NCBI GenBank assembly: GCA_018064665.1
Contig: JAGHUV010000003.1
Span: forward strand, 1 to 51,045
Reading direction: 5' to 3'
Length of the DNA: 51,045 nt
Source: Candidatus Crickella caballi
Lineage (GTDB): Bacteria > Bacillota > Clostridia > Peptostreptococcales > Anaerovoracaceae
Both the position numbers and the translations under genes were made by a program. Position 1 is the stretch's first letter. Each line of letters opens with the position of its first letter. Positions 1 to 51,045 of the stretch are shown piece by piece. Under the pieces are notes generated by a model that did not search any database, was not told the DNA's origin, and saw nothing but the letters and a program-made list of their open reading frames with translations.

Positions 1-22
1 AAATTGGAATTAGAAACGCGCA

Positions 23-139
23 AACCCTTGAAATTACAGAAAATAATTCCAAAACAGGACTGCGCATCGAGGAGGCGAGGCGACTCACGTTTGCTTTGGG
101 AGAGAGAAATTGGAATTATTGATTATAAAATCAAGGGTT
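23..139. repeat. Imperfect inverted repeat, arms of about 33 bases
   Basis: The left arm (23-55) begins AACCCTTGAAATTAC and continues through AATAATTCCAA. The complement of the right arm (107-139) reads AACCCTTGATTTTATAATC and then AATAATTCCAA. The two ends of the arms match well and the middle is diverged. About 50 bases separate the arms. Such a structure could be a large hairpin or the remains of a small palindromic element. Confidence 0.5.
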
Positions 140-156
140 CTAGCGATTCATGTTCC

Positions 157-241
157 AAAAGTGAGGGCAAGGAGGTGGGATGCGAGCGCGTAGAGGAAAA
201 AAGTGAGGGCAAAGAGGCAGGATGCGAGCAGCACGTAGAGG
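157..241. repeat. Two-unit direct repeat of about 40 bases
   Basis: Unit 1 (157-196) and unit 2 (199-241) both begin AAAAGTGAGGGCAA and end GTAGAGG. They share GGATGCGAGC in the middle and differ by a few substitutions and a three-base insertion in unit 2. The copies are adjacent, so this is a tandem duplication. Confidence 0.7.
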
Positions 242-321
242 TGGAGCGCAATCGGAAGAGGGCAAAGAGCGAGCGTACAAAGTCGTACTAAGTTGAATAC
301 GTCAGGTATAGGGCAAATGTC

Positions 322-363
322 AAAATAAGGTACTGAAATGTCGGAATGAGGTTCTGTAATGTT
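322..363. repeat. Tandem 21-base direct repeat upstream of the YdbC-like gene
   Basis: Two exactly adjacent 21-base units (322-342 and 343-363) match at 15 of 21 positions, with a shared core of AAT.AGGT.CTG.AATGT. The repeat lies about 80 bases before the start codon of the YdbC-like gene, where a regulator could bind, but no function is shown. Confidence 0.5.
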
Positions 364-440
364 CGAGTAATCCGCCGTCCGGAATTATCATTTATACATC
401 ACAAGTCAGAATATTTAAAGAAGACAGAAGGAGGTAAATG

Positions 441-875
441 ATGGCATATAACAACAACAGAGGTGGCGATGATATCGTTTTTAAGATCGTCGGACATATC
501 GGTGTTCTGGCAGAATACCAGACAGGATGGAGCAAGGAGGTCAATATTGTTGCCTGGAATGATGGAGCACCGAAGATCGATATCCGCGACTGGAATCCGG
601 AGCATACTCGACTTACCAAGGGAATCACTTTGTATGAGGAAGAGGCTCGCAGACTGGCTGAGCTTCTGAGTGAGAGATTCAATTCTCCCGGCAAGGGAAC
701 TCCTGTAGTGCCGACTCAGGGCGAGAGCTTTGCGGCGAGAGCTAAAGATGCAGACCTAAGATCGGATTCGCTGATTGAAGATGAACAGGAGGTCACAGAT
801 GACGAGACGGATACAGAGGTTAGCACATTTGAGGATTTGAGCGGAGAAGAAACCCCTGAGGATGAGGAGGATTAA
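441..875 (+). CDS. YdbC/PC4-family ssDNA-binding protein with long acidic tail
   Basis: The N-terminal 75 residues match the bacterial YdbC/PC4 coactivator-like fold. The recognisable blocks are FKIVGHIGVLAE, a Trp-containing KEVNIVAWNDG strand, PKIDIRDWNPEH and GITLYEEEARRLAELL. Members bind single-stranded DNA as dimers, and their role in the cell is poorly defined. About 70 extra residues follow, ending in a run dominated by Asp and Glu. That extension is not part of the basic family and could compete with nucleic acid or bind a partner, which is inference. Two ATGs lie in tandem (438 and 441). The AGGAGGT site at 429-435 is better spaced from 441. The surface-protein gene follows after 5 bases, so the two are probably co-transcribed. 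Confidence 0.85.
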   Translation: MAYNNNRGGDDIVFKIVGHIGVLAEYQTGWSKEVNIVAWNDGAPKIDIRDWNPEHTRLTKGITLYEEEARRLAELLSERFNSPGKGTPVVPTQGESFAARAKDADLRSDSLIEDEQEVTDDETDTEVSTFEDLSGEETPEDEED

Positions 876-880
876 GCCTG

Positions 881-2902
881 ATGAAAAGAAGAATCGCGGC
901 GTGGCTGATGTGTTTGCTGAGCTTTGCAGGGGTTGTTGCTCTTAATTTTGACTATAGCTGCGCCGCAGCAACAACCGTTACGCTCAAGATGGGAAAGACA
1001 GAATACTACGGTGTGAGGAACTACTGTACAACCTGGAGATGGGTAACGCATATCAACGGAGAGCCAGTGGATCTGGATGATGAGCCGGGGGTCAGCAGGT
1101 CATACGCATATTGCGTGCAGCCGGATAAGCCCACCCCGTCGGAAGGAACCTATAATGTCACGGTAATAGATGAGGACAATACCGGAAGAACAGCTAAGAT
1201 GCGCAAGCTCATATATTATCTTCCGGGTGGTTATGGATACACTTCGGTAACTAAGAAGAAGTGGTTCAGCAAGAGCGTTGAGGGGTGCAGCGACTATGCA
1301 CTTGGACATATTGCACTCTCGTACCTGTATGATAATTGTTCCGGAAACTCAGATGCGTGGTTTGGAACAGGAGACGCTGTAAAGAGCAAGGTTAAAGACA
1401 TGATAAAAGAACTGTCTTCTTTGCCTGACCCACCGGAAGAATTCGAGGTTTTCTGGATCAAAGTTGACGGGTATCAGGATGTTTTCGGAGCAATATATGA
1501 CACCGAATACGGTAAAGCGTCCGTAAAGAAAATTTCCTCGAATACACTTATAAGCGCAGGAAATAACTGCTACTCGCTCGAAGGAGCGCAGTATACGGTT
1601 TATAAGGACAAGGCGTGTACCGAGGGTGCCGAAACCAAAACGGGCGATAAGGCTGTAATAACGGTGCATTCAGACGGAAAGTCAGACGAAATTACTGTCG
1701 AAACAGGAGATTACTACATTAAAGAAACAAAGGCTCCGCGTGGTTATGCGCTGGATACGGATGTGCATTCGATTCAGATAACAAGAGACAAGACAACTGT
1801 ATACTCAGCAAGCGATACACCTAAGAGCAATCCCGTAGACTTAATAATTCAGAAGGTCGACAGGGAGACAGGAATAGGCAGGGCTCAAGGCAAAGCGAGC
1901 TTAAAGGACGCGGAATTTAAGATTACCTATTATGATGTCACGCCGGGTAAGGATATGACGGACGATGATTTGAGGGCGGCAATTAAGGATAAGGCTGCAG
2001 CAAAGATCAAAGGTAAGGAAGCTGTCTGGATCATGCGCACGGATGAAGAGGGAAAGATAAACTTTGCTGACCCGGAAAAGTATCTTATCAGAGAAAGGAG
2101 TGCAGACTTATACAGAGACAGTAAGGACAGGTATGTAATACCTATCGGAATCATCACCATTGAAGAAATATCGGCGCCTGAAGGTTACAAGAGGAATGAA
2201 GAGCTTTTCATAAGAGCGATTCGGGAGACAGGAACAGTGGAGACGCTGCAGACGTTTAAGACCCTGACGGACGGTGACGCAGTTACCGAACAGGTCTATA
2301 GAGGAGACATAAGCTTCTCCAAATCTGCCGATGGAGGCAGAAAAATGAAATACATTCCATTTAAGATCAGCTCTGTAACAACGGGAGAGAGTCATATAGT
2401 CTTTACAGACGAGAACGGGTATGCCAACACAGCAAGCAGCTGGAATGCACATACTCAGAATACGAACGAAGGCAAGAGCTCCTGGGATGGAATCTGGTTC
2501 AACGGATATAACGATGTTGAAACCGGTGCAAAGGCAGAAAATCGACTCGCGGCTCTTCCATATGACACTTACACTATCGAAGAACTGCGGTGCGACTCAA
2601 ACGAGGGATACAGTTTGCTCAAAGATACAGTAACAATCAACAGGGACAGTGTTCTTATAGATCTCGGAACCTTTGATGATAAGCCGGAATCTGAGCCTGA
2701 GATTCATGAAGTGATCTCATCCGAGCACGCTTCCCCAAAGCATGTCAGCAAAGGTGTTGAGACGGGTGATGATAAAATGCCGGCAGCGTTGTATTACATT
2801 GCGATGCTGCTTGCTGTATCGGAGCTGGCGCTGTTGACCGCTCTCCGCAAGAATGATAGACTCAATACAGAAAATGTAAGTGAATTCGCGGAGGATCAGT
2901 AA
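881..2902 (+). CDS. Cell-surface protein with Cna-B/SpaA-type domains and a VETGD C-terminal signal
   Basis: A signal peptide (residues 1-30) precedes an N-terminal domain carrying YCVQP, with Cys at 78, and later GHIALSYLYD. This resembles thioester-type adhesin heads, although the Gln expected in the second motif is His here. Three SpaA/Cna-B-like modules follow. Each has a Lys near its start (KASVKKIS, LIIQKVDRETG, ISFSKSADGG) and a Glu in a late YYIKETKAPRGY, ITIEEISAPEGY or YTIEELRCDSNEGY block, the usual partners of intramolecular isopeptide bonds. The C terminus has VETGD (626-630), a hydrophobic segment and RKNDR, so it looks like a sortase signal with a non-canonical motif instead of LPXTG. 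A further 18-residue tail follows. No sortase gene is in the window. It is likely an adhesin or pilin-like protein. The stop overlaps mtaB by one base (TAATG). Confidence 0.8.
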   Translation: MKRRIAAWLMCLLSFAGVVALNFDYSCAAATTVTLKMGKTEYYGVRNYCTTWRWVTHINGEPVDLDDEPGVSRSYAYCVQPDKPTPSEGTYNVTVIDEDNTGRTAKMRKLIYYLPGGYGYTSVTKKKWFSKSVEGCSDYALGHIALSYLYDNCSGNSDAWFGTGDAVKSKVKDMIKELSSLPDPPEEFEVFWIKVDGYQDVFGAIYDTEYGKASVKKISSNTLISAGNNCYSLEGAQYTVYKDKACTEGAETKTGDKAVITVHSDGKSDEITVETGDYYIKETKAPRGYALDTDVHSIQITRDKTTVYSASDTPKSNPVDLIIQKVDRETGIGRAQGKASLKDAEFKITYYDVTPGKDMTDDDLRAAIKDKAAAKIKGKEAVWIMRTDEEGKINFADPEKYLIRERSADLYRDSKDRYVIPIGIITIEEISAPEGYKRNEELFIRAIRETGTVETLQTFKTLTDGDAVTEQVYRGDISFSKSADGGRKMKYIPFKISSVTTGESHIVFTDENGYANTASSWNAHTQNTNEGKSSWDGIWFNGYNDVETGAKAENRLAALPYDTYTIEELRCDSNEGYSLLKDTVTINRDSVLIDLGTFDDKPESEPEIHEVISSEHASPKHVSKGVETGDDKMPAALYYIAMLLAVSELALLTALRKNDRLNTENVSEFAEDQ

Positions 2903-4248
2903 TGCGTGTAGCTTTCCATACACTGGGATGCAAAGTTAATCAATATGAGACGGAGGCTATGAAAGAAGCCTTCGTTTCTCGTGGTGCGGAAATTGTCGAT
3001 GAGGACGAGGTCGCAGACGTATATATCGTAAACACCTGTACTGTAACGAATATTGCCGACAGGAAATCGCGCCAGTATATAAGAAGAATGAAAGGTGTTA
3101 ACCCGGAGGCCGTTGTTGTAGTGACAGGCTGCTATGCACAGACCTCGCCTGAAGAGGTGTCGGCACTTCCTGAAGTTGATCTGGTTATCGGCAACGGACT
3201 AAAGTCGGGAATATGTAATAAGGTCTATGAATACATAGAAGGAAAATCGGTCGATAATGAAGTGCAGGTGCTGGAACGTAATAATCTCAATTATTATGAA
3301 GACATGGGGCTTGTAGCTTCAAGCGAGTCCGGTATGACAAGGGCATATATCAAAATTCAGGAGGGCTGTGACAGGTTCTGCGCGTACTGCCTGATTCCTT
3401 TCGCGCGAGGACCTGTTAGGAGCAGGCCGCCTGAGGAGATCGTTGCGGAGGCGACCATGCTCCTTGATGCCGGCTATAAGGAAATCGTGCTGACCGGTAT
3501 CAACACAGCCCTTTACGGAACAGAAGCAGGCTTTGAGTGCGACCGTAAGCCTGAAGAGGAGGGCATGAAGCCTATCGAGCTTATTATTTCCCGTCTCGAT
3601 TCGATAGACAGGGAGTTCAGAATAAGACTCAGCTCACTCGAACCTACTGTTGTAGATAAGAATGATGTTGAGAGAATTATAAGATTTGACAAGCTTTGCC
3701 ATCATCTTCATCTGTCTGTACAAAGCGGAAGCAGCAAAGTAATCAAGGCGATGAACCGCCATTATACGCAGGAGGATTACCTGGATATCGTTAAAGCAAT
3801 CCGCAGGTTTGATCCTCTTTACGGAATAACAACGGACATTATAGTCGGATTCTCCGGGGAGACAGAGGATGACTTTGAGGAAAGCATCAGGACAGTGCAT
3901 GAGGCAGAATTCGGCAAGGTCCACGTCTTCCGTTACTCAAAGAGAAAAGGAACTGTAGGAGAAAAGCTGCCTGACGAGGTACCTGGAACTGTCAAGAACA
4001 GAAGGTCGGAAATACTGGCCGAAGCAGCAGATGCAGCAGCGAGAGCCTTTATGCTGAAGAATCTCGGTGCACGTCACAAGGTGCTCGTGGAGGAGAAGCA
4101 GATGATCAATGAGAGAGAGTACCTTGTCGGTTACACCGGCAACTATATTCGAGCATATATTGAGAATGACAGCAGCATTGAGGTGGGCGCCTTTGTTGAA
4201 GCTGAGCTGTGTGAGCTGATGGAGGATGGCTGCCTCGCAAGAGTATAA
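2902..4248 (+). CDS. mtaB: tRNA t6A37 methylthiotransferase MtaB
   Basis: This radical-SAM enzyme adds a methylthio group to N6-threonylcarbamoyladenosine at position 37 of tRNAs reading ANN codons. The order is N-terminal methylthiotransferase domain (FHTLGCKVNQYET, VNTCTVTN, VVVTGCYAQ, supplying three Cys for the auxiliary cluster), then radical-SAM domain with CDRFCAYC (Cys 156, 160, 163), then a C-terminal TRAM region. HTLGCKVNQYE is characteristic of MtaB rather than MiaB. Length (448) is normal. Its start overlaps the stop of the surface-protein gene, which implies translational coupling between unrelated functions. Confidence 0.93.
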   Translation: MRVAFHTLGCKVNQYETEAMKEAFVSRGAEIVDEDEVADVYIVNTCTVTNIADRKSRQYIRRMKGVNPEAVVVVTGCYAQTSPEEVSALPEVDLVIGNGLKSGICNKVYEYIEGKSVDNEVQVLERNNLNYYEDMGLVASSESGMTRAYIKIQEGCDRFCAYCLIPFARGPVRSRPPEEIVAEATMLLDAGYKEIVLTGINTALYGTEAGFECDRKPEEEGMKPIELIISRLDSIDREFRIRLSSLEPTVVDKNDVERIIRFDKLCHHLHLSVQSGSSKVIKAMNRHYTQEDYLDIVKAIRRFDPLYGITTDIIVGFSGETEDDFEESIRTVHEAEFGKVHVFRYSKRKGTVGEKLPDEVPGTVKNRRSEILAEAADAAARAFMLKNLGARHKVLVEEKQMINEREYLVGYTGNYIRAYIENDSSIEVGAFVEAELCELMEDGCLARV

Positions 4249-4294
4249 GAGAATAATGTGTTCTGTGCTGATCGTTGCAGTGACAACGACAGTA

Positions 4295-4349
4295 AAACGC
4301 CCGGATATCCGCATTCTTAACAAGAGAGTGCGCCGATGCCCGGGCGTTT
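4295..4349. terminator. Hairpin between convergent genes, possible bidirectional terminator
   Basis: A perfect 10-base-pair stem, AAACGCCCGG (4295-4304) with CCGGGCGTTT (4340-4349), encloses a smaller GC-containing hairpin. It sits between the convergent mtaB and pyrophosphatase genes. On the minus strand the stem ends in TTTTA. On the plus strand the U-tract is only three bases, so termination of mtaB here is less certain. Confidence 0.6.
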
Positions 4350-4418
4350 GAGATTCGTGCTGTAAAAGTGATAAAACAGGCGGAGCGCAGCATGTCGATA
4401 AATGAAATTCTACACTGT

Positions 4419-6032
4419 TTATCCTGTTATTGAGAGTATTGTCGGGAGAAGCTGCTTCTTGCGGCTCATTACTCCCGGCATTGAATAGATGTTTTTACCG
4501 ATCTGCCTGTACGGCAAATCGTTGTTCAGCCTGTTGTCGCTGACAAGCAGAACGCTGTCTTCGGTAAGCACATTTGTTATCATAAGCATTACCCAGCCGA
4601 GGTTGTGTGTGCGTCTTATCTCTTCAAGTGCTGCCAGATAGCTTGCCGAATATTCATCGATATCGGACAGGGTCGTTACTTCACACTGACCGATTCCCAT
4701 GTGGATGCCGCCGCTTTCGTATTCCTTGAAATCCCCCTGAGCCTTCTCGAGCGGATCCTGAGCTGCAAGGCTTTCGACAGAGTTGAATATTCTTCTGCCA
4801 TATTCAGCTACATCTTCAATGCCTGCGATTTTCGCAAGATCTTCGGCTGCGCGAACGTCGGTCGGTGTGGTCGTCGGACTTTTGAGAATAAGCGTATCTG
4901 AAAGAAGCCCGGTAAGCATGTAGCGTGCGGCGAGTTCGTCGGGCTCGATGCCGTACTTGCGGAACTGCTGAAGGACAATGGTGCAGGTGCTTCCGAGCGG
5001 CTCTGCCGCTATGTAGATCGGCAGCTTGGTGGACAAAGCATCCAGACGATGATGATCGATTATTTCGAGAATGCGCGCACCTTCGATGCCGTTGATGCTT
5101 TGCCCGGCCTCATTGTGATCGACCATTATGATGTTCTCGCTCGGTTTGTCGAGGAAGCATCTTCTTGTAACAAATCCCACGTATTTATCGCCATCCATTA
5201 CTGCCATGCCACGGAGCCGTGTCTTGCCGAAGTCCACTTTGGCATCATCGAAAAGCTCATTGACCTGAAACTGCTTCGGCTTGGAGCTAACCATGCTGAT
5301 GAGCGGCTCAACGAGCCTCATACGGTGCAGTGCTGCGGCTGTTCCCAGTGGCGTAGTATAAACAAGCCCCTTATATCCGCTGAAATCGTAATCCAGTTCA
5401 CCGTCTATCGTCGTGATGATGATTGCCGGGACCTGACTCTCTATAGCGTGCTTTATGATAGGAGATCTGTTTCCCATGAAAACGATGCAGCGATCGTCTG
5501 TGCTGACGAAATCTGCGAAGGCTTCCTGGGAAGCGGCACCGATTAGCATGTATCCCTCGATGATCTCAGACTCGCCGGCCTGAATAAGTGTGCCCGGGAT
5601 GGTTTTGGCTACGTTTTCAACCGGGAATCTATAGATAGGATCCTCACCCATGTTGTCCCTGAGGAACCATGAGCTGATGTCATCTATGCTGAGCAGAGCC
5701 CGGAACTTGTGGCCGTCATAAAGAGGCAGAACAGATTCTTTGTGGCGCTTGAATGACTGGACCAGTGCATAGATCGGCGAGGTTGACTGAACATACCTGC
5801 GCGTATGATGCATGACATCACCGACTCTCGGATGAACATCCTTCTTGTATGAAGGAATCGGGAGCTCGAGCTCGTTCATCTGCTTGAGAACAGTATCGGA
5901 AACAGGGCTGCAATGTACAGGAATATATTCATTGTCAGGGTCGATCGTGTTCTTGAGGATCGCATATGCGCTTGCTGAACACAAACTGTCCAGATCCGGA
6001 TTACGATGGCCTGTGATGTAAATTTTACTCAT
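4419..6032 (-). CDS. Manganese-dependent inorganic pyrophosphatase with CBS and DRTGG domains
   Basis: This is a family II pyrophosphatase, hydrolysing pyrophosphate to phosphate in the cytoplasm and so pulling biosynthetic reactions forward. It has an N-terminal GHRNPDLDS metal site (residues 8-16), later DHNE and IIDHHRLD motifs of the DHH domain, and a C-terminal DHHA2 region with SRKKQ near the end. Between the first metal site and the rest, about 230 residues form a pair of CBS domains with a DRTGG insert. In characterised relatives these bind adenine nucleotides, with AMP/ADP inhibiting and Ap4A-type dinucleotides activating. The length of 537 fits that subfamily. GAGGTG sits about 8 bases before the ATG, and a TGC-TATTAT extended -10 lies at 6053-6058. 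Confidence 0.92.
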   Translation of the reverse strand: MSKIYITGHRNPDLDSLCSASAYAILKNTIDPDNEYIPVHCSPVSDTVLKQMNELELPIPSYKKDVHPRVGDVMHHTRRYVQSTSPIYALVQSFKRHKESVLPLYDGHKFRALLSIDDISSWFLRDNMGEDPIYRFPVENVAKTIPGTLIQAGESEIIEGYMLIGAASQEAFADFVSTDDRCIVFMGNRSPIIKHAIESQVPAIIITTIDGELDYDFSGYKGLVYTTPLGTAAALHRMRLVEPLISMVSSKPKQFQVNELFDDAKVDFGKTRLRGMAVMDGDKYVGFVTRRCFLDKPSENIIMVDHNEAGQSINGIEGARILEIIDHHRLDALSTKLPIYIAAEPLGSTCTIVLQQFRKYGIEPDELAARYMLTGLLSDTLILKSPTTTPTDVRAAEDLAKIAGIEDVAEYGRRIFNSVESLAAQDPLEKAQGDFKEYESGGIHMGIGQCEVTTLSDIDEYSASYLAALEEIRRTHNLGWVMLMITNVLTEDSVLLVSDNRLNNDLPYRQIGKNIYSMPGVMSRKKQLLPTILSITG

Positions 6033-6052
6033 AATTAATCACCTCGGGGTAA

Positions 6053-6058
6053 ATAATA
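6053..6058 (-). promoter_or_regulatory. Extended -10 of the pyrophosphatase gene
   Basis: On the minus strand TGC precedes TATTAT, giving an extended -10, with only weak -35 candidates upstream. The predicted transcript would have a leader of about 15-20 bases containing the GAGGTG ribosome-binding site. Confidence 0.5.
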
Positions 6059-6233
6059 GCACAGATAACGACGCGGTTCACCTAACTGGCGTAAAACAGT
6101 GGAATTTAATATAGGGATGCGGAGTTCGGATGCACGGAATGTTAAGTATATATGTTAAATTTGTAGACACCGGTTCGTATAGCAGATGAACCGCCGACGA
6201 GATAATTGTCAGCAGCGATAATGGGCGGAAGGC

Positions 6234-6262
6234 TTACAATAAGATACCGGTTGTGTTACACT
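6234..6262 (+). promoter_or_regulatory. Promoter of the HIT-protein gene
   Basis: TTACAA (6234-6239) and TACACT (6257-6262) are separated by 17 bases. TGT directly before the -10 adds an extended -10 element. Transcription would start near 6269, leaving a leader of about 100 bases with a small palindrome at 6299-6313. Confidence 0.55.
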
Positions 6263-6366
6263 ATCTATTAGAAAAGAGAAAATGATTGACGTGGCAAGGC
6301 GGTATAACCGCCTGAGCGCAGCGGACATTATCACAGATCATAAATAATCAGGAAAGGAGAACCACA

Positions 6367-6708
6367 ATGGAAGATTGCATTTTCTGCATGCTGGCTAACG
6401 GGCAGATCCCTACGGACATGATATACCAGGACGAAATGATCGCAGTATTCCGCGATGCACAGCCTCAGGCGCCTGTTCACATGCTGATGGTACCTAAGAT
6501 TCATGTTGCATCACTCGATGATCTTACTGATGAGAATGCTGAGCTTATGGCTCACATGATGCTTAAGATTAAAGAGGTCGCAGCACAGGAGGGTCTTGAG
6601 AACGGATACAGATGCGTTATCAACACAGGTGAGGACGGACAGCAGTCTGTTAAGCATCTGCACATTCATATTCTCGGCAAGAGAGCAATGCAGTGGCCAC
6701 CGGGCTAA
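6367..6708 (+). CDS. HIT-family nucleotide hydrolase (Hint type)
   Basis: This is a 113-residue histidine-triad protein, the usual length for a Hint-type purine-nucleoside phosphoramidase acting on AMP-linked compounds. CIFC (residues 4-7) resembles the zinc-binding N terminus common in bacterial Hint proteins, and the catalytic HLHIHIL triad is at residues 97-103. The C terminus is the typical MQWPPG. AGGAGA precedes the ATG at normal spacing. It is monocistronic, with its own promoter and a strong terminator at 6742-6780. Confidence 0.93.
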   Translation: MEDCIFCMLANGQIPTDMIYQDEMIAVFRDAQPQAPVHMLMVPKIHVASLDDLTDENAELMAHMMLKIKEVAAQEGLENGYRCVINTGEDGQQSVKHLHIHILGKRAMQWPPG

Positions 6709-6741
6709 AGCCTCAGACAGTAATAATATCGATGAAACAGG

Positions 6742-6780
6742 CAGAGAGCAGCTTATCACAGGCAGCTCTCTGTTTTTTTA
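6742..6780 (+). terminator. Intrinsic terminator of the HIT gene
   Basis: CAGAGAGC (6742-6749) pairs with GCTCTCTG (6765-6772), extended by inner G-C pairs, and is followed by a run of seven T. Confidence 0.9.
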
Positions 6781-6822
6781 TTAAATTTGGGCATATTTAT
6801 TGTCGAAAAAGGTCGAATTAAC

Positions 6823-6942
6823 CACTATATATAGTGCAAAATACGGCTGAAAACACACAATATCGGCACTTAAAGATACGCGTGGCAGAGTGTACAAGGC
6901 GGAGCGCTGAAAAGCCTTGAAATCATTGGGTTTTGCACCATA
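6823..6942 (+). ncRNA. Candidate structured element upstream of the S10 promoter
   Basis: GTGCAAAA (6834-6841) pairs perfectly with TTTTGCAC (6931-6938). The stem can extend outward (TATA.. with ..CATA). Inside are CAAGGC (6895-6900) with GCCTTG (6914-6919) and a CACT/AGTG pair. The left arm overlaps a perfect 14-base palindrome, CACTATATATAGTG (6823-6836), so two exclusive folds are possible. A poly-A, not poly-T, run follows. It may be a small RNA, an operator or chance. I know no matching family. Confidence 0.3.
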
Positions 6943-6982
6943 AAAAAGTCGAAAATTTACGAAAAAATATTTTAAAAAAGTC

Positions 6983-7011
6983 TTGCAAAAAAATCACTTC
7001 TAAGATATATT
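6983..7011 (+). promoter_or_regulatory. Promoter of the S10-spc-alpha operon
   Basis: TTGCAA (6983-6988) is followed by 17 bases and TATATT (7006-7011), within an A/T-rich surround that could act as an UP element. It is the best promoter in the 540 bases before rpsJ and would give a leader of about 300 bases. Confidence 0.75.
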
Positions 7012-7017
7012 TATAAG

Positions 7018-7322
7018 GCTTGTTAAATGCGAAGAAGTAGGAAGTTACCGCGCTATCGGATAATTTCTACTGAGAAGTCCTCACATTGGATCGAGGGCGG
7101 AGGGTTTCGCTTTTTTGTCGTGTGCTAAGCGTTAAGAAACGCACGAAAAAGTGTACGAGATGCTCCAAACGTTGCTTAAAACGCTGAAAAGCGTTGAAAA
7201 ATGAAGCGTCTTAAGTGCTTCGGAATGTAGTTTCCATAGCGACTTGACCCCGCAAAATCAGGCGAAGTCCTGTACAAGCAATAGCGAAAATTAGTACAAA
7301 CAAATTAACAGGAGGATCTACA
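7018..7322 (+). promoter_or_regulatory. Structured leader of the S10 operon with possible attenuator
   Basis: The leader folds strongly. A long hairpin (7037-7070) pairs GTAGGAA with TTTCTAC and TTACCG with CGG-TAA. CCTC/GAGG forms a second stem (about 7079-7096). GCGAA (7029-7033) can pair with TTCGC (7106-7110), which is followed by six T (7111-7116). A competing partner for TTCGC is GCGGA (7097-7101). Downstream are GCGTT/AACGC (7129-7142), AACGC/GCGTT (7180-7195) and GACTT/AAGTC (7241-7269). In many bacteria this operon is controlled by a ribosomal protein (such as L4 or S10) binding the leader. Which protein would act here cannot be told. Confidence 0.55.
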
Positions 7323-7634
7323 ATGAGTGAACTACAGAAAATCAGAGTAAGGCTTAAGGCTTATGACCATGCTCTTCTGGACAAGTCAGCTGCTAAGATC
7401 GTAGAAGCTGCTAAGAAGACTGGCGCAGATGTATCGGGACCTATTCCACTCCCAACAGAGAAGGAAGTCGTTACAATCATCAGAGCCGTTCATAAGTACA
7501 AGGACAGCAGAGAGCAGTTCGAGCAGAGAACTCACAAGAGACTGATCGACATCACAAATGCAACAACAAAGACAACAGAAGCTCTCACAAAGCTGGATAT
7601 GCCTGCAGGCATTGATATTGAGATCAAGCTCTAA
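7323..7634 (+). CDS. rpsJ: 30S ribosomal protein S10
   Basis: This component of the small-subunit head also serves as NusE in antitermination complexes. The 103-residue sequence is full length, with the family blocks [21 protein letters not shown] and an R-T-HKRLIDI segment. CAGGAGGATCTACA precedes the ATG. It is the first gene of the operon and has a 300-base leader. A 105-base spacer to rplC contains GATCAC and GTGATC, which could pair across most of the gap. Confidence 0.98.
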
Positions 7635-7740
7635 GCTAGATTAGAAAGATCACACGAGAGGCAATCAAGAGTATCGGAGATAAGCACCGACCAACCAAGC
7701 AAACCGGAGTGATCCGCTGTATGAAAGTAGGAGGAAACAT

Positions 7741-8376
7741 ATGAAAACACTTTTGGGAAAGAAAATCGGAATGACTCAGATTTTCGCCGAAGACGGAACC
7801 GTAATTCCGGTTACTGTCGTTGAGGCAGGTCCTGAGACTGTCGTTCAGATCAAAACCGTTGAGACAGACGGATATGACGCAGTTCAGGTTGGTTACGAAG
7901 ACCAGAAGCCTCAGAGAGTCAACAAGCCGCTGACAGGCCACTATGCTAAGGCCGGCGTTGACACTAAGAAGCACCTTGCAGAGTTCAAGCCTGAAGAGGG
8001 CGCTGCTTACGAAGTTGGACAGGTTATCACAGTAGCTGATTTCGAAGAAGGAATGAAGCTCGACGTAACCGGAACTTCCAAGGGTAAAGGAACTCAGGGT
8101 AACATCAAGAGACACGGCCACCGCAGAGGACCTATGACTCACGGTTCAAAGCACAAGAGACTGGCCGGAGCACTGGCAGCCGGAACTTATCCATCAAGAG
8201 TATTCAAGGGCAACAAGGCTCCTGGAAGAATGGGTAGAGATACGGTTACAGTTCAGAACGTAGTACTTGTAAAGACATTAGCTGACCAGAACATCATGCT
8301 GATCAAGGGAGCTGTTCCTGGAAAGAAGGGTGGCCTTCTGAAGATCAAGCCTGCTGTTAAGGGTCAGGGCAAATAA
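7741..8376 (+). CDS. rplC: 50S ribosomal protein L3
   Basis: This is a primary 23S rRNA-binding protein near the peptidyl-transferase centre. The sequence begins MKTLLGKKIGMTQIF and contains the internal loop HGHRRGPMTHGSKHKR, which carries the Gln/His-rich extension reaching into the core. Its 211 residues are normal for the family. AGGAGGAAACAT precedes the start, and rplD follows after 20 bases. Confidence 0.98.
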   Translation: MKTLLGKKIGMTQIFAEDGTVIPVTVVEAGPETVVQIKTVETDGYDAVQVGYEDQKPQRVNKPLTGHYAKAGVDTKKHLAEFKPEEGAAYEVGQVITVADFEEGMKLDVTGTSKGKGTQGNIKRHGHRRGPMTHGSKHKRLAGALAAGTYPSRVFKGNKAPGRMGRDTVTVQNVVLVKTLADQNIMLIKGAVPGKKGGLLKIKPAVKGQGK

Positions 8377-8396
8377 GCGGAAAGGAGGAACTGAAA

Positions 8397-9020
8397 ATGG
8401 CAAAAGTAAGCGTAGTAGACACTACCGGCAAGAAGGTTAAGGACATTACACTTTCCGACGAGATCTTCGGAATCGAGCCTAACGAGTTTGCTGTTCATGA
8501 GGTAGTTAAGAATTACCTGGCTAACCAGAGACAGGGAACCCAATCTGCTAAGACAAGAGCAGAAGTTAGAGGAGGCGGAAAGAAGCCTTTCAGACAGAAG
8601 GGAACAGGACGCCACAGACAGGGTAGCTCAACAGACCCTTCACAGATCGGCGGCGGAATCGTTTTCGCACCAAAGCCAAGAAGCTACAGATACAGCCTCA
8701 ACAAGAAGCTGAAGAGACTCGCTCTCAAGTCTGTACTCTCAGCTAAGGTTGCTGACAACGAGCTGATCGTAGTAGACGAGTTCAAGTTCGCAGAGCCTAA
8801 GACAAAGGAAATGATCAAGGTTCTTGAGAACATCAAGGCTGACAAGAAGGCTCTGATCGTTATGGACGAGAAGGACGAAAACGTAATTAAGTCAGCTCAT
8901 AACATCCCTGGCGTTAGAACTGCACTGGTAACAACCATGAATGTTTACGAAATCGTAAATCATTACACACTGGTTCTCACTGAGGCAGCTGCTAAGAGAA
9001 TTGAGGAGGTGTACGCATAA
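8397..9020 (+). CDS. rplD: 50S ribosomal protein L4
   Basis: L4 lines the exit tunnel and in several bacteria represses its own operon by binding the leader. The central loop has the expected [21 protein letters not shown] region that extends into the tunnel. The 207 residues are full length. The stop overlaps the rplW start (TAATG at 9018-9022), coupling the two genes. Confidence 0.98.
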
Positions 9021-9310
9021 TGAAGACTGGTTACGATGTAATTATCAGACCTATCATCACTGAGAACAGCATGGATATGGCTGAGGAAAAGAAATATGCG
9101 TTCAAGGTAGCAAAGGATGCTAACAAGACTGAGGTTCGTAAGGCTATCGAGGATATCTTCGGTGTAGACGTAGCTAAGGTTAACATCATGAACGTAAGCG
9201 GAAAGAAGAAGAGAATGGGAAGAACAATCGGAACAACAGCTTCTTACAAGAAGGCAGTTGTTACACTTACTGCAGACAGTAAGGAAATCGAGATCTTCCA
9301 GAATCTGTAA
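9020..9310 (+). CDS. rplW: 50S ribosomal protein L23
   Basis: L23 sits at the tunnel exit and docks trigger factor and the signal-recognition particle. The 96-residue protein has the usual [13 protein letters not shown] start and the [17 protein letters not shown] block. It overlaps rplD by one base. The C-terminal half contains the basic KKKRMGR stretch. Confidence 0.98.
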
Positions 9311-9327
9311 GAAGGAGGCAGTAAGAA

Positions 9328-10161
9328 ATGGGAATCAAGAAATATAAACCAACGACTCCTGGTCTTAGAGGTATGACAGTCTCCACATTCGAGGAGATCA
9401 CAACCGATAAGCCGGAAAAGTCTCTTACAGTCACCCTGAAGAAGAATTCCGGAAGAAACGTAAGAGGTAAGATCACAGTAAGACACAGAGGCGGCGGATA
9501 CAGACCTAAGTACAGAATCATCGATTTCAAGAGAAATAAGGATGATATCCCTGCAACTGTTAAGACAATTGAGTACGATCCAAACAGAACTGCAAACATC
9601 GCACTCGTTGTTTACGCAGATGGTGAGAAGAGATACATCATCGCTCCTCACGGCCTGAAGGTTGGCGACATAATTGAGTCCGGCGTTAACGCTGATATCA
9701 AGCCTGGCAACACACTGCCAATCGCTAACATCCCTCTGGGTACCGTTATTCACAACATCGAGCTTAAGCCTGGCAAGGGCGCACAGCTGGTAAGAGCTGC
9801 CGGAAACGGAGCACAGCTGATGGCTAAAGAAGGAAAGTATGCACAGGTTAGACTTCCTTCCGGCGAGGTAAGAATGGTCAGCATGGAATGCAGAGCTACA
9901 ATCGGCGAAGTAGGAAACATTGACCACGGCAACATCAAGATTGGTAAGGCCGGCCGTAAGAGACATATGGGCTGGAGACCTACAGTAAGAGGTTCTGTTA
10001 TGAACCCTAACGATCACCCACACGGCGGTGGTGAAGGTAGAGCGCCAATCGGTCGCAAGGGACCTGTTACTCCTTGGGGCAAGCCGACACTCGGTTATAA
10101 GACACGTAAGAAGAACAAGGCTTCTAACAAGATGATCGTTAGAAGAAGAAACGGTAAGTAG
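9328..10161 (+). CDS. rplB: 50S ribosomal protein L2
   Basis: L2 is needed for subunit joining and peptidyl-transferase activity. The 277 residues include the [16 protein letters not shown] segment with the conserved His, and the C-terminal basic tail. GAAGGAGGCAGTAAGAA precedes the ATG. The long opposite-strand open frame here is only a shadow of this gene. Confidence 0.98.
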
Positions 10162-10175
10162 GGAGGAGCACATTA

Positions 10176-10445
10176 ATGGGAAGATCGCTTAAGAAAGGCC
10201 CTTTCGTTGATAAGAAGCTTCTGAAGAAGATCGAAGAGATGAATGCGGCTAACGAGAAGAACGTAATTAAGACATGGTCCAGACCATCAACAATTTTCCC
10301 TCAGATGATCGGTCACACAATCGCTGTTCATGACGGACGCAAGCATGTGCCTGTATATATCACTGAGGATATGGTAGGACATAGGCTCGGAGAATTTGCT
10401 CCAACCAGAACTTTTAAGGGTCACTCCGGTGACAGAAAGATGTAG
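10176..10445 (+). CDS. rpsS: 30S ribosomal protein S19
   Basis: This small-subunit head protein forms the A-site finger bridge with S13. It is 89 residues long with [12 protein letters not shown] at the start and [16 protein letters not shown] near the end. GGGAGGAGCACATTA precedes the start, and rplV follows 18 bases later. Confidence 0.98.
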
Positions 10446-10463
10446 TAACAGAAAGGAGAAGCT

Positions 10464-10856
10464 ATGGAAGCTAAGGCAATTGCCAAGTATGTAAGAATGT
10501 CTTCAAGTAAGCTCAAGCCTGTTGCTGATCTGGTAAGAGGAAAGGACCTGAACGACGCACTTACAATTCTTAAGTTCACACCTGGTAAGGGTTCAGAACT
10601 TATTGAAAAGGTTGTTAAGTCAGCAGCAGCTAATGCTGAGAACAACCACGACATGAATCCTGATTTACTCTACGTTGCAGAGATCAAGACAAATCAGGGA
10701 CCTACAATGAAGCGCTGGAGAGCCGGTGCTCAGGGTAGAGCAGGAATGATTCTCAAGAGAACAAGCCACATCAGCGTAGTTCTTAAGGAAAGAGAAGAGA
10801 CTGCAAAGAAGGCTGCTCCTAAAGCAGCAGAAACTGAGAAGGAGGAGGTTCGCTAA
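10464..10856 (+). CDS. rplV: 50S ribosomal protein L22
   Basis: L22 lines the exit tunnel and contributes to macrolide binding. The 130 residues contain the [20 protein letters not shown] start and the tunnel beta-hairpin around [16 protein letters not shown] short Lys/Ala/Glu tail (about 20 residues) is longer than in the shortest homologues. The stop overlaps rpsC by one base. Confidence 0.98.
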
Positions 10857-11746
10857 TGGGTCAGAAAGTTAATCCACATGGAATGAGAGTTGGAATTAAC
10901 AAGGATTGGAGCTCAAAGTGGTATGCTGACAAGAGCAACTTTGCGGATTTCCTTGTAGAAGACAATCAGATCAGAGTATTCGTTAAGAAGAGACTCTACA
11001 ACGCAGGTGTTTCCAACATTGTTATTGAGAGACCTGAAGCAAACAAGGTAAAGGTTATCGTAATGGTTGCAAGACCTGGAATGGTAATCGGAAAAGCCGG
11101 AGAAGGCATTGAAGAATGCAAGAAGGCTCTTAACAAGCTTACAGGAAAGACCGTAGAGGTTTCACTGGAAGAAGTAAGAAGAACTGAGCTCGACGCACAG
11201 CTCACAGCTGAGAGCGTAGCACAGGCACTCGAGAGAAGAACTTCTTTCAGAAGAGCAATGAAGCAGCCTATCCAGAGAACAATGAAGGCTGGCGCAAAGG
11301 GTATCAAGATCGTTTGCTCCGGAAGACTGGGCGGTGCTGAAATTGCAAGAAGCGAAAAGTACAGCGAAGGAAATGTTCCTCTGCACACACTGAGAGCGGA
11401 CATCGACTATGGTTTCGCAGAAGCTGATACAACCTATGGCAAGATCGGTGTTAAGGTTTGGATCAACCACGGCGAGATTCTCGATAAGGTCCTCAAGAGC
11501 GCAGTTCCTTCTTCAGACGAGGGCAGAAGAGATAAGAAGTCCAGAAGAAATGACAAGAAGGACAGAAGAAATGCTGGAAGAGCTGACAGAAGAGAAGGAA
11601 GAAGATTTGACGGTCGTGAGGCAAAGCCTGAGGTAAAGCCTGCAACAACAAGAGTTCGCAAGACACCTAAGGCTGCTCCTGCTCCTGTAGAGGAGGCTCA
11701 GGTTGAGGCTCCAGCTGAGGCAGCAGTACAGGAAACAGAAGCATAG
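10856..11746 (+). CDS. rpsC: 30S ribosomal protein S3 with long C-terminal extension
   Basis: S3 forms part of the mRNA entry channel and helicase. The first 215 residues are standard, with a [12 protein letters not shown] start, a KH domain with [16 protein letters not shown], and [21 protein letters not shown]. About 80 additional residues follow. First comes a very basic, Arg/Lys/Asp-rich stretch ([14 protein letters not shown]), then a Pro/Ala/Glu tail. Most S3 proteins end around residue 210-230, so the tail is lineage-specific and probably disordered. It overlaps rplV by one base. Confidence 0.97.
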
Positions 11747-11774
11747 TAAATAGTAGAGAAAGGAGAAACTCGCC

Positions 11775-12203
11775 ATGTTAATGCCAAAACGTGTTAAGCG
11801 TAGAAAACAGCACCGTGGCAGAATGAAGGGAATTGCCACAAAGGGCAATTACGTTGCATACGGTACATATGGCCTTGCAGCAGACGGACGCGGATGGATT
11901 GATTCCAACCAGATCGAGGCAGCAAGAATTGCAATGACAAGGTCCATTAAGAGAGGCGGAAAAGTATACATTAAAATTTTCCCACATAAGCCAGTAAGTA
12001 AGAAGCCTATCGGCGTACGTATGGGTTCCGGTAAGGGAGCACCTGAGTACTGGGTAGCAGTTGTAAAACCAGGTAGAGTTATGTTCGAAATCGAAGGAGT
12101 AACTGAGGAGCAGGCTAAGGAAGCTATGAGACTTGCAGCACACAAGCTCCCTATCAAGTGCAAATTCGTTGTTAAGGAACAGGAAGCAGGAGGTGAGCAG
12201 TAA
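11775..12203 (+). CDS. rplP: 50S ribosomal protein L16
   Basis: L16 organises the A-site region of the large subunit. The 142 residues start [19 protein letters not shown], and the interior has the [23 protein letters not shown] block. AGAAAGGAGAAACTCGCC precedes the ATG, and its stop overlaps the rpmC start by one base. Confidence 0.98.
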
Positions 12204-12403
12204 TGGATCTGGAAAAGATTAGAAAGATGACAGATCAGGAAAGAACTGCTGAGCTCAACAAGATGAAGCAGGAGCTGTTCAACCTGAGATTCCAGCACGT
12301 AACCGGACAGCTTGAGAACCCGGTTAAGATGAGAGAAGTTAGAAGAGATATCGCTAGAGTTAAGACTATCATCAGAGAGAAAGAGCTCGAGCAGAACGCA
12401 TAA
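12203..12403 (+). CDS. rpmC: 50S ribosomal protein L29
   Basis: L29 is a small helical-hairpin protein beside L23 at the tunnel exit. The 66 residues contain [22 protein letters not shown] and an R-RDIAR-KTI second helix, as expected. Its start overlaps rplP, indicating coupled translation. Confidence 0.97.
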
Positions 12404-12422
12404 GAAAGGAGGATAACTAACA

Positions 12423-12677
12423 ATGGAAAGAAACAGAAGAAAAACAAGAACCGGAATCGTTTTAAGCGATAAGATGGAAAAGACTGTTGTTGTTGCTACA
12501 GAAGAAATCGTTAGACATTCTCTTTATGGAAAGGGCGTTAAGAGAACTAAGAAGTTCAAGGCTCACGATGAGATGAACGAGTGTGGCATCGGCGATAAGG
12601 TGTTGATTATGGAGACTAAGCCAATCTCAAAGGATAAGAGATGGAGAGTAGTCGAGATTATCGAGAAGGCTAAGTAA
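12423..12677 (+). CDS. rpsQ: 30S ribosomal protein S17
   Basis: S17 is a primary 16S rRNA-binding protein with an OB fold. The 84-residue sequence carries [19 protein letters not shown] and the later [17 protein letters not shown] block. AAGGAGGATAACTAAC precedes the ATG. It sits between rpmC and rplN, as in nearly all bacteria. Confidence 0.98.
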
Positions 12678-12691
12678 GGAGGCAACATAAT

Positions 12692-13066
12692 ATGATTCAG
12701 ACTGAAAGTAGATTAAGAGTTGCCGACAATTCTGGAGCTAAGGAACTGCTGTGCATCAGAGTTCTTGGCGGCACAGGCCGTAAGTATGCGAACATCGGTG
12801 ACATTATCATTTGCACTGTTAAGGCCGCTACTCCTGGCGGAGCTGTTAAGAAGGGCGACGTTGTAAAGGCAGTTGTAGTAAGAACAAAGCGCGGCACAAG
12901 AAGAACTGACGGTTCATACGTAAAGTTCGACCAGAACGCTGCAGTTATCATTAAGGACAAGAACGACAAGAACCCGGTTGGTACACGTATCTTCGGACCT
13001 GTTGCTAGAGAACTTAGAGATAACGGCTTTATGAAGATCGTGTCATTGGCACCAGAAGTATTATAG
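12692..13066 (+). CDS. rplN: 50S ribosomal protein L14
   Basis: L14 contacts 16S rRNA in an intersubunit bridge and is the binding site of the silencing factor RsfS. The 124 residues begin [18 protein letters not shown] and include the VKAVVVRTK and FGPVARELR motifs. AAGGAGGCAACATAAT lies before the start. It opens the spc portion of the operon without an obvious promoter. Confidence 0.98.
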
Positions 13067-13077
13067 GAGGTGTAGTG

Positions 13078-13383
13078 ATGCAGATTAAAAAAGACGACAC
13101 AGTGGTTGTAATCGCAGGAAAGGACAAGGGCAAAACCGGTACTGTTCTGAGAACAATCCCTAAGAAAAACAAGGTAGTAGTTGAGGGCGTTAACATGGTA
13201 ACAAAGCATGCTAAGGCTACAAGAACTGCTGCAGCAGAAATTAAGCACTTTGAAGGACCTATCGATGCATCCAACGTTATGTACTATGACAAGGAAGCAA
13301 AGACAGCAACAAGAATCGGATACAAGGTAGAGGATGGCAAGAAAGTCAGAGTCTCCAAGAAGTCCGGCAAGGTAATTGACTAG
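13078..13383 (+). CDS. rplX: 50S ribosomal protein L24
   Basis: L24 initiates large-subunit assembly and has a KOW motif (DDTVVVIAGKDKGKTGTV). The ATG at 13078 is chosen over the adjacent in-frame GTG at 13075 because AGGAGG at 13065-13070 is then seven bases away. This gives the usual MQIKKDDTV start and 101 residues. Confidence 0.97.
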   Translation: MQIKKDDTVVVIAGKDKGKTGTVLRTIPKKNKVVVEGVNMVTKHAKATRTAAAEIKHFEGPIDASNVMYYDKEAKTATRIGYKVEDGKKVRVSKKSGKVID

Positions 13384-13400
13384 GAAAGGAGGAGTAGATA

Positions 13401-13952
13401 ATGGAAATCAGACTTAAAGATAAGTATAAGAATGAAGTTTTCAAAGCTATGCAGGATAAGTTCAACTACTCCAATCCTATGGAAGTTCCAAAGCTGACTA
13501 AGATTACCATCAACATGGGACTTAGCGAGGCTAAGGACAACGCTAAGATTCTGGAGAGCGCTGTAAAGGAAATTTCTCTGATCGCAGGACAGAGACCTGT
13601 AGTAACTAAGGCAAGAAAGTCCATCGCTAACTTCAAGGTTAGAGAGGGAATGCCTGTAGGAGCTAAGGTTACTCTGAGAGGAGACAGAATGTACATTTTC
13701 GCTGACAAGCTGTTCAACCTCTCACTTCCAAGAGTAAGAGACTTCAAGGGACTCAGCAGAGATTCATTCGATGGCAGAGGAAACTACTCCATGGGACTCA
13801 AGGAACAGCTCATCTTCCCTGAAATCGTTTATGATGATGTTGAGACTATCAAGGGCATGAACATCGTGTTCACAACAACAGCTAAGACAGACGAAGAAGC
13901 ATTCGCACTGCTCGAGCTGCTCGGAATGCCTTTTGCAAAAGCTACTAATTAA
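13401..13952 (+). CDS. rplE: 50S ribosomal protein L5
   Basis: L5 binds 5S rRNA and contacts P-site tRNA. The 183 residues include the [18 protein letters not shown] block, [17 protein letters not shown], and the C-terminal [36 protein letters not shown] precedes the ATG. Confidence 0.98.
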
Positions 13953-13966
13953 TATAGGAGGAGATC

Positions 13967-14152
13967 ATGGCAAAAACTTCAATGAAAGTTAAGCAGGCTA
14001 GAAAGCCAAAGTATTCAACAAGGGCTTACACTAGATGCAAAGTATGCGGAAGACCGCATTCAGTACTGAAGAAGTATGGTATCTGCCGTATCTGCTTCAG
14101 AGAGCTCGCTTACAAGGGAGAGATTCCTGGCGTAAAGAAAGCAAGCTGGTAA
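13967..14152 (+). CDS. rpsZ: 30S ribosomal protein S14, zinc-binding type
   Basis: This is a 61-residue S14 of the type Z form, with CKVCGRPH and CRICFREL supplying four Cys for a zinc ion. Zinc-independent paralogues used in zinc starvation are longer. The C-terminal PGVKKASW is typical. A 98-base structured gap separates it from rpsH. Confidence 0.97.
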
Positions 14153-14250
14153 ACGTTAATTTTCGCAGGCCCGTCATGTTGCGGCTCCGGGGGAGCGAAT
14201 AATCGGCACGATAAGGCGGGAACCACGTTAAGAAAGGAGAAATTACTGTT
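14153..14250 (+). promoter_or_regulatory. Structured intercistronic spacer before rpsH
   Basis: Most genes of the operon are separated by 0-20 bases, but this gap is 98 bases. GCTCC (14184-14188) and GGAGC (14192-14196) form a hairpin, nested inside CCCG/CGGG, and ACGTTAA appears at both ends of the spacer. In E. coli S8 represses the spc operon by binding mRNA near rplE. An analogous site in front of rpsH is possible but unproven. Confidence 0.4.
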
Positions 14251-14649
14251 ATGGCAATGACAGACCCTATAGCAGACATGCTAACAAGAATCAGAAATGC
14301 CAACACAGCAGGTCACCCAACAGTTGAAATTCCTAACTCAAAGATGAAGAAGGCAATCGCTCAGATTCTTCTCGACGAGGGATTCATCAACGGATTTGAG
14401 GTTGTAGAAGACAACGCTCAGGGTACCATCAAGGTAGATCTGAAGTACGGCCCTAATAGGGAAAAGACAATTATCGGATTAAAGAAGATTTCAAAGCCTG
14501 GCCTCAGAGTTTATGCTAAGGCAGGAAGAGTTCCTAAGGTACTCGGCGGACTTGGAATCGCTATTCTGTCAACTTCCAACGGTGTTATCACTGACAAGGA
14601 AGCTCGCAAGCTCGGAGTTGGCGGAGAAGTTATTTGTTACGTTTGGTAG
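14251..14649 (+). CDS. rpsH: 30S ribosomal protein S8
   Basis: S8 is a primary 16S rRNA-binding protein and the repressor of the spc operon in E. coli. The 132 residues include [15 protein letters not shown] and the C-terminal [46 protein letters not shown] precedes the ATG, and a preceding 98-base structured gap sets it apart from rpsZ. Confidence 0.98.
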
Positions 14650-14661
14650 GAGGTAGACAAT

Positions 14662-15204
14662 ATGTCAAGAATTGGTGTTAGACCTATAACCATCCCTGCC
14701 GGCGTAGAGGTAACGGTAGAAGATGGCAACATCATTAAGGTAAAGGGACCTAAGGGTGAACTTTCTCAGAAGGTTAGCGCTAACATGAACATCAAGATCG
14801 AGGACGGCGTTATCACAGTTGAGAGACCTGATGATGCAAGAGAAAACAGATCACAGCATGGTCTGGCTAGAACCCTGATCAACAACATGATCGAGGGAGT
14901 AACTAATGGTTACATGAAGAAGCTGGTTCTGGTAGGTGTTGGATACACAGCAGCAAAGCAGGGTGACACTCTGACTCTGAAGCTCGGATATTCACATCCA
15001 ATCGAGCTGGTTGATCCTGAAGGTATTACTACAGAGACTCCTGACGCTACAACAATCATCATCAAGGGCATTGATAAGGCTCTCGTAGGAAACTACGCAG
15101 CTGATATCAGAGCTTGGAGAGCACCAGAGCCATACAAGGGCAAGGGCGTACTCTACGATGGCGAAGTTGTTAAGAAGAAGGAAGGCAAGAGCGGAGCTGC
15201 ATAG
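14662..15204 (+). CDS. rplF: 50S ribosomal protein L6
   Basis: L6 lies near the factor-binding site beside the sarcin-ricin loop. The 180 residues have two related alpha/beta domains. [16 protein letters not shown] opens the protein and [14 protein letters not shown] closes it. TAGGAGGTAGACAAT provides the ribosome-binding site, 12 bases after rpsH. Confidence 0.98.
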
Positions 15205-15220
15205 GAAAGGAGGAAAGAAA

Positions 15221-15586
15221 ATGGCAAATACTAGCAGAAATGACAGAAGACTCAAGAGACATGCAAGAGTTAGAAAGAACGTTTTCGGAACTCCTGAGAA
15301 GCCAAGAATGTGCGTATTCAGATCCAATAAGAACATCTCAGTTCAGATTATTGACGATGTTAACGGAACAACACTGGTTGCTGCTTCTTCACTCGATAAG
15401 GACCTCAAGGCTGAGATCGCTTACGGTGGAAACAAGGACGCTGCAAAGCAGGTTGGAAAGGCAATTGGAGAGAAAGCTATCGCTAAGGGCATTAAGGAAG
15501 TGTGCTTTGACAGAGGCGGATACCTCTTCCACGGAAGAGTTAAGGAACTCGCTGATGCTGCACGCGAAGCCGGCCTGGAATTCTAG
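15221..15586 (+). CDS. rplR: 50S ribosomal protein L18
   Basis: L18 carries 5S rRNA into the large subunit with L5. The true start is the ATG at 15221 after AAAGGAGGAAAGAAA. A longer in-frame reading begins inside rplF and has no ribosome-binding site. The resulting 121 residues begin [18 protein letters not shown] and end with the [26 protein letters not shown]-type block of the family. Confidence 0.97.
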
Positions 15587-15600
15587 AGGGAGGACACAGA

Positions 15601-16104
15601 ATGCGTAATACAGTAGATGCGTCCAAGATGGAACTCACAGAAACTATCGTTGACATCAGACGTGTAGCTAAGACTGTTAAGGGCGGAAGAAACATGAGAT
15701 TCTCCGTAACAGTAGTAGTTGGAGACGGCGAAGGTCACGTAGGAATGGGTCTTGGTAAGGCTATCGAGATCCCTGAAGCTGTAAGAAAAGCCACAGAGGA
15801 TGCTAAGAAGAAAATGATTTATGTACCTACTGTTGGAACTACAGTTCCTCATGAGACAGTAGGAATCTTCGGAGCAGGCAAGGTTCTCATCATGCCATCC
15901 GCTAAGGGTACAGGCGTTATCGCAGGTTCATCTGTTCGTACAGTACTCGAGGCAGCAGGCATCAAGGATGTAAGAGCTAAGTCACTCGGAACAAGCAACA
16001 CAGGAAACATGGCAAGAGCAACTATGGAAGGTCTTAAGAACCTGACAACTGTTGAGGAAGTTGCTAAGCGTCGTGGAAAAACACCTGAAGAAATTATCGG
16101 ATAG
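15601..16104 (+). CDS. rpsE: 30S ribosomal protein S5
   Basis: S5 acts in decoding fidelity and the mRNA entry helicase. The 167 residues contain [33 protein letters not shown] and the dsRNA-binding-like C-terminal fold with [26 protein letters not shown] precedes the start. Confidence 0.98.
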
Positions 16105-16115
16105 GAGGCAAGGAT

Positions 16116-16295
16116 ATGGCAAAGCTTAAGATTACATTAGTTAAGAGCCCACTCGCTTGTCAGCCTAAGCAGAGAAAGACTGTTGAAGCACTGGGACTGA
16201 GAAAGTTACATCACTCAGTAGAGCTTGAGGATTCTCCGGCAACTCGCGGAGCAATCAACAAGGTTTCACACCTTCTCAAAGTAGAAGAGCTGTAA
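16116..16295 (+). CDS. rpmD: 50S ribosomal protein L30
   Basis: A 59-residue frame begins [19 protein letters not shown] and continues [17 protein letters not shown], the L30 signature, ending [25 protein letters not shown] precedes the ATG. Its place between rpsE and rplO is standard for Firmicutes. It is short enough to be missed by length filters. Confidence 0.97.
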
Positions 16296-16309
16296 GGAGG
16301 GCTATGACC

Positions 16310-16750
16310 ATGAGAATTCATGAACTACATAAGCCAGAAGGCTCCACAAAGGCACCTAAGAGAATCGGTCGCGGACAGGGTACCGGCCAGGGCACAACTG
16401 CAGGCAGAGGTATGAACGGACAGAACTCAAGAAGCGGTGGCGGAGTAAGACTTGGCTTCGAGGGTGGTCAGATGCCACTCTATAGAAGACTCCCTAAGAG
16501 AGGATTCACAAATCACTGGGCTAAAGAATATGCAGAGATCAATGTTAAGGATCTCAACAGATTCGATGACGACACAGTAGTTGACATCGAGCTGATGCTC
16601 GAGTCCGGACTTGTTAAGCAGGTTAAGGACGGAGTAAAGGTTCTCGGAAACGGAGAACTCACTAAGAAGCTCACAGTAAAGGCTGAGAAGTTCAGCAAGA
16701 GCGCTGCCGAGAAAATTGAAAAGGCAGGCGGAAAGGTAGAGGTTATCTAA
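16310..16750 (+). CDS. rplO: 50S ribosomal protein L15
   Basis: L15 is a late-assembly protein that spans large-subunit domains. The ATG at 16310 gives the family start [12 protein letters not shown] and sits 9 bases after AAGGAGG. An ATG two codons upstream (16304) is only 3 bases from that site. [19 protein letters not shown] is the conserved glycine-rich block. It overlaps secY by one base. Confidence 0.96.
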
Positions 16751-18030
16751 TGGAATTCGTGAAGACTTTCTCCAAAGCATGGAAGATTCAGGAACTTAGA
16801 CAGAAAATCATCTTCACTCTTCTTATGCTGGTCGTATTCAGAATCGGTTCAAACATTCCGGTACCGGGTATCGACAGAGAGTATCTCGCGCAGATGTTCA
16901 CAGGAGAAACAGGCCTTCTCGATCTGTTTGATCTCTTCTCAGGCGGAGCATTCAGTAACTTTACAATTTTCGCACTGAGTATTACACCTTATGTAACTGC
17001 ATCCATCATCATTCAGTTACTGACTATCGCGTTCCCTTACTTCGAGCGTCTCGCTCGAGAGGGAGCTGAGGGTCGTAAGAAGATGGCTACAATTACAAGA
17101 TATATGACCGTAGCTCTTGGACTGATTCAGGCAATCGGTCTGACAATCGGTCTGTTCAGAAAAGCAATCGTAGATCAGAGCGCTTTCAACATGATTACTA
17201 TTATCATCGTTCTGACTGCAGGTACAGCTTTCCTGATGTGGCTTGGAGAGAAGATTAACGAATATGGCGTTGGAAACGGTATCTCAATGCTGATTTTCGC
17301 CGGTATCGTTGCAAGACTTCCGTCCGCAGTAAGAGGTGTAGGTACACAGATTAAGGATGGAGCTGTTTCAGTAGTAGCAGTAATCGTTCTTCTTATCGTA
17401 GCTGTCCTGATTACAATGGTTATCATTCAGATGCAGCAGGGTACAAGAAAGATTCCTGTTCAGTATGCAAAGCGTGTTGTTGGTAGAAAGATGTACGGCG
17501 GACAGTCGACTCACATTCCAATGAAGGTGAACCAGGCAGGCGTTATTCCTATCATCTTCTCCATCTCACTGCTGCAGTTCCCGCTGACAATTACTTACTT
17601 CTTCCCTAACACGGGATTCACTGATTTTGTGACTAAGTATCTGTCACCATCGGGCAACCCTGGAGTATGGGTATATGCAATTCTGAACATCGTTCTGACA
17701 TTGTTCTTCACATACTTCTACACTGCAATTATGTTCAATCCTGCAGATGTTGCTGATCAGATGAGACAGAACGGCGGATTTATTCCTGGCATCAGACCCG
17801 GAATTGCTACAGTGGAATATCTGAGCAAAATTATGAGCAGACTCTGCCTCGCAGGAGGAATCTTCCTGGCAGCAGTTGCAACAATTCCAACAATTGTAAG
17901 CGTATTTACACCATTCAACTTCTCCTTCGGCGGTACTTCACTGCTGATCATGGTAGGTGTAGCGCTTGACACTGTACAACAGCTTGAGAATCAGATGCTG
18001 ATGAGAAATTATCAGGGCTTCCTCAAGTAG
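16750..18030 (+). CDS. secY: Protein translocase subunit SecY
   Basis: SecY forms the channel of the Sec translocon. The 426-residue sequence has ten membrane segments, the plug-region motif IPVPGIDREYLAQMF, the cytoplasmic-loop sequence with KIPVQYAKRVVGRK that contacts SecA and ribosomes, and a final QLENQMLMRNYQGFLK. Its start overlaps the rplO stop, so insertion capacity is tied to ribosome synthesis. Confidence 0.98.
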   Translation: MEFVKTFSKAWKIQELRQKIIFTLLMLVVFRIGSNIPVPGIDREYLAQMFTGETGLLDLFDLFSGGAFSNFTIFALSITPYVTASIIIQLLTIAFPYFERLAREGAEGRKKMATITRYMTVALGLIQAIGLTIGLFRKAIVDQSAFNMITIIIVLTAGTAFLMWLGEKINEYGVGNGISMLIFAGIVARLPSAVRGVGTQIKDGAVSVVAVIVLLIVAVLITMVIIQMQQGTRKIPVQYAKRVVGRKMYGGQSTHIPMKVNQAGVIPIIFSISLLQFPLTITYFFPNTGFTDFVTKYLSPSGNPGVWVYAILNIVLTLFFTYFYTAIMFNPADVADQMRQNGGFIPGIRPGIATVEYLSKIMSRLCLAGGIFLAAVATIPTIVSVFTPFNFSFGGTSLLIMVGVALDTVQQLENQMLMRNYQGFLK

Positions 18031-18046
18031 AATTTAAGGAGATAAA

Positions 18047-18691
18047 ATGAGAGCAGTATTGTTAGGACCTCCGGGAGCCGGCAAAGGCACCCAGGCAGTA
18101 CAACTTGTAGATAAGTACAATGTACCTCAGATTTCAACAGGAGATATCTTCCGTAAGAATATCAAAGAGGGAACAGAGCTTGGTAAGAAGGCTCAGGAGT
18201 ATATGAACGCAGGACAGCTGGTTCCTGATGAACTGGTTGTAGACCTCGTTAAGGATAGACTCATGCAGGATGACTGCAAGAACGGTTACCTTCTTGATGG
18301 TTTCCCAAGAACTATCTTCCAGGCAGAGCAGCTTGACAAGTTCCTTGCAGAGCAGGGACAGAAGCTGGACGCAGTAATCAACTTTGAGGTTGGTCACGAC
18401 ACTCTTATCGAGAGACTTATCGGAAGAAGAGTCTGCAAATCATGCGGAGCAGGCTACCACATCAAAAACCATCAGCCTAAGGTGGAGGGTATCTGCGACA
18501 AATGCGGCGGAGAGCTCGAGCAGAGGAAAGACGATACTGTAGAGACTGCTGAAAACAGAATCGCTGTATACAAGGAATCAACAGCACCGCTGATTGAGTA
18601 CTATGAGAATACGGGAATCCTGAAGAACTTCAATGCAGAAAAAGATCGTACTGAAGTATTCGCTGACATCGTTAATGCAATCGAGGCGTAA
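18047..18691 (+). CDS. adk: Adenylate kinase, zinc-LID type
   Basis: This enzyme interconverts ATP plus AMP with two ADP. GPPGAGKGTQ (P-loop) starts near residue 7, the AMP-binding region includes ISTGDIFRKNIK and DGFPRTIFQAEQL, and the LID carries CKSCGAGYH and CDKCGG, four Cys for structural zinc as in Gram-positive enzymes. The 214 residues are normal length. It is followed by map after 3 bases. Confidence 0.98.
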   Translation: MRAVLLGPPGAGKGTQAVQLVDKYNVPQISTGDIFRKNIKEGTELGKKAQEYMNAGQLVPDELVVDLVKDRLMQDDCKNGYLLDGFPRTIFQAEQLDKFLAEQGQKLDAVINFEVGHDTLIERLIGRRVCKSCGAGYHIKNHQPKVEGICDKCGGELEQRKDDTVETAENRIAVYKESTAPLIEYYENTGILKNFNAEKDRTEVFADIVNAIEA

Positions 18692-18694
18692 GTA

Positions 18695-19441
18695 ATGATC
18701 ATTATCAAATCGAAACGCGAGATCGACCTGATGAGAGAACCTTGCAAGGTTACTTCTGAGATTTTGCACAATCTCGCTGAGTTTGTCAGGCCGGGAAAGA
18801 CCACACAAGATATAAACGACTTTGTCGAAAAAACAATCGCACACTACGGGATGCGTCCGACCTTCAAAGGCTACGGAGGCTTTCCCGCAGGAGCGTGTGT
18901 GTCCGTGAATGAGGAAGTCATCCACGGAATCCCTTCCGGGAAGAAGATTCTTAAGGAGGGAGACATAGTCAGTGTAGATATCGGAGCTACTTATAAAGGA
19001 TATAACAGCGACGCTGCAAGAACATATCCTGTCGGGGAAATCAGTGCAGAGGCACAGAGACTTATCGATGTGACCAGACAGAGCTTCTTCGAGGGAATTA
19101 AGTATGCGATGGTCGGATACAGAATCCATGACATAGGACACGCTGTTCAGGAATATGCCGAAGCTAACGGAATGGGAATTATTCGTGACTATACCGGACA
19201 CGGTACAGGTAAGAACCTGCACGAGGACCCGCAGATTCCTAACTACGGTACACCGGGAACAGGAGCCAAGCTCAAAGAGGGCATGACTTTAGCGGTTGAA
19301 CCTATGCTGACACTGGGAACCTACGACGTTAAGGTTCTTAGCAACGAATGGACTGTTGTAACGCTTGACTCTAAGATGGCGGCACACTACGAGAATACAA
19401 TAGTAATCACAGATGGTGAGCCGGAAATTCTAACACTGTAA
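18695..19441 (+). CDS. map: Methionine aminopeptidase, type I
   Basis: This enzyme removes the initiator Met after deformylation. The 248 residues carry the metal-binding set of the family: [19 protein letters not shown] (two Asp), a [18 protein letters not shown] block (His), then AVEPML and YENT for the two Glu. The lack of an N-terminal zinc-finger extension is usual for bacteria. Start TAAGTAATG is 3 bases after adk. Confidence 0.97.
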
Positions 19442-19457
19442 AACAGAAAGAGGTAAT

Positions 19458-19676
19458 ATGGCAAAGAATAACAACATTGAAGTTGTCGGCACAGTTATTG
19501 ATGCGCTGCCTAATGCAAATTTTAAGGTACAGCTCGAGAACGGATTTGAAGTGCTGGCCACAATTTCCGGCAAAATCAGAATGAACTACATTCGTATACT
19601 GCCGGGCGATAAGGTTAAGGTTGAGTTATCGCCTTACGATTTGACACGCGGAAGAATCACATGGAGGGAAAAGTAA
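19458..19676 (+). CDS. infA: Translation initiation factor IF-1
   Basis: IF-1 occupies the A site during initiation. This is a single S1/OB domain of 72 residues with [21 protein letters not shown] and the diagnostic [38 protein letters not shown] precedes the ATG. The gene lies directly after map. The KOW-domain gene found here in many Bacilli is absent. Confidence 0.98.
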
Positions 19677-19677
19677 A

Positions 19678-19791
19678 ATGAAAGTAAGAGCATCTGTAAA
19701 GCCTATGTGCGACAAGTGCAAGATCATTAAGAGACACGGTCGCGTAATGGTTATTTGCGAGAACCCAAAGCATAAGCAGAGACAGGGTTAA
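19678..19791 (+). CDS. rpmJ: 50S ribosomal protein L36, zinc type
   Basis: A 37-residue frame reads [19 protein letters not shown] and continues to [15 protein letters not shown], a third Cys and the following His provide the zinc site of the C-plus form. It begins one base after infA and is too small for routine length cut-offs. Confidence 0.97.
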
Positions 19792-19905
19792 TAAGGTATT
19801 AGGTGCGCAGTGGCCGAGCACTGCGGTATAACACTTAACAATTCAAGGAACACCCGTCTATATCGCTCTCGGATAAGGCGACGGAAGATGGGAAAGGAGG
19901 AAAAA
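19792..19905 (+). promoter_or_regulatory. Structured spacer before rpsM (alpha-operon leader-like)
   Basis: CGCAGTG (19806-19812) pairs perfectly with CACTGCG (19819-19825). A second fold pairs CCGT with ACGG around a CGC/GCG stem (about 19854-19892). S4 represses translation from the rpsM leader in E. coli, and a comparable S4 site here is plausible. No promoter is evident inside the spacer. Confidence 0.45.
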
Positions 19906-20271
19906 ATGGCAAGAATTGCCGGAGTTGACCTGCCTAGAGATAAGAGAATCGAAATCGGTCTGACTTATATCTACGGAATTGGTCTCAAGACATCCAGAGA
20001 CATCCTCGCTAAGGCAGAGGTAAATCCTGATGTCAGAGTTAAGGATCTGACAGAGGAAGATGCTGGTAAGATCAGAAGAGTTATCGATGCAGAGTACATG
20101 GTAGAGGGTGACCTCAGAAGAGAAGTATCTCTGAACATCAAGAGACTCATGGAAATCGGATCTTACAGAGGTATCAGACACAGAAAGGGCCTCCCGGTAA
20201 GAGGTCAGAAAACTAAGACAAACGCAAGAACTCGCAAGGGTCCAAAGCGTCTTGCAGGAAAGAAAAAGTAG
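19906..20271 (+). CDS. rpsM: 30S ribosomal protein S13
   Basis: S13 contacts P-site tRNA and bridges to the large subunit. The start at 19906 after GGAAAGGAGGAAAAA gives [19 protein letters not shown], the universal start. An upstream in-frame ATG lies in structured RNA and lacks a site. The 121 residues end with the basic [16 protein letters not shown] tail that enters the P site. Confidence 0.97.
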
Positions 20272-20287
20272 AAAGGAGGTATGAACT

Positions 20288-20683
20288 ATGGCAGCACCTA
20301 AAAAAGGCGTAAGAAAAAAGAAGAGAGAACGTAAGAACGTTGAGAGAGGCCAGGCTCATATCCAGTCTACTTTCAACAACACACTGATTACACTGACCGA
20401 TATGGACGGAAATGCACTCAGCTGGTCCAGCGCAGGTTCAAACGGATTCAGAGGATCCCGTAAGAGCACTCCGTTTGCAGCAGCAGAGGCAGCTACAGTA
20501 GCAGCTAAGGCAGCTATGGAGCATGGTCTGAAGTCCGTAGAGGTATATGTTAAAGGTCCTGGTTCCGGAAGAGATTCCGCAGTTAGAGCTCTTGAGACTG
20601 CAGGTCTGAGAGTTACTATGATTAAGGACATTACACCTATCCCTCACAATGGTTGCAGACCACCTAAGAAGAGAAGAGTCTAA
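20288..20683 (+). CDS. rpsK: 30S ribosomal protein S11
   Basis: S11 forms the platform next to the E site. The 131 residues include [32 protein letters not shown] and the C-terminal [17 protein letters not shown], all conserved. AGAAAGGAGGTATGAACT precedes the start, 16 bases after rpsM. Confidence 0.98.
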
Positions 20684-20706
20684 TCGGGAAGGAGGAGTAA
20701 CAGAAA

Positions 20707-21294
20707 ATGTCAAAAGAAAGAGGACCGGTACTGAAGAAGGCAAGAGCTTATGGCATTGAGCCACAGTACCTCGGCGTAAATAAGAAATCAAAGAGACATC
20801 CGGCACAGAGCCGTCGCAAGAAGAGCGAGTACGGTATCCAGCTGACAGAGAAGCAGAAGGTAAGATTCACATATGGACTTTCCGAGACTCAGTTCAGAAA
20901 TCTGTTTGAGAAGGCTTCAAAGAAGGCAGGCGGAGCAGGTGAGAACCTCCTGATCATGCTTGAGAGCAGAATGGATAACGTAGTATTCAGAATGGGCTTT
21001 GCTGCAACAAGAAGAGAAGCAAGACAGCTGGTTAACCACGGACACTTCCTGGTTAATGGACAGAAGGCTACAATTCCTTCAATGACCCTTAAGGCTGGTG
21101 ACGTTGTTTCCGTAAAGGCTAAGTCACAGTCATCCCCTAAGTTCAGCGAGCTGAAGGATATGATTATTACAACTCCTGGATGGATCGAACTCAATCAGGA
21201 TAAGTTTGAAGGTAAGATTACAAGACTTCCTGCACGTGAGGACATCGATCTTACTATCGAGGAGCACTACATCGTAGAGTTGTATTCCAGATAG
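20707..21294 (+). CDS. rpsD: 30S ribosomal protein S4, zinc-free type
   Basis: S4 is a primary 16S rRNA-binding protein and a known autoregulator. The 195 residues have an S4 RNA-binding domain with RLDNVVFRMGF-type sequence (ESRMDNVVFRMGFAATRREA) and QLVNHGHFLVNG. The N terminus contains no Cys cluster, so this is the C-minus form. AAGGAGGAGTAACAGAAA precedes the ATG. A 113-base structured gap follows. Confidence 0.97.
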   Translation: MSKERGPVLKKARAYGIEPQYLGVNKKSKRHPAQSRRKKSEYGIQLTEKQKVRFTYGLSETQFRNLFEKASKKAGGAGENLLIMLESRMDNVVFRMGFAATRREARQLVNHGHFLVNGQKATIPSMTLKAGDVVSVKAKSQSSPKFSELKDMIITTPGWIELNQDKFEGKITRLPAREDIDLTIEEHYIVELYSR

Positions 21295-21407
21295 TGACTA
21301 CAAGTCGGAGAACCGGCAAGCGCGGGTGTCAGTGCGGCTTTGCTTGAAAGGCCTATGACACAACAATTATTACCCACGTTTAAATGTAGAATAACAGGAG
21401 GAAGAGA
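21295..21407 (+). promoter_or_regulatory. Hairpin-bearing spacer between rpsD and rpoA
   Basis: GTGTCA (21326-21331) pairs perfectly with TGACAC (21356-21361), enclosing GGCTTT and AAGGCC around a short loop. CG.GGGT and ACCC.CG could add an alternative outer helix. No poly-T follows, so it is not a terminator. It may regulate rpoA translation or act as an mRNA processing or stability element. Confidence 0.45.
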
Positions 21408-22355
21408 ATGATCGAGATTATTAAGCCTAATATTACTAAGGAAGTTGATGCTAACGGTCAGTATGGCAAGTTCGTCATTGAACCTCTTGAGAGAGGTTAC
21501 GGAACTACCCTTGGTAACTGCATGAGAAGAGTACTCTTGAGTTCCCTTCCGGGTGCAGCTATCACTACAGTAAAGATTGATGGTATTCTCCATGAGTTCT
21601 CAACAATTCCGGGCGTTAAGGAAGACGTTACCGAAATCATTCTGAACCTCAAGAGACTCGCAGTCAGAATTGACGGAGACGAGGATAAGAGAGCAATCAT
21701 CAATGCCGTTGGCCCTAAGGAAGTAACAGCAGCTGATATCATCGTAGATAATGAGACACAGATATTCAATCCTGACCTGCACATCGCAACACTTGCTGAC
21801 AATGCAACTCTGGTTATGGAGATGAATATTGCAACGGGTAAAGGATATGTTCCTGCTGAGCAGAACAAATCCGATGACACTCCGATTGCAACTATCCCTG
21901 TAGATTCTATCTACACACCTGTTAAGAAGGTTAACTTCTCAGTAGAGAATACAAGAGTTGGACACGTTACAGATTATGACAGACTCATTCTGGAAATCTG
22001 GACAGACGGTTCAATCGGACCTGAAGAAGGTGTATCAATCGGCGCTAAGATTATTCAGGAGCATCTTGATCTCTTCATCGGACTTGGTGAGGACGTCAGC
22101 GAGATGAAGTTCATCATCGAGAAGGATGAGGATCGTAAAGAGAAGGCTCTTGTTATGGCAATCGAGGATCTCGAATTGTCAGTACGTTCCTACAACTGTC
22201 TTAAGAGGGCAGCAATAAATACGGTTGAGGAACTCACACAGCGCACAGAAGAGGATATGATGAAAGTTCGTAACCTCGGAATGAAGTCGCTTGTAGAAGT
22301 AAAGAATAAGTTGGCTGAGCTGGGACTTTCCCTGAAGCCAAGTGATGACGAATAA
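21408..22355 (+). CDS. rpoA: DNA-directed RNA polymerase subunit alpha
   Basis: Alpha dimerises to nucleate RNA polymerase assembly. The N-terminal domain has [29 protein letters not shown] linker of roughly 15 residues leads to the C-terminal domain, with [22 protein letters not shown] and the [27 protein letters not shown] block that contacts UP elements and activators. Its 315 residues are full length, and AGGAGGAAGAGA precedes the ATG. Confidence 0.98.
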
Positions 22356-22372
22356 TCGAAAGGAGTAGATTG

Positions 22373-22714
22373 ATGAAGGGTTATAGAAAGCTGGGCAGAA
22401 ATTCTGCACACCGTAAATCCATGCTGAGAAACCTTGTAACCGATCTTTTCAGAAACGGCAGAATCACAACTACAGAGATGAGAGCTAAGGAAGCAAGACG
22501 TGTTGCTGAAAAGCTGATCACTGTTGCAAAGAAGGGTGACCTTCACGCAAGAAGACAGGTTCTTGAGTATATCTTCGATGAGGATGTTGTAACAAAGCTG
22601 TTTGACGAGATCGCACCGGGCTATGCAGATAGAAATGGTGGATACACAAGAATTCTGAAGCTTGGACCAAGACAGGGAGACTGTGCTGAAGCAGTATTCC
22701 TTGAGCTTGTATAA
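22373..22714 (+). CDS. rplQ: 50S ribosomal protein L17
   Basis: L17 is the last gene of the alpha operon. The ATG at 22373 gives [21 protein letters not shown], the family start, preceded by AAAGGAGTAGATTG. The 113 residues correspond to the short bacterial form. A strong terminator follows. The ecfA-type transporter genes that trail rplQ in many Firmicutes are not here. Confidence 0.98.
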
Positions 22715-22733
22715 GTTAAGGATAAATTAGCTG

Positions 22734-22762
22734 AAAAGGAGTGAGCAATCACTCCTTTTTTT
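22734..22762 (+). terminator. Terminator of the S10-spc-alpha operon
   Basis: AAAAGGAGTGA (22734-22744) and TCACTCCTTTT (22749-22759) form a perfect stem closed by a GCAA tetraloop, and T-rich sequence continues to 22762. Confidence 0.93.
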
Positions 22763-22792
22763 ATTAAAAAAGACACAAAAGAGCGTCGGGTA

Positions 22793-22801
22793 TGTTATAA
22801 T
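22793..22801 (+). promoter_or_regulatory. Extended -10 promoter of the SRP RNA
   Basis: TG-T-TATAAT (22793-22801) is a consensus extended -10. No good -35 lies 17 bases upstream (the sequence is ACACAA). The start point would be about 22808-22809, matching the 5' end of the SRP RNA helix. Confidence 0.7.
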
Positions 22802-22808
22802 ACGGAAT

Positions 22809-22957
22809 AGCCGGCGGGCAATCTGCAGTGCGTAGGGGTCCTGCGCAACAGGGCGCTGTGAACCATGTCAGGACCGAGAGGTAGCAGCATTAAGCGGTTA
22901 GCAATGTGTGCCGCAGACAAGCCTCTGCGTACTGCAGATAGTCCGACGGTTTTTTTA
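22809..22957 (+). ncRNA. ffs: Signal recognition particle RNA, small 4.5S-like form
   Basis: This is the RNA of the signal recognition particle, which with Ffh targets membrane proteins. The conserved apical part reads GTCAGGACCGAGAGGTAGCAGC, close to the bacterial domain IV consensus, with a GAGA tetraloop and the asymmetric AGCAG loop. The ends form a long helix, ATCTGCAGT near the 5' side pairing exactly with ACTGCAGAT near the 3' side, extended by CCG..CGGGC with GTCCG..CGG. About 140 bases and no Alu domain make it the short type rather than the Bacillus 6S-like type. The terminal helix plus eight T serves as terminator. It sits directly before dnaX, as in Bacillus. Confidence 0.93.
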
Positions 22958-22969
22958 TAAGGAGGAAGT

Positions 22970-24712
22970 ATGCAGTTAGCATTGTACAGGGCTGAGCGCC
23001 CGGAAGTATTTGAAGAGATAATCGGTCAGAAGCAGATTGTTAAGATCCTTCAGAACCAGATCAGGACCGGCACAGTAAGCCAGGCCTATCTTTTCACGGG
23101 TACAAGAGGAACGGGCAAGACAACAACTGCACGTCTTCTTGCCAAGGCAGTCAACTGTCTCAATGCCGAGCAGAACGAAGCCGGCGGATATGAGAATGCT
23201 AACGGCGGAGTTCCATGCGGATGCTGTGACAACTGCGAGGCAATAAGAGAAGGCAAGTTCGTTGATGTTATTGAGCTCGACGCTGCATCCAACAACGGAG
23301 TTGATGATATCAGAGCAATAACCGACCTGGTTAAATATCCTCCAACTATAGGAAGATATAAGGTATTCATCATAGACGAGGTACATATGCTGTCTCAAGG
23401 CGCAGAGAATGCTTTCCTCAAGACTCTCGAAGAGCCACCTGAGTATGCAATCTTCATCCTCGCAACGACGGATCCTCAGAAGGTAAGACAGACTATCAAG
23501 TCAAGATGCATGCAGCTGAATTTCAAGAGGGTCAGCGAAGCTGAGCTCGTTGAAGGTATGCAGAAGATATGTATGAAGAAGGGTGTCAATGCAAGTGAGG
23601 ATGCCCTTATAACAATAGCCTCCAAGGCAGACGGTTCGGTACGTGATGCACTCAGCATTCTTGAGCAGTGTATGGCTGCAGGCGAGAAGAATCTCGACAA
23701 GAATATGGTGCTCGAATATACGGGATCGGCAGGAGAGGACTTTTACCTGGCAGTGACCAAGGAAGTTCAGAATGGGGATCTCGGCAAGGTTTTGCTTTAT
23801 ATCGATGAGATAATAAAGCGCGGCAAGGATGCTAAGCAGATACTCAAGGACTGGCTCGAGCATTATCGCAATCTGATGGTTGTGAAATACGTGAGCAGAC
23901 CTGAGAGAGTAGTCAGCGCATCGTCCGAGAATATTGCAAGACTCAAGGCTCAGGCAGATGCTATAGACATTAAATCTATCGAAAGAGCAATAAGGCTTAT
24001 TTCTGAATATATTAATATAGGAAGATATTCGGACAGACCGAGAATTCTGCTGGAGACGGTAGCTGTACGACTTGCAGGTATAGGAACAGGTGAGGAGTCG
24101 GCAGACGCGAGCGAGATCGGTACCAAGGCGGTTGTGAAGAAGGCGGTAAGAGCGAGCGTCGGAGCGGCCGAGAAGAAGTATGCGCCTGCTATGACAAAGC
24201 GGGAAGTGCCTGCTGCGGCAAATAAGGACGCGGATTTGGCGGAAGCTGAATATTCTGCAGGCGAGCTTGCAGACTCGTACGAGGCCGAAGCGCCGGCGAA
24301 TGTTGCGTCTGCGAGTGTTGCGGTGGTAGATGCCGACGATGCCGACGACATGTGGGAGAGCATAGTCGCAGAGATGTCGCGAATCGAAAGAAGCTTTGGA
24401 AGTATAGTGGGTCGCAATTCTGTTGCAGAGAGCTTCTCAAATTCAGAGCTGGTTATTAAGGTCAAGAAGAACAAGCTGGGACTTGCTGAGGCTAACCTAA
24501 GCCAGCTGAAGGATATTGCAAGAAAGCTTTATGGTCAGGATATAGTTGTGACGCTTAAGGGTGGAGAGATTCTTGCCATCGAGCAGGGCTTTGCTCCTCC
24601 GATCAATGAAGCGGAGACGGATGAGGTGATGAGCGAGGACGAGAGAGTAAATGAGCTCGCATCGGACCTTGGTGCACTGCTTGGACAGAGCGTTGAAGTG
24701 ATAGACAAATAG
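22970..24712 (+). CDS. dnaX: DNA polymerase III subunits gamma/tau
   Basis: This is the ATPase of the clamp loader. The P-loop GTRGTGKTT is at residues 44-52. A Cys-rich zinc module (CLNAEQ, then PCGCCDNC) follows, with DEVHML as Walker B and SRCMQLNF as the sensor/arginine-finger region. Residues beyond about 370 form an Ala/Glu-rich linker and a tau-type C-terminal domain. Total length is 580. No A-rich slippery sequence like that of E. coli was noticed, so a gamma product by frameshift is not supported. AAGGAGGAAGT is only a few bases beyond the SRP RNA T-run. Confidence 0.96.
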   Translation: MQLALYRAERPEVFEEIIGQKQIVKILQNQIRTGTVSQAYLFTGTRGTGKTTTARLLAKAVNCLNAEQNEAGGYENANGGVPCGCCDNCEAIREGKFVDVIELDAASNNGVDDIRAITDLVKYPPTIGRYKVFIIDEVHMLSQGAENAFLKTLEEPPEYAIFILATTDPQKVRQTIKSRCMQLNFKRVSEAELVEGMQKICMKKGVNASEDALITIASKADGSVRDALSILEQCMAAGEKNLDKNMVLEYTGSAGEDFYLAVTKEVQNGDLGKVLLYIDEIIKRGKDAKQILKDWLEHYRNLMVVKYVSRPERVVSASSENIARLKAQADAIDIKSIERAIRLISEYINIGRYSDRPRILLETVAVRLAGIGTGEESADASEIGTKAVVKKAVRASVGAAEKKYAPAMTKREVPAAANKDADLAEAEYSAGELADSYEAEAPANVASASVAVVDADDADDMWESIVAEMSRIERSFGSIVGRNSVAESFSNSELVIKVKKNKLGLAEANLSQLKDIARKLYGQDIVVTLKGGEILAIEQGFAPPINEAETDEVMSEDERVNELASDLGALLGQSVEVIDK

Positions 24713-24802
24713 TCGCGACGGTGACTGTAAGAGAAATAATATAAATACAACAATAGTGAAAATAACATAAATACAATAACAGGAATTTATCAGGAGGATA
24801 AA

Positions 24803-25168
24803 ATGGGTAAAGGAATGAAGGCAGGAAAGAAGCCAAAGAATAAACCAAGCGGCGGAGATATGCAGAAGCAGCTGAGACAGCTGCAGGCTATGCAGGCTGA
24901 GATGGAAGCAACACAGGCCGCTCTCGCTGAGAAGGAGCTTACAACAACTGCAGGTGGCGGTGCTGTTGAGGTAACTGTAAACGGCAACAAGGAGCTTACC
25001 AAGCTGGTGATCGACAAGGATGTTGTAGATCCTGATGATGTTGAAATGCTGCAGGATCTTGTAATGGCTGCTGTTAATGAAGCTCTGAGACAGATGGATG
25101 AGCTGGCTGAGCAGGAAATGAATAAGGTAACAGGCGGCTTTGGCGGTCTGGGAATTCCGGGACTCTAA
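24803..25168 (+). CDS. ybaB: Nucleoid-associated protein, YbaB/EbfC family
   Basis: This is a small dimeric DNA-binding protein encoded between dnaX and recR across bacteria. The 121 residues have the family core [45 protein letters not shown]-type pattern, with a basic Gly/Lys N terminus and a coiled helix ([18 protein letters not shown]). CAGGAGGATAAA precedes the ATG. It overlaps recR by one base (TAATG). Confidence 0.95.
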
Positions 25169-25770
25169 TGAGACAGTATCCGCGCCCATTGAACAAGTTA
25201 ATAAATGAGCTGTCAAAGCTTCCGGGCATAGGTGGTAAAACTGCGCAGAGACTCGCTTTTCATATACTGAGTCTGACTGATGCTGAGGCTAACGAACTGG
25301 CGGAGACAATAGTAAGAGCGAAACAGAATCTACGTTATTGCTCGGTTTGCGGTAATCTGACGGATACAGATCCTTGCCGTATTTGCTCCGACAGCGAGCG
25401 CGACAAGAGCATTATATGCGTTGTTGAAAGCCCTCAGGACGTGATGGCGATGGAGAGAATACGCGAATTCAACGGTCTGTATCATGTACTTCACGGAGCG
25501 ATTTCACCTGTGGAGGGAATAGGACCTAATGATATTAATTTGAGATCTCTCATAACGAGACTGCAGGGCAATGATGACGTCAAGGAGATAATCGTTGCAA
25601 CCAATCCTAACATCGAGGGAGAGGCAACAGCGATGTACATTTCCAAGCTTCTCAAACCATCCGGAATCCGTATCACGAGAATCGCACACGGATTGCCTGT
25701 AGGAGGAGACCTTGAATATGCTGATGAGGTAACCCTGCTCAAGGCTGTGGAAGGAAGAAGAGAATTATAA
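25168..25770 (+). CDS. recR: Recombination mediator protein RecR
   Basis: RecR works with RecO (and RecF) to load RecA on gapped DNA. It has the helix-hairpin-helix [17 protein letters not shown], a zinc finger [16 protein letters not shown], and a Toprim domain ([15 protein letters not shown] to [13 protein letters not shown]). At 200 residues it is full length. Its start overlaps ybaB. Confidence 0.97.
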
Positions 25771-25794
25771 ACCGATACAGAGAGGAGGCATAGT

Positions 25795-26280
25795 ATGTCC
25801 ATTGAAATAGCAAGAGCATATCTGGAGAAATGCGGAATTGCAGACAGAATAATGGAATTTGATGTTTCAAGTGCAACAGTAGATCTTGCTGCTGAGGCAG
25901 TGGGAGTTGAAGGATCTCGTATATGCAAGACGCTTAGCTTCAAGCTCAAGGATGGCACAGGCATTCTTATTCAGATGGCAGGAGATGCCAAAGTCGATAA
26001 CAAAAAGTTCAAGGCTTTCTTCGGAGAGAAGGCAAAGATGCTTTCGCCTGAAGAGGTGCCTGAATATACCAATCATGAGATCGGCGGAGTATGCGCATTT
26101 GGTGTCACAAGAGATGATGTAAGAATTTACTGCGACGAATCAATGAAGCGCTTCGAGACAGTTTTTCCTGCATGCGGATCCGACAACAGTGCAATCGAAC
26201 TGACACTGGAGGAGATATTCAATTATTCAAAAGCATTGGAATGGATTGATGTTACCAAGCTCCCTGAGGAGAGTGAGTAG
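25795..26280 (+). CDS. YbaK/ProX-type aminoacyl-tRNA deacylase
   Basis: A single YbaK-like editing domain (161 residues). Such proteins hydrolyse mischarged tRNAs, commonly Cys- or Ala-tRNA(Pro). The key lysine segment is RICKTLSFK, followed by DAKVDNKKFKAFFG and the C-terminal IGGVCAFGV and CGSDNSAIEL. Which mischarged tRNA it edits cannot be told from sequence. GAGAGGAGGCATAGT precedes the ATG. It follows recR by 24 bases and a hairpin with a T-run lies after it. Confidence 0.85.
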   Translation: MSIEIARAYLEKCGIADRIMEFDVSSATVDLAAEAVGVEGSRICKTLSFKLKDGTGILIQMAGDAKVDNKKFKAFFGEKAKMLSPEEVPEYTNHEIGGVCAFGVTRDDVRIYCDESMKRFETVFPACGSDNSAIELTLEEIFNYSKALEWIDVTKLPEESE

Positions 26281-26329
26281 CATATAAACATGCCATACCG
26301 GGCGGTACACCAACGTCCGTTATATAAAA

Positions 26330-26367
26330 GGGTCGTGGCCTTAGGGCGCGGCCCTACTGATTTTTTT
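26330..26367 (+). terminator. Terminator after the YbaK-like gene
   Basis: GGGTCGTG (26330-26337) pairs with CGCGGCCC (26347-26354), allowing two G-T pairs. Seven T lie at 26361-26367 after a six-base gap, which is wider than ideal. Confidence 0.65.
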
Positions 26368-26451
26368 ACGATACTCTGCTCTTTTCTCGCAATATTCTAC
26401 GTTATCCTTGCGATACTCTGCGCTGATCTAACGATATTCATCATTATTTTT
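26368..26451. repeat. Four tandem 21-base imperfect repeats
   Basis: Units start at 26368, 26389, 26410 and 26431. Each has the pattern (A/G)C(G/A)ATA(C/T)TCT(G/A)C or a variant in its first half. Units 1 and 3 are most alike (CGATACTCTGC). In one frame this reads as a seven-residue hydrophobic repeat (TILCSFL, AIFYVIL, AILCADL, TIFIIIF), but the frame has no ribosome-binding site. Confidence 0.7.
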
Positions 26452-26501
26452 CCGTATAGAAACGCCTTTCTTTGTACTAATAAGAAAACATAAAAAAGGG
26501 G

Positions 26502-26530
26502 TTGACGAATATATATAGTGATGCTATTAT
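26502..26530 (+). promoter_or_regulatory. Promoter of the amino acid ABC importer
   Basis: TTGACG (26502-26507), 17 bases, TATTAT (26525-26530). The spacer contains ATATATAGTG, which also ends the palindrome upstream of the S10 promoter. Confidence 0.85.
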
Positions 26531-26669
26531 TGCATTGTCAATTTAGCACTTTAGCAAGGTAAAGCGATAAAGCAATAAAGTGAAAGAAAGCTAAGTCGAC
26601 AAACCTGAAGCAAGATAAAGTGCCGGATAGATACCAATTAAAATTAGAAAGAAGAAAGGAATTAGAAAA

Positions 26670-27473
26670 ATGAAAAAGAAAGTTTTAGTACTGTTTATGG
26701 CATTCGCAATGATCCTGACAATGGGATTATTCACAGGTTGTGGAAAGACAGAGACATCTGATGAGGCAACTACATTCACAATGGGTATTGACGCTGAGTA
26801 TCCTCCATTCAGCTATATCGGAGATGACGGTGAGTACACCGGATTCGACGTTGAGATTTGCAAGGCAGCTTGCGAGAAGCTCGGATGGAACTTCGAAGTA
26901 TTCGGAGTTAACTGGGATGAGAAGCTGGTTCAGCTCGATGCAGATGAGTGTGACTGCGTATGGTCAGGAATGACAATTCTTGATTCCATGAAAGAAGCAG
27001 GATATGTAATCTCCGAGCCTTACTATGACAACACTCAGGTAATCCTCGTTAAGGACGGAAGCGGAATCGCTTCATCAGCAGACCTTGCAGGAAAGACAGT
27101 TGCAGTTCAGCTTGGAACTTCCGGCGAAGCTCTTCTCCAGGACGATCTTGCAGACCTCGCAGGAACATTCGGTGAGCTCGTAACTTGCGACAGCTTCCTC
27201 AAGTGCTTCACAGAGCTTGACAGCGGTGCAGTTGATGCAGTATTCGTAGACGCTCCAGTAGCTGACAGCTATGTTGCTGAGAACGAAGGCTTCAAGATTA
27301 TCGATGAGGGCCTGGGCGCTGAGCAGTACGGAATCGCATTCAGAGCTGACGATCAGGAAATGTGCGACAAGATCGAGGCAGCAGTTGCTGAGCTCGTAGA
27401 GGACGGAACATATGCAGAAATCGCTGCTAAGTATCCTGATATCGAAAACAACCTGCTCTTCTTACAGAAATAA
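26670..27473 (+). CDS. Amino acid ABC transporter, substrate-binding lipoprotein
   Basis: This family-3 periplasmic-binding-type protein delivers polar amino acids to the importer encoded next. A lipoprotein signal runs to LFTGC, with the acylated Cys at 24. The mature part begins the fold with TFTMGIDAEYPPFSYIGDDGEYTGFDVEICKAACEKLGW. VILVKDGSGIASSADLAGKTVAVQLGTSGE and VDAVFVDAPVADSY lie later. The specificity (cystine, Glu/Gln, Arg or other) cannot be assigned. AGAAAGGAATTAGAAAA precedes the ATG, and a consensus promoter and 135-base leader lie upstream. Confidence 0.92.
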   Translation: MKKKVLVLFMAFAMILTMGLFTGCGKTETSDEATTFTMGIDAEYPPFSYIGDDGEYTGFDVEICKAACEKLGWNFEVFGVNWDEKLVQLDADECDCVWSGMTILDSMKEAGYVISEPYYDNTQVILVKDGSGIASSADLAGKTVAVQLGTSGEALLQDDLADLAGTFGELVTCDSFLKCFTELDSGAVDAVFVDAPVADSYVAENEGFKIIDEGLGAEQYGIAFRADDQEMCDKIEAAVAELVEDGTYAEIAAKYPDIENNLLFLQK

Positions 27474-27547
27474 TAAAGAAGACAGAACAATATCAAAGCA
27501 CAGTATGTGTGCAAGCTATAAATAATCATCAAATACTCCAAGACGAA

Positions 27548-27579
27548 GATCTCGAGCGCATAAATCTGCGCTCGAGATC
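27548..27579 (+). promoter_or_regulatory. Intercistronic hairpin between binding protein and permease genes
   Basis: GATCTCGAGCGC (27548-27559) is perfectly complementary to GCGCTCGAGATC (27568-27579), with an eight-base loop. No T-run follows. It is well placed to stabilise the 3' end of the binding-protein message or reduce downstream transcription, giving more binding protein than permease. Confidence 0.7.
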
Positions 27580-27602
27580 AGGTACGTGTAAAGGCGGGAA
27601 TT

Positions 27603-28250
27603 ATGCCACTGACAACTATGATTTTAAAAATGGGGGAAGGTCTTGGAAATACCTGCTCCATTTTCATTTTAACACTGTTATTTTCATTGCCACTCGGCTT
27701 GCTTGTAGCACTCCTTAGAATGAGCAAGAGCAAGATCATTTCAGGCATTACAAGATTCTTTATTTCCATATTAAGAGGTACACCTCTGATGCTGCAGCTC
27801 ATCGCTGTAACCTACGGACCTTACTATCTGTTCGGTCTGACGGTATCCAGGAACAAGCTGATACCTGTAGTAATCGCATTTGCAATCAACTATGCGGCTT
27901 ATTTCGCTGAGATATATCGTGGCGGCATCGAGTCGATTCCGCAGGGACAGTATGAGGCAGCAAAGGTGCTCGGATACAGCAAGTTCCAGACCTTCTTCAG
28001 AATTATTCTGCCGCAGGTTATCAAGAGAATTATGCCTAGTGTTACGAACGAAATCGTAACTCTTGTTAAGGATACATCCCTGGCATTTACTGTTTCCTTC
28101 CAGGAAATGTTCACAATCGGCAAACAGATAGCAAACTCACAGACAAGCTTCATGCCGTTCCTTGTTGCGGGCGTCTTCTACTACATAATGAATGCGGTGG
28201 TTGACTTCGGTATGGGTAAAGTCGAGAACAAACTGGATTATTATAAGTAG
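27603..28250 (+). CDS. Amino acid ABC transporter, permease
   Basis: This is a HisM/GlnP-type membrane subunit of 215 residues, with five or so hydrophobic segments. RGTPLMLQLIAVTYG and the EAA loop (GGIESIPQGQYEAAKVLGYS) that docks to the ATPase are clear, followed by LVKDTSLAF. AAAGGCGGGAATT is a weaker ribosome-binding site than those of its neighbours. A single permease gene suggests a homodimeric channel. Confidence 0.92.
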   Translation: MPLTTMILKMGEGLGNTCSIFILTLLFSLPLGLLVALLRMSKSKIISGITRFFISILRGTPLMLQLIAVTYGPYYLFGLTVSRNKLIPVVIAFAINYAAYFAEIYRGGIESIPQGQYEAAKVLGYSKFQTFFRIILPQVIKRIMPSVTNEIVTLVKDTSLAFTVSFQEMFTIGKQIANSQTSFMPFLVAGVFYYIMNAVVDFGMGKVENKLDYYK

Positions 28251-28262
28251 GAGGGCGTCAAG

Positions 28263-28949
28263 ATGCTGGAAATGAATAATATCGAGAAGTCCTTCGGTGA
28301 ACTTGAGGTTCTTAAGGACATAAGCATTAGAGTAGACAAGGGTGAAATCGTATCAATTATCGGTCCGTCGGGCTCCGGCAAATCGACATTGCTGAGATGC
28401 GCAACAGGACTCGAGACTGCAGACAGCGGAGAGATCATTTATGAAGACGGAGCCAGCTTTGGACTGGTATTCCAGAACTTCAATCTATTCCCGCATTACA
28501 GCGTTCTGCAGAATGTTATGGATGCTCCTGTAAAGGTCATGAAGAAGGACAAGGCCGTAGCCAAGGAAGAGGCTCTTAAGTGGCTGGACAAGATGGGACT
28601 TAAGGATAGAGCGGATGCGTATCCATACCAGCTCTCAGGCGGTCAGCAGCAGAGAGTTGCAATTGCAAGAGCGCTTGCCAAGGATCCTGACATTCTGTTC
28701 TTCGACGAGCCGACTTCGGCACTCGATCCGGAGCTGACAGGCGAAGTGCTCAAGGTTATTAAGTCGCTTGCAGATCTTCACATCGCGATGGTAATTGTTA
28801 CACATGAGATGGCATTTGCCAAGGACATCAGCGACAGAGTGATCTTCATGGACAAGGGAGTAATTGTCGATCAGGGAACACCTGAAGAGGTATTTGGTTC
28901 TGACAACCAGAGAACAAAAGACTTTCTCGGAAGATATAATAATATATAG
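28263..28949 (+). CDS. Amino acid ABC transporter, ATP-binding protein
   Basis: This is the nucleotide-binding subunit. The Walker A is GPSGSGKST, the Q-loop [10 protein letters not shown], the signature LSGGQQQR, and Walker [13 protein letters not shown], with the switch His in VTHEM. At 228 residues it is about 12 shorter than common GlnQ-type proteins. The missing residues lie between ETADSGEI and the Q-loop, a region of variable length. TAGGAGGGCGTCAAG precedes the ATG. Confidence 0.95.
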
Positions 28950-28964
28950 AAAAATTTATGGAAA

Positions 28965-28995
28965 AAGGGTCAGATGGTGCAGCCATCTGACCCTT
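28965..28995. terminator. Bidirectional terminator between convergent genes
   Basis: AAGGGTCAGATGG (28965-28977) pairs with CCATCTGACCCTT (28983-28995) around a five-base loop. It lies just after the ABC ATPase and just after the minus-strand racemase stop. The U-tracts are short (TT on either side plus AAAAA/TTTTT flanking), and the 13-pair stem is very stable. Confidence 0.8.
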
Positions 28996-28999
28996 CCGT

Positions 29000-29773
29000 T
29001 TATTTAAGAAATACCGTTGCAGTAAGGTACAGTTCGTCTTTTATATCCAGTTTGATTGTGCCTCCCGACTGATTTATCGTAACAGAGTCCGTTCCTGTCA
29101 GCTCATGCAGATAATAGCCGGTTGCGGTACTTCCGCTTGCACAGCCGTGTTCCCATACAAGTGTGTTTGACTCCGGCACATATACAAGGGGCGAAATCTC
29201 GACCTCGGAGTCTGAAAGCTTCTTGTAAAGAATGATTCCGAATGCCGGAACGCCGTAACGCTTAGCGGTATCTTTAATGATAGCCTCGGCTTCCTCGTGT
29301 GATATCTCATTTTCCGGGATCAGCATGTGAGATATGCCGTTGAGATGGACTACCGGATACTTGTCTGCTGTATCGATCACAGGTCTTGCAACCCTGAGAC
29401 TTGCCGAAAAAGCAGGATATACATTGCCGTCAGCATGAATCTCTTTGTCCAGCCTGCGCACCTTTACATCTATTGGTGTATCGATACCTGATGAAATAAT
29501 CTTGAAATTATCCTCGGCTCCAAGCTCAAGTCTGTTGAGGAAAGCCTGATAACATGCTGTCGAAAGAGTAGCGTTTCCACAGAATTCATAGCCCATCATT
29601 TCGAGTCTGACACAATGATCGCTCTCACGTGAAATAAAGCCAACCTGCTCACATGTTGGCTCCAGCTCGAATGCTTTTCTGATAATATCCTGTCTGTTTT
29701 CGGCTGTAGGCTTCGTATTAACGAGCACTGTAATATTGCCGACAGGATCTGCAACTACATAATCAATAATCAT
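29000..29773 (-). CDS. DapF-fold, PLP-independent amino acid racemase-like protein
   Basis: The sequence has two-Cys racemase features of the diaminopimelate-epimerase fold: MGYEFCGNATLSTA in the N-terminal half and EHGCASGSTATGYY in the C-terminal half, each holding a candidate catalytic Cys. The wording differs from true DapF and resembles the CntK histidine-racemase/PhzF-like branch. At 257 residues it is shorter than usual DapF (about 270-280). No metallophore or lysine-biosynthesis genes accompany it. It has no ribosome-binding site, and a TGC-TACAAT extended -10 lies only nine bases before the ATG, suggesting a leaderless mRNA. The substrate is unknown. Confidence 0.75.
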   Translation of the reverse strand: MIIDYVVADPVGNITVLVNTKPTAENRQDIIRKAFELEPTCEQVGFISRESDHCVRLEMMGYEFCGNATLSTACYQAFLNRLELGAEDNFKIISSGIDTPIDVKVRRLDKEIHADGNVYPAFSASLRVARPVIDTADKYPVVHLNGISHMLIPENEISHEEAEAIIKDTAKRYGVPAFGIILYKKLSDSEVEISPLVYVPESNTLVWEHGCASGSTATGYYLHELTGTDSVTINQSGGTIKLDIKDELYLTATVFLK

Positions 29774-29782
29774 ATCGTATGT

Positions 29783-29816
29783 ATTGTAGCATACATTCTC
29801 GGTACAATGATATAAT
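29783..29816. promoter_or_regulatory. Divergent promoters of the racemase and the signalling operon
   Basis: On the minus strand TACAAT (29788-29783) with a preceding TGC serves the racemase. On the plus strand TGA-TATAAT (29808-29816) is an extended -10 for the signalling genes, giving a leader of about 60 bases. Neither has a good -35. The two -10 boxes are only 22 bases apart, so the promoters probably exclude each other. Confidence 0.5.
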
Positions 29817-29884
29817 AATAGACAAAGAAGGCTAAAACCGTCCGATGTTCGAGTAGCTGATGATTGATATTGGGGGTAAGAGGC

Positions 29885-30373
29885 ATGAAGGAAGAAAATG
29901 ACAAATCCGCAAATCTGCGGGAGGAAATGATTTCAGAGCTGCGTCCGCATTTTCTGTTTAATTCACTTGCGTGTATCAGCGCGCTATGCCGCAAAGACCC
30001 TGCGTTTGCGAGAGAAGGAATCGGCGAATTTGCATCACATCTGAGATATGAGCTTGATTCGCTCGGAAGAGAACGAAGCGTAGCTTTCAAAGATGAGCTG
30101 AAGGAAATTGAACACTACCTGTGGCTTGAGAAGCTGAACTACGGCGACAGGCTGAGGGTGGAATATGATATAAAGGCAGACTGCTTTGAAGTGACTGCGC
30201 TGTCGATTCAGAGATATGTTGAGGCGGCAATAAAGCAAGGCATAGCAAAGAGCCCGACCGGGGGAACAATCAGAATAAGCAGCTGCGAGAAGAACGGAGA
30301 AATAACAATATCGGTAGAGGAGGACGTTGCAGGAACCAAGGCAACAGCGGTAATGCTGAAGGAGAGGAAATGA
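29885..30373 (+). CDS. Soluble, degenerate LytS/YesM-type histidine kinase-like protein
   Basis: Residues 18-28 read ELRPHFLFNSL, the His_kinase (LytS/YesM) phospho-acceptor box with His 22. There is no transmembrane or sensor region; the 162-residue protein begins just before this box. The N-box, normally VENAIKHG, is VEAAIKQG (residues 112-119), so the Mg-binding Asn is Ala. The G-boxes are barely recognisable (SVEEDVAGTKA). It is therefore probably unable to bind ATP normally and may be a phosphotransfer or scaffold protein. The ATG at 29885 follows GGGGGT at eight bases, and a TTG seven codons earlier is less likely. Its stop overlaps the regulator gene by four bases (ATGA). Confidence 0.75.
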   Translation: MKEENDKSANLREEMISELRPHFLFNSLACISALCRKDPAFAREGIGEFASHLRYELDSLGRERSVAFKDELKEIEHYLWLEKLNYGDRLRVEYDIKADCFEVTALSIQRYVEAAIKQGIAKSPTGGTIRISSCEKNGEITISVEEDVAGTKATAVMLKERK

Positions 30374-31140
30374 TCAGAGTATTATGCGCGGATGATGAGT
30401 CCATTCTGCTGAATGAACTCGAAGAGAATGTTAGAGCGGTGCTGCCGGGGGCGGAGATACTTTCAAGCGATGATTCCGCAAAACTCCTTGAAATGTCATG
30501 CAGGGAGCCGGTGGATATTGCTTTTCTTGACATCAATATGGGTACGGTTGATGGTGTAACTGTTGCAAAGAACCTTCAGAAGACCAATCCTAAGATCAAT
30601 ATCATCTTCTGTACAGGCTATTCAGAGTATGCTCTTGACGCGCTGAATATAAATTGCAGCGGATACCTGATGAAGCCGATAAGCGAGGACGCTGTAAGAA
30701 AGGCCGTCGATACGGTAAGATACTCGCTGCCGGATTCAGAAGACGATAAAATCAAAGTGCGTTGCTTCGGTAACTTTGACATAAGCTATCGTGGCAAGCC
30801 GTTGAAATTCAAATACAATAAGACCAAAGAGCTTGTGGCATATCTCATAGACCGCAAGGGTGCGGAGGTGTCCAAGAATGAGGTTTCGGCAATTCTGTTC
30901 GAAGATGATGAACACGATGCTTACCTTAGCAAACTCCGCAAGGACCTGATAGACACGACCGAAATGCTTCATGTAGACCTGATTAGAACGAGAAAAGGTT
31001 ATGTTGCAATCAACAGGGATGCCGTAACATGCGATTATTACGACTATCTGGACGGTGACGAAGCGGCGGCGGATAAATTCCGAGGCGAGTATATGGCTCA
31101 ATACAGCTGGGCCGAGGAGACTTTGGCGGAGCTATATTGA
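30370..31140 (+). CDS. Response regulator with receiver and SARP-like winged-helix domains
   Basis: The receiver (residues 1-115) has acidic D8-D9, phospho-acceptor D54 (FLDINM), T82 (FCTGYS) and K102 (LMKP), so it should accept phosphate. Residues 128-256 resemble the OmpR/SARP-type DNA-binding region: VRCFGNFDISYRGKPLKFKYNKTKELVAYLIDRKG followed by SAILFEDDEHDAYLSKLRKDL. The bacterial-activator (BTAD) part is short. It overlaps the kinase-like gene by four bases, so the two form a pair. Targets are unknown, and the downstream alarmone genes are the closest candidates. Confidence 0.85.
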   Translation: MIRVLCADDESILLNELEENVRAVLPGAEILSSDDSAKLLEMSCREPVDIAFLDINMGTVDGVTVAKNLQKTNPKINIIFCTGYSEYALDALNINCSGYLMKPISEDAVRKAVDTVRYSLPDSEDDKIKVRCFGNFDISYRGKPLKFKYNKTKELVAYLIDRKGAEVSKNEVSAILFEDDEHDAYLSKLRKDLIDTTEMLHVDLIRTRKGYVAINRDAVTCDYYDYLDGDEAAADKFRGEYMAQYSWAEETLAELY

Positions 31141-31142
31141 TT

Positions 31143-31199
31143 ATGCCAGAATGGATGGGACCAAACACCCGCTACTACAGATTTCAGACAGGAGATTAA
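31143..31199 (+). CDS. Possible 18-residue peptide before the alarmone synthetase gene
   Basis: MPEWMGPNTRYYRFQTGD starts two bases after the regulator stop and ends one base before the ATG of the next gene. It spans the CAGGAGAT ribosome-binding site of that gene. No good site precedes it. It may be a coupling peptide or chance. Confidence 0.2.
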   Translation: MPEWMGPNTRYYRFQTGD

Positions 31200-31200
31200 A

Positions 31201-32274
31201 ATGGACCTTCATTGCAACATGCTGATGGATGAATTTAAGGAGAATTACAGTTCGTTCGTCAAGATGGAAGAAATAGTCAGGACACAGATGGACGCGTTAA
31301 TCAGGGAGCAGGGCCTGTATGTTGTCGCTTTTGAGTCTCGCGTAAAGCAGGAGAACAGCCTTGAGGGCAAGCTCGAGCTGAAGGGCGGCAAATATCGTAC
31401 GTTGAGTGATATCACTGACCTGGTTGGTGCAAGGGTTGTTACCTTCTATTCGTCAGAGGTCGATAAGATTGCATCTCTTGTTGAGAAAACGTTTACGATA
31501 GATTGGGACAATTCAGTAGACAAGCGCAAGGCTTTGGCAACAGATCAGTTCGGCTATATGTCGCTCCACTATGTCTGCAAGGTTCCAAAGTCGATATACT
31601 TCGATCCGGAGCATCCTGAGATAAATGAATACAGCTTCGAGATACAGCTTCGTACAGCTTTGCAGCATGTATGGGCGACCATATATCACGATACCGGCTA
31701 CAAGAGCGATATCGAGGTACCAAGAGAATACATCAGAAAGCTTTCGAGACTTGCGGGTCTGCTTGAAATAGCGGATGAGGAATTCGGAACGATCATCAGT
31801 GATATCAATGAATACAGAAGAAGGGTAAGACGTCTTATCAGCAAGGGTGCATTGGATGAGATACTCATCGATGGAGACAGCTTCAAGTCATTCCTGGACA
31901 GCAAGCCTTATGATTCCCTGAATACCAGAATTGCGGCCATCAATCAGGCAGAAATCCAGCCGGCAAATGCAATGCCTTTCATTGCGCTTTTCGATAAGAT
32001 GGAGCTTAAGACATTAAAGGATCTTAAGCAGATGATAGATGACTATACCGAGGATGCATATCATCTTGCGATGGTGCAGCTCGGAGGCACAGACCTCGAC
32101 ATCGTTTCGTCGACAATCGGACTTCGCAACCTTTGCATTATATATATCGCAAAGCATGATGGAGGAGTCGAAGGGCTTACGATGCTGTTCGATACTCTGG
32201 GAGGAAAGAGTGCCCGTAACAGAAAAAGAGCACAGGGCCTTCTTGAAGAATTGAAAGAAATTCAGATAATATAG
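31201..32274 (+). CDS. RelA/SpoT-domain (p)ppGpp synthetase-like protein
   Basis: A stand-alone alarmone-synthetase domain occupies residues 40-180. ITDLVGARVV carries the Mg-binding Asp (D73), FGYMSLHYV (117-125) holds the conserved Tyr and His, and FEIQLRTALQHVWA (146-159) the catalytic Glu and Gln. The G-loop Arg-Lys block is unusual (SRVKQENSLEGKL). There is no HD, TGS or ACT domain. About 170 helical residues follow, longer than YjbM/YwaC-type small synthetases. Products could be (p)ppGpp, pGpp or, as in toxic relatives, other pyrophosphate transfers; sequence does not decide. The gene encoding an HD hydrolase-like protein starts nine bases later. Confidence 0.85.
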   Translation: MDLHCNMLMDEFKENYSSFVKMEEIVRTQMDALIREQGLYVVAFESRVKQENSLEGKLELKGGKYRTLSDITDLVGARVVTFYSSEVDKIASLVEKTFTIDWDNSVDKRKALATDQFGYMSLHYVCKVPKSIYFDPEHPEINEYSFEIQLRTALQHVWATIYHDTGYKSDIEVPREYIRKLSRLAGLLEIADEEFGTIISDINEYRRRVRRLISKGALDEILIDGDSFKSFLDSKPYDSLNTRIAAINQAEIQPANAMPFIALFDKMELKTLKDLKQMIDDYTEDAYHLAMVQLGGTDLDIVSSTIGLRNLCIIYIAKHDGGVEGLTMLFDTLGGKSARNRKRAQGLLEELKEIQII

Positions 32275-32283
32275 GAGGAGATA

Positions 32284-32862
32284 ATGAGCGATAAATATCT
32301 GGATACCGACCTTTTTGACAGGGCGGCGATATTGGCGATAAAGGCTCATCATAATATTGAAAGAAGGGACAAGGGATTTCCATATATAATCCATCCTATG
32401 GAGGCTGCAGAGATAGTAGCAACGATCACCAATGACCAGGAACTTCTGGCTGCTGCAATTCTTCACGATGTTGTTGAGGACACGGAAATCACTGTCGAGG
32501 AAATTCGCAGCGAATTCGGAGACAGAGTTGCCGAGCTGGTGGCTAATGAGAGTGATCTTGTTGTAGAGGGGAAGAGCGCAAGCGAGTCATGGCATGAGAG
32601 AAAGCAGTTTGCTATTGACAGGCTTGCGGCAGCGTCTACGGATGTTAAAATAGTTGCTATGGGAGACAAGCTGTCAAACATGAGAGCAATTGCAAGAGAC
32701 TATGAAGCAATCGGAGATGAGCTTTGGAACAGATTTCATGTTACAGAGGTCGGGGAGCATGAGTGGCACTACAGAGGTCTGGCGGAATCGCTTAGAGAGC
32801 TGGGCGGAACTGATGCATATATCGAGTTTCTGATGCTGATCAACAGAGTTTTTTCACACTGA
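32284..32862 (+). CDS. HD-domain alarmone hydrolase-like protein (MESH1/SpoT type)
   Basis: This is a single HD domain of 192 residues. RRDKGFPYIIHPMEAAEIV (H37), AAILHDVVEDTE (H61-D62, E65-D66) and GDKLSNMRAI (D128, N132) match the (p)ppGpp 3'-pyrophosphohydrolase part of SpoT and the small hydrolase MESH1. The ESWHERKQF segment also occurs there. All metal-binding residues are present. TAGGAGGAGATA lies before the ATG, nine bases after the synthetase gene, and a strong terminator ends the unit. It most likely removes the product of the preceding enzyme. Confidence 0.85.
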   Translation: MSDKYLDTDLFDRAAILAIKAHHNIERRDKGFPYIIHPMEAAEIVATITNDQELLAAAILHDVVEDTEITVEEIRSEFGDRVAELVANESDLVVEGKSASESWHERKQFAIDRLAAASTDVKIVAMGDKLSNMRAIARDYEAIGDELWNRFHVTEVGEHEWHYRGLAESLRELGGTDAYIEFLMLINRVFSH

Positions 32863-32866
32863 AAAC

Positions 32867-32900
32867 AAAGGGTGAGCACTTAAAAGTGCAAGCCCTTTTT
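32867..32900 (+). terminator. Terminator of the signalling/alarmone operon
   Basis: AAAGGG (32867-32872) pairs with CCCTTT (32893-32898), and GCACTT (32876-32881) with AAGTGC (32884-32889), followed by a T-run. Confidence 0.85.
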
Positions 32901-32911
32901 CGGTGCCTATA

Positions 32912-32940
32912 TTGAAATTCAAGGCTTTCGGGTTTATAAT
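32912..32940 (+). promoter_or_regulatory. Promoter of the acyl-CoA synthetase operon
   Basis: TTGAAA (32912-32917), 17 bases, TATAAT (32935-32940). The predicted leader is about 85 bases with no notable structure. Confidence 0.85.
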
Positions 32941-33032
32941 TTTTAAGTTATGTCGACCCGAGAATACCGAGATGTATCCGGGCCTAAGTATGGTCGCCGA
33001 GATGCGACCGAAGCGAAATGGAGGGATAACTA

Positions 33033-34925
33033 ATGGCAAGACGAAAGAAAGAACAGGTAATTGTAAGCGAATTGGATCTGATGTCCAATGAGGAATATCA
33101 GGCGTTAAAAGAAGCCGAAATGGCTGAAATGAAGGTCTATGCTGATGGAATTAAGAACAGCACTGACCCTAAGGTTATGTATAAGACCGGAAGGCCTATT
33201 ACAGACCTTAAGCAGATGTTCGAATCAAGCGTTGAGCTCTTCGGCGATCGTCCGCTTTATCATCAGATAATGAAGGGCGATAAGGAGTATTCGAGCATCA
33301 CATACAAGGAAGCACTAAGACAGGTAAGGGGACTTGGCACATCGCTGCTTGACCTCGGACTCAAGGGTGCACATATCGGTATCATCGGACCGAATTGCTA
33401 TGAATGGGTAGAGTCCTATCATGCGATTCTCGGAGGCATTGGCATAGCTGTTCCGCTTGACAAGGAGCTGAGCTTAGATGAGCTTGCCAACCTATGTAAT
33501 GAGGGTGAGATCAAGGCAGTAATATGCTGTGCAGACAGATATTATGGAATGTTCAAGGAAATCCTTGAATCAGGCAAAACAGGGCTGAGATACGTAATCG
33601 GTGTTGCAAGAGAGGAACATGAGGCACCTAGGAAGGGTCTGTATTCCTGGAATATTCTTCAGGAAGAAGGTATTGCCAAGGTAGATGCAGGCGATACAAG
33701 ATTCCATGAGCTGAGAATCAGAAACACCGATCTCGCAGTTATCATCTTCACTTCGGGAACAACAGGAGCATCCAAGGGAGTAATGCTCAGCCAGAAGAAT
33801 CTCTGCTTTGATATACTTTCCGCACAGGCATACCTGGAGGTCAGACCTGACGATGTATTTTTCAGTATCCTGCCTATCCATCATACATATGAGTGCACCT
33901 GCACTAACCTCGAGGGCATGTACATGGGAGCTTCGATGGCATTCTGCCGTGGCATCAAGTACATCACCAAGGATATGCAGATGGCACATCCTACATTTCT
34001 GCTTGCAGTACCTCTCATTTATGAGAAGTTCTACAACAACATCAGAAAAACCCTGGAGAAGGAAGGGAAAGACAAGGCTGTACGTGCGATTTTCGCACTG
34101 AACAGAATAACAAGCAAGGTCGGCATTGATGTTTCGAAGAAGGTTACCGAGCAGATCAAAGCTCAATTCGGCGGCAGGATCAGAATGTTCATTGCCGGTG
34201 GAGCCAAGGTCAACCCTGAGGTTCTCCAGTTCTTCAGAGATCTGGGAATCAAGACTCTGCAGGGCTACGGACTGACAGAGACAGCTCCGATGGTAGCGCT
34301 TACACCTGACCAGTGGAAATATATGAACAACAACTCCGCAGGAAGAGTTCTTCAGTACACAGACTGCAAAATCGTCGATGCTGACGAGGACGGAAACGGA
34401 GAGATTTGCTTCAGAGGTCCTCAGGTAATGCTGGGCTACTATAACAATCAGGAAGCAACAGATGCATGTATGGAAGACGACTGGTTCCATACAGGAGACC
34501 TTGGACACATTGATGATGACAGATATGTGTTCATCACGGGAAGAAAGAAGAACGTAATCATCGCACCTAACGGCAAGAACGTTTTCCCTGAAGAGCTCGA
34601 AGAGAAGCTGCTTCGCAGTCCTTACATCGAAGAGTGTATGGTATGGGGTGATGATCAGGAGAATATCTGCGTAACTATCCGCGTGGATAAGGCTCATGCT
34701 CTGGATGTTCTCGGAGACGAGGCAACCGAAGAGGCTGTTAAGGATCTCATCAATTCCGAAGTAGAAAAGCTGAATTCGGTTCATCCTAACTGGAAGAACA
34801 TCAAGAGAGTCAATATCAAAAGAGGTGAATTTATTAAGACAACCGGAATGAAAATCAAGAGATTTGTTTCCGAGAATAAGCTCGGAGACATTCAAATCTT
34901 TACAGGAAGGAAGAATAATGGATAA
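33033..34925 (+). CDS. AMP-forming long-chain acyl-CoA synthetase-like protein
   Basis: This is an adenylate-forming enzyme of the ANL family that activates a carboxylate with ATP and usually transfers it to CoA. FTSGTTGASKGV (P-loop, from residue 239), GYGLTETAPMVAL (A5), WFHTGDLGHIDDDRYVFITGRKKN (A7-A8) and a C-terminal Lys in EFIKTTGMKIKRF (A10) are present. The 630 residues and N-terminal extension fit long-chain fatty acid CoA ligases. The exact substrate is uncertain. GGAGGGATAACTA lies before the ATG. It overlaps the next gene by eight bases. Confidence 0.9.
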   Translation: MARRKKEQVIVSELDLMSNEEYQALKEAEMAEMKVYADGIKNSTDPKVMYKTGRPITDLKQMFESSVELFGDRPLYHQIMKGDKEYSSITYKEALRQVRGLGTSLLDLGLKGAHIGIIGPNCYEWVESYHAILGGIGIAVPLDKELSLDELANLCNEGEIKAVICCADRYYGMFKEILESGKTGLRYVIGVAREEHEAPRKGLYSWNILQEEGIAKVDAGDTRFHELRIRNTDLAVIIFTSGTTGASKGVMLSQKNLCFDILSAQAYLEVRPDDVFFSILPIHHTYECTCTNLEGMYMGASMAFCRGIKYITKDMQMAHPTFLLAVPLIYEKFYNNIRKTLEKEGKDKAVRAIFALNRITSKVGIDVSKKVTEQIKAQFGGRIRMFIAGGAKVNPEVLQFFRDLGIKTLQGYGLTETAPMVALTPDQWKYMNNNSAGRVLQYTDCKIVDADEDGNGEICFRGPQVMLGYYNNQEATDACMEDDWFHTGDLGHIDDDRYVFITGRKKNVIIAPNGKNVFPEELEEKLLRSPYIEECMVWGDDQENICVTIRVDKAHALDVLGDEATEEAVKDLINSEVEKLNSVHPNWKNIKRVNIKRGEFIKTTGMKIKRFVSENKLGDIQIFTGRKNNG

Positions 34926-36012
34926 ATACCCTGCACTTAGGATAGATCACTCAAAGCTCAAATATAACATGAAGACGATAGTCGGCTGGTGTACCGAAGC
35001 CGGAATCGACGTTGCCGGAATAATTAAGGTAAGCAACGGTTTGCCTTCAGCTGCGCTCGACTACGAGGAGGCTGGCGCAAAGTGGATCGGATCGTCAAGA
35101 ATAGAGCAGCTCAGAGGAGCAAAGAATGCAGGCGTCAAGGTGCCGCTTCTCATGATAAGAGTGCCAATGCTTTCAGAGCTGGACGAAATCGTAGAGGTAT
35201 GTGACTACAGTCTGCAGAGCGAAATAAGAACTCTCGAAGCCATTAACGAAGCAGCAGCTGCTGCAGGAAAGATTCATAATGTGATTCTCATGGCAGACAC
35301 AGGTGACCTGAGAGAAGGCTTTATAGATTATGATGAGATGACTGAAGTTGCAGTCAAGGTCGAGAATGAACTCCACAATCTGCATCTTGCAGGTATCGGA
35401 ACCAATCTTGGCTGTACCGGCTCTGTAAAGCCTACGGGCGAGAAGATGGAGCTGCTTGTCTCGATAGCAGAGAAAATTGAAAAGGCTATCGGAAGAGAGC
35501 TTGAGATTATCTCCGGTGGAGCAAGCTCAAGTCTGATGCCGGTATTCGACGGAGTTATGCCTGAGAGGGTCAACATGCTCAGGATAGGAGAGGCGAGCTT
35601 CGTAGGGGATATGGGAGATCTTAGAACTGCATATGGCCGCACAGAGGCTGATGGCTTGTATGGTGATGTCGTAACACTTGATGCACAGGTTATTGAGTCC
35701 AAGACTAAGCCAAGCCACCCGATAGGAGAGCTCGGAGTTAATGCTTTTGGCGAGAGACCTGTATATGTGGATCGCGGTAACCGCAGGAGAATACTCCTTG
35801 GTGTCGGAAGAGCGGACTACGGAGAGACCGGTGATCTGGTACCGCTTCTTGATGGAGCTTTCATAGAGGCTGCTTCAGGAGATCACACTATAGTGGACAT
35901 CGAAGAGTGCAAGACAAAGCTTGAAGTAGGTGATATAATGACTTTTAAGCTCAAGTATTCTGCAATCTTAAGATTGTCAGGAAGTGAAAATGTTAAGATT
36001 TACGAGAAATAG
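34918..36012 (+). CDS. Ornithine/alanine racemase family PLP enzyme
   Basis: A fold-III PLP enzyme of the Orr-like branch. YPALRIDHSKLKYNM starts the barrel, and GIIKVSNG holds the candidate PLP-Lys. LMADTGDLREGF, GIGTNLGCTG and the C-terminal LGVGRADYG with DHTIVDIEE follow. Length (364) and layout fit Clostridial ornithine racemase relatives rather than classic Alr. Clostridia use such enzymes in ornithine fermentation, but no ornithine aminomutase genes are nearby. The start at 34918 overlaps the acyl-CoA synthetase stop by eight bases after AGGAAGG. Confidence 0.85.
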   Translation: MDKYPALRIDHSKLKYNMKTIVGWCTEAGIDVAGIIKVSNGLPSAALDYEEAGAKWIGSSRIEQLRGAKNAGVKVPLLMIRVPMLSELDEIVEVCDYSLQSEIRTLEAINEAAAAAGKIHNVILMADTGDLREGFIDYDEMTEVAVKVENELHNLHLAGIGTNLGCTGSVKPTGEKMELLVSIAEKIEKAIGRELEIISGGASSSLMPVFDGVMPERVNMLRIGEASFVGDMGDLRTAYGRTEADGLYGDVVTLDAQVIESKTKPSHPIGELGVNAFGERPVYVDRGNRRRILLGVGRADYGETGDLVPLLDGAFIEAASGDHTIVDIEECKTKLEVGDIMTFKLKYSAILRLSGSENVKIYEK

Positions 36013-36068
36013 AACGGCTAACTAACAGCGCAAGCGTCTGCTGAGCTGTATCAAAGAAAGGAATGACA

Positions 36069-36554
36069 ATGGCAGTTAATAATTCTAATGAAATGACAAG
36101 AGCGGGCTATGAGGCCCTGAATGAAGAGCTTGAATATCTTATAACCGTCGTACGTAAAGAGAACGCTGAGAGACTTAAAGAAGCCATCTCACTGGGAGAT
36201 ATTTCCGAGAACGCTGAATATGATGCAGCTAAGGATGCACAGGCAGAGACTGAAGAGCGCATCAATGCTATCGAGGAGAGTCTCAGAACAGCTGTTATCG
36301 TTGAGCTTGGCGAAGGCGACGAGAGCGACGATACAGTTAAGACAGGTCGTACAGTAACTGTTAAGGACCTGGTACTCGGAATTGAGTCAACTTATCAGAT
36401 CGTGGGAACTACAGAAGCAGATCCTCTGCACGGCAAGCTTTCGAACGCTTGTCTGGTTGGACAGCACCTTCTCGGCTGCAAGGCAGGAGATGTTGTGGAA
36501 TTCCAGATTCCTGACGGCATAGCTAAATATGAGGTTCTGGAGGTTAGCAAGTAA
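36069..36554 (+). CDS. greA: Transcription elongation factor GreA
   Basis: GreA rescues backtracked RNA polymerase by promoting transcript cleavage. The N-terminal coiled coil has LKEAISLGDISENAEYDAAKDAQ with the two tip acidic residues, and the C-terminal FKBP-like domain includes TYQIVGTTEADPLHGKLSNACLVGQHLLGCKAGD. The ATG at 36069 is preferred over 36063 because AAAGGA (36056-36061) is then at normal distance. The stop overlaps lysS by one base. Confidence 0.96.
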   Translation: MAVNNSNEMTRAGYEALNEELEYLITVVRKENAERLKEAISLGDISENAEYDAAKDAQAETEERINAIEESLRTAVIVELGEGDESDDTVKTGRTVTVKDLVLGIESTYQIVGTTEADPLHGKLSNACLVGQHLLGCKAGDVVEFQIPDGIAKYEVLEVSK

Positions 36555-38083
36555 TGGCAGAGAATGTAAAGCAGGTCGAAGAGCGCGAATTAAGCGAAAA
36601 GGAGATCGGCGAACAGCGTCAGATTAAGAGAAATAAATTGGAAGAGCTGCGTGCTATGGGAAGAGACCCATATCTCGTAGAGACATATGATGTAACTGCA
36701 CACTCCAAGGACATCAAGGACAACTTTGAGGCAATGGAGGACCAGGAGGTCAGAATTGCAGGAAGAATCATGGCATTCAGAAGAATGGGCAAGGTTGCAT
36801 TCGTTGACCTGCAGGACAAGCAGGGAAGAATCCAGTCCTTCGTAGCTCGTGACAATATCGGAGCTGATGAGTACCAGATTTTCAAGACATATGATGTAGG
36901 CGATATCATCGGTGTTCATGGCGTAGTTTTCAAGACTAAGACAGGCGAGACAAGTGTCAGAGCAGATGAAGTACAGCTGCTTTGCAAGTCACTGCAGGTA
37001 CTCCCTAACAAGTGGCATGGTCTTAAGGACACTGACCTCAGATACCGTCAGAGATACGTTGACCTCATTATGAACGAGGATGTAAGAGACGTATTCATGA
37101 AGAGAGCCAAGATCATTTCAACTATGAGAAAGGTTCTTGAGGAAGATTACGATCTTATCGAGGTTGAGACTCCTGTACTCGGCAACATCGCAGGCGGAGC
37201 AGCAGCAAGACCTTTCCTCACTCACCATAACACTTTGGACATTGATATGACTCTCAGAATCTCTCTCGAGCTTCACCTCAAGAGACTGATCGTTGGAGGA
37301 CTTGACGGCGTATACGAGATTGGCAAGGTTTTCCGTAATGAGGGAATGGACAAGAACCACAGTCCTGAGTTCACATCAATGGAAGCATACAAGGCTTATG
37401 TTAACCTTGAGACTATGATGGACCTCATGGAGCAGGTTACATATAAGTGCGCTATGGCTGTTAACGGAACACCTATCATCAAGTACGGTGATAAGGAATT
37501 CGACGTTACTCCTCCATGGAAGAAGATCGACATGACAGAGGCAGTAATTAAGACAACCGGAATTCCTTTCGACAAGATCCTGACTGATGAAGAGGCAATC
37601 GAGGCAGCTAAGAAGTACGGAATGACTTTCGAGAACGAGTCAGACTGGAGCCGTGGTAAGATCATCGCTGAGATGTTCGAAGACTACTGCGAGGATATCC
37701 CGGGATTCCTTGACGGACCATGCTTCGTATGCGGACATCCGCTTGAGATTTCACCTCTTGCCAAGAAGGACCCTAAGGACCCGAGAATTACAAGAAGATT
37801 CGAGTCATATATCAATGGCTGGGAGCTGTCGAATGCGTTCTCTGAGCTGAACGACCCTATCGATCAGTACGAGAGATTTGCTGAACAGCAGAGACAGCTC
37901 GACCTTGGAATCGATGATGAGGCACATCCAATGGATACAGATTTCGTCAATGCACTCGAGGTTGGAATGCCACCTACAGGCGGAATCGGAATCGGCGTAG
38001 ACAGACTGGTAATGCTGCTTACAGACAGCGCAACAATCAGAGACGTACAGCTGTTCCCGACAATGAAGCCGGAAAGCAAGTAA
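36554..38083 (+). CDS. lysS: Lysyl-tRNA synthetase, class II
   Basis: This enzyme charges tRNA(Lys). An N-terminal OB anticodon-binding domain (VRIAGRIMAFRRMGKVAFVDLQD) is followed by the class II core, with motif 1 around FLIEVETP-like DLIEVETPVLG, motif 2 GKVFRNEGMDKNHSPEFTSMEAY, and motif 3 PPTGGIGIGVDRLVML. Its 509 residues are full length. The greA-lysS overlap is common in Clostridia. Confidence 0.98.
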   Translation: MAENVKQVEERELSEKEIGEQRQIKRNKLEELRAMGRDPYLVETYDVTAHSKDIKDNFEAMEDQEVRIAGRIMAFRRMGKVAFVDLQDKQGRIQSFVARDNIGADEYQIFKTYDVGDIIGVHGVVFKTKTGETSVRADEVQLLCKSLQVLPNKWHGLKDTDLRYRQRYVDLIMNEDVRDVFMKRAKIISTMRKVLEEDYDLIEVETPVLGNIAGGAAARPFLTHHNTLDIDMTLRISLELHLKRLIVGGLDGVYEIGKVFRNEGMDKNHSPEFTSMEAYKAYVNLETMMDLMEQVTYKCAMAVNGTPIIKYGDKEFDVTPPWKKIDMTEAVIKTTGIPFDKILTDEEAIEAAKKYGMTFENESDWSRGKIIAEMFEDYCEDIPGFLDGPCFVCGHPLEISPLAKKDPKDPRITRRFESYINGWELSNAFSELNDPIDQYERFAEQQRQLDLGIDDEAHPMDTDFVNALEVGMPPTGGIGIGVDRLVMLLTDSATIRDVQLFPTMKPESK

Positions 38084-38174
38084 GAATTGAATTGATGTGC
38101 ACTTGCAGCATTTCTGGTTTTCATAGTCAGAGGAGACCGAAAGCCGTAAGAAGATAAAGACTTATGATAAAAGG

Positions 38175-38211
38175 AGGAACTTTACGGATAAATCAGTAAA
38201 GTTCCTTTTTA
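38175..38211 (+). terminator. Terminator of lysS
   Basis: AGGAACTTTAC (38175-38185) pairs perfectly with GTAAAGTTCCT (38196-38206), loop of ten, then a T-run. Confidence 0.93.
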
Positions 38212-38230
38212 TCTGCATGCAATTTTGCTC

Positions 38231-38259
38231 TTGACAATCCAAAGTGCTCAATATATATT
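38231..38259 (+). promoter_or_regulatory. Promoter of the pyrimidine operon
   Basis: TTGACA (38231-38236), 17 bases, TATATT (38254-38259), almost perfect consensus. The transcript would start near 38266, about 190 bases before pyrBI. Confidence 0.92.
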
Positions 38260-38316
38260 ATACCGAGTACATTAAATTAAACGAGAGCAGAGCTTTATTG
38301 CGTGGAGGTTTTTTCG

Positions 38317-38397
38317 ATGTTGGTTTCAGTTCGAAATAAAATAAAAGCACCCTTCTGCGTAGATGATGTTTCTGCTTTCAAAATAACTGTTTTTTAA
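38317..38397 (+). CDS. Leader peptide of the pyr operon (pyrL-like)
   Basis: A 26-codon frame starts MLVSVRNKIK and ends ITVF-stop. GGAGG (38304-38308) lies eight bases before the ATG. The last codons run through six U (38390-38395), and the stop ends two bases before the terminator stem. A ribosome at the stop would cover the 5' arm of that terminator. This matches the logic of the E. coli pyrBI leader, in which UTP shortage slows polymerase in a U-rich tract so that a trailing ribosome prevents termination. The peptide itself resembles nothing I recognise, and its translation is inferred. Confidence 0.7.
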   Translation: MLVSVRNKIKAPFCVDDVSAFKITVF

Positions 38398-38399
38398 TT

Positions 38400-38424
38400 C
38401 CGGTTTTTCAACCGGTATTTTTTT
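38400..38424 (+). terminator. Attenuator terminator upstream of pyrBI
   Basis: CCGGTT (38400-38405), loop TTTC, AACCGG (38410-38415), then TA and seven T (38418-38424). It lies within the operon leader, 30 bases before the pyrBI start, so it must be conditional. Confidence 0.85.
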
Positions 38425-38453
38425 ATATCATTTTTAGAAAGTGAGGACTTCAT

Positions 38454-40034
38454 ATGAGCAATATTTTCAAAGGTAGATCCCTCAATGTTATTGAGGATTT
38501 TTCTATCGAAGAAAGAAGATATCTCTTCCAGAAGGTGTTTGAGTTGAAAAAGGCTATTCAGGAAGGTGATGAGGAGAAGCAGGATCAGTTTCGCATTAAC
38601 GATCCGGACTTTGGTATATACTCTGTATTCCTTGAAAATTCGACCAGAACGAGAGAGAGCTTTAAGAACGCTGCAAAATTCCACCATGCCAAGGTGAGCG
38701 AACTTCTTACCGGCGGATCTTCCATCAACAAGGGAGAGTCTTATGCGGACACATTTAATACGATTTCCGGATATCAGAATCAGATTTTCGTCGTAAGAAG
38801 CACGGTGGAGGGTCTCACCAGATGGCTAAGCGAGGAAACCAAAGAATATACCAGACGTAACAATCTTCCGTATACACCGGCTTTCATTAACGCCGGCGAC
38901 GGCAAGCACGAGCATCCAACTCAGGAGCTCCTCGATGAGTTCTCCTTCCTTGAGGACAACGATATGAGCTTTGACAGTATCCACGTTGCACTGGTTGGCG
39001 ACCTCTATCATGGAAGAACAGTTCACAGTAAAGCAAACGGCCTGAAAGTGTTTGATCACGTCAAGGTCGATCTGATTGCGCCGGATGAACTGCAGATGCC
39101 GGAAAATTATGTAGAACTGATGCGTGAAAACGGCTTCGAGGTTCGCTCCTTCGACTCCATTGAACATTATCTGGAGGACGAGGATATTTCTGACAAGTGG
39201 TATTTTACCCGTCCGCAGCTGGAACGTATGGGAGACAAGATTCTGCAGAAGCAGGATGTGCTGCGTCAGTCCATCACATTCCGCAAGGATTTCCTCGATA
39301 AGGTCAAAGAAGGAACGAAATTCTATCATCCGCTTCCACGACACAGAGAGCACCCAACGATTCCTACATGGCTGGATGAAACAAGTCTTAACGGTTGGGA
39401 GCGACAGTCGATCAATGGATACTACTGCCGTATCGTTCTGATTTCTCTGATTGCAGGTGTTATCGGTGAGGATTATGTACCGGTGCTGAGCTCCGAAAAG
39501 GCTGAGGACGTGGACTATATTCAGGAAGTACCGACAGCAGGTACCAAGAAAGAGACGGAATACAGCGAGGGCGTACGTCCAATCCAAAACGGTCTTGTGA
39601 TAGACCATATCGGCAAAGGAAATTCTGCCAAGGAAATCCGAAGCCATATGAATCTTATTTCAAGCGTAATGGGTATGGACGATGAACGCGGCGGTCAGTG
39701 GATCAGCAGCGGCGCAAACGGTCAGTATAAGGGTATCATCTTCCGTCCGGAGAGAACAGAGATGACCAGAAAAGAGCTTAAGCGTCTGGCGGCTGTAGCA
39801 CCCGGCAGCACATTAAATATCGTAAAGGATGGCAGAGTGGATCAGAAATTCCGCGCGAATATGCCACCGCGCATTTATAATTTTGATGACCTGATTTGCA
39901 AAAACGAAGCATGCATTACAAACCCGGTTAACAGTGAAAACGTGCCATGCAAGTTCTCGCGCACAGCTGACGACCACTTTGCATGCGCTTACTGCGGCAA
40001 GTTCTACACCTTCAAGGAAATTTGGAAAAAGTGA
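38454..40034 (+). CDS. pyrBI: Fused aspartate carbamoyltransferase catalytic and regulatory chains
   Basis: This catalyses the committed step of pyrimidine synthesis, carbamoyl phosphate plus aspartate to carbamoyl aspartate. Residues 1-350 are the catalytic chain: STRTRES (carbamoyl-phosphate site), HPTQELLDEF, and YHPLPRHRE. After a linker, residues 375-526 are the regulatory chain: GLVIDHIGKGNSAKEI at the nucleotide-binding start and a C-terminal zinc module CKNEAC and CAYC. In E. coli these are separate genes, pyrB and pyrI. Fusions occur in some bacteria. It is preceded by its attenuator and followed by pyrE after 10 bases. Confidence 0.95.
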   Translation: MSNIFKGRSLNVIEDFSIEERRYLFQKVFELKKAIQEGDEEKQDQFRINDPDFGIYSVFLENSTRTRESFKNAAKFHHAKVSELLTGGSSINKGESYADTFNTISGYQNQIFVVRSTVEGLTRWLSEETKEYTRRNNLPYTPAFINAGDGKHEHPTQELLDEFSFLEDNDMSFDSIHVALVGDLYHGRTVHSKANGLKVFDHVKVDLIAPDELQMPENYVELMRENGFEVRSFDSIEHYLEDEDISDKWYFTRPQLERMGDKILQKQDVLRQSITFRKDFLDKVKEGTKFYHPLPRHREHPTIPTWLDETSLNGWERQSINGYYCRIVLISLIAGVIGEDYVPVLSSEKAEDVDYIQEVPTAGTKKETEYSEGVRPIQNGLVIDHIGKGNSAKEIRSHMNLISSVMGMDDERGGQWISSGANGQYKGIIFRPERTEMTRKELKRLAAVAPGSTLNIVKDGRVDQKFRANMPPRIYNFDDLICKNEACITNPVNSENVPCKFSRTADDHFACAYCGKFYTFKEIWKK

Positions 40035-40044
40035 GGGATAAAAT

Positions 40045-40740
40045 ATGAAGAGCATTACTGAAATTCAGAACTATTACGGACCTAAACTGGCAAAGGCGGC
40101 ACTGAGCCTTGGTGCTATCAAGCTCAGTCCGGAAGAGCCATTTACCTGGGCGAGTGGATATCGTATGCCTATTTATAATGACAATCGACAGTTCCTGGCT
40201 GTACCGGAATGTCGCGCGCTGATCAGGGATGCTTTTGCCGAAATGGTAGAAGTACTTGGACTCGGTGACGTTGACAACATTTCCGGCACGGCGACTGCAG
40301 GTATTCCACATGCGACTACTCTTGCTGACAAGCTTGGAAAGCCGATGAGCTATGTGCGTTCTTCTGCCAAGGATCATGGTATGGGAAACCAGATTGAGGG
40401 ACTTGCAGGCGGGAGCTTTAATGGACAGAAGGTGCTGCTGATTGAGGACCTGATTTCCACCGGATCTTCGAGCATCAAAGCAATCGAAGCGATCCGTCAG
40501 GCAGACGGCTTGTGTGATATCTGCCTCGCCATCTTTACCTACGGACTTGATAAGGCAACAGATGCTTTTGCAGCGCTTGACCCGAAGTGCAGCTTCTATA
40601 CTATACTGAACTACGATACGATGCTGCAGACAGCACTGGCAGATGGATATATTAGCGAAGAAAATGCAGAAAGCCTCAGACAGTGGCGTGAAAGCCCATT
40701 TACATGGGGCGAATCAAACGGCTTTCCGAAGGAGAAATAG
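40045..40740 (+). CDS. pyrE: Orotate phosphoribosyltransferase
   Basis: It joins orotate to PRPP to form OMP. The PRPP-binding block is VLLIEDLISTGSSSIKAIEAI, and FTWASGYRMPIYNDNR is the family N-terminal motif. SYVRSSAKDHGMGNQIEG is the mobile loop with catalytic Lys. Its 231 residues are normal. CGN arginine and CCG proline codons are more frequent here than in flanking operons. Confidence 0.95.
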   Translation: MKSITEIQNYYGPKLAKAALSLGAIKLSPEEPFTWASGYRMPIYNDNRQFLAVPECRALIRDAFAEMVEVLGLGDVDNISGTATAGIPHATTLADKLGKPMSYVRSSAKDHGMGNQIEGLAGGSFNGQKVLLIEDLISTGSSSIKAIEAIRQADGLCDICLAIFTYGLDKATDAFAALDPKCSFYTILNYDTMLQTALADGYISEENAESLRQWRESPFTWGESNGFPKEK

Positions 40741-40742
40741 AT

Positions 40743-41606
40743 ATGAATTATTTGGAATTATTGAAGCAAAGCGCGGAGAATGCGGGCAACATTCTCTGCA
40801 TGGGGCTTGATCCTGTTGCAGACGCGTTGCCACATGTGGAAAAAGACATCAGGAGCAGGATCACAGATTACTTTGAAGAGATTCTCACGGAGATGAAAAG
40901 ACGTGACGTTCGAGTGGCGGCGTTCAAGCCGAACCTCGGCTACTATGCACAGCTTGACAGACCGATGGAGGGCAGCTTTGAAGGCTCACTGGCACTGGCC
41001 GATGTGATACGTATGCTTCGCGATATGTTCTCGGATACTCCGATAATCCTGGATTCCAAGCGCGGAGACATTGCTACCAGCTCGCTGAACTATGCGAAGG
41101 AGGCTTTCGACGTGTGGACGGTTGATTGTGTCACCATTTCTCCATATATGGGTACAGATTCGGTGATGCCGTTCGCTTTTGAAAACAAAGGCGCATATAT
41201 TCTTAACCGCACCTCCAATCCGGGAGGTAAGGATCTCCAGAACAAGACTGAACAGAGCGGAGAGCCGTTCTATATGACGGTCGCTAAGGCAATTGCTATG
41301 TGGCATGAGGAGCATAATGGCATGGGTGCAGTTGTCGGCGCAACTAATCTCAAGGAATTTGAAGAAATTGCCGCATATTATGCAGACAAAAATATCCCGC
41401 TTCTTATACCGGGAGTTGGAAGCCAGGGCGGTACTGCACCGGAGGTAATGAAGCTGATGGAGGATGTAGGCTACCCACTGTCTCTTGCTCGTATCAATAG
41501 CTCGAGCGGATTGACACATCCATGGAAAAAAGGCCCGGCACCGGAGGATTATCTGGATAGGGTATTTGCAGGACTCAATAAGCTGACAAAGGAGACAACA
41601 ATTTGA
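40743..41606 (+). CDS. pyrF: Orotidine 5'-phosphate decarboxylase, type 2
   Basis: It decarboxylates OMP to UMP. LCMGLDPVADALP begins the barrel, and LDSKRGDIATSSLNYAKE contains the catalytic Asp-Lys-Asp set. VPGVGSQGG-type LIPGVGSQGGTAPEV and the final RINSSSGLTHPW place it in the longer (about 280-residue) type 2 group. The ATG at 40743 follows AAGGAGAAATAGAT; a longer in-frame reading starts inside pyrE and is rejected. Its TGA overlaps the pyrDK start. Confidence 0.93.
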   Translation: MNYLELLKQSAENAGNILCMGLDPVADALPHVEKDIRSRITDYFEEILTEMKRRDVRVAAFKPNLGYYAQLDRPMEGSFEGSLALADVIRMLRDMFSDTPIILDSKRGDIATSSLNYAKEAFDVWTVDCVTISPYMGTDSVMPFAFENKGAYILNRTSNPGGKDLQNKTEQSGEPFYMTVAKAIAMWHEEHNGMGAVVGATNLKEFEEIAAYYADKNIPLLIPGVGSQGGTAPEVMKLMEDVGYPLSLARINSSSGLTHPWKKGPAPEDYLDRVFAGLNKLTKETTI

Positions 41607-43273
41607 ACAGAGCGTATGAATTGCTTCATGGAAATCACAAACGAGGACAGATCGTTCTTTCCACCGTTTCCGGCGTTCTGACAACAGAGCCGGGTATGGT
41701 GGTGCACTTTGAAAACAAGGTGCCGTCCTGCGATATGATTACCACAAAGAGCTATCAGGTCGTGCAGACCTTCGGTCATCGTGAGCCTGTTGTGTGTTCG
41801 ACACAGGAGGGAAACTTTGGCAATTTTGTCGGATTGCGTAATCCGGGTATGGACGCGGTATATCCTAAGCTAAAGACTCTTTCCGATGGAGGGATGCGTG
41901 CTATTCTGAATATCAGCCTTTCAGCGAATAATCCGGAGGATTTTTCAACGCTTGTCGCAAAATTTGACGGAATCGCGGATCTTCTGGAGCTGAATTTCTC
42001 CTGCCCGCATGCACAGGCCGGTTTTGGTGCATCAATTGGAAGTGACCTGGAAACGGCGGCACTCTATGTCAGAACGATACTTCAAAATGTTCCGAATAGA
42101 AAAGCCCTTCTGATTATCAAACTGACACCAAATGTGAAGAATATCGGTGAGATTGCAAAGGCGGTCATCGACGCGGGAGCAGATGGTGTTGCGGCAATCA
42201 ACACAGTGGGACCGCTGGAACATATCGATCCTGTATCCGGTGAGCTGATTTTCTCCAAACAGGAAGGCGGCAAAGGCGGCGCATCCGGAGAGTGGGTCAG
42301 AGAACGTGCACTGGAGTGCGTTCGTGAGATTCGTGCCGCTGTCGGAGATGATCCGATAGTACTTGGTATGGGTGGTATAACGACAGCACTTGATGTGAGT
42401 CATATGATTGAAGCCGGTGCAGACAGTGTCGGAATTGGTTCTGCCCTGTCCCGTCTTGAAATGAAAGACTACGAAAACTACTTTGCCGCACTCAAAAGCG
42501 GTAAGGATGTGACATCATATATTGTTTCAGGCAACAAACTGCAGTATCAGAAGAGGACTGTTCTGAAGGCGAGAACAGTCTCCGGCGACATGCGTGAGCT
42601 GACACTTTCAGGTGAAATGAATTGCTACCCGGGACAGTTTGCTTTCCTCTGGGTACCACAGGTGGGGGAAAAGCCGTTTTCTGTCGCAGGAAACGCTCCA
42701 CTCAAGTTCCTCATACGTAAACGTGGACAGTTCTCTGAGTATTGCTTCTCGTTAAAGGAGGGGGATACGGTCTATACGCGCGGCCTTTACGGAAAGCCGA
42801 TGCAGATTGAGCCGTCTGAGCGCGCACTGCTGCTTGCAGGCGGTAGCGGCGTTGCGGTGCTGCCACTGATCGCAGAGCAACTTGAAAAACTGAAAATTCC
42901 AATGAATATGAAGGTCGGAGTACCGGTTAAACACGAGGAAGAGGCTCTTGAAGATGTTCTCTCCACATACGGTAGGATCAGCTACGTTGCTGATGACGGA
43001 AAACCGGGTCGCGTACTAGATACGATCAGCGAGGATGATGTAAGTGGCGATGTTCACGTCTATATTGTTGGGCCGGGTCCTATGATGGAGGCAGCGACGA
43101 AGCGCCTGCTTGAGCTTGGCATGAGCGAGGACAAGATACATATTTCCGTTGAAAAGCTGACGCTTTGCGGTGTCGGCCTGTGCGGAGAGTGCTTCTGTGC
43201 GGGGCGGCTTGCCTGCAAGGAAGGCACATTCTATACACTTACTGAATTGCAAGAAGGTGGTGAGCTGTCATGA
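41603..43273 (+). CDS. pyrDK: Fused dihydroorotate dehydrogenase catalytic (PyrD) and electron-transfer (PyrK) subunits
   Basis: This enzyme oxidises dihydroorotate to orotate and passes electrons to NAD+. Residues 1-300 are a class 1 FMN barrel, with ELNFSCPHAQ supplying the catalytic-loop Cys and GMGGITTALD and GADSVGIGSAL for FMN phosphate. Residues 305-556 are a PyrK-type ferredoxin-reductase unit: YPGQFAFLWVP, LLLAGGSGVAVLPL and a 2Fe-2S cluster at C522, C527, C530, C538. The two parts are separate genes in most Firmicutes. Translation seems to start at TTG (41603), overlapping the pyrF stop by four bases after AAGGAG. It overlaps pyrC by four bases. Confidence 0.92.
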   Translation: MNRAYELLHGNHKRGQIVLSTVSGVLTTEPGMVVHFENKVPSCDMITTKSYQVVQTFGHREPVVCSTQEGNFGNFVGLRNPGMDAVYPKLKTLSDGGMRAILNISLSANNPEDFSTLVAKFDGIADLLELNFSCPHAQAGFGASIGSDLETAALYVRTILQNVPNRKALLIIKLTPNVKNIGEIAKAVIDAGADGVAAINTVGPLEHIDPVSGELIFSKQEGGKGGASGEWVRERALECVREIRAAVGDDPIVLGMGGITTALDVSHMIEAGADSVGIGSALSRLEMKDYENYFAALKSGKDVTSYIVSGNKLQYQKRTVLKARTVSGDMRELTLSGEMNCYPGQFAFLWVPQVGEKPFSVAGNAPLKFLIRKRGQFSEYCFSLKEGDTVYTRGLYGKPMQIEPSERALLLAGGSGVAVLPLIAEQLEKLKIPMNMKVGVPVKHEEEALEDVLSTYGRISYVADDGKPGRVLDTISEDDVSGDVHVYIVGPGPMMEAATKRLLELGMSEDKIHISVEKLTLCGVGLCGECFCAGRLACKEGTFYTLTELQEGGELS

Positions 43274-44211
43274 TCGATCCGCATGTACACTTGAGGGATT
43301 GGAATCAGGCGGAAAAGGAAACCGTGAAGCATGGTCTTTCTGTGGCGAAATCATGTGGCTTTACCCATGTATTCGATATGCCGAATACGAACCCTCCTCT
43401 GACCGACCGTAAAACTATTCTAAAGCGGTTTGAATTGGCGAAGGGGATCGAGGGGATCACATACCACCTTTGGGCCGGCATCACAGCTGACCCGGAGCAG
43501 ATTGCCGAGATGGTTTCGGTGTACAACGAGCTTTATCCGAGAGTTGTTGGCTTGAAGATGTTTTTCGGACAGAGCACGGGAAATATGGGCATCTGTGATT
43601 ATGAAACGCAGCTGACCGTTTTTCGTAAGCTCAAAGAGCTGAATTATCGCGGAGTTGTCGCTATCCATGCAGAAAAGGAAAGCCTGCTGCAACCGGAACG
43701 ATATATTCAGGGTCGATTCGAAACACATTCGCTGGCAAGACCGGCTGTGGCAGAAATAGAGTCCGTGCGTGACGCCATTACAATTGTGGAGCAATCAGGG
43801 TTTGAGGGAACACTCCATATTGCCCATGTCAGTACAAAGGGTGCTATTGAAGAAATTATGAAGGCACGAGAGAAGATGCGCATTACAATGGGTGTTACAC
43901 CGCATCATGCGCTCTTTACGATGCAGGATGCGGCAGATCATGACCGCTACCTTAAAATGAACCCGCCACTTCGCGGGGAGGAAGACAGAAGGGCAGTTTT
44001 TGTATCGCTGCTGGACGGCACGGCGACATGGATTGAAAGCGACCATGCACCGCATACGCGGCAGCAGAAGGAGAGTGGAGCATCCGGAATTCCTGGCTTT
44101 GAAAATATGCTGCTTCTGATTGAAACTCTTAGGAAAGCAGGTATCTCCGAAACACGTCTGCATGAGCTAACGTATCAGAACGCGGCGGAACTGTTCAGTT
44201 TAGATGTATAA
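43270..44211 (+). CDS. pyrC: Dihydroorotase
   Basis: It cyclises carbamoyl aspartate to dihydroorotate. DPHVHLRD (metal-binding His 5 and 7) is at the very start, and DMPNTNPP follows. GLKMFFGQSTGNM carries the likely carboxylated Lys, with AIHAE, LHIAHVS and IESDHAPH for the remaining ligands. At 313 residues it lacks the N-terminal strand region found in longer class I enzymes. Its ATG overlaps the pyrDK stop (ATGA). It is the last gene of the operon. Confidence 0.93.
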   Translation: MIDPHVHLRDWNQAEKETVKHGLSVAKSCGFTHVFDMPNTNPPLTDRKTILKRFELAKGIEGITYHLWAGITADPEQIAEMVSVYNELYPRVVGLKMFFGQSTGNMGICDYETQLTVFRKLKELNYRGVVAIHAEKESLLQPERYIQGRFETHSLARPAVAEIESVRDAITIVEQSGFEGTLHIAHVSTKGAIEEIMKAREKMRITMGVTPHHALFTMQDAADHDRYLKMNPPLRGEEDRRAVFVSLLDGTATWIESDHAPHTRQQKESGASGIPGFENMLLLIETLRKAGISETRLHELTYQNAAELFSLDV

Positions 44212-44294
44212 CCTAAGTAGAGAACATATTCGATGTATATAAGTTCAATTCCTGACAACGAAGACGGAAACTGAATAAATACAAACAGCAAGCT

Positions 44295-44325
44295 AAAACG
44301 TAGCGGAGCATCGCTGCGTTTTTTA
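44295..44325 (+). terminator. Terminator of the pyr operon
   Basis: AACGTAGCG (44297-44305) pairs with CGCTGCGTT (44312-44320), including one T-G pair, and T continues to 44324. Confidence 0.88.
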
Positions 44326-44395
44326 TGTACACGGACATATCAGCCATAAAACTCAAGCTGGTTCCGCGAGCGAGCTCCAATACGTGATTTAGCTG

Positions 44396-44424
44396 TTGTA
44401 GTAAGTTGTGCTGCAAGATATAAT
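44396..44424 (+). promoter_or_regulatory. Promoter of the HAD-hydrolase gene cluster
   Basis: TTGTAG (44396-44401), 17 bases, TATAAT (44419-44424), 32 bases before the start codon. Confidence 0.75.
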
Positions 44425-44456
44425 TTGTATATCAGGATTTCAGAAAGGATCTGAAT

Positions 44457-45272
44457 ATGAGAGCAGAGAAACAGAAACCTATCGTAGCTATTTGCTATGA
44501 TTTTGATAAAACCCTGTCGCCGGACAATATGCAGGCACAGGGCTATTTGGAGTCTATAGATTATCCTGACCAGGACGAGTTCTGGAAGGAGGTCGGAACT
44601 ATGGCAACTGAGAATGAGATGGACAGCGATCTTGCCTGGATGTACAAGATGGTGGCCGATTCGCGCGGTAAGCTCATTGTTAACAGGAAGACGCTTAACG
44701 AATATGGAGCTCATATCCATCTCAATCCGGGTGTCGAAACCTGGTTTGACCGAATCAATGAATTCGGACGCGAGCATGGTGTTGCAGTCGAGCATTACAT
44801 TATTTCATCCGGCATGCGGGAGATGATTGAGGGCACGTCGATTGCCAAAGCGGGCGCGTTCAGGAAAATATATGCAAGCTCGTTCTATTACGACGATGCG
44901 GGAGTGGCGATCTGGCCGGCAACGGTCGTGAATTACACCAACAAGACTCAGTATCTTTTCCGTATTTCCAAGGGCGTGCTCGATGTGAACGACGCAAGAG
45001 TAAATGACTTCTTTGCGCCTGAAGATATCAGGATTCCGTTCACCAATATGATTTATATCGGTGACAGTGATACAGATATACCTTGCATGAAGCTGGTGCA
45101 CAGTCATGACGGACATTCGATCGGCGTGTATGATTGCGAGACCTGCGACAAGCGCAAGGTTGAGAAAATGCTTGAAGAGAACAGAGTCAAGCATATTGCT
45201 GCGGCGGACTACCGTGAAGGCAGCGAGCTCGATACAATCGTGAAGGGAGTAATTTCAGAAATTCAGAGATGA
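44457..45272 (+). CDS. HAD-superfamily hydrolase, phosphoserine-phosphatase-like
   Basis: YDFDKTLS (catalytic D15 and D17), ISSGMREMI (motif 2 Ser) and YIGDSDTDIPCM (motif 4) define an active HAD phosphatase of 271 residues with a helical cap between motifs 1 and 2. The substrate is unknown. AGAAAGGATCTGAAT precedes the ATG. The stop overlaps the next gene by four bases, so the phosphatase and the exonuclease are translated together. Confidence 0.85.
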   Translation: MRAEKQKPIVAICYDFDKTLSPDNMQAQGYLESIDYPDQDEFWKEVGTMATENEMDSDLAWMYKMVADSRGKLIVNRKTLNEYGAHIHLNPGVETWFDRINEFGREHGVAVEHYIISSGMREMIEGTSIAKAGAFRKIYASSFYYDDAGVAIWPATVVNYTNKTQYLFRISKGVLDVNDARVNDFFAPEDIRIPFTNMIYIGDSDTDIPCMKLVHSHDGHSIGVYDCETCDKRKVEKMLEENRVKHIAAADYREGSELDTIVKGVISEIQR

Positions 45273-45880
45273 ACTATATAGTTTTGGATTTGGAATGGAA
45301 TACTGCGCTTGCAAGACATCTCTATGTGGAAAGACCTTTCCGTCTGACCGGAGAAATCATTCAGATAGGAGCAGCCAGACTGGACAACCTTACGGATATT
45401 AATGTTGTTGATACCTATAATGCCCTTGTAAAGCCGGTATTCTACACAAAAATGCACAAGGAAGTAACTGAGCTTACGGGAATCACTGACGAGATGATCA
45501 ATGCAGGAAGACCTTTTGAAGAGGTGTGCGAAGAGTTTCTCAAGTGGTGCGGGGACGACTACGCATTTATAACCTGGAGCGGAAACGACATATATATGCT
45601 CGAGGACAACATGGAAATTCATGGCATGGACAAGAGCGTGCTGCCGGCGTGCTTCGATGCGCAGGTGCAGTTTGATGACCAGATCACACACGAGAATCGG
45701 GACTTTGCACTCAGCTATGCAATCTGGAAGCTCGACCTCATGAAATCGATGGTCGAAAGCCATGATGCGCTCAACGATGTAATGAATACTGTGGAAGTGA
45801 TGAGGCATATAGACATGACCGACGGACTCGAATACTGCGAGGTCGGTGTGTGGGAGGAAGCATCTGATGAAGATATATAA
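45269..45880 (+). CDS. DEDDh 3'-5' exonuclease
   Basis: This is a single exonuclease domain of 203 residues related to DNA polymerase III epsilon, KapD and Eri-1. VLDLEWN has D7 and E9 (ExoI), GEIIQIGAA follows, ITWSGNDIYML supplies the ExoII Asp, and SHDALNDVMNTV the ExoIII His and Asp. Whether it acts on RNA or DNA is unclear. It overlaps genes on both sides. Confidence 0.85.
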   Translation: MNYIVLDLEWNTALARHLYVERPFRLTGEIIQIGAARLDNLTDINVVDTYNALVKPVFYTKMHKEVTELTGITDEMINAGRPFEEVCEEFLKWCGDDYAFITWSGNDIYMLEDNMEIHGMDKSVLPACFDAQVQFDDQITHENRDFALSYAIWKLDLMKSMVESHDALNDVMNTVEVMRHIDMTDGLEYCEVGVWEEASDEDI

Positions 45881-46757
45881 GAACTATTTTCTGATAATTG
45901 CAGCAGGTTGCCTGTGGGGTACCATCGGACTGTTCGTCAAGCTGCTCGAGCAGGCAGGCTCGTCATCGGAATATACAACTTTCCTGAGGATGTTCTTTGC
46001 ATTCCTGATGCTGCTGGTGATTACGATCATCAAGGACGGTCATGGTGCGTTCAGGACTGATCGGGGAACACTCATATCCTGCATACTTCTCGGATTTGTA
46101 TCGATGTCGCTGAATAATCTGTTCTACGCCAAAGCGGTCAGCAATCTCGGAATGGCTCTGGCTGCGGCGCTGCTTTATTCGGCACCTATTTTCACCAGTA
46201 TAGAGTCAAAGATTTTCTTCAAGGAGCATATAGGACGCAATAAGATTATCGCTATCGCTATGAGCGCAGCAGGCTGCGTGCTTGCGGCAACGTCGGGACA
46301 GTTTGCATCGGTTCATTTATCTTTGGCAGGAATACTGTTCGGACTCGGAGCAGCACTTGCGTATTCGACTCAGAATATTTTCGGAAGACTGGCCACCAAC
46401 AGGACATCACCATGGGTGGTTTCGACATATCAGTTTATGTTCGCTTCAATTTTTACGCTGATAGTCGGACGACCTTTCTCGACAGTGGGAAATCCGCTCG
46501 ACCCTACAATATTACTGTACGGAGTGCTGTTCGCGCTTATTCCGACGACCATTGCATACCTGCTGTACTTCAGTGGCGTCAGAGGAATAACTGAATCGAG
46601 CAAGGTGCCTGTAATGGCGGCAATGGAGCTGGTTGTAGCGACGGTACTTGGAATTGCGGTTTTCGACGAAAGCTTCTCGCCAATCAGCATCGTCGGAGTC
46701 GGATTGATTCTCGGCTCTATAGCATTGATGAGCAAGAATGAAACTAAGGAGGAATAA
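45867..46757 (+). CDS. EamA-family drug/metabolite transporter
   Basis: The protein has ten predicted membrane helices in two EamA repeats. The first opens with FLIIAAGCLWGTIGLFVKLLE and the second with SLAGILFGLGAALAYSTQNIFGRLA. The ATG at 45867 lies eight bases after GGAGGA and gives a 296-residue protein overlapping the exonuclease gene by 14 bases. A start 21 bases upstream lacks a site. The substrate is unknown. Confidence 0.88.
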   Translation: MKIYKNYFLIIAAGCLWGTIGLFVKLLEQAGSSSEYTTFLRMFFAFLMLLVITIIKDGHGAFRTDRGTLISCILLGFVSMSLNNLFYAKAVSNLGMALAAALLYSAPIFTSIESKIFFKEHIGRNKIIAIAMSAAGCVLAATSGQFASVHLSLAGILFGLGAALAYSTQNIFGRLATNRTSPWVVSTYQFMFASIFTLIVGRPFSTVGNPLDPTILLYGVLFALIPTTIAYLLYFSGVRGITESSKVPVMAAMELVVATVLGIAVFDESFSPISIVGVGLILGSIALMSKNETKEE

Positions 46758-46762
46758 TATAA

Positions 46763-47635
46763 ATGAAGGATTACATTGTTAGAGGCATTGCTGCAGGAGG
46801 TACAATAAGAGCTTTTGCAGCCAACACGACTGAGACTGTGGCTTGTGCGGCTGCAAGACATGAGACATATCCGGTCGTTACAGCTGCTCTCGGCCGACTG
46901 CTTACGGCTGCCTCTATGATGGGAAGCATGATGAAGGGCGAGGACGATATCATTACACTCACTGTTAAGGGCGACGGCCCCATCGGAAACATTACAGCAA
47001 CAGCGGACAGCAAGGGCAATGTTAAGGGCTTTGCGGGAAATCCTGCCGTGGAAATACCTCGCAAGGGTCCGGGCAAACTGGATGTAGGAAGTGCAGTCGG
47101 TGCAGGTACGATGACTGTAGTAATGGATCTCGGTCTTTCGGAGCCATACAATGGACTTGTTGAGCTCCAGACAGGAGAGATCGGTGATGACCTCGCCTAC
47201 TATTTTACAGTTTCAGAGCAGACACCTTCAGCAGTCGGACTTGGAGTTATGGTTGAAACTGACTGGTCGGTAAAGCACGCCGGTGGATTTATCGTACAGC
47301 TGATGCCGGACGTTGAAGAGGAGACCATCGCAAAGCTTGAGGAGAATATGTCGCAGATCTCGTCAGTAACGGATATGATGGAAAGCGGAATGACTCCGGA
47401 GGATATGCTCAATGCTTTACTCGGCAATCTCGAGCTTGAGATAACGGACAAGGAGGACGTTAGATTCTACTGCAACTGTGACAAGGACAGAGTATCTGCT
47501 GCGCTTGCGACAATACGCAAGGAAGACATACAGGAGATGATCGATGCGGGAGAGGATATAGAGGTGAAGTGCTTTTTCTGCAATACTGCATATAAATTCA
47601 GCGTTGAGGAGCTGGAGAATCTGGTTGAGCAATAA
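46763..47635 (+). CDS. hslO: Redox-regulated chaperone Hsp33
   Basis: Hsp33 is a cytoplasmic holdase activated by oxidation. The 290 residues include KDYIVRGIAAGGTIRAFAANTTE at the start and the C-terminal zinc switch with CNC and CFFC. AAGGAGGAATAATATAA precedes the ATG, six bases after the transporter gene. The last 30 bases of the following gap merge with the SPFH promoter. Confidence 0.95.
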   Translation: MKDYIVRGIAAGGTIRAFAANTTETVACAAARHETYPVVTAALGRLLTAASMMGSMMKGEDDIITLTVKGDGPIGNITATADSKGNVKGFAGNPAVEIPRKGPGKLDVGSAVGAGTMTVVMDLGLSEPYNGLVELQTGEIGDDLAYYFTVSEQTPSAVGLGVMVETDWSVKHAGGFIVQLMPDVEEETIAKLEENMSQISSVTDMMESGMTPEDMLNALLGNLELEITDKEDVRFYCNCDKDRVSAALATIRKEDIQEMIDAGEDIEVKCFFCNTAYKFSVEELENLVEQ

Positions 47636-47669
47636 TGATTTCTAACGCTCAAAAAGCATAAGAAATAGC

Positions 47670-47698
47670 TTGACAAGATGGAATACAAGAGATATTAT
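47670..47698 (+). promoter_or_regulatory. Near-consensus promoter of the SPFH gene
   Basis: TTGACA (47670-47675), 17 bases, TATTAT (47693-47698). The start point would be near 47705, inside the palindrome described next. Confidence 0.88.
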
Positions 47699-47722
47699 GC
47701 TGATATCAAAATGATATCAGCA
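47698..47722. promoter_or_regulatory. 25-base palindrome over the SPFH start point
   Basis: TGCTGATATCA (47698-47708), AAA, TGATATCAGCA (47712-47722) form a perfect inverted repeat from the last base of the -10 to about +18. Four T follow. It may be an operator, which its position favours. It may also terminate hslO transcription, although the U-tract is short. Confidence 0.75.
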
Positions 47723-47747
47723 TTTTCTTATACACAAGGAGGATATT

Positions 47748-48764
47748 ATGGATAAATTTGAAGAGAAAATTATTAAACCAAAGAGCGGTATACTGATGCT
47801 TATAGTCAGCATTCTAATGCTTATTTTATGCACTCCTGTATTTATTATCGGAGTAGCAAACGTGGTAGCTGTGCCGGTAATTGGTATAATTGCAATCTTG
47901 GCATCGTTAGCGTTCTTGTTCTTCGGAATTCTAAATCTCTGTGGTCTGCATCAGGTTAATCCTAATGAAGCTCTGGTGCTTGTACTTTTTGGAAAATACT
48001 TTGGAACAGTTGTAGAGCCGGGATACTATTTCGTAAATCCGTTTGCAAGACCGATCGTTCCTGCTTCGACTCAGTCGGCACTGGATCTTGCACTCGAGGC
48101 AGCAGCTGATTCCGGTAAGAGCGGCAAGAAGGACAAAATTTCAGCACCTTCAACAAGAAAGAGGATTTCGCTCAAGGTGAACACTTTGAACAATGACAAG
48201 CAGAAGGTCAATGATGTTCTCGGAAACCCTGTAATCATCGGAACAAATGTAATCTGGAAGGTTGCAAATCCTACAAAGGCAGTATTTAATGTTGAGGACT
48301 ACAGCGACTTCCTTTCGACACAGTGTGATCTTGTAGTAAGAAATGTCGCAAGGCTTTTCCCGTACGATGACTTCGATGATACACCGGAGACAACAGCTGA
48401 CGGAGAGAAGACACTCAGAGGCTCAAGCCAGGAGATCGCTGATCTGATGCAGGAAGAACTCCAGAAAAGAGTTGTAGACGCAGGTCTTGAGATTCAGGAC
48501 GTAAGGATCACCAACCTTGCATATTCTGAGGAGATTGCGGCAGCAATGCTTCAGAGACAGCAGGCGTCAGCAATCATCGCAGCAAGACAGAAGATCGTAG
48601 AGGGTGCTGTAGGTATGGTAAAAATGGCACTTGATCAGCTCGATGAAGACGGAGTGGTTGTGCTTGATGATGAGCGCAAGGCAGCAATGGTAAGCAACCT
48701 GCTTGTAGTACTTTGCGGCAACAAGGATGCGCAGCCTGTAATAAACAACGGATCCATATATTAA
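47748..48764 (+). CDS. SPFH/Band-7 domain membrane protein
   Basis: Two hydrophobic segments (about residues 15-37 and 41-66) precede an SPFH domain: LHQVNPNEALVLVLFGKYFGTVVEPGYYFVNPF, then VIWKVANPTKAVFNVEDYSDFL, and a helical region ending in AYSEEIAAAMLQRQQASAIIAARQKIVEGA. SPFH proteins oligomerise and organise membrane patches. This 338-residue form is a common Firmicutes type. CAAGGAGGATATT precedes the ATG. A small coiled-coil/RHH gene follows after 57 bases. Confidence 0.9.
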   Translation: MDKFEEKIIKPKSGILMLIVSILMLILCTPVFIIGVANVVAVPVIGIIAILASLAFLFFGILNLCGLHQVNPNEALVLVLFGKYFGTVVEPGYYFVNPFARPIVPASTQSALDLALEAAADSGKSGKKDKISAPSTRKRISLKVNTLNNDKQKVNDVLGNPVIIGTNVIWKVANPTKAVFNVEDYSDFLSTQCDLVVRNVARLFPYDDFDDTPETTADGEKTLRGSSQEIADLMQEELQKRVVDAGLEIQDVRITNLAYSEEIAAAMLQRQQASAIIAARQKIVEGAVGMVKMALDQLDEDGVVVLDDERKAAMVSNLLVVLCGNKDAQPVINNGSIY

Positions 48765-48821
48765 CGAATTAAGAGCGAAAAGACAGTAGGTTAATATCCG
48801 TAATAGAAAGGCAATTTACAA

Positions 48822-49079
48822 ATGAGTGTAGATGAGCGTGAAAAGAAGCTTCTCGAGAAGCAGAAGCAGCTTGATGAACTCGAGGCTGAGATCAAGAAAC
48901 GCGAGAAGAATATAAAGATGAAAGAGAAGGAGAAAAAGCAAATTCTTCTTAGGCTGGCTCCTTCTCTGTGGAATGATATCGCGGAGTGGGCAGAGGAAGA
49001 CATCAGATCAATCAACGGACAGATCGAGTATCTGCTGACAGAGGCGGTTCGCAGAAGAAAGAACAGCTCGCAAAAATGA
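48822..49079 (+). CDS. Coiled-coil plus ribbon-helix-helix (Arc-like) protein
   Basis: The 85 residues have two parts. Residues 1-39 are a Lys/Glu-rich coiled coil (KKLLEKQKQLDELEAEIKK). Residues 40-80 are KQILLRLAPSLWNDIAEWAEEDIRSINGQIEYLL, the strand-helix-helix pattern of Arc/RHH DNA-binding proteins. It follows the SPFH gene and could bind the palindrome at that gene's promoter, which is inference. AGAAAGGCAATTTACAA precedes the ATG. Confidence 0.8.
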   Translation: MSVDEREKKLLEKQKQLDELEAEIKKREKNIKMKEKEKKQILLRLAPSLWNDIAEWAEEDIRSINGQIEYLLTEAVRRRKNSSQK

Positions 49080-49135
49080 GGCTTAAACCATTCTGGTTTA
49101 GACCTCGCTTTAATCCGGTGCTGTGACGCCGGATA
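49077..49135 (+). terminator. Two hairpins after the RHH gene
   Basis: GAGG and TAAACC pair with GGTTTA and CCTC around ATTCT (49078-49108), then CGCTTT. A second stem is ATCCGG with CCGGAT (49113-49134). The T-run is weak, so termination may be partial. Confidence 0.55.
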
Positions 49136-49167
49136 TAACAAATAAGTATTCGGAAAGTGTAGTATAA

Positions 49168-49764
49168 ATGAATGAATTCTATGAAGCTATAAAGGGCTTT
49201 ACCGATATTCCTCTTGCACTGGTTGCATTGGTGCTGGGAATCCTCTCAAAACGTAACAAAAAGGAAGATTGGGGAGACCTATTTCTGCTGATATTTATGA
49301 CGGCAATCATAGGCACTGCAATACATGCCTTTGTATTGCCGGAAATATTGTGGAGAGCGTTATGGAGCGTCACTTTTGCAGGATTATTTGAGATTGATTA
49401 TATATTCACGAAACTTTTCAGCAATTATTTGAACAGTTCGGTAGAATTCAATGTAAGAAGGTTCCGCTATCTGCAACTCGCATTTTGCCTTGCGGCAATA
49501 CTCGCAGTTGCGGGATTCGGACGCAAGGAGATGATAATTTTCGTTGCATACTCGTTCTGTTGTTTTGCGCATCTGGCGAAATGCGCTTTCATGACGAGCA
49601 CTGTACATAAGAAGGCAATTCTGTTCATATCGTTGCCGCTGCTGCTGATGATGCAGGCATTCAATACAGTGATCCCGTATGCAGTTGCTATAGAACACAT
49701 TGCGCTTACAATGATACTGTTCGTATTATATTCAATTTCCCGGAACAAGAATGAGGGCACATAA
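49168..49764 (+). CDS. Multi-pass membrane protein of unknown function
   Basis: A 198-residue protein with about six hydrophobic segments (such as IPLALVALVLGIL, LFLLIFMTAIIGTAI, YLQLAFCLAAILAVAGF and IALTMILFVLYSI). No motif of a known transporter or enzyme is visible. It has a weak ribosome-binding site (GGAAAG) and follows two hairpins. Its end overlaps a possible upstream start of the next gene, but the preferred start there is downstream. Confidence 0.75.
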   Translation: MNEFYEAIKGFTDIPLALVALVLGILSKRNKKEDWGDLFLLIFMTAIIGTAIHAFVLPEILWRALWSVTFAGLFEIDYIFTKLFSNYLNSSVEFNVRRFRYLQLAFCLAAILAVAGFGRKEMIIFVAYSFCCFAHLAKCAFMTSTVHKKAILFISLPLLLMMQAFNTVIPYAVAIEHIALTMILFVLYSISRNKNEGT

Positions 49765-49816
49765 AGACTCTATGGCAATTAAAGATAAATATAAAAGAAT
49801 CAAAATGGAGATTATA

Positions 49817-50428
49817 ATGAAAAAGGATTTCAACAATAAGATCGCGATTCTGATGGGAGCAGCCGTTCTGTCGGGTGTTGTCGGATTTGTCTACGAGACG
49901 ATTTTTTATCTGTTTAATAACGGTGTGCTGACCAAGAGAGGCGGAATGTTCGGCCCGTGGATCACTATATATGTTTTCGGTGGCATACTTCTCTTCCTGA
50001 CATCATATCGTGCATATAAGAATAAGCACCCGCTACTGGTCTTCGTAATCTGTGGACTTGCTGCGGCTTCTTTGGAATTTGCAGCAGGCTATTATCTGTA
50101 TAATTACTGCGGAGGAGTCAGAATGTGGGATTATTCCACAGAGATTATAAACTTCGGAAACATCGGAGGATATGTATGCTTCAGATCTTTCTGGTCATTC
50201 GGCCTGCTGGGTCTCTTTCTGATGTACGTGATATATCCGTTCCTGCTGAAGCTCAGAACGCGTATGGGCGATAAGAAATTCAACAGGCTGGCGTTGATAA
50301 TGTTCCTTGTTCTTATGCTCGACCTTGTCTACAACGCATATCTGTGCAAAGCATTCGGAACGATCAGTGCGCCGGAGCTCTACCACAATACGGGCTGGTT
50401 CGGAATAGTATCGGAATATAAAGGATAA
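49817..50428 (+). CDS. CmpB-type putative ABC transporter permease (membrane protein)
   Basis: The sequence resembles the ABC_trans_CmpB family, widespread polytopic proteins of Firmicutes whose transport role is unproven. GFVYETIFYLFNNGVLTKRGGMFGPWITIYVFGG is the signature, and GYYLYNYCGGVRMWDYS and GNIGGYVCFRSFWSFGLLGL follow. There are about six membrane segments in 203 residues. The ATG at 49817 has GGAG at six bases; earlier in-frame starts are poorer. No ATPase gene is adjacent. Confidence 0.8.
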   Translation: MKKDFNNKIAILMGAAVLSGVVGFVYETIFYLFNNGVLTKRGGMFGPWITIYVFGGILLFLTSYRAYKNKHPLLVFVICGLAAASLEFAAGYYLYNYCGGVRMWDYSTEIINFGNIGGYVCFRSFWSFGLLGLFLMYVIYPFLLKLRTRMGDKKFNRLALIMFLVLMLDLVYNAYLCKAFGTISAPELYHNTGWFGIVSEYKG

Positions 50429-50510
50429 AGAGTAAATGTGGCGTTCGATTGACAATGTGCTTAATGTCTAGTAAATTGAAGGCGTAAAAAACAAACTGGG
50501 AGAACATATA

Positions 50511-50660
50511 ATGTATATCTCTCAGATCAAGCGTAAATACGGTCTTGAAGTCGGTGAGAGTTATAATAAGCCAACGTCTGAAGATGCCAGACAGCCCCGG
50601 TGTCCGCTGGAAAAAGAAGCTGCTATTATGGATGCATTGAAGCATTTTGGCATCATCTGA
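50511..50660 (+). CDS. Small conserved-looking protein, 49 residues
   Basis: A short frame starts MYISQIKRKYGLEVGESYNK, contains EDARQPRCP and ends MDALKHFGII. GGGAG is 8-12 bases before the ATG. Composition is balanced and codon usage matches native genes such as lysS, so it looks real, but I do not recognise its function. It stands alone before a change to AT-rich DNA. Confidence 0.65.
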   Translation: MYISQIKRKYGLEVGESYNKPTSEDARQPRCPLEKEAAIMDALKHFGII

Positions 50661-50724
50661 TGGAGAGATAAACCTGAACTTTCAGTGCTATTAAGGTAAA
50701 AATGCAACCGTTTTTAACATAATA

Positions 50725-50785
50725 ATAAAATAACTGTTAAGGGATGTTGGTGGACTAATCTTTCCAACTCCCTTATATTTATGTT
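50725..50785 (+). promoter_or_regulatory. Hairpin upstream of the glycosyltransferase gene
   Basis: AAGGGA and GTTGG (from 50739) pair with CCAAC and TCCCTT (ending 50774), with one bulged T. TTAAAAT-like sequence near 50784 could be a -10. It may be an operator or an end of transferred DNA; no T-run makes termination unlikely. Confidence 0.35.
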
Positions 50786-50812
50786 AAAATGTATTGCAAA
50801 GGTGGTAAAAAA

Positions 50813-51045
50813 ATGAAAAGTATAATGTTTTTTTGCATCCCTGCACATGGACATCATAATCCAACATTTCCTGTTGTGAAGGAACTTGTGAACAGGGGGA
50901 ATACAGTTAGATTTTATTCGTTTAACGAATTTAAAGAAAAAGTGGAAGCTACAGGCGCTACATTTATTAGTTGTGATGCGTATTTAGCAGAAGTTACAAA
51001 GGAAGTGGAAAGCGGTGAAGAGACGATGTCTACAACGGATATGAC
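50813..51045 (+). CDS. Glycosyltransferase, MGT (GT1) family, 5' part only
   Basis: The frame runs off the window end. MFFCIPAHGHHNPTFPVVKEL is the N-terminal motif of macrolide-type UDP-glycosyltransferases (FxxxPAxGHxNPTLPV), followed by GNTVRFYSFNEFKEKVEATGA. These enzymes transfer sugars to macrolides or other small molecules and can give resistance. Codons are markedly A/T-rich compared with the rest of the window, which suggests transfer. AAAGGTGGTAAAAAA precedes the ATG. Confidence 0.8.
   Translation, partial: MKSIMFFCIPAHGHHNPTFPVVKELVNRGNTVRFYSFNEFKEKVEATGATFISCDAYLAEVTKEVESGEETMSTTDM

Follow-up and report, generated by a model that had tools for sequence, protein, structure and literature searches.

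UTP-sensitive attenuation of pyrBI is a textbook case from enteric bacteria, and PyrR-dependent attenuation is the usual mode in Firmicutes. In the rph-pyrE attenuator of E. coli, the upstream translated frame is a full gene, which ends just before an intrinsic terminator. For E. coli pyrBI, a ribosome that blocks the terminator is the logic outlined in PMC5021804, and reiterative transcription at the initial U-run is outlined as a second mechanism in PMC6245113. Furthermore, in E. coli reporters outlined in PMC4824070, a terminator located 5 bp after the stop codon was less than 10% efficient and one located 28 bp after it about 90% efficient, and the repression of the terminator near the stop codon vanished without translation. 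That system resembles the locus described here in having a stop codon a few bp before a terminator, which there represses it, but it consists of engineered reporters and involves no nucleotide sensing. Among the matches listed from the open-access literature, taken by their titles and the starts of their abstracts and with most subscription papers lying outside, no such leader was reported in spirochaetes, in Clostridia or otherwise beyond enteric bacteria, which is weak evidence of absence. In a survey of leader genes including Spirochaetales (PMC4833913), pyrBI is absent from the main text, and the sole occurrence of 'pyrimidine' there means a type of base.

The window analysed here is a stretch of 51,045 nucleotides from Candidatus Crickella caballi, and all its features described below are on the + strand. 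Its pyr operon begins with pyrBI (38454..40034), encoding fused catalytic and regulatory chains of aspartate carbamoyltransferase (NF009916, 796 bits, curated cut-off 800), followed by pyrE (40045..40740), pyrF (40743..41606; the first in-frame ATG is at 40704, and 40743 is the probable start by eye), a pyrD-pyrK fusion encoding dihydroorotate dehydrogenase and its electron transfer subunit (41603..43273), and pyrC (43270..44211). There are therefore two gene fusions within one operon, pyrB-pyrI and pyrD-pyrK. The upstream gene lysS ends at 38083 and has a terminator of its own (38175-38206, by eye), so the leader of the operon is a separate unit. The order of parts in this leader is the same as in the K-12 sequence of E. 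coli pyrBI and its leader pyrL, namely promoter, ribosome-binding site (RBS), leader frame across a U-tract, terminator and pyrB. The main differences are that the known system is enteric while the present one is found in Spirochaetota and, probably by transfer, in Clostridia, and that here the fused pyrBI heads a five-gene operon.

The promoter TTGACA-17-TATATT (38231..38259) has its -35 element at 38231-38236, a 17-nt spacer and its -10 element at 38254-38259, with 11 of 12 consensus matches; however, the match alone is no evidence, because 1.2 such sites are expected in shuffles and one was found in the window scan. The transcript probably starts near 38266. The Shine-Dalgarno (SD) sequence GGAGG (38304..38308) precedes a leader frame (38317..38397), which begins with ATG at 38317, has 26 codons followed by TAA at 38395-38397, and encodes the peptide MLVSVRNKIKAPFCVDDVSAFKITVF. 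The six U of the U-tract (38390..38395), the presumed UTP-sensitive pause site, end with the T of the TAA stop codon, and this stop codon ends 2 nt before the stem of the intrinsic terminator (38400..38424; stem CCGGTT/AACCGG at 38400-38415, loop TTTC, U7 at 38418-38424). Terminator-like sites number one in the window as against 0.2 expected in shuffles. A probable RBS of pyrBI lies at 38440..38447 (by eye). The original prediction had named the promoter, the GGAGG, the 26-codon frame, the six U, the stop codon two bases before a perfect stem and the seven U after it; all of them are in place, yet that account is incomplete, as the pairing between the leader RBS and the side of the U-tract, described below, was missing from it. 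Whereas pyrL has 44 codons and runs through the terminator, the leader frame of the window and of many of its relatives stops at the stem. In addition, no U-run was seen by eye at the probable transcript start (38263-38272 is CCGAGTACAT), so that there is no sign here of the reiterative transcription that serves E. coli as a second control; it is an accessory and not the attenuator itself.

By sequence comparison, the operon is foreign to its host genus and of spirochaete ancestry. A PyrBI match of some kind is present in 46 of the 47 genomes of the genus, but outside the own genome these matches are weak, reaching no more than 105 bits versus 1219, and in a draw over the order a fused pyrBI at 1e-100 was found in only one of 393 genomes, which is the own genome. 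A scan of one genome per species, which detects close relatives only, gave 30 loci, of which two are in clostridial MAGs, 25 in spirochaetes and three in Neomarinimicrobiota. The proteins of the two clostridial MAGs (L032 and L033) show 77% identity to the window PyrBI, and the gene order of the window recurs in both MAGs and in all 25 spirochaete loci over the part that each contig covers. The spirochaete loci also match the fused PyrD-PyrK protein over its length, within the same limit of contig reach. A tree built from 35 PyrBI proteins groups the window with the two MAGs in a clade (100/99) nested within Spirochaetota. The sister of this clade is L035, a long branch (99/97), and both together fall within a larger supported set of 15 spirochaete rows (96/96). 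The simplest reading is a transfer from the spirochaete side to Clostridia. One spirochaete genome (G419) has two fused pyrBI copies, on its contigs C7 and C8, which could reflect duplication or contamination.

The single window is insufficient to lift its 26-codon frame above chance, but the family of homologous leaders does so. The pyrBI family was found at 1e-60 in 119 of the 139 genomes of one spirochaete order, and 114 of these matching genomes gave an upstream region, the other five being left out for a partial gene or a contig edge. The set of 119 upstream regions consists of the window, the two MAGs, one from Neomarinimicrobiota and 115 spirochaete regions from those 114 genomes. The scan found a terminator before pyrBI in 112 of the 119 regions, and two of the seven scan-negative ones (L101 and L157) have an apparent terminator with an imperfect stem (by eye). 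Clustering of the leaders at 75% identity gave 64 representatives. In a strict test (an SD of 5 bases or more, a start codon lying 45-110 nt ahead of the stem, and a frame that stays open as far as the stem), an SD-led frame reaches the stem in 45 of the 64 clusters, compared with 3.0 ± 1.8 in dinucleotide shuffles (maximum 9 in 200), and 19 clusters fail; with an SD of 4 bases, the numbers are 55 of 64 and 10.4 ± 2.7. When the start with the best SD was chosen blind to the frame, the frame was open to the stem in 44 of 46 clusters (16.1 ± 3.1 expected), with the stop codon ending from -10 to +15 nt of the stem in 34 of these 44 and further downstream in the other 10. Thus the expectation that alignment of related leaders would show a short frame ending at the stem with a varying peptide is borne out, and since the operon is not native to the genus, the relatives that show it are spirochaetes, not Clostridia; the pyrBI-type reading gains strong support from it. 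The leader appears to have travelled with the transferred operon.

Among the unclustered leaders, 100 of 112 pass the test with an SD of 4 bases. Six of the 12 that fail (L035, L075, L142, L147, L150 and L151) have by eye an SD-less frame near the presumed transcript start, and those of L075, L147, L150 and L151 are possibly leaderless leader peptides. Another of the 12 (L135) has a strong SD followed at a suitable distance by ATT, with a frame open through the terminator (by eye), a possible non-canonical leader start.

We consider it likely that the leader attenuates transcription through coupling to translation, in the manner of E. coli pyrBI: each sequence feature of a pyrBI-type attenuator that was looked for was found, and the functional features are predicted. 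RNA polymerase would start near 38266, make the leader RBS and frame, and reach the U-tract adjoining the terminator. With plentiful UTP it would pass quickly with no ribosome near, the hairpin at 38400-38415 would fold and transcription would stop. With scarce UTP the polymerase would linger in the U-tract and the ribosome on the leader frame would catch up; positioned at the end of the frame, over its last codons or over the stop codon 2 bases before the stem, this ribosome would block the hairpin, and pyrBI, pyrE, pyrF, pyrDK and pyrC would be transcribed. If this is true, pyrimidine synthesis across much of a bacterial order is controlled without a regulatory protein, this control persists after transfer to another phylum, and the 64 clusters offer some 60 divergent natural variants for dissecting the timing of ribosome and polymerase.

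The classic pyrBI model gains a concrete and testable addition from a hairpin of the leader RBS, since the RBS pairs specifically, across the family, with a segment beside or within the U-rich part. Pairing was analysed by an alignment-free swap test, in which the own two segments of a leader are compared with segments exchanged between leaders, because the leaders align poorly (MAFFT misplaces the hairpin arms in family F2). The sample comprised 57 leaders, namely the 55 clusters with an SD of at least 4 bases plus L165 and L170. When the RBS segment was paired with a sliding 14-nt segment, own pairs were better by 2.96 ± 0.41 kcal/mol at -32..-18 before the stem; the advantage fades within about 8 nt on either side and is about 0 further away. 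On the 5' side, the signal is strongest for segments within about -12..+4 of the start codon. The own pairs of the 57 leaders average -10.08 kcal/mol, compared with -6.99 ± 0.29 (minimum -8.10) in 5000 permutations of partners and -7.60 ± 0.34 (minimum -8.99) when partners were permuted within GC classes. For individual leaders, the own pair beats 95% of swaps in 19 of the 57 and is worse than the median in six. In family F2, AAGGG, AAGGT and AAGGAT on the start side stand by eye opposite CCCTT, ACCTT and ATCCTT. Swaps within families favour the own pair in only seven of 12 leaders of F2 and three of four of F6, and the mean pairing of the SD in comparison with shuffled frames rises modestly (+0.075 ± 0.021).

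Other measures of leader structure gave smaller signals. RNAalifold on six hand-made families predicted nothing in F1, F3, F4 and F5, an upstream helix unrelated to the RBS pairing in F2, and a helix including the SD in F6, which consists of five close relatives, with a covariance term of only -0.8. Folding of the leaders relative to shuffles gave z values of -0.84 ± 0.13 (-110..-10), -0.55 ± 0.15 (-80..-25) and +0.30 ± 0.12 (-50..0). A general pause hairpin at a fixed place before the U-tract was considered and rejected on its weak signal, a small bump at a distance of 5-7 nt (0.43-0.45 versus 0.32) in a scan from which L156, L158, L159 and L161 were left out.

The window itself has a shifted, non-typical version of the RBS pairing. 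In the narrow RBS register, 97% of swaps equal or beat its own pair, whereas with a wider 5' region no swap matches it, as the hairpin lies further 5'. In the predicted fold, the 5' side (38283..38308) includes the leader SD and the 3' side spans 38352..38379. GGAGG is bound to 38352-38356 (pairing probability 0.97-1.00) and 38283-38293 to 38368-38379, and the hairpin ends 10 nt short of the U-tract (U6). The fold of 38266-38397 has a z value of -2.0 (five of 200 shuffles are as good) and that of 38283-38379 one of -3.1, the latter for a stretch picked after seeing the fold. The RBS of E. coli pyrL also folds onto its U-tract in the minimum-energy structure, with an own pairing of -19.8 kcal/mol; of 1000 shuffled versions of the 3' segment, 3.3% do as well. 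While the pairing was tested as a family feature in the spirochaete-type leaders, pyrL is one sequence at p of about 0.03, which makes it a lead, not proof.

The sequence before the stem is rich in U. The T fraction is 0.43, 0.49 and 0.47 in three bins from -24 to -7 before the stem, as compared with 0.26 at -75..-38; the C fraction of the leaders is raised too, at -30..-19. At the positions of the three bins, 19 control terminators have a T fraction of only 0.20-0.25. T-runs of at least 4 occur in 32 of the 64 clusters, not clearly more than the 26.6 ± 3.2 obtained by shuffling this T-rich stretch itself, but the 8-mer with most T holds more of them than its shuffled counterpart (5.52 versus 5.03 ± 0.10). 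This means that the feature is U-richness rather than a perfect run, and it is on this U-richness that the specificity of UTP as the putative signal rests. A different reading is a translation-coupled attenuator which responds to translation capacity or growth rate instead of UTP, with the U-richness serving only for pairing with the purine-rich RBS. The words enriched before the stem, CTGTTT, GTTTCC and TGTTTC, are indeed partial complements of SD-type sequences, and the peak of RBS pairing at -32..-18 fits as well. However, the T fraction is still 0.47-0.49 at -18..-7, nearer to the stem than the pairing segment, where pairing offers no explanation, and the genes behind the leader are for pyrimidine synthesis in all 25 spirochaete loci compared, so we hold a sensor of translation capacity to be improbable.

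For a UTP-sensing attenuator, the hairpin between the leader RBS and the RNA beside the U-tract could either aid the pause or shut off the RBS once the polymerase leaves the U-tract. We prefer the latter, in which the hairpin would act as a timer: the length of the pause would set the time available for ribosome loading, and slow addition of U would favour readthrough. Two things weaken the case for a pause stabilised by the hairpin, namely how small the general signal at a fixed distance is and the results outlined for E. coli pyrL in PMC9291695, where the pause was not rescued by compensatory changes and NusA had no effect; the pause measured there lies about 24 nt upstream of the pyrL pause first described. 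On this basis we propose, as a tentative idea which may well fail, that the U-tract does double duty as a UTP-sensitive pause and, with adjacent bases, as the complement of the RBS, that the timer is general from spirochaetes to E. coli pyrL and so far unrecognised, and that it moves between phyla with the operon as a working unit, even into hosts with PyrR.

It could also be argued that the frame stands by chance before an ordinary terminator that merely lowers basal expression, since neither a 26-codon frame nor a promoter match is unusual when taken singly. The family counts speak against this (45 of 64 versus 3.0), and in 21 long loci an SD-led frame is found at 17 of the 21 pyrBI-leader terminators but at only five of 76 other terminator-like sites, which makes chance a very unlikely explanation. 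With stricter terminator criteria, the corresponding numbers are five of eight leaders and one of six control terminators.

PyrR-dependent attenuation concerns the same pathway and also acts by termination before pyr genes, but it needs a PyrR-binding loop (RF00515), and none was found in the leader. A search with Rfam at a relaxed threshold gave no PyrR element in 36000-42000, and matches at 38158-38238 and 38378-38426, far below the gathering scores, were taken as chance. A covariance search of the leader, which the original prediction had named as a possible refutation, found neither a PyrR element nor another Rfam element at a credible score; the remark in that prediction on the absence of a pyrR gene applies to the window alone and fails for the genome, which has pyrR on another contig (249 bits, cut-off 138). 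The only RF00515 match of the own genome, too, is on another contig, with 38 bits and thus below the gathering score of 54. In the genus, the RF00515 search gave a match in one of 47 genomes, namely this weak site, and a quick look for a PyrR-loop word at the native pyrB genes of genus mates (29 loci) showed scattered matches only. Moreover, PyrR over the cut-off is found in none of the 22 spirochaete genomes with fused pyrBI that were tested, while it is present in both clostridial MAGs. So although the genome has pyrR and a weak PyrR-like RNA site before a nucleobase permease gene, control of the operon by PyrR is scarcely credible. This site, which has an apparent terminator (by eye), is located at L001:1501-1587 (C11:48165-48251), before an NCS2 nucleobase permease gene, the best named match of which is uracil permease, below its cut-off, and which is followed by pyrR (C11:49711-50259). 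It may be that the recipient has retained PyrR to control uptake, alongside the operon it imported. One of the two MAGs (G413) has two pyrR matches, on its contigs C29 and C66, for which duplication or contamination is possible.

Amino-acid attenuation or an arrest peptide, in which the ribosome would stall at particular codons or on the nascent peptide, shares the short leader frame before a terminator, but we give it hardly any weight, as runs of three identical residues number only four in 57 leader peptides, codon positions vary equally and no antiterminator was found. In the gapless ones of 24 nearest-neighbour leader pairs, substitutions by codon position 1, 2 and 3 are 43, 43 and 44, which indicates that the leader peptide is not conserved and that the ribosome matters, not the peptide; the conserved peptide of an arrest-peptide leader was accordingly not found, nor the regulatory codon run with alternative antiterminator of an amino-acid leader. 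The indels in the nearest-neighbour pairs, two of length 1 and two of length 3, are too few for use. An antiterminator was rejected, with no excess complementarity to either terminator arm (4.56 for the left arm versus 4.80 in shuffles).

Beyond the order, an even draw over the phylum gave the pyrBI family at 1e-60 in 60 of 344 genomes, 38 of which are outside the order. Among 36 loci of these 38 (G814 and G827 were left out; L198-L200 are weak, stop-interrupted matches), the terminator scan was positive in 15 and negative in 21, two of the latter (L187 and L188) having an apparent terminator with a long loop (by eye). In L165-L170, which we take to be Treponema relatives, the leader frame ends at the stem, though L166 fails the SD rule with GGGGG. 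The frame of L174 runs through the terminator (by eye), as do through the stem those of L191, L194 and L196, which pass the loose SD test, and L189 has a terminator with no leader frame seen. The architecture therefore appears to be typical of one order and shared by some relatives, but not general among spirochaetes. In the related L194 and L196, a similar frame of about 64 codons with a weak SD spans from about 200 to 10 nt upstream of pyrBI, crossing a terminator that lies 109 nt ahead of the gene; this may be another type of leader. In L181, L185 and L190, the frame upstream is long and its end lies 6-9 nt ahead of the terminator (8 nt in the weak match L200). Together with L158, L159 and L161 from within the order (by eye), L181, L185 and L190 seem to lack a promoter and a short leader, and what stops 5-9 nt ahead of the terminator is an upstream gene or a long frame. 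These six loci resemble E. coli rph-pyrE in geometry (L158, L159 and L161 by eye), which the window does not, and they suggest that the end of a gene can replace the leader frame.
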